Below are positions 1-64,000 of a DNA stretch of 64,000 bases, one piece after another (the first letter of the stretch is position 1; every line of letters begins with the position of its first letter). The position numbers were made by a program, and so were the translations under genes. The notes beneath the pieces are model-generated. The model ran no database searches. It had not been told where the DNA came from and saw only the letters and a program-made list of their open reading frames with translations. The stretch comes from Haliclystus octoradiatus (Eukaryota > Cnidaria > Staurozoa > Stauromedusae > Haliclystidae): the NCBI GenBank assembly GCA_916610825.1, contig OU744451.1, forward strand, positions 12,983,520-13,047,519, given 5' to 3'.

Positions 1-48
1 ATACAATTATTATGTCCGCTGTCAATTGTGATGTTATTGTCTTCTCAG

Positions 49-3000
49 GAAATTATTGTATCATCGTCAGCTTCTAAAGAAGAGAAACAAGCAGCAGCGG
101 CAGTTGAAATTCAAAGATGGTGGAGAGGGCATCTTGCAAGGTGATTTGACTGAACATTTATCAGTGATGTCTACATTTCATCTAATGCAATCAAATTTAA
201 TGTTCAAGGTAGCCTACTGTTAATATGTGCACACCAAGAATCACTTGAAGATGATTCCACAGCAAATTTACTTTTATCAAATTTGCATCATTTTAAATTT
301 TTCGGAACCACTCAATAGGATTTTAGGTTATTATTTATTCAACATTTCCTGAATTAATATAATTGAATATAATTTCTGATTTGGTTTGATACAGATACAG
401 TTTCTACTGGCTCCATTACAGTTTGGCTTTTTTACAATGATGGTATTTACTGTTGTTAAGATAAAGTCAAGCATCAGTCTACATTAGGATAGTTTAACTT
501 TCGTACTATCAGATATTGGGTCTGACCTTGTGAATAAAGTTTATCAAAAATAGACCATTCCATGTTCATGAACCGCTCATGTACTGTTCATGAACTATTG
601 ATATACTGTTCATAAACCGTTCATGAACTCAATTGATTAAAGTCCATGAAAAAGTTCATGATCGACAGACCATTCATTGTTCACAAACAGCTCATGTATT
701 GTCCATGAACTGTTCATGAACTGTTCATGAGCTATTAATAGACTGTCACGGTCAATTCATGAACTGTTTGTAAGGTGTTCATGAACTGTTCATGAATGTT
801 TGTAAAGTTCAGAATTGTTCATGAAATCAATTGATTTTTTAGTAATTGTGATGTTTTTCCAATGGTGTTAATCACACAATCATGTTGTTATAGGATTATG
901 GCTGTCACACAACATGCATTTTAATATCCCATCTATGACAACTAAACAGTGTGAAGCAGTTAAAATGGCGATTAGATATACATATATATATATATACATT
1001 ATACAGTCAAGCTTCTTGTAAGCGACCACTCAAGAGACCCTCCGATTATGGTCGCTAAAAAGGAGTGGTCGCTGAATAAGAACAATAGAAATATAAACAA
1101 TAGGCGAAAACAATAGAAAATTAATCTCCGGCGACCGACTTAGTAATTTGAAAATAGTTCATTTTAAATGCAATAATTGGAAAATACAGTAGCTCATTTT
1201 AATAGCAAAAATATACATCGGTGTGTTATGTTATTTCAATGTTCTATAAATTCCATTTGTCATCAATGTTTTCATAGTTTTGATGTGAATATATGAGATT
1301 TTCTGGAAAACTCAATAATCAAATGGTAAAACGAAGTATTAGATTGTCTGAAATTATTGTTGAAATATTATTTTCTACATAAACATCAATAAATTAAAGT
1401 CTCTTTTCTCATAATCTTTTCTTCTCAATGAACTTCATAATTTAAAACATTGAAAATCACAACAAAGCATTCACATCACAATGTCTTTTGGATGTTCGAA
1501 TGGTCAACAAAAATCCCCCAGTTAACATAACAAAGATAATCTCAAGTTACGCAACATCAATCCTATTTTGGGCTCCCTTGCTATGGCCATCAATTGATTG
1601 AATGGACGTGATGAATTCCAAGTCCTTTGTTTGTGAATAGAATGGGGAAAGAAAATCGTGCTGCCATGACAACAGAAGATCGCGCCTCTGTGAACATAAT
1701 CCAAAACGTAAATTGAAGCGAAAATACAACATTATCTGTTTCAGAATAAGGCACGGATATTATTTATACACTATTTCAATTATAGATGTATTAAAATAGC
1801 ACTAGCTATTTATTAATTAAGTGGTCGCTATGACGAGTTTAACTGTAGTAATAATATTGAAAAATATTAAAACTTGATATTGGCAATTGAATAGTGTTCA
1901 ATGCTAGTGAATAGCTGAGAGTAAATATTAATAATTGAAACAAGGGTTAGTCCAATTTTAAAGTGACTCTGAGTTTTTGCGCTTCTGCACTCTTCAGACA
2001 GAATTTATTGTAATGAAAACCAGAGTCACGATAAAACTTGATTAGTTTTTGTTTCATTAATGCATAGCTCTACGTCATTGTATTGAGCAATCCCTTAAAT
2101 AGTTTGCATATTATCACTATATACGGGTAGTACAAATATTCTATATAGATGTATTGGCATACAGGCAAGTACTTGTGTTTGGCCATTATAGCCGGCATCA
2201 GTACTTCTCAGTGAACAAGGCACTGACTTTGCCTGTTATAGCTAGGTCAATATGAGTTAATCAATGTGGTGAAAAATCCATCACATGAAAAAAACATCTG
2301 TGCCATACCAGAGTGCTCAAACTACCGAGTTAGAGAGCAATGCATATTGCAAATAGTATAGACACATCCCAAGTCGATCATGCTCAACTGCATGCGCAAT
2401 CAAGACATAGATATATTGTCATTTATATGGTCACAGTATTGTTTTGTACAATATGAGATTATTATATTTACTTCTTTCTGTTTCAGATGTATACTAATTA
2501 GCCCAACAGAGTTTGGAGAACGTATAATTTCAACAAGCCAGGATAGAAGCACTCAATCTATCTATCAATCAAATAAGGTAGAAGAAAGAAGGCAATCAAG
2601 TAGCAGAGATATCATTTCACAAACTGAAACAGAGACCACATACAATGTAAGACTAAATTATATAACTTTACATAAACAACAAACACAAATATTTTGAATC
2701 ACAAAATTCTCAGACCATCAGATTGAGCACATACGCTAAATGTTTACTGTGTTATAACTACAAATGGGGTCATTGTTCATAACGATGAGATTGTTATTTA
2801 TTCAGCTACAGTGTAACCCGCTTGAGTGCAAGTCAAAATTGTCAGCATTTCTATTGCATTTATCCGAATTTGCAGTTATCTGAAATTGATTAATAAGGAG
2901 TTGATAAGAAAATAATTTATAGGGTTTCAAAGCCATGTTATTCAGGATAAATAGTTGGAAAATCAATCAAGTTCTTTGCCCAATATACCATAATGGGCAA

Positions 3001-4041
3001 GCTTAGATAGCAAAATTTAGTGGCAAACATTATCAAAGGCTTTGTTCATATCTAAGAATATCCCAACATGAGAAACTTTTTGTCAGAATTAATATAGGCC
3101 TACTTATTCTGTAAAAACTTGTAAATTATTATTACAAATTTAATTCATCCTGAAAACCATCCAAGATGAGTGAGGTTTCCTCTTTAAGTATCAAATATAT
3201 ATATATATATATATTATAGAGTATAAAACAGAGACGAGGCAAAGCCTTTTCCGTAACTCGGAGTTTCACGCTTTTATTGCGATCTTCAGACGGTGATACT
3301 AAAAAATTAAAAACATACGATTACTCCTAAACATACATACATGAGTGCGATATCTAGCTATTGTTATCTACAATGGGTTACTGATGAATTAATATTTTTA
3401 TTGTTTGTTTACAAAGGCACATTGTTGTAAATTTCTTAATGTCTACGATTTACCAGATAAATCGTAGACATTAAGAAATTTACAACAATGTGCCTTTGTA
3501 AACAAACAATAAAAATATTAATTCATCAGTAACCCATTGTAGATAACAATAGCTAGATATCGCACTCATGTATGTATGTTTAGGAGTAATCGTATGTTTT
3601 TAATTTTTTAGTATCACCGTCTGAAGATCGCAATAAAAGCGTGAAACTCCGAGTTACGGAAAAGGCTTTGCCTCGTCTCTGTTTTATACTCTATATTATG
3701 CTCTGTCCTAAAAAACATTGAGCACTTTCATATACATGTGTGTATAAGAGTTTACACTCAATACAATTAATTTTTTTAATTAATTATTATTATATATATA
3801 TATATTAGATATTATCTAATAGCAAAAAATAGTGCTCGATATCATTTGACAGAGCTAAATATAATAAAAGGAGTCAAAGACTACACATTCATAATTGTTA
3901 CTAATAGTTTCATGCTTTGTCTGATGATTGCGTAAGCATGAAACTATTAGTAACAATTATGAATGTGTAGTCTTTGACTCCTTTTATTATATTTAGCTCT
4001 GTCAAATGATATCGAGCACTATTTTTTGCTATTAGATAATA

Positions 4042-4087
<46 letters not shown>

Positions 4088-7000
4088 TAATGATGCAATG
4101 TGAAACACTGTGATTCTCGAGAAAGCCAATTTGTAAAGTTGTAAAAAATTTGCTTTCAAAATACATATATTGTTGTTACATATAGTACATATAACACGCT
4201 TAAAAATTTAGAGAAAATGTTGAAAGCGAAGATATTGGTCAATAATTTGAGAATACATGTACATCACCAGTTTGGAATTCATGATTAGTTCAAAATTGCA
4301 AACTTTCTCAGATTCAGTTGATGTAATTACAATAAATTATCCATGGCAAACTCTGTGAAGAACAGCTCGTTAAATCCATAAACATTAAAGGTTCAGGAGC
4401 TGGTTGCCACAGGGAAGTTCATAAAGAAGTGGACAATATCATGCTCAAAAAGTTTCATAATAGCTTCATTAGCTGTTCATGACTGGAAGGCTCCTCAACC
4501 AATCGTAAACTGTTCCTAAACTGTCAATATTCTGTCCATTATTTTCATAAAATATTCACAAAGATAATGGTTTCATTGGTTTCGTAAGAGGACCTGAACA
4601 AATTTATTAAGGTGTTGTCAATTATAGTACATTTATAGCATAAATGATGAACATGGTTATCTAATTTTTACATTTTCCAATTGAAATTACGGCATTTTGC
4701 AACACAGCTGCATATTGTAAATGTTTTGAATATGAAATTTAGGTACGAACGCTGTATAATCAAGGCTAGATCTGATTTAAATTTCAAGAATAGAGATTAA
4801 TCTAGCTCAATTCGAACATTTTTATATAAAACTTATTAAAAATTCAAATTTCCCATTTGAGTAGATCAGCGTAGTTGGTTTTCAGAATCCGATTTGATCA
4901 AACAGATTTAAATAAACCAGATCTGATTCGATCCAAAAGCTGAAATCCATTCCGATTTTCATGAACTCAGTGTGGCTGTATTATGGTTTTTATCATCAAT
5001 TTTGTATATAAACACTTGTTTGTTATGGTTAAACGGCAAATGCTGTCTTATTTTAGTTACAGTATCATGAACTGAGTTCATAGCACTACTGGCACTAAAA
5101 CCATGAAAAAAATTGTGAAATTTCATTTTTGTTTTCATGGCATTTTCACATTTTAGTATTGCGAATATGGATGTTTTTAAACTTTTTCATGGCCTAAAAA
5201 AGTTGTGGTTTAAACTACATTACATTTTCATGATTTTGGTGTTGGTAGTGTAAGAAGCTACCCTTGCAAAATGCAGTTCACAAGTTTACGAAGGTTAAAT
5301 GGCCCCAGTTTTCATGAGCTATTCATAAAAACCGGGCCATTTAACGTTCATGAAATGCTCATTAACTCCTGACCTACTCTCTCAGTGGTACCTTTCATGA
5401 AAATGGGACTGCTTGCATTCATAAACTGCTTTCACAGTATCATTTACTTCTGTTTTCATTGCAGTCAAGTAATTCATCTTTTAATGCAATAGAAGCAAGC
5501 TATAATAAATATGTTAATTCATCACATCAACACATCGAAAATTTATCTGATTCATCTCTTGATATATTGTAAGTATGCATGAAATGTTGTATTATATTGT
5601 ATCAACCGAATAATAACTCATAACACTCTAAATAAGGCACTTGATAGTTGCATGAGTTATGCAAAATGTAATAATTATTGAAGGATTGAAACATACGCAA
5701 TTTCCATGCGATTGTGCATGAGAATTAAAATATTCATACAATTGGTAGACTGTATAATTTATGTTCTAGCATAAGGTATTGATGTACAAGAGTTGTAAGA
5801 CTTTAGGTCAGTGCGAGAGGGACAGAATACGTTTCTTCTAGATGTAAACTTATCTGTGCTTCTCGTATGGTAGACTTCAAGCGACTGTCTCAGCATATGA
5901 CTCTTACAGTTTAAATACATTTACAATTTCTTCACGTCATTAACATTAACAACATTAACTTACAATATAATATAAAAAACAATGCCATATCCTCTAACAT
6001 TCAAATTATAACAAAAAATAACCGACACATACTATATCACATCACATAAGCAATCTCCTTTCACAAAAAACCTATCAAATATTAACTCTTACAAGAGTCA
6101 ACATCATATTTAGTATTTAGGAATTCTGTGTTGTATATTATACGTACCAGATGAAATTCTTACCAGGATTGTCTATGTTCATTTATATCCAAACGAATAT
6201 CGTGCTTCATTTTCAATCAAGATTGGACTCAGCATATCAAGGAATTTAACTCATATCTGATTTATGCACTTGCTTCCTTAAAGGAGTTTTCGAGAGTTTT
6301 GTGCCACGTTTATTCAAAATTGGTGGAGAAAATGTTGCCAGGAAAGAAATATCTTATCTGATCAATCTCAAATGACAAATATTACTATACAAAGTGATCA
6401 ATCTCAAAGCACTTCGATATCATTGAGTTATTCATCACCTGCTACAGCAATTCCAAGCTTAAAAAGTGAAGTTTTATCAGTCAGAATGAGCAGACCTCAA
6501 AGGCACATTGCAGATGAAAATGAAGCTGTGAATGTTATCCAAAGAGCGTGGCGTTGTCATATGGTAAGAGACATTGATGATAATCTGTGACAATCTAAGA
6601 CAGATAATCCTTCATTGTCATCCATCAATCAAAATCAGATCCTACCATGATTGAGTTTAACTGATGCTTTGAGATATCTGGATTCCATAGAGATACAATT
6701 ATTAAGTGGTGTTCATTTTTTTGGAATCAAACCATTTTCGGTTGGTCTGTTTCATTGTTTGATTGACAGAAATGAACCTCCAATCTGAACAAAATTTGAA
6801 ACTTTCTGGATCACGTTCTGGTTCATTAAGTTTGAAGGTGCATATGATAAGAGCTATATCAACAACAAGGGGGATTATGGTACCTTAACTCACTGAGAAG
6901 CAGCAACAAAATCATATTTTAAATGTCATGATCTAAAGACGGATATCTCTGTGCAATTTAAAATGAAAGAGTTCCAGAGAAAGAGACTACCACACACACA

Positions 7001-10000
7001 TATACCCTATGTATCTTGACAGACAATGATAGATAGAACAGTACTACTAAGTAATCTCACAAATATATTTTCCATCTATCCTGATAGATGTATCATAATT
7101 TATCTGACACAGCTTCATTGTTTGATATCTCTATCAGGACATCAGTATATTCAAATACTACAAAGAGCTGATAAATTACAGACTGAAAGGAAATCCTAAT
7201 GCTGTACTAAAGTCAATTAATCCAAAGGAAGTAAGTTCTCACATAAACGCATATAGAGTGTGTATCTCAACCACCGTAGTAGAATCAATGTTCTGTAGAT
7301 CTTAAACCCATTAAAATTTTACAGTTCAACCCCTGTGAAGAAGCGTTCATGTGTTCATGAACGTGAAATTGCCCAAAAGTTCATGAACTGTTCATGAACT
7401 TTCAGGCAATTTCAAATTCATGAACCAGTTCATGAAGTGGTTCATGAACACAAAAAAAGATGTTCACAGGGGAATTGCATTCATTATTTATTGTAAGTAG
7501 TTCATTTTAGTCAAACGTAGTTTCTTATCTTCAATTGTTTTGATTCATTTACTATTCATATTTAACTTTAATAACATTTATAAAACCTTTTATGGAATTT
7601 TAATCATGTACCAACATGAAATAAATATTTCTCTTCTTTTTGTGGTACATTTCAGACATCCAATTTTACTCCAAAAAATCTAACCAATGCAATTTATATT
7701 GTCCCAATAATCTCCCTTGTGAAATATGTTGCATAAACCTCACTCATTGTTTTTTAAACCAGAGTTTATTATAAGTCTTCACACAATAAGGTTGGCACTT
7801 AGGAGAAAGAAAATATGCAGTAACTTCACTTATAAAACTTGTGTATTGTCAAAACAACAATGAGGACAATATGAAGCACCAATCACAATGCATTAATAAT
7901 TATCGCATGCCATCACATAGCACAATACCTAATGATATCACATACTCCACACATCAAAAACATTACCCCTATGAAAACAATTCATGAATGTTAAATATTT
8001 AATGAAATTTGGGACATTCATGAGCTGTTCATGAACTGTTTATAAGGTGCTCTTCAACAGTTCATGAAAGGTTGTAAAGTTCATGAATTATTCGTAAACT
8101 CAACTACTTTTTTGCAGGGGTAACTTTTAAGAAATAGATCTAACTGTGAAAGTAGTTCATGAAATGCTTATTAAAAGTTTGTGAAAATGTTAAATTGTTC
8201 ATTAAAGTTTTATGAACGGTCTATGAAAATAATGCCTTGTAACATTCATGAACTGTGGGGGAGTTCAAATTGAGGCACAGCCTAAAAGACTAAACTAATT
8301 TAATCAATTGTCTTTCAATCGAGCAATGCATTCTTATGTAATATATACAATATGAATCCAAAACAAGTTATTTTTTATTTTCTGTAATTCCGCATTCAAT
8401 GTTGAACCCCACCATTAAGAGACAAATATTTGTTTGTGTCAACAATTTGAGAACAACATTGACTTAATATTGAATCTCAACTTTTATTACATTTTTAAAA
8501 TTGTTATTTATGCCTTTTCTCAGTCACACCTTCTTGATATGGCATCTGGATCATTCCTCAAGTTCCGTTTGAATGGGGTGAGTACAACAAGAAATGAATT
8601 GAGCTCAAGTTCTGCTTTATGTACCACAGGACCTATCATCGATTTTTGGCAATCTATTTGTAGATTGTGGGGTCATCTTGTCATAAGTTGACATTTCTTA
8701 TAGTGTGCTTTTTGTCTATAAGTAGCAGAGGACAAGGTAGTACAAGTGGGCAATAAGAATTGTTAATGGCTGCTATACAATACTATCGCTCTAACATTAC
8801 GTAATAATTGAATTGCCATATATTCAAGCTTGAATTGAAAATTGGGCAAATGCACTAAGTCACTTAACTTAAAAGAAAACTAGAAGTAGAAGAGTTTATT
8901 TGGAACATTGAACTGGGTAATATTACTTTTCTGCATTTTCATATTTGAAGTTAACTTTGTTGGAAGAGGGTCCAGTGAATGGAATTTTTAATATTTATGT
9001 CTGTCTTTAGCTCACTTTCCCACCTGTCATATGTTATAAGATATTCACACATCGCAACGTTGCTGACATTGGGTCATTTGCACCAAGAGACTACACAGAT
9101 TTAACGTCAAAGCAAGAACCAGCCATTGCCATTCACAATCACATAACAAACCAACACAATACAGGTATGCACACCCTACGTATATCAAAGGATGGTATCA
9201 TCATAAATATGCTCTGTTAATTAGAATCTCTAGAAAATTGAGCAATTTGATTTGTCAAACAGTGGTCTGTTCTAAAGCGGAATTGACCACTCTGTGTTTT
9301 CTGACAACAATTATTATTATTGATTTGATACAGGGGCATTCTTCCCTATCTGGTGGGCATTGTCATTTGCAATTAATCATTATCAATCATCATATTTTTA
9401 GCATGTTCGCTTGTTGATTCCTTTGTGCTATTCATTGTAATTGAGTCATGTGCACTAACAATGCAATTGATATGTTTTTATGTGCATAAAGCCCTGGCCC
9501 AATAACTTTTTTATTTCGCCAACATTCATCGGATTTTTTTGAGTTCATTTTCGTCAACAGCGGATGGTATTTTGAGGCTTGGAAGCTAGTCAATCAAGCC
9601 CACCAATCCTGAGACAGGCTACGTCATTGTTGACCAATCAGAGGAGGGTTCATATTTTCAACAAAACTCAACAATGTTGAGGAAATAAAAAGTCATTTGG
9701 CCACTTCGCCAACATCGGTAGAGAACAATAGAACTCAACAAAATCCAATGAATGTCGAGGAAATTTTTGAATGTATTCAAAATCGAAATTCAACATCAGC
9801 CAACAAAATCCGAAAAGGTGAGAGTGGTGAAATGACTTTTTATTTTCTCAACATTCATCGGATTTTGTTGAATTCAACAATGTTGGCAAAATAAAATGTC
9901 ATTTGGCCGGGGCTTAACACTTCTAACTGTAATTTCGTTATTCACAGAGATTGATAGTCCGGTAATAGCATACAATCACCAAGAAAACAATGGATGGAGA

Positions 10001-13000
10001 TCTATTGTAAGTGAGACTAATGCTTTTCTTATTTTACTCAGGTGCGGCAGCTACACGGATTTGACTGTATAGGGGATCCTTATCTTTTCTTGAATTAATG
10101 GGAATTCTATCTGAAGTTCCACATCTCATCATCAGTTAAGGTCCTATTTTTTGCTATTACTAAAATATAACTATTGGCAATATATAATTTAAATTTTCAG
10201 GAAATAAATGATAAATTTACACCCTTGAAGGCACAGCTCATGAATGTGAGACAGGCCCGATATCATGAACTTAGTCCACAAAAGGTTCACAGAAAGGTTG
10301 AGCTAAAACTATGCGTCTATTTTTTTTTTTTTTTACGAATATTTATACAGGATTAAACCCTTTATCTCGAATCCTTTACATCACAATAATTTGGCCTAGG
10401 TGCTTGGCTGGCGGGAGGTTGGCAGCAAAATACAATAGGTAGTTGACCAATAGCAGGCCTGACATCACCAACTAAGCTCCAGTCACGCTGCTAAGTCAGT
10501 GGAATTCCTAGTGATACTTACTTTTGTTAACCTGATAACTGGCTTAATCTAAGGTCCTAGGAAGTAGGAACTGACAGGGTCATGCTGTTACATTTGCTCA
10601 ATTCAGCACAAAGGCAGATTGCTTGTCTACAAGTAGACTTTGTGCCATTTAACAAAAGAGTTTGCAACGTGATTCAAGGATAGTGTTTCATCTCAGTAAA
10701 ATTTCATTATCATTCATTTTTTACGCAATGTCCATGAAGAGTGTTCATGAACTGTTAAGGTGCTTGTGAACAGCTCCATTGATGTGTAGGAGGTTCTTCA
10801 TGAATTAATGTTCATTGTTCATGAACTTAACCCCTACATGTCACCCTTCACTGGCAACTGAATGAGATGCTTCAACGGGGCTATGGGCAAGTAGTATCTT
10901 CTCAAAATGTTTTGTATCGTGAATTGTCTTATTTATAAGTTTCTTTGTCAGCTATGTATGACCGTGATTTGTGGCATTCTTTGTGTAGCAAATATGTAAG
11001 GTGTTAGAGGGACGGTACATTCTTATAATGTGACTGTCTATACTTATCAAGTTTTTTCATAGAGGTACTGATGTTACATCTTCTTGTTTTTGGTTAGACT
11101 GATGTTGACATAGATGAACATATTCTGATGCAGAAACCAAAGTTTCCTTCTTATCATCATTACTCTAAGGTGAGGTCCCAGTCTATAGAATAGACGGCTC
11201 ACTCAATGTGAAGGAAATCTACCATACTTTACATTGCTTCTCTTCTCTATCATCCCAATTACCACTCTGAAATAAGGGATGATCTTTGTTATAGAAATCC
11301 ATGCAAGTAATTTATAGTGTTATATGTCGTTGAAATAGTTCGAAATTAACTAATTGACTTTTTCAGCTTGTGAGGATTCAAGATGTAAAAAAAAGAAAAA
11401 GACAAAAGAAAATACAATGGCTGAAAAAGATGTAAGTAAAACTAGCCACTGTATACATCATTTTGATACATCAAACGTAGACAGAGAAAGTTGATAAGAA
11501 TGCAGTATTAAGTGGAGATCAATTGAAGATCCCATAAGCTAAACAGTCAAATTCTTCTTATCAGATCAAACATTACATTGATGTGGTAAAAAGAACATGT
11601 TAAATTGTATGAAGTAGGAGTTACGAAGCAAACTAAACATTCAGTTAATATTTAAGTTAGGTGAATGCCGCCAGTCAATATTTCTCAATTTTGCCTTGAC
11701 TGATTCAGTTATCGGTATTATAAGCTGTTATATACCTCCAATTGGTAAATAGCGAAACAGGAAAACAAAATAGCAAACCAGCAATATTTCATTATCTCCC
11801 CCCCTTCAAAATAGCACAGAGTTCATGACATGGCATCGCCCTACCGAAGGCACCTATGCAACTCTTGGATGACTGTTTCTTTTTCCTCACAGAAATGATT
11901 ATGAATGATCTTATTACTGGTCTCAGTCACGATACCGCAAGTAGAAAATAATAATAATGATGAATCATAAATGATTTGCATCAGTTTTGCATCACACATT
12001 TTCGTACCAATAGGTTGAAAAATATCAAGTTCAAAGTTTTAGTTCGAAAAAACATGGACACTCATGCTCCCTGTAGATCAGAACTAAAAGTGAATAAAGC
12101 ATTTACACAGAAAACTTGTGCTTCACAGTTATGCATTAGAATGTATGGCTGACAGATCAGGAAATAAATAATAGGCCTACGCCCATGAAAGAAATTAGTG
12201 AATGTGAAATACATCAGAAACCAGGAGTCATACTTTTGAATGATTTCAGCTTTTCAAATGTTTGATTGCAACTGTTCATGAACGTTAAATGGTCTGTTAT
12301 TTGTGAACTGTCCACAAACTGCATTCACAGGGGTCAGTGTACCTTTGGGCGAAGTAATAGTCAAGATTAGATCAGCATCAAACCCATGCAATAATAACCG
12401 AATATCAGGCATGGCGGGGTAGTATCTGAGACAGTTCTGTGTGACATACAGTAAATAATCAGATTGTGCTTTACAATAGGATTAATAGTAAACTGAAACG
12501 TAACATTAATTTTTATTGGATTGACGTTAGAATTGCAATTCATTTAAGCTACTGTTGTTTAAACAAAGTAATTTACATAGTTTGAGTAATCATAGACGTC
12601 TTTGGAAATTAACATTTTTAAGTAGTTTTCATAGTGAAAGATTGACAGCTCCGAATTTGAAATGTCAAATTATTCCAAAGTTCATTTGTATATGGGAGAA
12701 TAAAAAGAAATGTTAATGAGGAATTACATCACTCTTTAATAATCATGTAACATAACCTTTGTCTGGAACATCAATTATCTCTCATCAATTTCATTACAAC
12801 AATGATTTGTTTTCTAATTTAATGGGTCATTGAGTTTTCATTAAATACAATTGGAATGAAATTGTTACGAATATCATTTCAAATTATGACGCGAAGATTT
12901 CAACATAATTGCTTTTCAAACATGTTTCCAGCATTAAAAATATAGTAAGAGTTACATCTGAATATAGCAAGTCCCAAATGTTACTTTTTTGAATTTCTCA

Positions 13001-14673
13001 AGTTGAATTTTCAATTACAGAGTATACATTTAATTTGATTTTATGAAAAAATATTCAATCTGTCGCAGTTCATCGCCATTTTCAAAACACATGCTCTAGC
13101 TTTTTGGTTAAAACCGTACAGGTAAAGGTCTATAACCACGCACACGCGGGTACAGACCTATACCTGCACTCTTTTAGTGGTTACCATGGCATCTCGTGGG
13201 TTGTCTTGACATAACCCCTGCGAAAAACAGTTCAGGAGTTCATGAACAGTTCATGAACAGTTGATGAACGTTAAATGGCTCCAATTTTCCTGAACTGTTC
13301 ATGAACTGTATTGCCATGTGAAAACTTGGGGCCATTTAACGTTCATGAACTGTTCATGAGCTGTTCATGAACTCCTAAACTGCTTTCGCAGGGGAACTGC
13401 TAAACACGTGGTGCAAATCCACCGATCGTGACTCGAGGTTTTTTCAAGTGATTATTAATTATTATTATTACCAGCTATCAAGATGGTATGATGACAAGTG
13501 GTGATGATGATGTGACTACTACAATAGTGAAATCAGTTGCAAGTGGAATGATTCAGTTAATCAATGAAAGAGGGGAAGATCACGTGGAAGAATCAGAAGT
13601 GGATGAATTACTCAATTGGACTGCAGGATTAGATTATGAAGGGTATGACCGACATAACAACATTGCATATCCAATGGTCATGTTATATGTAGTTATCATG
13701 CTAATAGCAAACTTGATGGGATTGTTTTGTATGAGACTGTTTGAATCGTGCCCCAAATAATTGCTTTTTCTAAAATTTATGAAAACGAAGAACATGAACA
13801 CAAACTTGGATATTTGAACTAAGAGCAGTAAAGCATTTCATAATTTGTTCATAAAATAAGTAAATCAATTTTTGATTTCCTCTTATTTATTAATTCTTTA
13901 GACATTTTTGGTTCAAGTGCAAATTTCCCTATTGTCACGACGTAATTTAAATTCTGAAGTCAATAAAGTTTCAAGCGCATCTGAACATATTATAAAGGAT
14001 TTCAAATGTCAATTTGAACTTCCAGATCCAGGAACAAAGGATTGCTCTTTGTTGATTTTAGGAAAATATCTCAGATTCAGAAACAAAATCGAAATTTTAT
14101 GGAACTGTTTAAAATTAAAAGTAATCATGAAGAAGGGATTAATACCAGGATTTAGACCCCAAAACAGCAGTAATGTAAAGTAACCAGTTTAGTAGCATAT
14201 TGACGAGTTGTTCATGAATATTTTATCATGCATCAACTCATAAGCAAATTATTCATGAAGTTCATAAATTGTATTCACGGGCTTTTTGCTTCAGTGAAAC
14301 TACCCATGTGACACTGCTGGAAGTATGCCCACACAAGAACATCAGGAATTTGTTCATTTGTAACTCAATTGGAAATACCTGATAAGGAGTGAATTGTGAA
14401 ATATCATTATGATATAATCACATATTTTAATTCATGTTCAACACACTGATATACCCATGGACATATTACTTTTGTTTTTTATCACAGTATACATCCCATT
14501 GATTGTCCACCCACTTTTTGATGGTCACAATACAAAATATCATTGTTCCTCCAAAGTAAATGATTCATCTTACATTCTTTTATCTGTTGTGGTTTAGGTA
14601 CATTGGGGACTGGAAGCAAATTGGTACATCGTACTGTTATTCTCAAATGCCAACAGAATGCGGAAAAGGTTGA
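49..14673 (+). CDS. C11orf65: C11orf65/MFI-like IQ-motif protein (5' end outside window)
   Basis: Coding exons: 49-140, 2487-2646, 5465-5568, 6284-6563, 7138-7230, 8524-8577, 9011-9164, 9948-10006, 10201-10296, 11098-11169, 11367-11431, 13475-13642, 14598-14673 (stop TGA). All have AG/GT borders with agreeing phases and sum to 491 codons including stop. Segments such as DISIFKYYKELINYR, KSINPKE, LLDMASGSFLKFRLNG, CYKIFTHR, ENNGW, VDELLNWTAGLDYEGY and YIGDWKQIGTS match, in order, the vertebrate C11orf65 protein (MFI), reported to act in mitochondrial fission. Upstream of the conserved part lie IQ-like motifs EIQRWWRGHLAR, FIQNWWRKC and VIQRAWRCHM, so the N-terminus is longer than the human one; these may bind calmodulin (inference). 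An alternative ending splices from AAAAG/gttgaa to a strong acceptor (tttcttgcag) at 14900. AATAAA occurs at 14797 and 15041. The true start is not in the window. Confidence 0.85.
558..835. repeat. GTTCATGAAC-rich degenerate repeat cluster
   Basis: Many copies of ttcatgaac / gttcatgaact spaced by about 11 bases or multiples. Clean CCCCTG ends are not visible here. Member of the foldback family seen intact at 7330, 7966, 13215 and 16072. Confidence 0.6.
1004..1845. mobile_element. Mariner-like MITE
   Basis: About 840 bp flanked by TA (1002-1003 and 1846-1847). The ends are imperfect inverted repeats: CAGTCAAGCTTCTTGTAAGC at the left, and GTCGCTATGACGAGTTTAAC then TG at the right. TA duplication and CAGT ends are typical of Tc1/mariner non-autonomous elements. 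Short ORFs inside are not gene-like. Positions about 1515-1620 share a core with the hAT-like elements at 20426 and 62797. Confidence 0.6.
3215..3695. mobile_element. Perfect 481-bp snapback (foldback) palindrome
   Basis: The left arm 3215-3452 and right arm 3458-3695 (238 bp each) are reverse complements by eye over their whole length, separated by a 5-base loop (ccaga). A (TA)n tract borders the left side. The arms carry the motif aactcggagtttcacgc ... gatcttcagac, which recurs at about 1965, 3905, 19550, 44755 and 52915. Confidence 0.8.
3804..4047. mobile_element. Second snapback palindrome, 244 bp
   Basis: Arms 3804-3917 and 3934-4047 (114 bp each) are reverse complements around a 16-base loop that contains ctgatgattgc. 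Both sides run into (TA)n tracts, about 3790-3803 and 4048-4083. Confidence 0.75.
7330..7472. mobile_element. GTTCATGAAC foldback element, copy 1
   Basis: 143 bp beginning CCCCTGTGAAGAA and ending TTCACAGGGG. Flanked by AA at 7328-7329 and 7473-7474. The interior is made of gttcatgaac units. Confidence 0.65.
7966..8120. mobile_element. GTTCATGAAC foldback element, copy 2
   Basis: 155 bp beginning CCCCTATGAAAAC and ending TTTGCAGGGG. Flanked by TA at 7964-7965 and 8121-8122. The interior is ttcatgaac-rich. Confidence 0.65.
9490..9914. mobile_element. PIF/Harbinger-like MITE
   Basis: 425 bp with imperfect TIRs of about 37 bp: left AGCCCTGGCCCAATAAC, right end GTCATTTGGCCGGGGCT. Flanked by TAA at 9487-9489 and 9915-9917. 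The TWA-type 3-bp duplication fits PIF/Harbinger. The interior is itself built of inverted copies of aacattcatcggatttt. A short open frame inside is not a gene. Confidence 0.6.
10730..10835. repeat. Degenerate GTTCATGAAC repeat
   Basis: Contains gttcatgaactgtta, ttcatgaatt and gttcatgaacttaacccct. A decayed member of the foldback family, in an intron of the C11orf65-like gene. Confidence 0.45.
13215..13394. mobile_element. GTTCATGAAC foldback element, copy 3 (best example)
   Basis: 180 bp beginning CCCCTGCGAAAAACAGTT and ending GCTTTCGCAGGGG. Flanked by AA at 13213-13214 and 13395-13396. Both halves carry gttcatgaactgttcatga units and the segment cgttaaatggc / gccatttaacg in inverted positions. 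Confidence 0.7.
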
Positions 14674-15436
14674 AGACGTTTATCACAACAAATTTATTGG
14701 ATGTACATATTGTACAGCATATATATATATATATTTTTTTTATAAATCTCTATCCCATATGGTACAGTATGACTATATCAATATGATATAATGAATAATA
14801 AATACTATTTTTACATATCTAATTATATTACATAAAATGCTCAATTATGTGTATTTGATTCTAGTATTTTGGTTTTGGTCTTTTAAATTCATTTCTTGCA
14901 GAGCACTGTCTAGTGGACGATGAATTTGAATAAGGACTTGCTTGTATCTACAAGGATACACAAATAATTGAATCAATACTAATCATTAACTGAGTTTAAT
15001 CAATAGATTGTACAAACATGTTAATTATTCGGTTCGAAATAATAAATTAGTTTAATGAACTTCATGAACCCTTAATTCACCAACAGTTCATTAATAGTTC
15101 TCAAAATGTTAATAAACATTTCACAAATAATTCATTGTAAGTTAATAAATGCGGAATTTCACACTTTTGAGAGACAGTTTGTGATTGTAAGGTGTCAATG
15201 AAAAACATTTATGAAAAGTGTGCCAGACAATTTTCAAAAGTTATCAAGACATCCGATGCAATGTCTAATTATACGTTTGCCGTAATATGTTCTATATATT
15301 GTTTACTTGGTATTTTTGTATATTGCTTTTATTAAACTTACCGCAATCTACATTATTTACAAAATAAATTTATAAATTTCACAATTTAAAATGCATTTTT
15401 ATATTGCATGGAGATTTCTGTGCACAATCACTCCAT
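14674..15436. other. Intergenic gap between two convergent genes
   Basis: About 760 bp between the stop of the C11orf65-like gene (+) and the stop of the CEP126-like gene (-). It holds plus-strand AATAAA at 14797 and 15041 and a minus-strand polyadenylation signal (TTTATT on the plus strand) at 15328-15333. It also contains degenerate ttcatgaac-type repeats near 15050-15130. No further gene was recognised. Confidence 0.6.
15328..15333 (-). promoter_or_regulatory. Polyadenylation signal of the CEP126-like gene
   Basis: AATAAA on the minus strand, about 105 bases past the stop codon at 15437-15439. Confidence 0.5.
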
Positions 15437-26377
<10,941 letters not shown>

Positions 26378-26789
26378 TGGCCCGCTTTTGAAACCTAAAG
26401 CATCAATCTGAAAATAACTAAAATATATGGTGTGCTTGAATGTTAGCCAAAATCAATTTGCTGGTCCCATCTGTTGCCATGGCAAAATACAACATTATAA
26501 TTACAAAACATTTTTATGTTAGTAGTAAGAGTCAGAGACAGAGACATTACTAGAAAGCCTACTAAAAGGTTTTAGGTTTAGCATGAGTTGTTAAAAACAA
26601 CAACTGAAAATAAATGGGTTCCTGATTGAGGAAGAAGAGTGAGACACAAAATTGAACCCAATGTGTCAGTTTTGGAGGGGGTAATGATCGCGCAAAGCAA
26701 AAACACAAGAAAAATATGTAAAAATAGAAAAATTTTCTCTATCCAAAAAAAAAACTCCCAATATCCGGGATATACCGAGTTATGATTGC
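26378..26789. other. Gap between the CEP126-like first exon and the LINE
   Basis: About 410 bp. It should hold the minus-strand promoter/5' UTR of the CEP126-like gene if its ATG is at 26377, and the 5' end of the LINE on the plus strand. No TATA box or clear LINE boundary was seen. Confidence 0.3.
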
Positions 26790-28126
26790 ATGAAAAACCT
26801 TGTGAAAAGAATGGAAAATATTGAAATGAAGCTTACTGAGCTTACGAAAGCAACAGATGAAAATCAAACTGCTTCGAAATCGTATGCAACAGCAGCGAGC
26901 CAAGCTATCGATATTGATCAAATTAAAAAGACAGTTCAGGAGACCATAGCAAATCATGATAATAGAAGGATGCTTATTTTAAGTGGAATTCCAGAAAAGA
27001 TGGCCTGTCAATTGTTAAAGAACTGTTTAAGAATATTTGTACCGAAATTATTTCCGAGGAAGCTAATGTTGTTGAATTTCGCCGCTTGGGGAAACCTCCA
27101 ACTTCTATAGAAGCTAAAGCGCGATTAATTCAAATTGAAATTGCAAATGTTTATCAACGAGATTTGATTTTAAAAAATGCAAAAAACTTGAAAGAGCATG
27201 CTTTGTATAAAAGTTATAACATTAGACCATCGCATACTTATGGTGAGAGGCAGAAATTCCGTGAGCTGTACAAAGAAATAGATGAAATATCAGAATATAC
27301 GAATGATCGATACGTCATCAATCGACGGGAAAATGTCTCACAGTGGACAGTGACAAAGGTCAGGACAACAGAAGAAACCGACGATCAACAACCCTCCTCG
27401 CCAGTTGATCAAACTGGTGACCAATAGCAACAAACAGCGAACACTGAAAAATCCTACATACAAACAATTAATTTCAATGCCCGTTCTTTAATGAACAAAA
27501 TAAATAACTTACAATCTCTATTAAACACAAACGATTACGATTTAATTGCTGTTACAGAAACGTGGTTGACGCCAACTATTCCAAATTCTTTACTTATTCA
27601 AAATACAAATTACAACCTATTGCGAAAGGACAGATTATCTCAAGCAGGGGGAGTAGCAGCTATATTTATCTCTAAGCGTTATTCTATTATTCCTGTTGAA
27701 ATTCAAAGCCGTTTCTCAGAACAGGATGCCATTGTTACTGATGTTTGCTTCAAAGAAAGGAAACGTTATCGTTTTGTCTGTACATATTTCCCTCCTTGAA
27801 AGACTTTAGATGAGTATTCTATATCAAATTTATGTGAATTTATTGACTTCTGTTCAAGGGATTGTGATTTTCCAATAATATATTTTGATGACTTTAATTT
27901 CCCAAATATTGATAGGTCTGTACCATCCTGTACTGGGTCTACGTGTCAATCAAAATTTTTATGATCAGTTATTACCAACAATCTAACACAATTTATACAT
28001 GAACCAACTAGAGTTGGAAATATACTTGATTTATTACTCACAAATGAATCCTCTATTATTCTTGATGTAAATATATCTGCACCATTTACCCAATCATGTG
28101 ATCATGATTCTATCGGCGTAACCATA
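26790..28126 (+). pseudogene. LINE, 5' part: ORF1 and endonuclease (broken)
   Basis: ORF1-like protein is read in two frames (26790-27110 and 27086-27427): an N-terminal coiled coil (VKRMENIEMKLTELTKATD), then a basic nucleic-acid-binding type region. The endonuclease begins at about 27470 (INFNARSL, LIAVTETWL, NYNLLRKDR, GGVAAIFI) and continues past stops to IIYFDDFNFP and FIHEPTRVGNILDLLLTNES. These are APE-type LINE endonuclease signatures. Frameshifts and in-frame stops show it is dead. It is interrupted at 28126 by the LTR element and resumes at 32556. Confidence 0.8.
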
Positions 28127-28507
28127 TGTAAGTTTATTGAAGAATTAAAGTTGAAAAGACAAATGAGAAATTCAAACACCACTCAGAAAACACAACAAGC
28201 TGAGTTAAGGTGTACAATCCTGTCTCTTATAAAACTTTCAGGAATCTGATTAAATAAATGTTAAATCTACTTTTATATGTATAATTGAGAACACTTGGTT
28301 ATTATTATTTCATGAATACAATACGTAATGAAATTATGCTTAATGAAATTATGCTTAATGAAATTATGGTTAATAAGATTATACTAATTAATGAGGTTAA
28401 CTAATTGATAATAAAAATAATTGATTGAACTATACAAGAAGACAATTATAACTTACAATGGTTCGATCATACAATAAAATATCAAACATGAACATATTTT
28501 ACATACA
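28127..28507 (-). repeat. 3' LTR
   Basis: 381 bp, matching 32175-32555 base for base as far as read. Contains three aatgaaattatg units and possible TATA-type AT-rich stretches. Confidence 0.9.
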
Positions 28508-28519
28508 TTCCCCCGAGAT

Positions 28520-31393
28520 TTACAAATCTAAAACAAAGTTGTTTAACCATTGAGGTTGTCTACGCTCTCGAATCGGCCGACCAACTGGAATATTTTCATC
28601 AACATCATCATCCGACGTGGACGATTCCTCGGATAAACTTGAGTCACCATCAGGATTAGAAATGGAAGCGGTTTCAACAGATTGATCTTCAACAGTAGAA
28701 TGACGTTTTCGTATATGAGCAACATGCCGAATTGAACTAACATTGTTAACTTTTACACTAACCTTTTGTGCAGATAATTGTTCAATAACAATACCAGGCA
28801 ACCAACGTTTATAACATCTAAGTGTTGAATCAGGTTTAACCCAAACATAATCACCAGCTAAATAATCAGGAATAAATTGTTTTACTGGTATGCATGGCTT
28901 CACAAATTTCAATCGTGGAGCATAATTATACAAATAATGAGAAGGCGGCTTAGACATACGATGTGTTGTTGTATTATTATACCAATAAACAGCTTCTGAA
29001 ATACTACAATCTGATCTAGACGCAATAGTTTTAATTGTCCGATGGTTACGCTCTACTATACCATTGCCTTGCGGCCTATATGCAGCACGTGGTGATAATT
29101 TAATATTCCAATCTTCGCATAATGTACAAATATCATTAGACTTAAAAGTGCTATAGTTATCCCAAATTATTTCAGCTGGTGGTCCTCTTTCAGTAAATAT
29201 AGATAATAATTGACCACGAATTTGAGCCGTACCTTCATTTGCAATCCGACGCCAAATAGTATACCTTGAAGGTCCAGCGTCGACAATTGTAAAATATTTT
29301 TCGTCTTTAAATTTTGTCACATCAATAGCTAAACGATACCAATCATCATCAACAGATAAATTTCCTTTTTCCCAAGTAACAGGAATTGGATCAATTGATT
29401 TACATTTGTCACAGGAATCAATAATAGCAGTAATATCAATATCAGTTACATTTAAATTTGCAGATTGGGCTAAATAACGTAATTGTTTACTTCCCCCGTG
29501 ACAAATCTCATGCAAATATTTTAAAGTAATAAGTGGTGCTAAAGTACCAACAGCAGATATATTAACATTTGCTAACCACGAAGAAGGAACTCTTGTCAAT
29601 TTGTCTGAAATATTCTGATCAGAACGAACAAGGTCAATACTAATTTTCAAATCGTATTCCTTTACAATATTAGCAAATAAATCTATTCTTCTGCGAATTA
29701 ATAGTTCACTAGAAGCAGCTGTTTTTAGACGAGATTTGTTTAACAAAGCGTTAGATAGCCAACCATGAACAACAGATGAATCAGTTTTAATAGATATATC
29801 ACATAAAGACCAAGCTATAGCGAAATTCAATCCTTTCAAAACAGCATCTAACTCTGCTAAATTAATATGAGCAGATATATCTTTTCGTAGCCAGGAGGCA
29901 TCCTCCACAATATGATTATTAATTTTAACACAAATACCTAAAGCCAATGAACTGGCATCACACCATATTTCACCTTTGGTTTGCTTGCCCACATTCCATT
30001 GACCGCGGGATGGATTCTCGTTAAGTACATGCTGTAACATTTCTTGACAATGCTTCCGTACATTTTGAGGTACAATGTCATCCCAATCTATTCCAGTACT
30101 TTCCCTTTTTAGATAACTAGCCATTACTCTTAATCTCCCACAAACTGGATAAATTCCAATTACACGACCACAAAGTGAATACAGTTCACGCTTTGTTAAA
30201 GTAGTAACGTCTATATCGCGTAAATGGGACTCATTTGACCTTTCCCAACGCAATTGATTACCAACAGAATGAACATTCAACCCCAAAACGCGAACAGGGG
30301 ATTCATTATCAATACGCTCTGTAGGTTTTGCAGTAAGGCCATATTTTAATAAATGTTGACGTACATAATCAGCAGACACGATTTCTTCGTCAATGTATAT
30401 ATCATCTATGTAGCCATCGCAACCTCTTTTAACATTGTCATCCATGTTTAACACCTTTCGTAATACAGTTGACATTATCATAGGTGCTACATTGAGCCCA
30501 AATCCTAGGCGTGTCAAACACCAGCGTTTACCTCGATGAATGACCGTCTGATATGGCCATAACTTTTCATCAACTCTTAATTGGAGGTACGCATCTTTTA
30601 AATCTACAACAGCGCATTTGTTACTTTTTTGTCTCCATTGACGTAGCTTGTCAAGACAAATATCGCTTGCACCAGTATATAAATCTACAGATTGGTTAAG
30701 TTGTCGAAAATCAAAAATAGGACGAACTTTATTTTTACTTTCCTGCGTAACAGCGAATAAAGGTATTAATGCTTTCGGTGGTCCAAATTTGGTTTCATCA
30801 TAATAAATTAGATATTCTTTCTCTATCCAACTATCCAGAGTATTATCAAAGGATTCTTTTGTTGCTTTATCCATACCATATTGACTAACAGTATTTTTCA
30901 TATAATCAGGAGGATGGCCGTCCGTCCATTTCCAGGCGACCGTCCAGCAACTACCATTAAATTTAGCACTAAAATTTGTATCATCTAATATAACATGATC
31001 ATCATGCGTTAAAGGTTTACTACTATTGATAATATTAGGTGCAGCAACAACAGCCGATAAATATGGTTGCCGTTGACAGCCAAATTCAAAAGAGCCGTCT
31101 GATTTAACATAAAGACCATCAAATGCTTTTATTGCATCAATACCCAAAATAAAATCAATACCATCAATTAATTTCCTAACCACATGACATAATACAGCTT
31201 TTGATATACATCCTATTGTAATATTGAATGATAAAATACCCATAGATGAAACCTTTGTATTATCCATCATTGTAATAAGACATTGATCAGGAACTACTTG
31301 TAAATTTTCAGTAAAATCTTTACACGCAATAGAGAAAGAACAACCAGTGTCTACTAAAGCACAATAAGATTTTCCATTAACGATAATTTCCAT
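28520..31393 (-). CDS. pol: LTR element pol: protease, reverse transcriptase, RNase H, integrase
   Basis: 957 aa from the first ATG, intact. Aspartic protease ALVDTGCSFS near residue 15. Reverse transcriptase about 200-370 with CAVVDLKDAYLQL, LGFGLNVAPMIM and the catalytic YIDDIYID. RNase H about 470-600 (GEIWCDASSLALGICV, ELDAVLKGL, IKTDSSVVHGWL). Integrase about 630-850 with CHGG and CDKC (zinc part), AIDVTKF, IWDNYSTF and RPQGNGIVERNHRT (D, D, E). The order PR-RT-RH-IN is that of Ty3/gypsy. The frame is -1 to gag and stays open through the gag stop, so pol could be made by -1 frameshifting or by starting at the ATG 15 bases downstream. Confidence 0.9.
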   Translation of the reverse strand: MEIIVNGKSYCALVDTGCSFSIACKDFTENLQVVPDQCLITMMDNTKVSSMGILSFNITIGCISKAVLCHVVRKLIDGIDFILGIDAIKAFDGLYVKSDGSFEFGCQRQPYLSAVVAAPNIINSSKPLTHDDHVILDDTNFSAKFNGSCWTVAWKWTDGHPPDYMKNTVSQYGMDKATKESFDNTLDSWIEKEYLIYYDETKFGPPKALIPLFAVTQESKNKVRPIFDFRQLNQSVDLYTGASDICLDKLRQWRQKSNKCAVVDLKDAYLQLRVDEKLWPYQTVIHRGKRWCLTRLGFGLNVAPMIMSTVLRKVLNMDDNVKRGCDGYIDDIYIDEEIVSADYVRQHLLKYGLTAKPTERIDNESPVRVLGLNVHSVGNQLRWERSNESHLRDIDVTTLTKRELYSLCGRVIGIYPVCGRLRVMASYLKRESTGIDWDDIVPQNVRKHCQEMLQHVLNENPSRGQWNVGKQTKGEIWCDASSLALGICVKINNHIVEDASWLRKDISAHINLAELDAVLKGLNFAIAWSLCDISIKTDSSVVHGWLSNALLNKSRLKTAASSELLIRRRIDLFANIVKEYDLKISIDLVRSDQNISDKLTRVPSSWLANVNISAVGTLAPLITLKYLHEICHGGSKQLRYLAQSANLNVTDIDITAIIDSCDKCKSIDPIPVTWEKGNLSVDDDWYRLAIDVTKFKDEKYFTIVDAGPSRYTIWRRIANEGTAQIRGQLLSIFTERGPPAEIIWDNYSTFKSNDICTLCEDWNIKLSPRAAYRPQGNGIVERNHRTIKTIASRSDCSISEAVYWYNNTTTHRMSKPPSHYLYNYAPRLKFVKPCIPVKQFIPDYLAGDYVWVKPDSTLRCYKRWLPGIVIEQLSAQKVSVKVNNVSSIRHVAHIRKRHSTVEDQSVETASISNPDGDSSLSEESSTSDDDVDENIPVGRPIRERRQPQWLNNFVLDL

Positions 31394-31407
31394 AGTTAGT
31401 AAGCCTT

Positions 31408-32160
31408 TTAATTTTTGGGGATCGAAGTTGGCTCCGCAGACGCTACGATCCCCAGGCCGTTTCCCGAACGTTTTCTACAGCCAAAGGATATATGCCCTTC
31501 TTGTCCACAGCGATAACATGTAACTGGTTCTCCTGGTTTTCTCTCAGTTTGACAGTCTTTAGTCAGGTGTCCATTAGATTTGCATTTATAACAATATTTC
31601 TTAGTAGTGCTAGTATTCGTGTAATTAACGGCTTTCACTCCAGCTAAGACAATAGGCTCATTCATTTTAAATTCCTTTGCATTATCCGCCTCTACCAAAA
31701 CACGGGCTTTTGATACTAAATCAGCATCAGATGCATCTCCAAGTATTCGTAGTTGCATACCGATTTTCTCTGGTAGCCCAATTACAAACGCAACTCCTGC
31801 ACCTCCCATACCGGACAATTCACATAATCTCTGAATGTCGCTAAAGTATGCATCTACATTCTCTCCGTTCTTATAAGTTCTCGATCGCAATTGTTCGTAT
31901 GCTGCGAACCGAGACAATGAAAATGCTGATAGTAACTTCTTCTTGACTATCGTGATATCTCTTTTATCTTCCACCGATAATTTTTGATAAACCAAAAAAG
32001 GTGGACCTCTCAATAACAGTGGTACCAATGAAAGAACATCCGCTTGACCATAATTTTGTAATTCTGCGATTATCTCAAAACGGGACCACCATTCTGCTGC
32101 GTCCCCTTCTCCATTGTAAGTTCCAACAACATCAGTGATCTTCAATTTTGTATTTGCCAT
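31408..32160 (-). CDS. gag: LTR element gag (nucleocapsid with two CCHC knuckles)
   Basis: 250 aa, intact. The N-terminal part has the retrotransposon gag helix pattern (YNGEGDAAEWWSRFEIIAEL, LRSRTYKNGENVDAYFSDIQ). The C-terminus holds two zinc knuckles, CYKCKSNGHLTKDC and CYRCGQEGHISFGC, expected to bind the element RNA during particle assembly. The ATG lies 14 bases after the 5' LTR, so the leader is very short. The stop at 31408-31410 is followed by pol in the -1 frame. Confidence 0.9.
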   Translation of the reverse strand: MANTKLKITDVVGTYNGEGDAAEWWSRFEIIAELQNYGQADVLSLVPLLLRGPPFLVYQKLSVEDKRDITIVKKKLLSAFSLSRFAAYEQLRSRTYKNGENVDAYFSDIQRLCELSGMGGAGVAFVIGLPEKIGMQLRILGDASDADLVSKARVLVEADNAKEFKMNEPIVLAGVKAVNYTNTSTTKKYCYKCKSNGHLTKDCQTERKPGEPVTCYRCGQEGHISFGCRKRSGNGLGIVASAEPTSIPKN

Positions 32161-32174
32161 TTGGCCCGTTAGCT

Positions 32175-32555
32175 TGTAAGTTTATTGAAGAATTAAAGTT
32201 GAAAAGACAAATGAGAAATTCAAACACCACTCAGAAAACACAACAAGCTGAGTTAAGGTGTACAATCCTGTCTCTTATAAAACTTTCAGGAATCTGATTA
32301 AATAAATGTTAAATCTACTTTTATATGTATAATTGAGAACACTTGGTTATTATTATTTCATGAATACAATACGTAATGAAATTATGCTTAATGAAATTAT
32401 GCTTAATGAAATTATGGTTAATAAGATTATACTAATTAATGAGGTTAACTAATTGATAATAAAAATAATTGATTGAACTATACAAGAAGACAATTATAAC
32501 TTACAATGGTTCGATCATACAATAAAATATCAAACATGAACATATTTTACATACA
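32175..32555 (-). repeat. 5' LTR
   Basis: 381 bp direct repeat of 28127-28507. In element orientation it begins TGTATGTAAAATATG and ends AACTTACA, directly before the gag leader. Confidence 0.9.
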
Positions 32556-34466
32556 CCATAGCTATACCACCTTTACTACAAGAACTCATTAATAAAAAAC
32601 GTAGAAATTTTAGAAAAGCAGACTATGACGGAATCAACAAATACCTATCCACCATAAACTGGATATCACTTTATCAAAATAGTGATCAAAATGTTGAATC
32701 TTTCTGGGGAAAAATTGGCCTAATTCTTGATTATTGCATAGAAAACTTTGTTCCTTTTCCAATGAAGTCGAAAGGTAAAAGAACAAGACCACCAAAAAAG
32801 ATGCGCAAATTAGCTGTAAAAAGAAATCGGTGTATAAAGCAAGCAAAATTGATCCTTCAAAAAAAGAAAATTACAAGGAAATAAGTCGCGAATATGAAAA
32901 AACTGTAAAAGATTTAAACGTAGAATATGAATCCGCATTTATGGACGATCCCACTCTCTCAAAGTTTTACTCTTTTATTAAAGGAAAACTTCAGCAACAG
33001 GAGATAGTTCTCGGGCTTCAAAGTAATGATTCGACACTAGTTACTGATGACGACAAGAAATAAACTCTTACTTCTCTAGTGTGTTTACCCTCAACAATCA
33101 TATTGTACCTGAAATTTCATCATCGTTACCTACAAATACGTTTTTACCCTTCATTGAATTTTCCTACGCAAAGGTATTATCTGTACTTAAAAAGTTGCCA
33201 TCAAAAACATCTCGATCTCCAGACGGCTATCCTGCCTTTTTCTTCAAATATATTGCTTCAGAAATCACAATTCCATTATGTTTACTTTTTGAACTGTCTC
33301 TGAAAACAGGCGACTTGCCTTCTCTTTGGAAAACCGCTCTAGTCATTCCACTTTATAAAAAGGGACTATCATCAGAGAAACAGAACTATCGTCCCATATC
33401 TCTAACATGTATTGCCTGTAAAGTAATGGAAAAAGTTATACACAATGAATTACTTTGCTTTCTTCTCAGTAATAATCTTACCACCGACAAGCAATATGGT
33501 TTTTTTACGCCGAAGATCTACTATTACTCAGTTGTTATTAACAATCAATGAATGGTGTGACGTGATCAACATACGAGCGTGAGTAGATGCAATTTATATA
33601 GATTTCAAAAAAGCATTTGACACTGTCACCTATTCAAAATTACTTTCAAAACTCAAAGCATATGGTATACGTTTCGAACTTTTGAATTGGTTAGATAACT
33701 TTTTAAATGGTCGTTGGCAACAAGTAGTTATTGGAAATTCTTTATCGTCATCAATAAATGTTACTAGCGGGGTACCGCAGGGTTCTGTTTTGGGACTTTT
33801 ATTGTTTCTAATTTATGTAAATGACATTGATTCTTGTTTAAAGCAGAATTGTGAAGTTTAACTTTTCGCTGATGATGCTAAATTTTCAGTTGGTCGTTAC
33901 ACTAACTCAGACAATAATGCATTCCACCACATGCTTGACGCTTTTTGTGATTGGGCAAATACCTGGCAGCTTCAAATCGCCATAGAAAATGCAATGCTAT
34001 CTCTTTTGGAAATTATTCATATGCAAATATTATCTGAACAGTGAAGAAGTTGTTAGAATAGATAAAGTTAGAGATCTTGGTGTTATTATATGTTCTGATT
34101 CATCAAAGTCATCAAGTCACTGTGCTAAAATCGCTGCTAAAGCTCATTCAACATGTTAGGCTACCTTATATTCAAATGTTTCTCTTCTAAAGACCATAGA
34201 TTACTAATAAAAGCCTATAGGCCTACAACGTATGTACGTCCTATATTGGAGTCTAACTCACCAGTATGGAGTCCTTATTATTAAAAGATGTTAAATGCAT
34301 AGAAAAAGTTCAACAGAGATTTACAAAACGCGTATGGCGAAAATGTTCAAATTCTGATAATTCTGATTATTGTACTCGACTTTTAAGATGCTAGGTTTGC
34401 TTTCTTTGGAATTTTGGCGAATTCACGCCGATCTATGTTTGTCAATGTAAATCAATCAATCAATAC
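32556..34466 (+). pseudogene. LINE, 3' part: reverse transcriptase (broken)
   Basis: Continuation of the LINE after the LTR insertion. After the linker (ELINKKRRNFRKADYDGIN) come the reverse transcriptase blocks: SRSPDGYPAFFFKY, NYRPISLTC, AIYIDFKKAFDTV, SGVPQGSVLG and LFADDAKFSV, spread over at least two frames with stops. The 3' end at about 34466 is a short tandem (aatc)n. The motifs fit the CR1/L2/jockey side of LINEs; the clade is not resolved. Confidence 0.8.
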
Positions 34467-36215
34467 ACTTTACACATCAAACTACTTATAAATTCAAACA
34501 TATCGATACAAACAATTCAAACATATTGCTTCTATAGTATTCACGAACAGTTGACAAGATTCATGAACAGTTGACAAGGTTCAAAAATAATTCATGAAGT
34601 ACATGAACAGTTCATGAACTTGTAGTGGTTTAATATTATATCTACGTCATTGCATAATCGTCTATTATTTATCCTTTTCTGTAAAGCTATATGTGTGTAC
34701 ATTGTACAATCTACATGTAAATTTGCACTGTTCACCTGCCAATATTTTTAAATTTTTAAATTTTTATTAAATTTGAATTATAATATATATATTATATAGC
34801 CAATATAGCCAATATAGAGAGAGGAAATTTACGCCATTTATCGAATTTTGAAAATAACATTATCAGATTCGTTCAAAATTTTCTTAACATGATTTTGGAA
34901 AGCACAAATTCTGATTAGAAAGACGAATATAAAACTTCAAAAAGGACTGCGGAGTGTAACCAAGTCATTATCTAAAATTTTTATGAAGTCATCCCTCATA
35001 TCGTCGTAGCCATTAGATCTATACTTATATTGCTGTCATTCATTTGCTTGAATAATTTTAATGTAGTTTACTATAATCCTCAATAAGACCTAGCCTATGT
35101 TAGGAATATTGCAGCTGGTATGCACTTCCTATGAAATATTGCATTGGCTATGCCCTGACTGTAATATCACAACCTGCACAACCTGCTAGAGCAGCCTACA
35201 AAGTCTTGTCGAATTACTTGGACTCTGCGAGGGAGAGTACAGTACATGCCATACAATGTATACACATACAAGTGAGCCTGTTCGTGTAGTTGTTTCTACA
35301 ATATAGCAAGAGCAGATGCTGTATGATGGATATGGTTCACAATCACAACCTTTGCAACCTAGAAATTGGTCTACATTAAAAACGAAAAAGATACGAATAG
35401 GCACCAGCGAGATCCTTACGAATCATTTCCAATGTATTAAATGTATCTTCATTTTGTGTTACAAAACGGCAGTTTCATCCATAGCAGTAATTAAATATAT
35501 CAAAAAGTGTACTTGCGTAAAGGCAACCGTAACCCAGACATTTTCACTAATCCGATTTTCTGGTCGCTACGCATGAGCACAACAAAAGCAGTTTCAACAA
35601 AAAGGGCTGGGGCAAGTTTTAGTTGCCGTGGTAACATCGCAAGCTAAACAACATTGACTGTGTAGATAACTGAATTTTTTATTTTCAAAATTGTTTTCAA
35701 CTGAATAATAACATAATTCATTAACAATAATAATACATGATTTAAATAACACAAGATTTTTTGGCATACAGGAAATATGTTTTCTGATATTTAATAGATG
35801 CAATTCGTATTGATCTGGAGTTTGAATAATTAGTTGAGGTTGAGGGATCCAACAGTACGACTATTAGTTCAATGTCATTAAGAATTAAGTATTTCAAGAC
35901 ATGAAGTTTCAGAGTGTATCTACAGCTAGGAGCTAGTGAATAAAGTTTGTGTAGAAATACCAAACACAAAGTAAACTAAAATTGATACTTCATTTTATAT
36001 ACCAAAGCAATAATTCAATATTTACATTAAACCAACTAAATTTATATCATATCTTCACTTCCATAAAATCTTTTCTGCTTTATATGATCTCTCTAACTTC
36101 TTCCTGTCACACTTCCTTTTTCTCCTTCAATGCACATTCATCATTCTCAATTATTGTATATACTTTTATATTATTCTATTCCCTATTATTCTATTACAGT
36201 CATTACAGTTTGTAA
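34467..36215. other. Intergenic region upstream of SMC6
   Basis: Holds a degenerate GTTCATGAAC cluster at about 34545-34620 (cacgaacagttgacaagatt, gttcatgaact). Otherwise AT-rich DNA with only short, non-gene-like open frames. A 5' exon of the CEP126-like gene could lie here but none was recognised. Confidence 0.4.
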
Positions 36216-36436
36216 GTTTGAACCTTGAACGGTTTGAGCTTTGAGCATGGTTTGCATGTGGAAATAGGACTGGGTCTCAGAGATATCACAGCCGCCATAC
36301 TTATGGCGCGAAATCGTCTAACACGCGACTATCCTATTTCTAGATAGACAGGCAAGAAAGTAGGCATTCGCTAAGCTTTTCTGCTACTATAAACTGGTTT
36401 ATCAGTAGCTTTTGCTGCAAGTAAAACTATTTAGCT
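36216..36436 (+). promoter_or_regulatory. Putative SMC6 promoter / 5' UTR region
   Basis: About 220 bp directly upstream of the SMC6 ATG, less AT-rich than the flanking DNA (contains gcgcgaaat and acgcgact). There is no clear TATA box. Assigned by position only. Confidence 0.3.
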
Positions 36437-39400
36437 ATGAGTAAGCGTAATAGAAGTGCAAATGCTGACCACGAGGTCGAAGACGTCGAATCTGAGCAGC
36501 CTGCCAGCCAAAAACGAAGAATCGCGACAGACAGACAAAATGACGAACAGGAAGATAGAGGCCCAGAAACGCCAGAAACTAGGGATTTTAATATCGGTGT
36601 AAGTAAATCCCTGCTTGACCAAGTATATTTTGTGTGTTTTATTGTCGATTCCTCTACTATCGAGATCAGTATTTTACTATCTATGCCAATGTGTTTGGTA
36701 TTTCAGGAAGAAGCTGAGGTTGGCATCATCGAGAAAGTGACACTAACAAATTTCATGTGTCATTCGTATCTTGAAATTGCCTTCGGGTCGAACGTTAACT
36801 TTGTCATCGGAAGGAATGGAAGTGAGTTTGTTCGTTCTATCAAACAGATAATATCGATAGTAACAATTGCCTTGGCATTTAATTAAGTTGTATAAAAGCC
36901 TTGACGTGTTTGTCACCTTCCAAATCTTTTGAGTCTGCTGATTAGTGTGGTATTTTTGTCCTTTAATTTCTTTGAGTGGTTAATATTCTTGCAATTAAAA
37001 TTTCGTTTTAAATGAAAGTATTCATTTAACCTTGCTCATGTATATTACTTATCAACGCTTATGTTAAACAAAAGTAATTGAGACAACATCGCCCTATCAA
37101 ATGTACCCGTAGCACTCCTCTAGAAATAGAGCCAGTCTGCATTCTTTGTATAAATCGGGGAAATCAATCGGGGAAGATCTTCCCCGCGCATTTTGAGAGG
37201 ACTTTATCTGCGATCGCGCAATCGGGTCAAAATGACGTTAAAACCCGCAATAATTTAACTCTCAGAAAACTAAAACGCGCATTTCATTCAAACAACAGTC
37301 ATCCGCGAAATATTTGTAAATAAATCAATTTTATTGCAAAAATCATGTCAGGTTTTTGCAACTTGAACAAACAATAAATGTAGTATTTTTTCGCGGAAAC
37401 TTTAATACGCCGTAAAAGGGAAACCATGTCAACAAACTCTTGCTCAAATTCTGAGGCAACAACAAATAGAATTGAAAGTTATTGACATGTGGAAGTAGCG
37501 GCACTTTTGAAACTGAATATCTCACACCATTTATTGTGAGCAACGCTTGAATGAGCATTGCGTGTTTCGTGTTCAACAATCGGCCAGAGACTCATTTATT
37601 ATTTATCACGAGGAAACAGTTTATAAAATGAATACCATTCTGATAATAATACATTACAGTTTATTGCTGCAAGGTTTGTAAATAAGACACAATGAAAGTA
37701 GTAGAAACCATAGTTGTGATGGCTGATTTCTTTAAAATTTTCGCTCCCTCTGCTTGCGTGTGGTGTCATGTATTTCATTTTTGTATGCTAACATCAATCA
37801 TATAACTTAAGCACATTGCTTGTCACAATCTGTTCCATGTTTGCATTAAAATCAGACAACAAAGGTTTAATCATTGAAATACAACACCAGAATAAACAAA
37901 AGTAGCCAAAACATGTCTGCTTCTTCGAAAAAATCATTTTACTCGTTTATAAATCAATCAATCATTTTCAATTCATAACCTCCACAAATTGTACGGCACG
38001 TTTACCACATTATTTGTCAAATCTGGTTCATGTTTACTTACATTTTAAAATCGAATAACAGAATTCCCACTGCAAACTGAACGTAAAACTACAAAACATG
38101 AAACACTGAGACATGAAACTGTTGAAAAACGTGATAAACATATTGTATGACGTCATCCACAATTTTTTGTGTGGAATTTTCAGTCAAACCGCGCAATTTT
38201 TACGATCGATCTTTTCTTCCCTGCTCATTTACAAAGAATGCAATCTGGAAATAGAGGAGTGGCTCTTTCTCGCAGAGAGCAATGATGTTAGTGACTCTTT
38301 ATTAATCTCAGTTGCGACATTGTAGATCAATAAGCTTCAACAGCTTCTGGGAGAAGAACCTAGAAATGGCCCTGATTCAAATACAAAAGATACGGGATAA
38401 TCACAGTTCACACTATAACAATTCGCCAGGTACAATTCAGAGGTGGCATGGTTAGTGTTTTCTTGCCCACTGCTTTCACTAAGAATTTGAAATTTTGTCT
38501 ATGAAATAGAATCAGTGCGAAAAAGAAGAAAGCTCACACAAAGAAAACATGCATCCAGAAACAAAACGATTTCACACCTTTCAACAACAAATGTTGCCTT
38601 TTTGGATCTCTGTATTTACTATATTACAAGGAGGGAATTCAAAATCGCACCTTTACAGACATAAGATTTGCATTTGATAAGACTTATGCATTCAGAAGAC
38701 AGAAATATTTTCTGTATTCAGCAGTGATATAAACTTGTACAATAATTTAATTCAGACTTGTGACATGGGTTGGCAATAATTATCACCAAACGTTATGACA
38801 GTTGAACAGAGCAGGGATCACAATTAAAGATTGATAAATTTTTCAATAGCGGATGATCGCACTAGCCAATTATTGTCAGATCAATCATATCATCCCTCTC
38901 CCTAAGACCTGCACCCCCAAAACACAGTAAACTGAGGTTTCATTGATGAAAACATTTGGGAGTCTTCATATTACATTTCTTTAATCCTCTACAGCCTAGC
39001 CTTCAACTATGCACCCATACATTTTGATTCCCAAGAAAGAAAGGGTGTGTTGAAGTAGGCGGTACTCATCCCAACTGATTTGTGTAAGCCAAATCTGAGT
39101 CACACCCCTATAGTAGTAGATTGATAGTGTAGATAGTAGGACGGTGGCAAATTATTTTTGTTTTGTTGTTGCAGGTGGAAAGAGTGCCATCATGACAGCT
39201 GTGCTGGTTGGACTGGGTGCAAAGGCAGCAATAACTAGTAGAGGAAATTCTATTAAGCATTTTATCAAGGATTCATGCAGGTAGCCAACATCCCATCAAT
39301 GTAGAGTTTATAGGGGCCACTGTTCTCCATTTCCTGTTTAGTAAATTTATAATCTGATCAAACCAAATCTCTATATTACCATTGCACTAGCTAATACCCC

Positions 39401-42400
39401 ACATCAATGCTCAACAAAATGGGTACCACTAGTTGCAGGCATTTCTGGGAGCAATAGAATTACTGCAAGAGCAACTATGAAAATTGACAAATTTCTACAT
39501 TTTGAGTGACTATTACAGACTTTTCTTGATTGTGACTGTTATAAATTCTGCGTAAATTTCAATCAATTCTATTCTCACTAAATTAATGTCCTTTCATAAA
39601 TCAGTAACCTATGCAACTTGCAGACACTTTGAGAGTTGAAATATATTCTGTAGACCCCTGCCCCACATCTTGCAGGAGCATCATCAAATGACATACCATT
39701 CATAACGCTCTCAGCTGCATGGTGCTCATTTCAAGTCTAATAAGTATTTCAGACGATATCAGCCTCCGAAAAACTCTTCTGCTTCTGGAGAAGTATTCTT
39801 TCTCAGAACAATGAAGGCAAATGTCTACCACTGATCGCTAACATGTCCTTCAGATCAATCTCGACAAATTTCACTGACTTTGTTTTCAAGTTGCAGCTGT
39901 GCTTGGCTCAATAGCTCTTTGTTCATATGACTGCAAGGTAGAATTGATGTATAAAATATAGAACCATAGTCCATAGACCATCATATCTGAAGTATGGTGT
40001 GTGTCATCTAAATGTAAGACTATGGTAGATATGAGAGAGCCATAAACGACACAGTGATTGATTCAAGTAAATATATTACACACAGTGCACGCTCTTGAAA
40101 TAACTAGAACATACACTCATCCCCTTACTTGTGTTTTTGATCGATAGATCTCTTTTTTTAAAATTTGTTCAAATAGACATTAAACACATTATTATCAAAA
40201 TTGGGGCAAATCTAGAGAAATGGTATTTGCAAAAACATCTTTCATAAACAACCTTTAACGGAAAAGGAATGCTTACAAAAACCAAAATAAATCACTAGAA
40301 CAATTTTTTGGGTAATTCCGAGTATCTATTCCGGGAACCTGGTTGAGTCGTTTCCCACTGTTGCGATGCTCTATTCCGTGGCAATGACTTGTCCATGTAT
40401 TTAAGTTGGCATTGTGACTGTAGATAATTCATCACTACTATATATTTATTCAGTTATGCAATTGTTGCTATCAAATTGAGGAATCGTGGATCTGATGCAT
40501 ACAAAGAAGAAGTGTATGGTGATTCAATCACTATTGAGAGAAAGATCAGTCGTGATGGTGCCAATTCATACAAACTCAAAGCAACTGATGGTAAAATAAT
40601 CCTTTGTTTATATTTTGTCTCTAACTCTAACAAACTCTAATCACTTTCATTTTCTACCAGGCTAGAGCAAATTCAGAAGAAATTTGATTTTTTTTTTATT
40701 TATTATTCAAACATCAACAAAAAAATTTAGAAGGAAATGTTGAAAGGCCTTTAGAATTCTAGAAGGCTGGATGTTTTGTTGAACACTGTTTAAACAATAA
40801 AATGTATTGATCTTGAAATGGGCAGTGCTCCTTTTCCCTTGTCTTATCTTAGCCTTTGTTGTGATTTCTTTCACATTCTTTATTATTGAAGTTCAACTAT
40901 TGATTTTGCTAGATTTGAGTGCAGAGACCCTCTTTTACTATATGGATTCAATGCCTACTATGATATAGGCAGTATTTAAAAGGACTTTGTTAGAGCAATA
41001 CCATGGGAATTGATGAATGTTACATCGAGCTGATTAGGTTATAGGGAGGCTATTCGAACAAAATGCCAACTATGAAAAATCAAAACAAATTTTGTTTGTG
41101 AGCGATGCTATCACTTTTGTTTACAAACAATAACCATTGTTTTTGTAAACAATATGATTATTCAAATACTATTTGAATATTAAAAATCTCAAAATCTGAA
41201 GATTGGAATAGCGATGTGGGCGTCGAATAGCATGCCTATTTGGTTACTGTTTTTAACTTACTGTGTAACTATCCTGTGTGGTGATTGCTAAATTATTACA
41301 TTTGTCTTACTTCTGCTTTGTTTTGCTACGAAAAAAGTAATATTTCTAAAGCATCAAATATATAGACATTAGAGGCATGGTCAGATGAGATTTTCCAAAA
41401 ATTGAGAAAGGGTACAAACTATCTGAAATACAATCATAATTTAATGATTGAAAATTATTCCGATCCGATAATTTTTCTCATAAATCAGAAGAAATCAAAC
41501 AATTTTGATCTGTGAAAACAAACATAATTTGTCCAGTTTTGAATGATTTTGAATGTTGCAATTTGACTGTTAAGTCTGTTATCAAATGTGATTATTGCAA
41601 CCTATGCCACTACAGTTTTTAATCGCCACAATGGCCATGACATTTTGTTGAATAAATCAAGTAACTGTTCTTAAAAATGATAAAACTACAAAACAATGTA
41701 GAAATGTTCTCAAAATCCTATTTAATCAAAAAGAAATACGTCAATCCAATCTGATTGCTGAAATTTAATCCAATCGGAAGTTGTAGGTAGCAGTAGTCAG
41801 TAATCTACTTGACGATAATCCCTACAAGTATCAATGTGTTGAAATGTGTGATCTTTTTCTTTAGGAAAAGTTTATTCAACAAAGAAAGATGAACTGATTA
41901 TCATTTTGGACCGTTTTAACATCCAGGTAAATGTTTATGGAATTACATGTTGCTGACTCTCTTGATCATTTGTTCAGTAACCAGGGTTGGGAGTAACTAT
42001 TACAAAAGTAATGATGTTACTTGTAATTATTACCTCTGCTTGTAAATTGCAAATTTTTTTTAAAAGTAGCTTCTACTTTTAACAGGTTACTATTTTGGTT
42101 GAAAATTGAGTAACGATTAATGTTTGCTTACTACTTTTGGTCTTTACTTATAGATGTTTCGCTTTACCTTTACATAGGAGACCTGTAAATAGATTCATTG
42201 CAGCGCTTCCGTTTTATTTCCATCGTTATTTTGTAAAAGCGTTTGCATAGCTTGTCGTTTTATTTGACACCTTCTATTGTTATAATGTGAAAAGGTCATC
42301 ACATTAGCGTTGACGATGAAAACATGTGAGCATGGCTGAAAGAATAATTTTGTTTATAATTTTGTGTTGCAATTAGATTTAAGTTTCTAGTAAACTGTTT

Positions 42401-45400
42401 TTGATAAAATAAGGTTGGTTTGATATTCTCAGTTGATGTAGGGGAGTTCATTTTCCCTGTTTCTGATCATGAATCATTTCAAGTCTGGAATGATTTTCCC
42501 ATTAGGCCATCAGTTTCTTCTTTGTTTGGATACCTAGTTGATCGTCAGCTTTTGAAATTATGAACTTAGGATATACTATAGCCCATACTATAAATAGCTA
42601 ATATTATAGACAGATCAGACAGTCTCTAAATGAGCACGCATCTGAACAGCAATTGACTTGTTATTGTATTCATATCTTACGATGTTCTAGACCTTCAAAT
42701 ACTTGATTTGTTGTTTTAAGATAATAATGAAGATATATGAAATTGAATTTTAATCTAAATCTGAGTCACACTCCTGTTGGGGTATTTACCGCTGGCAACA
42801 TAGATTTTGATAGTATTGTGTTGAACAGATGATGTTAATATTTAAGAGCATTATAATCTGTGCTCGTTTTACCCCCAACATCTTTTTATTCTCGTATCAG
42901 ATTATCATCAGAAGTTATAAATAAAAGTAACTTCTATAAGTAACTAGCTAGTTAGCCTACTTTTCTGCCAAAGTAACAACAACTGGAGCTAGAAACTCCA
43001 TTACTGACCTATTAGTAACCTACTAGTACTGTATAACATTCAGAGCAGTCAAAATAGTGTATTGTTGCATGTAATGTTACGTAATACCATATTGTTGTGT
43101 GATAATTTTAAGAAGACATCAACATTTATCTTTGTATCAGATCGACAACCCAATATCGGTACTTAACCAAGACACCAGCAGATCCTTTCTGAATACATCA
43201 GATGCAAAGACCAAATATCAGGTAATTAAGGTGTATTAAGTGAGCAAACAGATAATCAAAACATATGGTCATTCAGTTTATGTGCCCTCATACGGACACG
43301 CTGGGTGCGTAATTAGACATGAAAGAGGCTTGAAAAATCATTCACCGTTAAACAAATGATTTTGGCTTCAATGAGTGTCTCATAGTACCCAAAGTGTTTG
43401 AATCAGAGTACGTAACACCGATGACTGTTTTCTATCTGTTTTATAAAATATATAAACTGTTTACTTCGACATTAAAAAGCTTAAAATAATGACCACATGT
43501 TAATTCTCCTGGAATGATATCATTGTAGAGACTTGAACGAGAATTTTCAATAGAAACACGCTGCTCTTTTTGAAAAAAGCTACAAATTATAAAACTGGAG
43601 CAGTATCACATTCAATGATTTTATAAATAAATATAGCCCTTCCATGTGTCTAAAAAGATTTCTAGGATTAATATCCATGGCAATTCCTACCTGTCTTTGT
43701 TATAAGCCTGTGATGTAAAAATATATTATTAATTCTACCTTATTGGCATTTAGTTAATTGTTATTCTTACTCCAATAACCTACCTATCCAACTAAGATGC
43801 AACATCTAGCAAACTAACAATATCACACTGGGCCATTTTGATTTGTTTAAGAAGAAAAGTCAATCTGATAAAATTTAAACTGTAAAATAATTCTTGAGAA
43901 TTGAACTAAGTAATATAATTACTGATGGTATATGTTGTTTCTTTTCAATAGTTTTTCCTTAAAGCAACTCAACTTGAAGAAATGAGCCAAGATTATCAAG
44001 GTGTTATTCAGCGGAAATCACAAATAGATTCTTTGTTAAAGAGAAAGCAGGAGGTAACCATTTGCCTTAAATTGCTGCAATTCGCAAGGCGCAGTCACAT
44101 GATCAATATCAACACACAGCTGGAAGTCTTAGTGAAGCACCAAACACTTCTAGTACAAACCTTTGCTAAATATAATTTTGTAATCTTTTTCCTGTTTCTA
44201 TGACCATTTTACATGCATTTGATTGAGCTAAGAAGGGTTTGACCGTAAAATGCTGTCCTGCTGTGATTCTATTGTTTGATTGGTTCGAGTGCAGGCCGTT
44301 GCGCCGAAAGTCTGTTGCGCCGAAAGTCCGTTGCGCGGAATGGTCGTTGCGTCAAGACCAATACGCCGAAAGTCAGTTGCGCCGAAAAGCGATGCGCCGA
44401 ATGGTCGTTGCGCCGAAAGGCCGATACGCTGAATCACACTGCACCAATAGCCCGTTCGTCACGGTGGTTATCACGGATCGATATAAAGAATCTTTATGAT
44501 CTTTATGCAGAAATACTTGGAAGCCAGATAGCCTGGATGCAGACTAAAGCGTAACGTTTTCAAGGGAAAAAACGTTTTCAGTCTATATGGCAGATGTTTC
44601 CTTTGTTATTATATATTTTTTATAAATTTGTTATAAATGTTAAGTTGTCCACACTTGTAGGTATAGTGCTCAATGATAAATATCAGAGCTTTAATAGATA
44701 AATAAAATGAGTCAAATAAGAGACATCCTGTTCTCCCTACTCCGAGTTTCACGCCATATGGTGATCATCAGGCAAGTATCTTACAATTAGTAGCTCTTTT
44801 ATGACTCATTTTATTTATCTAATTTTTTGTTAAAATTTTATTGAAATTTTTGAATGCTTATTACACAATGAACTACAAAATAAATTACAAGCATCAGGTT
44901 GAATTTAAAGCTAATCCATCAATGTAGTGCGTCTAGAACATTGCAGGTGCATACACTCATGAGAAATCAGCTCCAATTCAAGAAAACACTGGACTAGCTA
45001 TTGTTTATGATTGATTATTATTTATGAAATCTACTTTTAAATTTGCGCTATTTCCATTTTATGTAAGGCGGGGATTCACGATGCCATTTTTGATGCAATT
45101 GACTTGAAACACATATCAATGGATTCGTTATTAACCAGAGGCGTACATGGCCGGCTTCATTTCTTAAATAAATACATCGAAGTTGATAAAAACCAATCAA
45201 AACTGTTTCCATTTTCAACAACAATGCTTTCTCAGACTGAAGCGCTAACTAAGCAGTTTCGCACTTGAATGACTTTCTATTGTCTCTGAGCAACAGTGCA
45301 GATCGATCTTTTGTTTCCTGTATGGTCATGCGTCAGAATGGAAATTATATAATCAATGTTTTTTGAAAATTATATATAAACTGTTCGGATAGGAACGATA

Positions 45401-48400
45401 TCACATTTGTAAACAAACCCATGCTGGGGAAATTCTTATTTATTCAACATAGTCTCACATGTCTACTGATAATGATAGCCGGCAATTTTACTGCAATGAA
45501 AAGACATTAATATAGAAAACAATATACATACAAACTTCCTCTTCATCATCGACAACAAATTATTATTATTTATTATTATATATGAGCGATCGCATATATA
45601 GATTTAACGAGGATTCAAATGCGATGAAACTCGATTGAACAGTTTGATGGGATCAGTGTATTTAACTAAAAAATGTAAACAATAATAAATAGTTTTTTCT
45701 TTCGGGAAAGTGGGATTGAATTAATTATTGAATAATCAAATCGATGGATTTATAAATGTTGCCATGATGTGAGTGTTGTTTTACAATGTTTAGTGATGAA
45801 GCTAAATAAAATGCAGACAAACCCGGGAGTTGTAAAAATGGCCCTATTTATATAATCAATTCAAATGTGAATATTGCTTCACTTTCGAGAGTCGGCGAGT
45901 CGTTTACACAGGACTATGTAATAATCTACTTTTAAATAAAACCAGTAATCATGCTATTAAAGATATGACTGTTTCATGCGTATGAAGCTGAATTAGGGTC
46001 AAACTCGATTCACACGGCGATGACATATTTCACATGGTGATGATGTGTTTTCACATGGCGATGATTTATCCTGAATCAGTGTAGTGTTCAAGCAAAATCA
46101 CCCCCTTGGTACTGTGGCAACGAAATGGCATTATTTTGCACGTTGTTTAGTGTTTTAAAAGTAGATAAAATTGGAAAGGTATTTAGCTAGCATGATTATC
46201 GACACCACCTTGCCTATATGACTTGGAATATGTAGAAAGTACTGTTCATGGCTGAAATAATTGATGAAATAAGATGTAAAGAAGTAATAAATAGTTTTCC
46301 CATTCTATATACTTATTCAAAAGTCACTTGAATCAAATGTTGAATAAACACGTTATGAGTAGTGAACAATTATTAGTATTTCTCCGGGCTATGCCGGTGT
46401 TGTATAGGTGAAACACAATTTAACCTTAGCCCCCGACAAATTGTTACCTTGCAACTTGAACTTTATGACATTCAGTATGATACTCGGGTTTGTGATGTTT
46501 CGTGGGTTTTTTGGTTTCTTGAATTTTTTGGCTATGGCTACTACTTCCACGTGCTTTGGGATAAACTAGATAGTACCAAATTTTGTAAATTTCTCAATTA
46601 AATTGCGGCTTCGATCGGCTTTTCTACATAGATTTGTTCATGCATTTATTTTGAGCCAGTTAAACCAGATGATTCACAACTCAATATAAGCATGCATTTG
46701 CATGCAACTCGAAGTCTAGTATATTAAATAAGCAACTTTATTTGTAATATTGAATTATCCCCCAAGTTCTCTCAAATCATATTCTCTCAAAACTAGCGCT
46801 TTTGCATTACATTGTATTTTCATAAATAATAATAAATTTCCTTAATCATATAATATATGATAATAAAGATTGGTTTATTACTTTTAGCAGATACAAAATA
46901 GGTAGCTATAAAATACTTTATTGTTTAGTAGTGGTGTGGTAATAATGGTAATTAATATAGTTATCATCAACATAGATACTGGTAAACTTTTTCAAATGGG
47001 CACTTTATGGTTTTCTCGGAACATTTAATTTTAGGCATCTTTTTATTTTAATATTCTAATTTGCAAGATAATGAAATAAAGGGGGGCCACAATGAAGGCC
47101 AATGTGGCGATGAAATGCGTCACATGGCCTAAATACAAAAATGCAGTACTGTCAAACTAAATTACTATATCCAAGTGGTCTTTATATACAGTGGAGGTGA
47201 CGCGAATTTTTTTTTCCGCGACAGTCAGCGCATCATCGATAGTCAGGCGCATCATTTCTTGTGCGTTTTACATCAGTAAACGACTCTCTCCCAGGCTATC
47301 AAATAAATATCTTAGTGAATTTGAGCGCGATTACACATAATTTTGAAGTTTGTAAGTTTTATAGCACATTGTTGAAGTTTAAGCTAATAATTATGGGTGA
47401 TCTTAGTAACGACTTGAAATGTGTCGGGTGCAAAGGAGCAATCACTGCTGCTCATGTATGTGAAAAATGTAAGGAGCCTGTGCATACATTATGCGGGAGT
47501 AGAAAAGACGGAGAAGAAGGATACGGGGTGGCACTAATATGCAATAACTGTAATGACAAAGAAGAAGAGCCGAAAATTGCTGAAAATATATCAACAACAG
47601 CCGGGCAATCGAAAAAGATCACGGGATACCATGCTTTTTTGAAGAAGGCTTCTGTAAGTAAAAACTTTTATACTTACCTGCGTAATAGTTTTTGTGTAAA
47701 AATGTTATTGTTGGGTTAACGTTATTGTTTGACATGGTTTTAGAACTTTTAGTGCATCTCTATCATGGTTGTAGACTGTATTCAGGCCTATTTGAATGTA
47801 TTGTCCTATTAAAACTCTGTATTTTTCTCATAAGCATAATGATATATGTTTACTTACTGTACCTTACAGGGAATTATCACTGACAAAATTCCTGATGCAG
47901 ATCTCTCAACAATCAGTCACAATGCTTCATTGATGTGGCAAATGTCCGACCCTGAAGTCCGAAAGGTGAGTTTATTTCAATATATTCTAGTCATAAGTAA
48001 GTCACTCTACTAGCTTAGGGTAGCCTAAGCTACAAATTTTTTGATTCTATAAGAGAGAACACCCTTTATAGGAGCACAAACCTGAAGAAATGTCCAAGGT
48101 TAAGAACAAATATATTTATTGTTTTCAATTGTAGGCCTACTGTATCCAGGTACCAGGTTCAGTAGTTGTGTATTGCTGTTTCGAATTAGTATGACCACTA
48201 GTAATTATAATCACACAATCAAAACAAAAACACGTTATGTAAACCTTTCAAGGCATAGTACACATATTTTAATAGCTGTATAGCATACAATTAAAATAGA
48301 TATAGCATGAGCCTGTTATCAAGAAAATAAGAAACGATTAAATTTTCCAATGCAATCATTTCTAAGAACACATAGTATCATGTAAATTTCCACACCTTAT

Positions 48401-51400
48401 AGGCCTAACCAAAAGCGGTTTATATAACAATAGTAATACTTCTATCCATCTAGATATTGGGCCTTTGTAATGTTCAAAATCAACTAGGTAAAGATAAATG
48501 CAGTGTCAGTCAAGGCTATTCAATCAGAAGATATCTGTCATCTCTATGAATCATGAAAAGGTCAAATCAGCGCTATACTGCAGTTACTTGAATCAGTGAC
48601 CACCCCGCTTAATTCACAGCATCAACCTGATTTAAATAAATTTTCCACGTCAATCTTTATATTGTAGAGGCAATATTTATTTCATAGATGTATAATTTCA
48701 ATTCACAATTTAGCCACATTTTGTGTACTTGACATTATGCAAGATGTTATTGTTATTGTTGAAAGATGACATCCAGCATTCATCATGACGATAATAATCT
48801 TAATTTTTGATTTGGCAATTGTTAGGATTGGCAACGTCAGGGTCAGCTGCTTCGAGAAGACATTGATTGTGGAATTGTCAATTACAGTTGTGGAAAATGT
48901 AAAAAGACTTTCAAAAGAGAGAAAGATATGAAATATCATGTGAAAAACTGTGTTTCATGTGCGTGTGATGTATGTGGCAAACAATTTGGCAATCTGACAT
49001 CTTTAAAAAGGCATATACCTGTTCATACCGAACAGTTCAGATGCAATGTTTGCTCAAAGCAATGCTCAACGAAATTTATGCTGAACAGACACTCAGCAAG
49101 TCACAGTGACGAGAAAATATTTAAATGCAGTATTTGCACATCTGCATTTAAATCGTCTTCAAATCTGCAAAGACATAAACGGCAGCAGCATTGTTGAATG
49201 CTGATTTATCAGATGATTAGTTAGTACTTGCTCATTATAATTTTCATCTTAAGTAGCCTAGTAATAATTTCAGATACTATACAGTCAAACCTGTTATCAC
49301 GGCCACCTCTATACATCGACCGCCTGTCTATATTGAGCACTCTAGCAATGTTTAAAATAGTCTTTTCTATTGAAACCGTAGTTAAATTCTCTGGGTTGTG
49401 AATAGTTAAGTTACATTCATGTAGTAACAAAGTAGAAAAATGGCAAAGAAAAGAAACGTTTTTTTGCTTCAAATGTTTCATAATTCAACTTGATTATCAA
49501 GTAAATATCATCTATGTACAATTAAATACCATTATTATATCATATCTTTATCTATACTTAAGAATGTATACGCACACCTGAACATAAATGCATGGAAGTT
49601 TCTTCCTTTGTCTGCCTGTAAAAATAAAACTTTGGAGAAAATGTTATTATTGTCAAGTCAATAGGAGGCATTACCACAGCAGCACAAGTTGAATAATGTT
49701 GCAATAAAGTTAGGTTGAGCCTAAGATAACTAGCTGTTCATCCTGACACCTGTATCATCAACAGTTTACCTGTTACCAGACTATAGTATGAAGTACACTG
49801 TTAACTACATCTTCATGCACTGTTGTTATTCAGAAGGGCAGTTTTGAGACTGGATTACCCTCGGTGAAAACTGTTCATGAATGTAAAATGCCCCAAATTT
49901 CATAAACAGTTCATGTACTCGGTGGACGTTTTCGAAGGGGTTGAACCTTAAAACAAACATGTTCAGGTGTCTGCAACCAAATAATTTCCTTTGAAAGTGT
50001 CTGCAAATAGTCTTCTTGAGTTACTTTCTTGCGAAAGGATACTATTTTAGTCAGAATGACATAAACAAAATGAACAATATTTTCTAATTCAGAAAAACGG
50101 ATAATAATGCTTTCATATTCTGCAATTTTGAAAGTTACGGTCATTCTATTGTTCTCAAAATGCGCCTGGGACTGGCAGTCCTCATTTTATTGCTCGGCAT
50201 TAGTTCTTAGTCAACATCGTCCCTGTGAAAACAAGTTGATTGACTTTCAGGCAATTTCATATCCACAGCCGGTTGAAGTGTCATGAACTCTTCGTGACTG
50301 TTTATTGACCCACAAGAAAATGTCCATGAACTCATGGATTTTTTTCACAGGGGTAGATCCCATCAGTGCCTACCTCTACTGTTTCATCGAATAGTTGTTA
50401 ATTAAATTCAATAGCATGTGAAAGCAGGGGATACTGTTGAATGAATTATGGAGAGATGTTTGTTACAGTTTTGTAGCAGTTCGGAGACTGAATTGCCTTT
50501 CCTTTCTATAAAAAAATTCATGAACGTAATTGGCCCAAATTTCATAAACAGGTTATGAAAAGTTATATCAAAACCATTAGATGTTCATGAACTGTTTATA
50601 AGATGTCATAAACTCAATGAATTTGTTTGCAGTGGTAGAACCTTTAACCATCTGTTGGGTACCTTACTAGAACAGTAAATGGTTGGCTGATATTGCCGTA
50701 TTGAAATACGATTATTTCATTGTTCTGTGATGTAAAATGTACAGTATAAATTAATGGATTTCATGGACATTAATGACAACTTTATAACAAGTTCAATTCG
50801 TGAACTTTTAAGAAATACTTGATAAAAGTTCATCATAAAAGTTAAACTGCTAATTTTTATGATATTTTTCACCAGCCTATCATTAGCAGTTCATGAACAT
50901 TGGCTATGTAATGTTCATGAACTCCTGTAAAGAGGGAGCTAGCCCATAGTTCAATAAATGTTTTCTAAGAATTGCTTGGGTTCCTATTAAAAAGATGTTT
51001 TATATTTTTAATGTGTTAGATTAATGCAAATCACAGAATCAACAAAAGACTGACTGTTAGAGTTCTAATAACATATACATTTTATTACAGGTTTGACTAC
51101 TTTTCTTTTGTAAATCTTGTGTGCGTTCTCATACTATTCCCAGATTTTTTTGGTGCTTTTTGATTTTTTTCTACATTTTCAATTAATTTATGGGGTCTTT
51201 TTGGTTTTCCCAGAACTGGCTGGAATGGATTATTTTGAATGCTTCCTTTGTTCTGTTTTTGCCTGGAGCCAGAAGGAGACGCCCCAGATTGTTTCCTCTT
51301 TCTTTTTGCTACTGCTGCTGGCTGCACACCTATTTTCCCACGGGAATGTTTTTTAAGAGACGTGCCAACTCTATTGACACTTGGGTTGAGCGCATCTGCG

Positions 51401-54400
51401 CAAAAGGAATGCAGGCCACTCGCAACTCGAGATTTAGGAAGTTTATTTATTTTGCTTACAAATTTCATCACCCCTTTCCGGAAATTTTGGTCATCAACTT
51501 CCATATAATTTTTCAGGATAGCTGACGCTTGCTCAAACGCAGAAATACAATTTTCTTTGGAAATTGAGTCCATTGATTCACTGCTATTGGAAGCCATTTC
51601 TTGTTGCTGGGATGGAGACTCAAAGTAGCTATTATCACTTGGCAAACCATCGTCTTCATTGTACGAGGCTGGCATTCCTTGCGTACATAACATGTCTAAA
51701 TTGCCTAGGTTGAGTTGACCGTGAAGATCTTCGAATCTATCCAAAGGAGCATAATATCCCAATGAAATGTAGGCAAACATTTGCCTTTGCTCTTTTGAAA
51801 ACTTAGGCAGAAAGTTCACAGAGTCAGTAACAACTTGGTTTGACCATAAAACAAATTGGTGTTTGCATGGAGAACCGTCCCTTCCTATTGGGCACTCACA
51901 AAAACCGCAATTCGTGTCAACCATATATTGTTTCCCTTCATCTGTAGCGCTTGGCACAGAAAAAACCCCTTCACCATGGCAAATGACATTTTCGAACGCA
52001 ATAGAGGGATTTCCTTTTTTTTGTTTACCAGCAAAAGATTTAAATCGTCTGCTGTATATTCCATCAAATCGGCCTGATGCAACTGATAGGAGCTTATTGC
52101 TGTAGTGCTCATCGAGTGATGTAGTAAGCTTGTCTAATAAGCCAATGACATTAATTTCTTTCTGCCTGTGTAGCATTTCATCCTTCATTACCAGAAACTG
52201 AGCCTCACAGTAGTTATTTGTGTGGTTTCCCCTCATCGGAAGATCTTTTCTGTGGTAGAGGGCCCAAAAAATTTTATAGCTATAAAGCCCAGCGAAATAA
52301 GCAAGAAAATTGGGATACTTTTTTATATTTTTATCGTTTATCATTGCTTCATAGCTTAATTCAAATTGCTTTTCATCTTTCTGGTAAAGCATCGTCTTGA
52401 ATTGTTTCAAAATAGAGGGTTTTTCTTCATGCTTCACTCCATTTTTTGTCTCTTGAAGCCAACGCCACACCTGCTGCAGCATATGAAAAATGCACAAAAG
52501 TGTTTCTGAGCAGGGCCATATTGAAAGCAATGCATCTCGTAACTCACAGCAGTTGTCTGTCATAAAAACTTTAGGATAGACAGAGCCATGAAATGAATAT
52601 GATGGCAAAGAATCTGCAAACATCTTAAATGCAGTTATCAGAGTTGATGTAGTTTCGTCGCTCGTGATAACTATGCCGAGGGGTAAAGCACCACATACGC
52701 TATGGGTCACGAAAATAAATACACGCAAATTGTACTCTTCCATGTTGGAAGATGAGTCTACAAATACAAGGTCTCTAGCATTCATCACCTGCAAAATAGA
52801 GACAATTAGTGATTAGATAAATGATGATGTGAGGTTGTCCACACTTGTGTGGGTGTAGTGCTCAATGATAAATATTAAGAGCTTTTGATTAATAAAATGA
52901 GTTAAAAAGAGGCCCTCGCTACTTCGAATTTCATGCATCAAGGTGATCATCAGGCAAGTATACACCTTATAATTTACTTACTACTTATTATTTAACTATG
53001 ATTTGATTATTACTTTATTATAATAAAGTCTATAGCTGCCTGATGATCGCCGTATGGCGTGAAACTCGACATTAGTGATTAAAAAATATGTTTTAATTTG
53101 CAGAGCTTCAATAATGGTAGCTTGATATGGTAGAAATAATTAAATGTCAATACATAATAATCTGATTGGTTTGAAGGTAGAGCTACTTTGTTGTAGATGT
53201 TGTGCTAGCAATTTTGTGTAGTGATCTGCTGCCTTTGTAATCAATGTCTCCTTGCCTAAAATTTGTACAACGTTTAGTAGAGCGTAGCAGGTATATTATT
53301 GTTCAGTCATTATTTTGGCTAGATGTTCACCAGTTATATTACTATATATATGACATTATGTCTATCCTTGTGAAAACAGTTCATGAACATTAAATGACCC
53401 AATTTCATGAACAGTTCATGAGGTTCATGGTAGTTTTTGAAGTTCATGAACTCAGTAAAATCTTTCAAACCATAACCAGCTAAACCCTAGATCATGGAAT
53501 AGCATGGAAAGATGAATGTTCAGCATGGTTATGATCTCATTCTAGTTCTATGACCGTCTGGAGTTTGTTGTTGATTTTTATTATGTTTTCACATATCTCT
53601 CAATACCCTTGTGTAAACCAATTCATTAACTGTGTATGAATAGCCCATGAGCATTAAATAATGACTTATTGTTTGTAAACCAGAAGTATTTGTTCATAAA
53701 TTCAAGAAACGTTGACTAAACGGACACATTCTATAATATAACGTTCATGAATTTCATCAGTCACGTTTTGCAGTCTCTCGTTCGGAGCGTCTGTTCAGGG
53801 AAATTGTTCATTGAAAATTAGCAGACATGTTACCAGGAAGAGCTTTTAATTATTGACCAAATGTCACAACTAAGGGGATTATAAAGTACAGTCAATTGTT
53901 GTTTGATGTTCAGGGGATTTCCAGCTCAAATTTCAATGTAGGCTTATAATTAGGCACCATTGTGAAATTTTTGAAACAATGACTAATATTACAACTTACC
54001 TTATTGTGGACTCTTTGCATTAGAGGAGAGATAACGGTTAAAATGAATGGCTGTTGCAGCTCTTCATCAAATCTTTGATGGTTAATTATATAACCACATT
54101 CTTCTTTTTTCAAATTTTCAATTTTCTGCTCCAAAATAGCAAACATATCAGCCAAACAACCTGTACCATATTTTTCAGATTTGAAGTGATTATAAATAGC
54201 ATTAAAATCGGCTCGTCTCGGTACAACAGAACGGTCGGCAAGCCTTTCTTGGATCTCTTGCATCGATGAGCATTCACTTCTAGCTTGAGATAAAAAGTAT
54301 TTATAGGCTGCACCAGGCAACATATGCCTTTCTTCGTAAAGAGATCTAATGTCACATACAACAGATGATTGTATATCCTTGAAGCTCATAGCATGAAAAG

Positions 54401-57400
54401 AAGTAACAGCGTGATTATGATCCTATGATCCCATTCTAATTCTATAACAGACTGGAGTTTGTGGTTGACGGTTTCAGTATCTTTTAGCACTTTGACAGTT
54501 AATGAAAATGGGCAATTGGTGTTTTTCAAACGCTTGCATGGATTTTCTACCAGGATCTTGCTTGTAGAGCGTGTACTTTCATTCCTTGTGTTATGCTGGC
54601 AACGGTAATACTCAACAAGCTTGTAAATACCTGACATGAAAGACACAGATTTCAAATACATAGGGAATTAATATATCCTCATAATCATCACTTATAACAT
54701 CTTGCAGGCCTAAATAGAATAGAAATGGTCTGAAAGCCCATTGTTGTAGCCTATTGTTAGCCTCTTTTAGAATCACATGATCAATTGAGGTTCATCCTTA
54801 TGGCGCACGCAGCAACTATCATCAATACTTTACTTGACTCCAATGGTTGATTTTTATAATTTGTCTGTCTGTTGCGTTATGTTATAACGTATAGTATTGA
54901 ATAAAGCGTTGGGTGTTGTTTAGAGTACTGATTTGTTATGCCTGCTTCTTATATTGTGCATTTCTCTCCAATGTGGGGATTGTCGAGGGAAAAGATAAAA
55001 GGCCATTTCCATCTATTATGGAAGTAAAAGAAAACCCCCTGACTACATTGCATGGCAATAAAATTTATATGCCAACCAAATAAAATACATATGTGTTAAA
55101 AAAATTTAAGAGGAATTGAAGCTTGGGGATTTATCAACATGAGAAAGACATATACAGACCAGAACGTTTGAGTTAGGCTACACGGAAATAAGTAATATCA
55201 CAGCAGTAGACATTACTTGTTTGCTATTGAGTTTTTATGCAAAGCTTCAGGCTACATTTCTTCTTAGTTTTTATATTTATTAATGGCATTTGCATGAAAA
55301 TGCTCAAACTCGAAAGTACAATTTAAATAATGATAGTAATAAATAATTTTTGATCTCATTGTCAATATCTAACATCTACATCTGTAGATGATGATTCTAT
55401 GATTTTCTTACAAATATAAATGACAATTATGTTTGTGATTAAACTGTCACACATTTTGGATACATCAAGCATGTCTGTATTTTGCCCATTATTACAGTAT
55501 CAAATTAATTTAGGAAGCTGATTAGTCATTAATTTGTTACATCCTGGATTCTAGCTCCATTAAGGATCTCTCAACATTTGTTGACATTCTGCTGGAATAT
55601 GAAATTATTAAATTATGTTGTCATTGTACTTTCAATTGTTCTTACTGCGTAGCCAGTTAGATAATATAATACATCCAAGGTCTAAACGTTTTCAGAATAT
55701 CATCCCTTTTCTCTCAAAGTAGGCTGTAACTATGAGTCTTCTGGGTCGTTTATTTGCGACTACTTTTATCAACATGAATTAACTTTACAGTGGATAGGAG
55801 ATTTTGCATGCTAGGCTTTAAGGCTAATTATTGCGTATTTACACAAATGTATATTTCCAGAGCTTATATACTACATAGCAAGCTAATCTTTCTTATTTTT
55901 AGTACAAAACATCAAACATCTAGCAAAAACACAGCTAATGCATGCATGGTCTTCTGCAAACCCTGTCCCCACAGTATGAGTCAATAATTAGCCTACCTGT
56001 GCGAGGAATGAGAATGAGGAGGAAGTTTATACTAATCAAAACAGTAGTAAAATGTCAATGTAATAATTATAATTATTAAATTAAAAACATCCTATACTTA
56101 TCACAAAGTTTTTATGTCTATAATAAACGAACTATCTATCTATCAATAATTACAGTAGGCTTACCTGTATTTTCTCGTCTTCGAGTAATGCGTAGTGTTT
56201 CACCATTTTTTATACCATAATCATCCACAAATAGTTTAACATCTTCCTGAGTTTTCAAGTTAGCGTGGATCACTGCTATAAATTTACTTGTTTTCCCAGA
56301 TACATTAACAACCTCAAAATTACCTTCAAACGGCAATATTTCGTTTACACAACAGCGTAGTTCCAATGTATTGCAATCACCAGAAAATCTTTTTTCAGAA
56401 AAAGTGATAGCTTCCTGGAGTAAAGCATCCATACTTAATACTATTAAAATTTCGAATAAACGTCAATACAAACTAACTTGAAGTTACTCAATAATCATGT
56501 TCAAAATATATTAGCTTAAACTTCAAACCATGTGCTATAAAACTTATATAAACTTCAAAATTATGTGTAATCGCACTCAAATTCACGAAGATATTTATTT
56601 GGTAGCCTGGGAGATAGTAGTTTACTGATGTAAAACGCACAAGAAATGATGCGCCTGACTATCGATGATGCGCTGACTGTCGCGGAAAAAAAAATTCGCG
56701 GAGGTGACATATGTTATGACTTGTATATAGAGTATAGCTATCATTGGATGATTTTCTCCGGTGACTATGGCACGCTTCCCAATTAAATTAAAGTACGGGT
56801 AGAAACTTTCAAAACTATTTGATAATAGCTATACTGTAACTATCTATATTGCAAATAACGAGTGTTTACTAGCGCTAGTTTGACAAAACACATTCATCCG
56901 GCAGAGAGTTCTCCGAGGAATGACACGATTGCGGAATTGATGTTAGTTTTGACAAAACACATTCATCCGGCAGAGAGTTCCACCGAGGAATGACACGATT
57001 GCGGAATTGATGTTAGTTTTGACAAAACACATTCATCCGGCAGAGAGTTCTCCGAGGAATGACACGATTGCGGAATTGATGTTAGTTTTGACAAAACACA
57101 TTCATCCGGCAGAGAGTTCCACCGAGGAATGACACGATTGCGGAATTGATGTTAGTTTTGACAAAACACATTCATCCGGCAGAGAGTTCTCCGAGGAATG
57201 ACACGATTGCGGAATTGATGTTAGTTTTGACAAAACACATTCATCCGGCAGAGAGTTCCACCGAGGAATGACACGATTGCGAAATTGATGTTTACCTTTA
57301 CCTTAACTGCATTAATTAACCTTGGGAATTGTTTTGGATTTTGATTTGAGGGAGACTTTCGACGCAACGCCTGTATCCCAGTAATTACTTTTAAAATCAT

Positions 57401-60400
57401 TGCTAGTGTTTATTGTAAACCCAAAAGAAGTTGCCATGTTGAATGATGACAGTGGCCAACATCCTGCCAATCTCACACTGAAACGAGAAACTTGAGAACA
57501 CTATACAGAAACGTGATCAAATCACATCTCACTATATAGAAGCGTGAATAAATCTTGACTCACTTTGTAGAAAATGTGGAATGTCCGCTTCCTTTGTTTG
57601 TCGTTGCGCTGAAAAGCGTTGCGCCGATTGGTCGTTGCGCCGAAAGTCCGATACGCGGAAAGGTCGTTGCGCTGGCGGTTCTTTGCGCCGAAAATGTCAT
57701 TGGGCGCAACGGACTTTCGGCGCAACAACCTTTCGGCGTATCGGACTTTCGGCGCAGCGCCTGTAGCCCATCGATTCAACACCTCCACTGCCCCTTGCGA
57801 AATGTGGTAATAGAGATTGGTATCACTTATATACATAATACTGTCTGTTTATATATCACAATATTTCTATATTTCTGTGTCTGTCCGTGACTTATGTACG
57901 TCTTACTGGCGATATAATACGGATAATCCGTTGTCGGGAAATTATGCAAACATTTGTGTCGAGATAACCGTGTACAGTAACAAATTTGTTGTATGAAAAG
58001 TATGGGTCTATGACGTTGTTTTAAAATAATATACTTCATCTGATATTTTATTTGATATCATTACATTAAAAAATTCAGAGATTTTGAAAAATTTCATATG
58101 TCGATAATCTAGCGGGCAGCCAAATCGACTTCAAATTGAATTCTCCAGAACAAAAATATTTTGCTTTGAATTTAAAAGCTGCGTGTAAATTGTTTGAACA
58201 ATTGAAACTTGAAACTGAATCAGTTTTATGATAATTAAAACAATACAAAATACTGAATTACATTGAATTACCAGTATAACTAGGCCAGACAAAAATATGT
58301 TTTGAAATCAAAGAAACGTAGACATATTTCATGTAGTGTTGATATCAGCAATACATATAGCGCGGCACAAACGCTATGAAATTAAAGAGACTTGAGGTCT
58401 TAATTTAATTTATTAATGAAACAAAATGCCGTTCATTACTTTTCTCAAAATCGAGATATAAAACAATTAACTTTTAAAAAGGCTATTTTGATATATAATT
58501 TGTGAGAACACTGAGCAAACAATCTGTTTTGAAATGAATAATCTATCGCGGGGCTTAAAAACAAATTAATTTGCCAGAATTTTCAAATTGACGTTGGCGT
58601 TCGACTAATTCGAAAAATATTCAAAGTTCGAAGAGATTATCTGTCTACAGTCTAAAATTATAGAGTTTAGAATTAATCAAGGCATTGCACAAAAGTATTT
58701 CTATAATTTATTATTTAATATAAAAAAACGAATCATTTGGTTTTGAGCAGCAAGGCTTTTATTTTCAGATTTTGCTTCCATAATTAACGAAGGAATTATA
58801 GGCATCGATTAAAATTAAATTTCATTTTGTTGACTTGCTATACGAATAAGACACAGTATGTTACTACAGTTTCGAGAATAAAAATAGCGATGTCTTGTTA
58901 TTATCTTTGATCAACATTTAATAAAGTTAATTTCAGGTATATCAAATTTAACAAAGTTAAATTGAATTGAGCGTATGATTTGTGATAAATAATAATAATT
59001 ATAATATTTTCAGCGTTCAAAAATTTTGCTTTGAATTTAAAAGCACAAAAACATAATTCAAAAACATTTTTAAATAGTTAATACAGTTTGGATGAGTGTA
59101 ACAAACCTTGTGTTACAAAAATAAAAAGTGAAAAGGTTGCATGAAATAATCGATCATAGCAAACAATATATATTAAAATACTACTTACCATTTTCCAAAT
59201 GAGATCCAAATAAAAACTATACGAGCGGCATAATCTCCGAACAACATTTAAATACATAATAGCGGGTTCTCTGAGTTAATACACCAATCAATAATAAGTT
59301 AACAACCATATTTTATCGAAAGAGAATGTACGCCCGATAAGAATAAAATAAAGATTGTCTTTTATTCGAAGTAATTCTGACAAAAATGATCATTTCATAT
59401 CGTGATCAAATGCATGGTAAAGTAGATTCATTTTCTACATAGTAAATTATCCTTTTCGTCAGACATCATAACATGAGCATTTAAATATTACCATCGGCTG
59501 TGGTATTTTATATCTTTGAAGCTGCACTAAACATTTCAACTCTATAAACCATCGCGTCCGTTTCAATAAATTCTGAATAAATATGCATATCACGAATCTG
59601 GCAAAATGAGTTGTTTTCGTTTTTCTATCAAAATAATTAATTTATTCATAATCATCTTTTCTTTCATTCGACATCTGTAATGTATTATAAATAGCGCGTA
59701 GAAATATTGAAAACAAGATGTAACATAATATCAATATCGAATTAGTATAGCGATTTATTATAGAATTTTATTTCCTTTTAAAAGAATGTTGATGCTATTA
59801 TTCTGGAAAATTTGATAACAAAAACCATTATCAGACCAATTTTTCAGATCTTTTTTTTACTTATAAAATTTTATTTTCAACGAACTCTTAGTATTTTGAT
59901 AGACTGCCATGAAAATCACAGGCATATTTGCTGAGATTGCAAAGATCAAAAATATATAGACTCATATAGTATCATATCATAATATTTTCAGATTATATAT
60001 ATAGTTTGAAATCAATACACGCGCTTTCGCCTTGTTCAATAATACGTTGTCGAAGCAGTAGGTTTGTTGATAAGGTCAGTTAAAGCGCTGATATGAGTAA
60101 GTAACGGAGTGGCTAATTGGTTAATGCTCTTGTATAATAATTTCAGGGTCGTCAGTTCAAATCCGCCATTCGGCAACCTTTTATCAACGATTTTTCTTAT
60201 TATTATTTAATATGAAGCAGTAAATCATTTTTAATTAACAAAAGATATCGTTTGATCATGTTAATAACAGAAATCAGTGGACCATGTGTCTTGTTGAAGC
60301 TAAATTAATTTAATATTGAATGTATCGCATGCAATGCCACGAGTTTCACTGGCCACACTTTGACGGCGTTATTTTGTGAACACCACATTAGTGTTGTATA

Positions 60401-62418
60401 TATTGCAATAAAGATTTATGAATCCGAACCGAACGCGATCCGATCGTATCGGGTCAGATTCGGATTAATATTTTAGGTCTTCGGATCGGATCGGATTTGA
60501 AGTGATTTTTTATGGATAGTTTCAGATTTCGAAATTTGACTGAGTGTTTGTAATTATAATAATTAATGTGTTCTGGCCTCCTTTCAGCACATAAAATAAA
60601 GTTTTTCTATGTAGATATAGCTACGTTAAATTATACATTTCAATCGACTCAATTGATGTAAAATAAATTAAACTTTTATCAAAGGAATGATTAAGATGTA
60701 TTGATTAATGCTACATCGTTTCAATGCGTATTGTGTCTCATGATCTCCTCCAGAGTTCATACTCCGTATTATACAGCGATAGTCAGCTTAGTCAATTGTT
60801 TAATTATAAGTGATCTGAAAGTTTTATCATAGAAGGTCCATTATGGACTACACTCGTTGCTAGTTATATTATAGTACTAGTGAGCAGATCATGTTATCAT
60901 GGTCCCACAAGTTAGTTTTACTTCAAGAAACCTCGATTTTTATCAACAAATCTGATAGGTGTTAATTAATTACAGCTGAAATAGGAGACCACTGATATGA
61001 TTGGCTTTTTTCTATTATAAAGACAATTTATCCTATTAGCATAATGACAAATGCACATACATATATTATGTTGTTAAATTGAATGTTTCAACTATTTCTT
61101 AATAGTAGAATTGTATCATTGGAGAGTATCCCAATTTCTATCTAGCTTTCTATATATACTTTTTTAAATATTTGATTGTAGGCTAACATTTTATTTGCAG
61201 ATTCTTCCAGAGATGGCGAGCCAAGTGAAGATTCTGGAAGAAAAATATCAAGATCAACAACAGCTGAGAGGCCTGAAGGAAAAAGTGCAACTGCTCAAGA
61301 ATGAATTAGTCTGGGCACTAGTGAAAGAGAAGAAACAGGTTGAATAATTATTAACTGTCCTGCAATATTATTTTATCATGTTGGGCTGTCAATTTACAAT
61401 CTTCCATTGTACATAATGCTGAAATGACATAGTCAGTATCTGAATCAAATTGTAGAATAATTGACACTAATTCTAAGTGATGCTCTGATGATTACATTTC
61501 CTTGCGCTCATAATGCACCTTGATAAGTTCTTTAATTTATCTTGCTATGATGACACAATGTGGTTGGTCTGTCGACAGTTGTTGATAAGACCATGAAGAG
61601 CAGTTATTCTCATCATTTCATACATTGCTACATCCTCACTTGACTATGATGATAACTTCATCTCTTTTCATATTATTGCATGCCCACATAGGAGCTGAGT
61701 GCAAAAGAAGCTGACTTGGTAAAAGAGGAATCCCGTTTGCCCAGGCATGATGCAAAGATTAAGGAATGTCAGGTACTTGTGTGATGTTATTTTATTTGCC
61801 ATTTTTACAAAGAAAATTATTTAATGTCATCATATTCCTGTGATTAATAATATGCAGTGTTAATAAAATATAAATAATTTATAGAAGAATAAATAAAAAT
61901 GAGACGTTTCTCTATTACGTTTAGTTTCAATCACTCAAATGCACTCATCTAACGACTTTATTCACATGCAGCATCTGTACACAGTCCTTAAATGATAGTT
62001 GAAGCAACTGCTTATAATTGCTGAGAAACTTATTAAATTTCTGCAATTAGCTCTTACATTGCATTGCACAAAAGTGTTGCTTAACCTTCGTAGGGGCTAC
62101 CTATCAATGCTGGCAATAATTACAAATAATGTTATCCAAAAGTAATAATGTCATGCTGACTTAGTATAACATAACATGGAGGGTCAATTGTATTAGTCAT
62201 TGATAAAGGTACTTAATTCCGTTCAGTGAAAATGTTACTCTTATCTGCTAATTACTTACTTACTTACGCAGACGTCGTTGGCCGGCCATGAGGCTGAATG
62301 GAGAAGAGTCAACACTGAAATTAATACACTGGCTGAGGATGGTAATGGTATTGCTGACAGACAAGCTGAAGCCCAACGCAGGTACAAGGAACAGAGACAA
62401 AGTACCAAGACAAAGCAG
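36437..62418 (+). CDS. SMC6: SMC6, N-terminal half (continues past the window)
   Basis: Ten exons: 36437-36598, 36707-36821, 39175-39280, 40454-40590, 41865-41926, 43141-43221, 43952-44053, 61201-61338, 61692-61772, 62272-62418. Borders are AG/GT with agreeing phases; 377 codons in total. SMC6 is an ATPase of the SMC5/6 complex, which acts in DNA repair and chromosome topology in the nucleus. The acidic N-terminus is followed by [20 protein letters not shown], then Walker A GRNGSGKSA (split by an intron after residue 92), [63 protein letters not shown], and [13 protein letters not shown] opening the coiled coil. All match vertebrate SMC6 in order. The last three exons encode more coiled coil; hinge and Walker B lie beyond the window. 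The start ATG fits the expected short disordered N-terminus. One intron (44054-61200) is 17.1 kb and hosts a complete MULE transposon. Confidence 0.95.
36822..39174 (+). other. SMC6 intron 2
   Basis: 2.35 kb between the two halves of the Walker A coding sequence. About 37070-37320 is less AT-rich and openly readable, but shows no recognised domain. Nothing else stands out. Confidence 0.5.
41980..43030. repeat. Degenerate hAT-like agtaac repeat region
   Basis: Begins caggggttggg-like (ccagggttgggagtaac), followed by gttacttgtaattattacc. Near 42920-43020 it has taacttctataagtaactag. Resembles a decayed relative of the hAT-like elements at 20426 and 62797. Ends and target duplication are not clear. 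Confidence 0.4.
44285..44450 (+). repeat. GCGCCGAAAG short tandem array, left
   Basis: About ten degenerate units of a 14-17-base motif (gttgcgccgaaagtc, gatgcgccgaatggtc, gatacgctgaatc). Strikingly GC-rich in AT-rich DNA. In the large SMC6 intron, about 2.7 kb left of the MULE. Confidence 0.7.
44643..44830. repeat. Foldback repeat with the gtttcacgc/gatcatcagg motif
   Basis: A stem of agataaataaaatgagtca (about 44695) pairs with tgactcattttatttatct (about 44802-44820). Between them lies ctccgagtttcacgcc then tggtgatcatcagg. The flank gttgtccacacttgt.ggt..agtgctcaatgataaata is shared with 52835-52875. Confidence 0.55.
44831..47192. other. SMC6 intron sequence left of the MULE
   Basis: AT-rich sequence with a short cacatggcgatga-type repeat near 46010-46070 (three copies). 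No coding or RNA gene was recognised. Confidence 0.45.
47202..47388 (+). repeat. MULE left TIR (likely promoter of the zinc-finger gene)
   Basis: Matches the reverse complement of 56510-56699, including cgacagtcagcgcatcatcg, gcgcatcatttcttgtgcg and aatttgagcgcgattacac. It ends 4 bases before the ATG at 47393, so it must supply the 5' UTR and probably the promoter. Confidence 0.85.
47393..49197 (+). CDS. MULE second gene: Cys-rich N-terminus plus four C2H2 zinc fingers
   Basis: Three exons, 47393-47653, 47870-47965, 48826-49197 (stop TGA), all phase 0 with GT/AG borders; 242 aa. The N-terminus is a cysteine/histidine module (CVGCKG ... [15 protein letters not shown] ... ICNNC) that looks like a small zinc-binding fold of the RING/PHD kind; I do not recognise the exact family. 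The middle exon is a short linker. The last exon has four finger units: [11 protein letters not shown]...[12 protein letters not shown]...[12 protein letters not shown]...H and [11 protein letters not shown]....H. It likely binds DNA, perhaps the TIRs, or helps the transposase; that is inference from position. By layout it corresponds to mudrB of maize MuDR, though no sequence likeness is claimed. The upstream in-frame codons belong to the TIR, so ATG 47393 is preferred. Confidence 0.8.
49862..50945. repeat. Cluster of GTTCATGAAC foldback remnants inside the MULE
   Basis: Decayed members at about 49862-49940, 50220-50355, 50510-50635 and 50885-50930, with ends such as ccctgtgaaaac, cacagggg and gttcatgaac cores. 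They fill the spacer between the two convergent MULE genes. Confidence 0.5.
51097..56432 (-). CDS. MULE transposase with WRKY/FLYWCH-like finger, DDE domain and SWIM finger (frameshifted)
   Basis: Exons 56432-56165, 54630-54000 and 52788-51097, with AG/GT borders. Exon 2 starts with [12 protein letters not shown] ... [12 protein letters not shown] ... HNHAV, a C-C-H-H finger of the WRKY/FLYWCH type found in MULE transposases. Exon 3 carries the catalytic core: FVDSSSN (first D), FMTDNC (second D), [10 protein letters not shown] (the C..H typical of MULEs), NYCEAQF (E). A SWIM finger follows ([18 protein letters not shown]) and then a basic Lys/Arg-rich tail. It would catalyse cut-and-paste movement of the element. 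An 8-bp tandem duplication in exon 2 (54416-54431) breaks the frame; ignoring it, the exons sum to 861 codons including stop. The minus-strand AATAAA is at 51081-51086. Confidence 0.85.
52834..53075. repeat. Foldback repeat in the transposase intron
   Basis: Left part gttgtccacacttgtgtggg ... gtagtgctcaatgataaata is shared with 44643-44690. It contains tggtgatcatcagg-type and gatgatcgccgtatggcgtg motifs in inverted positions. Related to the snapback family at 3215 and 3804. Confidence 0.5.
53365..53770. repeat. GTTCATGAAC repeat remnants
   Basis: Contains ccttgtgaaaacagttcatg, catgaacagttcatgag and further decayed units to about 53760. In the second intron of the transposase gene. Confidence 0.4.
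54416..54431. other. 8-bp tandem duplication breaking the transposase frame
   Basis: TATGATCC occurs twice in direct succession on the plus strand. With one copy the frame reads straight through the HNH of the zinc finger; with two it shifts and soon stops. It looks like a hAT-type excision footprint or replication slippage. Confidence 0.75.
56510..56699 (-). repeat. MULE right TIR (likely promoter of the transposase gene)
   Basis: Inverted copy of 47202-47388 with a few substitutions and small indels. The transposase ATG at 56432 lies 77 bases inside it. Confidence 0.85.
56882..57292. repeat. Tandem repeat, six copies of a 69/70-bp unit (139-bp dimers)
   Basis: Units start gacaaaacacattcatccgg at 56882, 56951, 57021, 57090, 57160 and 57229. 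Copies alternate strictly between agttctccgagg (69 bp) and agttccaccgagg (70 bp), which gives three dimers. Identity between copies is almost complete. Confidence 0.9.
57595..57765. repeat. GCGCCGAAAG array, right, with internal inversion
   Basis: Units gttgcgccgaaagtc and gatacgcggaaaggtc run forward to about 57695, then switch to ggactttcggcgcaac in reverse to about 57765. The array can therefore fold on itself. Related to 44285-44450; a similar piece (gactttcgacgcaacgcctg) is at 57355-57375. Confidence 0.7.
57770..60100. other. AT-rich part of the large SMC6 intron
   Basis: No coding exon, repeat end or RNA gene was recognised in about 2.3 kb. Only very AT-rich unique-looking sequence is seen. 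Confidence 0.5.
60103..60176 (+). pseudogene. tRNA-like sequence (Pol III box A and B), probably a pseudogene
   Basis: tggctaattggttaatgc at 60110 resembles box A and agttcaaatcc at 60154 resembles box B with normal spacing. The acceptor and T stems do not pair well, so a working tRNA is unlikely; a tRNA-derived SINE is possible. Confidence 0.3.
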
Positions 62419-62796
62419 GTAAAGTTTCATCTGTGTTAGATTATATTGTTATCTATTATCCCATTATTTTCGTGATGAAATTTTCACACCCATAGCAGAA
62501 AATATTAATTATATCTACAGAGAAATGATTGTTTTGTGCAGGTTTGATGATTTCAGTATTTCTTCCAGGCTCAAATTACTTCTGATACACATTTGAGTCC
62601 TAGACTAGAAATATCTATTTGGTATCTTTGCATGATAATTCAAAAAATTGGGATACATTTGGTTTCAATTATTATAATGCTGTGTCATCCCTGTATATCC
62701 TTAATTAGGTTTGTTTATTAAACACCAATTAACGATATATAATTTTCTGTTTTTTTCTGTAGATTGTGGGTTAATATAAATAATGATGAATATTCA

Positions 62797-63952
62797 CAGG
62801 GATGTTAGTAACAATCACAAAAGTAAAGACGTTACTTGTAGCTGCTACTTTTTAGTAACTTCTACTTGTAACTGTTACTTTTTAGTAAATTCTACTTGTA
62901 ACTGTTACTTTTTAATAACTTCTACTTGTAACTGTTACTTTAGTAACTTCTACTTGTAACTGTTACTTTTTAGTAACTTCTACTTGTAACTGTTACTTTT
63001 TAGTAACTTCTACTTGTAACTGTTACTTTAGTAACTTCTACTTGTAACTGTTACTTATTAGTAACTTCTACTTGTAACTAGTTACATTTAGGATTGAAAA
63101 TAAGGTAACGATTACTTGTTGCTTTTTCACAACATTTTTGCTTTTCTTCTGTTATTTTTTTCACAATAGAGTGCTGAAAGTTAGCAGCTGCTCGATCGCT
63201 ATTGTGTTTTGCTTAATCAAAATCGTTTGTTCTTATTGTTACCATCCAAGAACAATAAAAACACAAACAAAAAGTTTTCTACAACTGCAGGAAATCTAGT
63301 CATAAGTTTGGATATCAGAAATATTACATTCTGGATGTAACATTCTGTTTGCCAATCTGTTTTTCCGAGTTATAATATTCGAGTGATTCAACGAGCGTTT
63401 GATATGTCTGCTCGATCAATTAATTGTCATAGCATCCAAGTATAGAACTAATGGCGCGTAACTTGAGATTTTCTTTGTTATGATAATTAAGGGGATTGCC
63501 AAGACCATTCAAACATGCAAAAGACGTTGCTGTGAAAATCGTTGCGTGTTTGTTTTCGTAACTATATTGGCGAAAGGAGGAATTAAATTGACAACGCCAC
63601 AGAGCGCTCTGATTTTCATAACATTTCAAAATTTAAATAGAAGATGACATATAAAATCAAACAGAAGTGTTTTTTATTCTCTTTTATTCTATCTCATATG
63701 TTACACGGCTTTCCAAATTTGCAAACATAAAACAGCAATGTCTTATTGCTTCTGTTGGATATTTTTGGATTTAAAAAAAGTAACGGAAACTGTAACTGTA
63801 ACTAATTACTTTCGAGTTAAAAGTAACTTGTGACTAGTAATCGTTACTTTTTCTGAAACTCTTGTCTAAAAGTAACTAGTTACTTTCTCGGCCAAGTAAC
63901 GGTAGGCCTAACTGTAACTAGCTACTTTTCAAAAGTAACTTTAACATCCCTT
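62797..63952. mobile_element. hAT-like non-autonomous element, copy B (inverted relative to copy A)
   Basis: 1,156 bp with ends CAGGGATGTTA and TAACATCCCTT, and a perfect 8-bp duplication AATATTCA (62789-62796 and 63953-63960). The left part holds about eight tandem units of taacttctacttgtaactgttac (62840-63085). The core about 63140-63780 is the reverse complement of the core of copy A. In an intron of SMC6 after the last visible exon. Confidence 0.8.
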
Positions 63953-64000
63953 AATATTCATGAAAGCGCCTTAACAAAAGATCATAATATAAATTCTCAC

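Follow-up and report, generated by a model that had tools for sequence, protein, structure and literature searches.

Maize MuDR has long terminal inverted repeats (TIRs), a 9-bp target-site duplication (TSD) and two genes, mudrA and mudrB, that converge from its TIRs; the reason for a second gene in some Mutator elements is unsettled. An element of similar layout in an animal genome raises the questions of whether its second gene belongs to the element and what the encoded protein might do. The mudrB protein has been called one of unknown function, and the second MuDR protein is described as apparently required for integration (PMC6446971). The element considered here lies in a stretch of 64,000 nucleotides from the staurozoan Haliclystus octoradiatus (the window). 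Its second gene has identifiable DNA-binding domains and is kept beside the transposase across families at about 36–42% identity.

Anatomy of the element

This Mutator-like element (MULE) spans window positions 47202–56699. A sequence-only reading had described a perfect 9-bp duplication, TIRs of about 190 bp and two convergent intron-bearing genes, and all three descriptions hold: GGAGGTGAC stands on both sides, the TIRs are 188 and 191 nt long, and the two genes between them have three exons each, with borders read from GT–AG and frame. The features are as follows (coordinates, strand, description).

47193..47201, unstranded, left TSD, GGAGGTGAC, identical to 56700–56708
47202..47389, + strand, left TIR, 188 nt, begins GCGAATTTTTTTTTCCGCGAC
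47393..47653, + strand, accessory exon 1, Znf_SCAND3-type finger and predicted start of HMG box
47870..47965, + strand, accessory exon 2, predicted middle of HMG box (HMG profile against PDB)
48826..49197, + strand, accessory exon 3, predicted end of HMG box, four C2H2 fingers, stop
51097..52788, − strand, transposase exon 3, catalytic domain (D12, D79, E196) and SWIM finger CxCx8CxH
54000..54630, − strand, transposase exon 2, with an 8-bp tandem duplication (about 54416–54431) and frameshift
56165..56432, − strand, transposase exon 1, start codon at 56432
56509..56699, − strand, right TIR, 191 nt, 94.8% identical to left TIR
56700..56708, unstranded, right TSD, GGAGGTGAC, perfect 9-bp duplication

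The TIR alignment pairs element positions 1–188 with 9308–9498 (94.8% identity over 191 aligned columns), and a repeat search on the window gave a TIR match of 154 nt at 96%. The left TIR holds GCGCATCAT twice, at 47228 and 47247 (19 bp apart). Both genes had been said to start at the inner TIR edges; more exactly, the start codon of the accessory gene (gene 1, + strand) lies 4 bp inside the edge of the left TIR and that of the transposase gene (gene 2, − strand) 77 bp inside that of the right TIR.

Long TIRs (here 188/191 nt, 94.8%) and a target duplication of 8–11 bp (here 9 bp, perfect in all nine two-ended copies) characterize the Mutator superfamily, as does a SWIM finger (CxCxnCxH) behind the DDE domain, present here with four invariant ligands. 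Judged by its sequence, the element is a recently active cut-and-paste DNA transposon of this superfamily.

The transposase gene

The earlier assignment of gene 2 to the DDE/SWIM transposases is borne out by a PF10551 MULE domain (E 2.4e-6; 28.3 bits against a cut-off of 27.6), by a DDE triad at residues 12, 79 and 196 (D-66-D-116-E, counted from one codon before exon 3) and by the SWIM ligands C298, C300, C309 and H311. These four ligands, D79 (the second D) and E196 are invariant across an alignment of 30 sequences; the Pfam SWIM match is below threshold (E 0.45). A weak ZSWIM3_N match (E 0.024) was also obtained. Phantom proteins have a FLYWCH domain N-terminal to the MULE domain (PMC3169594), and Phantom elements without it are allowed by Table 1 of PMC6446971; in the transposase pieces, scanned apart, no FLYWCH match appeared at E up to 1.

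In the window copy, exon 2 measures 631 nt against 623 nt in all seven other copies that have all three exons. The 8-bp tandem duplication is private to this copy, whose transposase is frameshifted as a result.

Most of the transposase relatives that carry a name come from cnidarians and Branchiostoma, with crustacean ones as well; they include proteins of Nematostella (for example LOC116618843), Hydra, Hydractinia and Dendronephthya (for example LOC114526596). In a tree of relatives, the window transposase groups with the octocoral (Dendronephthya) protein and two others (support 0.98). No relatives were found in viral contigs, and no solved structure matched the transposase of a second family (family 2, below) at E up to 1.

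The accessory gene

The second gene had been read as encoding a zinc-finger protein. The 242-aa product, spliced in phase 0 throughout, does carry four C2H2 fingers, preceded by a Znf_SCAND3-type finger (PF23663, residues 18–58, E 7.9e-11) and, additionally, by a predicted HMG box. A profile built from four hand-spliced families found HMGB1 as its best match in the PDB (E 2.4e-9), and one built from three families also found HMGB1 (E 5.4e-9). Single-sequence Pfam HMG_box scores (16.6, 24.1 and 17.2) all fall below the cut-off of 25.4, and the HMG assignment therefore depends on the profile and on splicing by hand. When its N-terminal region was compared by itself with solved structures, the window protein gave chance matches and no HMG protein.

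In the three families whose homologous gene (the partner) splices cleanly, an HMG box is followed by two to four C2H2 fingers by Pfam, the SCAND3-type finger being an addition of the window family, and two phase-0 introns, read by hand, stand at matching places. No clean splicing could be obtained for the partner of the fourth family (L036). Among other species' proteins, in a search limited by exact words and by gene models, none with this architecture turned up: 25 candidates included none at E 1e-3, and a further 14 matches (nine of them inspected as sequences, five scanned for domains) all carry C2H2 fingers, with no HMG box among their listed precomputed domains. On this domain evidence, the accessory gene encodes a small DNA-binding protein with an HMG box and C2H2 fingers.

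Copies of the window family

A TIR search of the genome returned 26 matches, all inside the 12 places examined. We found no fewer than 12 copies of the window family (family 1), whether full or partial; 12 have all three accessory exons. All nine two-ended copies carry both genes between TIRs flanked by a perfect 9-bp TSD; counting copies G and H once, because they belong to a single duplicated segment, gives eight independent insertions. The sequence-only reading had asked whether both genes always lie between such TIR pairs; in this family they do (9/9), and no full copy lacks the zinc-finger gene (0/9). With 26 TIR matches and 9/9 perfect duplications, the element is not a product of chance. 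A composite of unrelated repeats and a sequence artefact were likewise rejected. A TIR-like locus (copy M, C2:7531488) with only 77–81% identity and no gene match was left out of the counts, and in copy L the two genes are on the same strand.

Copies D and E are 99.905% identical over 9,494 bp, and both frames are open in each. The accessory frame is open in nine of 12 copies and the transposase frame in two of the eight that can be spliced. Among these eight copies with all transposase exons, the accessory frame is open in every one and the transposase broken in six, a pattern that a repressor limiting transposition might leave. We consider such a role improbable: the accessory gene, about 3.5-fold shorter than the transposase gene, is less often broken by chance, and family 2, with copies 99.9% identical, retains its partner gene. 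Within family 1, where changes are few, dN/dS revealed no purifying selection on either gene.

The TSDs (eight family 1 insertions and one of family 2) are GC-rich: 68%, compared with 33% for the rest of the window (0/20,000 resamplings). A palindromic target consensus, GTCGCCGAC by eye, was not significant (14/36 pairs, p 0.08).

Linkage of the two genes in other families

Family 2 (8,781 bp in its C4 and C8 copies; 119-bp TIR) encodes a transposase in an 886-aa stop-to-stop open reading frame (ORF) with 36% identity, with a convergent partner gene. Two of its copies are 99.9% identical, and at 12 of 13 loci the matched part is free of stops. Two copies were checked for TSDs: one has a perfect duplication (ATCGCCGCC) and the other is mismatched over 9 bp. 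Family 3 has open frames of 929–932 aa in four of five loci and a partner in all five, and a fourth family consists of three copies with identical scores, plus relatives.

Among the matches listed, there are 34 near-complete transposase relatives (loci that retain 80% or more of transposase exon 3), which outside family 1 mostly share 37–42% identity. A partner lies within 10 kb of at least 32 of them and a 33rd was added at C10:4784450; one, C7:16258992, had no partner detected. All 32 tabulated near-complete pairs converge, as in MuDR-type elements, and so does the pair at C10:4784450. The proposal of a dedicated second gene is well supported by these counts (33/34 with a partner and 1/34 without, among the matches listed). 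PF10551 loci have a partner in 36 of 42 cases inside the clade (some seven to nine lineages if match identity, not a tree, is used to tell them apart) and in 0 of 43 outside it, among the matches listed, with a Fisher p of 4e-18 that treats copies as independent, which they are not. The partner table records none beside 15 loci with <50% coverage; one of these has a weak match on the same strand (C11:8526705).

Conversely, among the matches listed, at least 38 of 43 partner places adjoin a transposase relative (36 of 41 without two rows added for adjoining a transposase), which speaks against a conserved host gene outside MULEs. The five orphans are truncated copy K, three stop-containing pieces and C6:6706854, a family-3-like piece with an open frame and without a transposase match within 10 kb, which may be a stray host gene or a solo copy. 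The two genes travel together across several distantly related families of the same genome.

MULEs often take up host fragments (PMC6446971), and the second gene might be such a passenger, captured as in Pack-MULEs and without function for the element. We regard this as very improbable and reject it: a homologous partner occupies the same place and orientation, with matching introns, in families whose transposases share about 36–42% identity, and no host source appears among the matches listed.

A possible role for the second protein

Anatomy, 9-bp TSDs, recent multiplication, gene linkage across divergent families and domain identity are established directly. From these, we infer that the element probably represents an old MULE lineage of two components, in which the second protein would act as a dedicated DNA-binding, and likely DNA-bending, cofactor of transposition. 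The TIRs would drive expression of both genes; the second protein would bind TIR repeats through its fingers; its HMG box would bend the transposon ends; and bending would help the transposase pair them. Repeats are paired near the ends of both families (16 bp twice in family 2, 9 bp twice in family 1), and those of family 1 hint at finger-binding sites. HMGB1 is a cofactor of Sleeping Beauty and RAG (PMC7827188), and the second protein would be a self-supplied counterpart of that host factor.

It could instead regulate TIR promoters, driving expression or countering silencing as vanC of Arabidopsis Hiun does, for which an anti-silencing function is reported (PMC6446971). Both genes begin near TIR edges, so a TIR-binding protein could occupy both promoters. 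The combination of an HMG box and C2H2 fingers is in keeping with an architectural DNA-binding protein, and we consider the regulatory role less likely than the cofactor role, though likelier than repression. The cofactor role is directly testable because the domains are identifiable, the pair is conserved, and copies D and E are open in both frames. An element encoding an HMG box would also lend itself to asking whether transposition is limited by DNA bending.

Comparison with known systems

A two-gene animal MULE had been presented as non-standard. This claim was too strong, because a C2H2 ORF next to the transposase was already reported in 2019 for Spectre, a MULE of the aphid Myzus persicae (PMC6446971); the same source lists a RING ORF in a truncated Ghost element and two ORFs in some Phantom elements. 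In the literature searched, we found no MULE report of an HMG-box second protein or of deep conservation of such a pair.

The window element might accordingly be an ordinary member of a described animal group. Like Spectre, it is an animal MULE with C2H2 and transposase ORFs between TIRs; the Ghost sub-group of cnidarians (MuDR-1_NV) has a TIR of similar length (177 bp), and cnidarians, with Branchiostoma, dominate the named relatives of the window transposase. However, Spectre has a 74-bp TIR and an 8-bp TSD (188/191 bp and 9 bp here), occurs in arthropods and, in the part of the source available, is given neither an HMG box nor deep pair conservation, and the Ghost sub-group is listed without a zinc finger; Table 1 gives one ORF for each (PMC6446971). 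Membership thus seems unlikely, although it deserves serious weight, the separation from Spectre and Ghost being by their descriptions rather than by sequence. Muta1 of Aedes (Phantom group), reported to transpose in yeast, is likewise an animal MULE with a 145-bp TIR, subterminal repeats and an 8–9-bp TSD, but is 3.2 kb long, its 504-aa transposase being mentioned alone in the available text (PMC5225508).

The element shares with MuDR its long TIRs, its 9-bp TSD and a pair of genes that start at the TIRs and converge; its second gene resembles mudrB in layout only, and the relatives found for the window transposase come from invertebrates and amphioxus. MURB is not known to contain an HMG box. 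Yeast Mutyl also has a second ORF, mutB, with C2H2 fingers and a DNA-binding role (same-strand in the text, antisense in the table), but its TIRs are 22 bp, it belongs to the Hop group, and the available description states no HMG box (PMC6446971).

Invertebrate RAG-like transposons likewise place convergent catalytic and accessory genes (RAG1L/RAG2L) between TIRs, with a RAG1-like transposase and a 5-bp TSD as differences (PMC7204232); HMGB1 is a separate protein there (PMC7827188), whereas the window element encodes its own predicted HMG box. We tentatively entertain, at somewhat short of even chances, a stronger form of the cofactor reading: an old invertebrate MULE lineage that would be obligately two-component, with its own HMGB-like DNA-bending cofactor, and whose cnidarian and amphioxus relatives should share the second gene. 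Its layout would parallel RAG1L/RAG2L, and its function would parallel that of host HMGB1.

Structure of the element

The genome searched comprises 261.9 Mb in 33 contigs (written C1, C2 and so on), with the window at C7:12983520-13047519. The element is a real, recently active two-gene Mutator-like element (MULE):

window 47202-56699: element, delimited by the 9-bp duplication GGAGGTGAC on both sides and by terminal inverted repeats (TIRs)

The sequence-only reading had described a 9-bp target site duplication (TSD), TIRs of about 190 bp and two convergent, intron-bearing genes, and this anatomy proved right. The TIRs are 94.8% identical across 191 aligned columns, and each gene has three exons, with borders predicted from GT-AG sites and frame. 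The plus-strand gene (hereafter the partner) encodes 242 aa with phase 0 joins, and the minus-strand gene encodes the transposase. Exon 2 of the latter measures 631 nt in the window copy versus 623 nt in all seven other copies with three exons. The difference is a tandem duplication of 8 bp found in the window copy alone, whose transposase frame is therefore broken.

Just right of the element, at window 56880-57000, a tandem repeat carries tttgacaaaacacattcatccggcagagagtt twice; a frame across part of it has no Pfam match. Elsewhere in the window, 28520-32181 (minus strand) contains an LTR-type retrotransposon or a remnant of one: an ORF with a CCHC zinc knuckle precedes a frame of 984 aa that matches integrase (rve) above cut-off and, more weakly, protease-like and reverse transcriptase domains. 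An 804-aa open frame at 22322-24736 (minus strand), without a Pfam match at E 0.01, is possibly a host exon, and a 1.2-kb ATT/AAT trinucleotide repeat tract with several open frames lies at 17049-18278.

Copies of the family

A TIR search of the genome returned at least 26 places. All TIR matches outside the window, amounting to 11 further places (20 stretches), were fetched and each was compared with the window copy; place M, having TIR-like ends only, was excluded from copy counts. All three partner exons occur in each of the 12 copies, A (the window element) to L. Both ends are present in nine (A, B, C, D, E, G, H, I and J), every one of which has a perfect 9-bp TSD and both genes, so that full copies lacking the zinc-finger gene, which would have told against the earlier reading, are absent among these nine. 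Copies G and H are 99.83% identical over 9,991 bp, flanks included, and thus represent one duplicated segment, leaving eight independent two-ended insertions. The left flank is common to E and F over the 60 bp compared. A 17-kb insertion splits transposase exon 1 in copy C. Three copies are incomplete. Copy F is without its right part, K retains only exon 2 of the transposase gene, and L, preserved in its left part (about 91-97%), has a different transposase (47% identity) farther on, on the same strand as its partner gene.

The partner frame is open in nine of 12 copies and the transposase frame in two (D and E) of the eight that can be spliced. These open frames, together with 99.905% identity between D and E over 9,494 bp, indicate that the family moved recently. 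At C7:8136912-8149200, copy D is succeeded by an additional right end, covering element positions 8031-9498 and sharing the TSD of D, which reflects a local duplication or an aberrant event. Place M, a 2.8-kb stretch at C2:7531488-7534326, is a possible non-autonomous relative: its ends are inverted, TIR-like and 77-81% similar to the window TIR, and it contains no gene match.

Linkage of the two genes

Transposase exon 3 gave 80 genome matches (132 candidates, 77 scored), which were merged into 56 loci when on the same strand and less than 3 kb apart. At 80% or more coverage of the exon there are 34 loci, and at 32 of these a partner lies within 10 kb, always convergent; at 50% or more, 38 of 41 have a partner, convergent at 37, the exception being copy L. 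The 15 loci below 50% show no partner within 10 kb in the main cross-table. A second search, with another family's partner as query, recovered the partner of C10:4784450, split by an insertion, and a weak match (C11:8526705, E 1e-5) on the same strand beside one of the fragments below 50%. With both queries pooled, the two genes travel together at 33 of the 34 near-complete loci, C7:16258992 being the only one without a partner within 10 kb.

In the reverse direction, among the matches listed, a transposase relative adjoins 38 of 43 partner places, or 36 of 41 without C6:24733938 and C1:16742720, which were included because they adjoin a transposase; generic multi-finger C2H2 genes were excluded from this table. 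Were the partner a host gene, it should stand outside MULEs, and five places do lack the neighbor, one with an open frame. Partner matches without an adjoining transposase are as follows, the last two from the second search:

C7:26907217: truncated copy K
C8:12475950: fragment with stops, beside a Harbinger-like gene
C2:23551033: with stops
C10:7616351: with stops
C6:6706854: frame open
C2:12194523: with stops
C1:31540109: 27-residue fragment

The ORF at C8:12475950 is, by motif reading, presumably a Harbinger-type nuclease, and on that reading the locus consists of nested elements. Among 85 control loci with PF10551, this kind of partner is found, among the matches listed, at 36 of 42 loci of this clade versus 0 of 43 other MULE-domain loci (Fisher p 4e-18, a value that ignores shared descent of copies). 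We conclude with high confidence that the partner is a dedicated gene of the element.

Other families with the same gene pair

The partner protein has 192 genome matches; those listed include the 12 family copies and lower-scoring matches at repeated loci, where MULE transposases are present in several cases. Family 2 pairs a convergent partner with a stop-to-stop transposase ORF of 886 aa that shares 36% identity with the window transposase. It is 8,781 bp long, with a 119-bp TIR unlike the window TIR, and occurs in many copies, two of which are 99.895% identical over 7,616 bp. Its TSD is perfect in one (on C8) of two copies checked; the 9-bp flanks of the other (C4:28584392-28593172) are unmatched, and this is perhaps a recombined copy. 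Family 3 has open frames of 929-932 aa at four of five loci and a partner at all five. A partner likewise accompanies a fourth family, whose loci C6:3120718, C7:11558611 and C8:4688170 score identically and which also includes C6:24735246 and C10:4782625; the two-gene plan recurs at several single old loci. Counted by hit identity rather than from a tree, the lineages with this pairing number roughly seven to nine.

Transposase and partner proteins

Transposase exon 3 matches PF10551 (E 2.4e-6); its catalytic residues are spaced D-66-D-116-E, and it also encodes a SWIM-type motif, CxCx8CxH. In a 30-sequence alignment the second D, the E and the four SWIM ligands are invariant; the first D was left unscored because many sequences start beyond it. 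Among 8,000 candidates scored, 77 proteins are homologous, the named ones from Dendronephthya, Nematostella, Hydra, Hydractinia, Clytia, Branchiostoma and three crustaceans. In a FastTree phylogeny (32 sequences, 552 columns), the window element falls with Dendronephthya and two unnamed proteins (support 0.98), the transposases of two other stretches, labelled L037 and L057, join four unnamed proteins in another clade (support 1.0), and family 2 sits apart on a long branch of low support.

The window partner matches Znf_SCAND3 (E 7.9e-11), has four C2H2 stretches, and matches HMG_box below the Pfam cut-off (E 0.011). Sub-threshold HMG_box matches also occur in the partners spliced by hand from family 2 (E 5e-5; four C2H2 stretches) and L037 (E 0.007; two C2H2 stretches). 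A profile of the HMG region from four families, compared with PDB, finds HMGB1 best (2.4e-9), then SSRP1 and other HMG proteins; without the fourth family (L036, less cleanly spliced), HMGB1 is again best (5.4e-9). By hand reading of splice sites, the window family, family 2 and L037 each have two introns within the HMG-box coding region, at corresponding positions, which points to one ancestral gene and argues against repeated capture.

For the SCAND3 finger, the genome contains 24 matches: 12 fall within the twelve copies, and none of the other 12 lies within 10 kb of a clade transposase locus (positions compared by eye). Those outside the clade with repeated scores or long open frames (C2:16117185, C2:29963107, C8:9265083, C10:3526263 and others) probably belong to other mobile elements.

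Proposed mechanism and target sites

Each TIR would drive one gene, the transposase would cut and join, and the partner would bind the element ends. The left TIR of the window family carries GCGCATCAT twice near its tip, 19 bp apart, and the family 2 TIR a 16-bp repeat twice, 20 bp apart, also near the tip; a few C2H2 fingers contact DNA of about this size, and the paired repeats thus argue indirectly for end binding. The HMG box would suit the partner to bending those ends. In the accessible text of the sources, HMGB1 is a host cofactor of Sleeping Beauty and also assists RAG (PMC7827188), and several transposases are promoted by bending proteins (PMC6900584). We tentatively suggest, at slightly less than even likelihood, that the partner is chiefly a bending or synapsis cofactor; alternatively, its role may be regulatory.

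TSDs have a GC content of 68% versus 33% in the window outside the element, a value reached in 0 of 20,000 resamplings (9 sites); a palindromic trend in the target sites is not significant.

Comparison with known systems

MULEs with further ORFs include, in the accessible text of PMC6446971, maize mudrA/mudrB, yeast Mutyl (mutB) and Arabidopsis Hiun and, among animals, Spectre (a C2H2 ORF, as in the partner described here), truncated Ghost (a RING ORF) and some Phantom elements. Given Spectre, the earlier claim of novelty for a second gene in an animal MULE is too strong. A 2026 arthropod survey, as far as its accessible text goes, finds that most elements carry one transposase ORF and that six species have two, counted as transposase (PMC13359780). 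In the literature on second genes and HMG boxes in DNA transposons, covered through titles and abstract openings with few subscription journals and without Repbase, we found no HMG-box gene in a MULE. The two-gene kind of MULE is known, and within the literature searched the HMG box and a pairing conserved across deep families appear new; this lineage-wide pairing and the HMG box are of more interest than a second gene as such.
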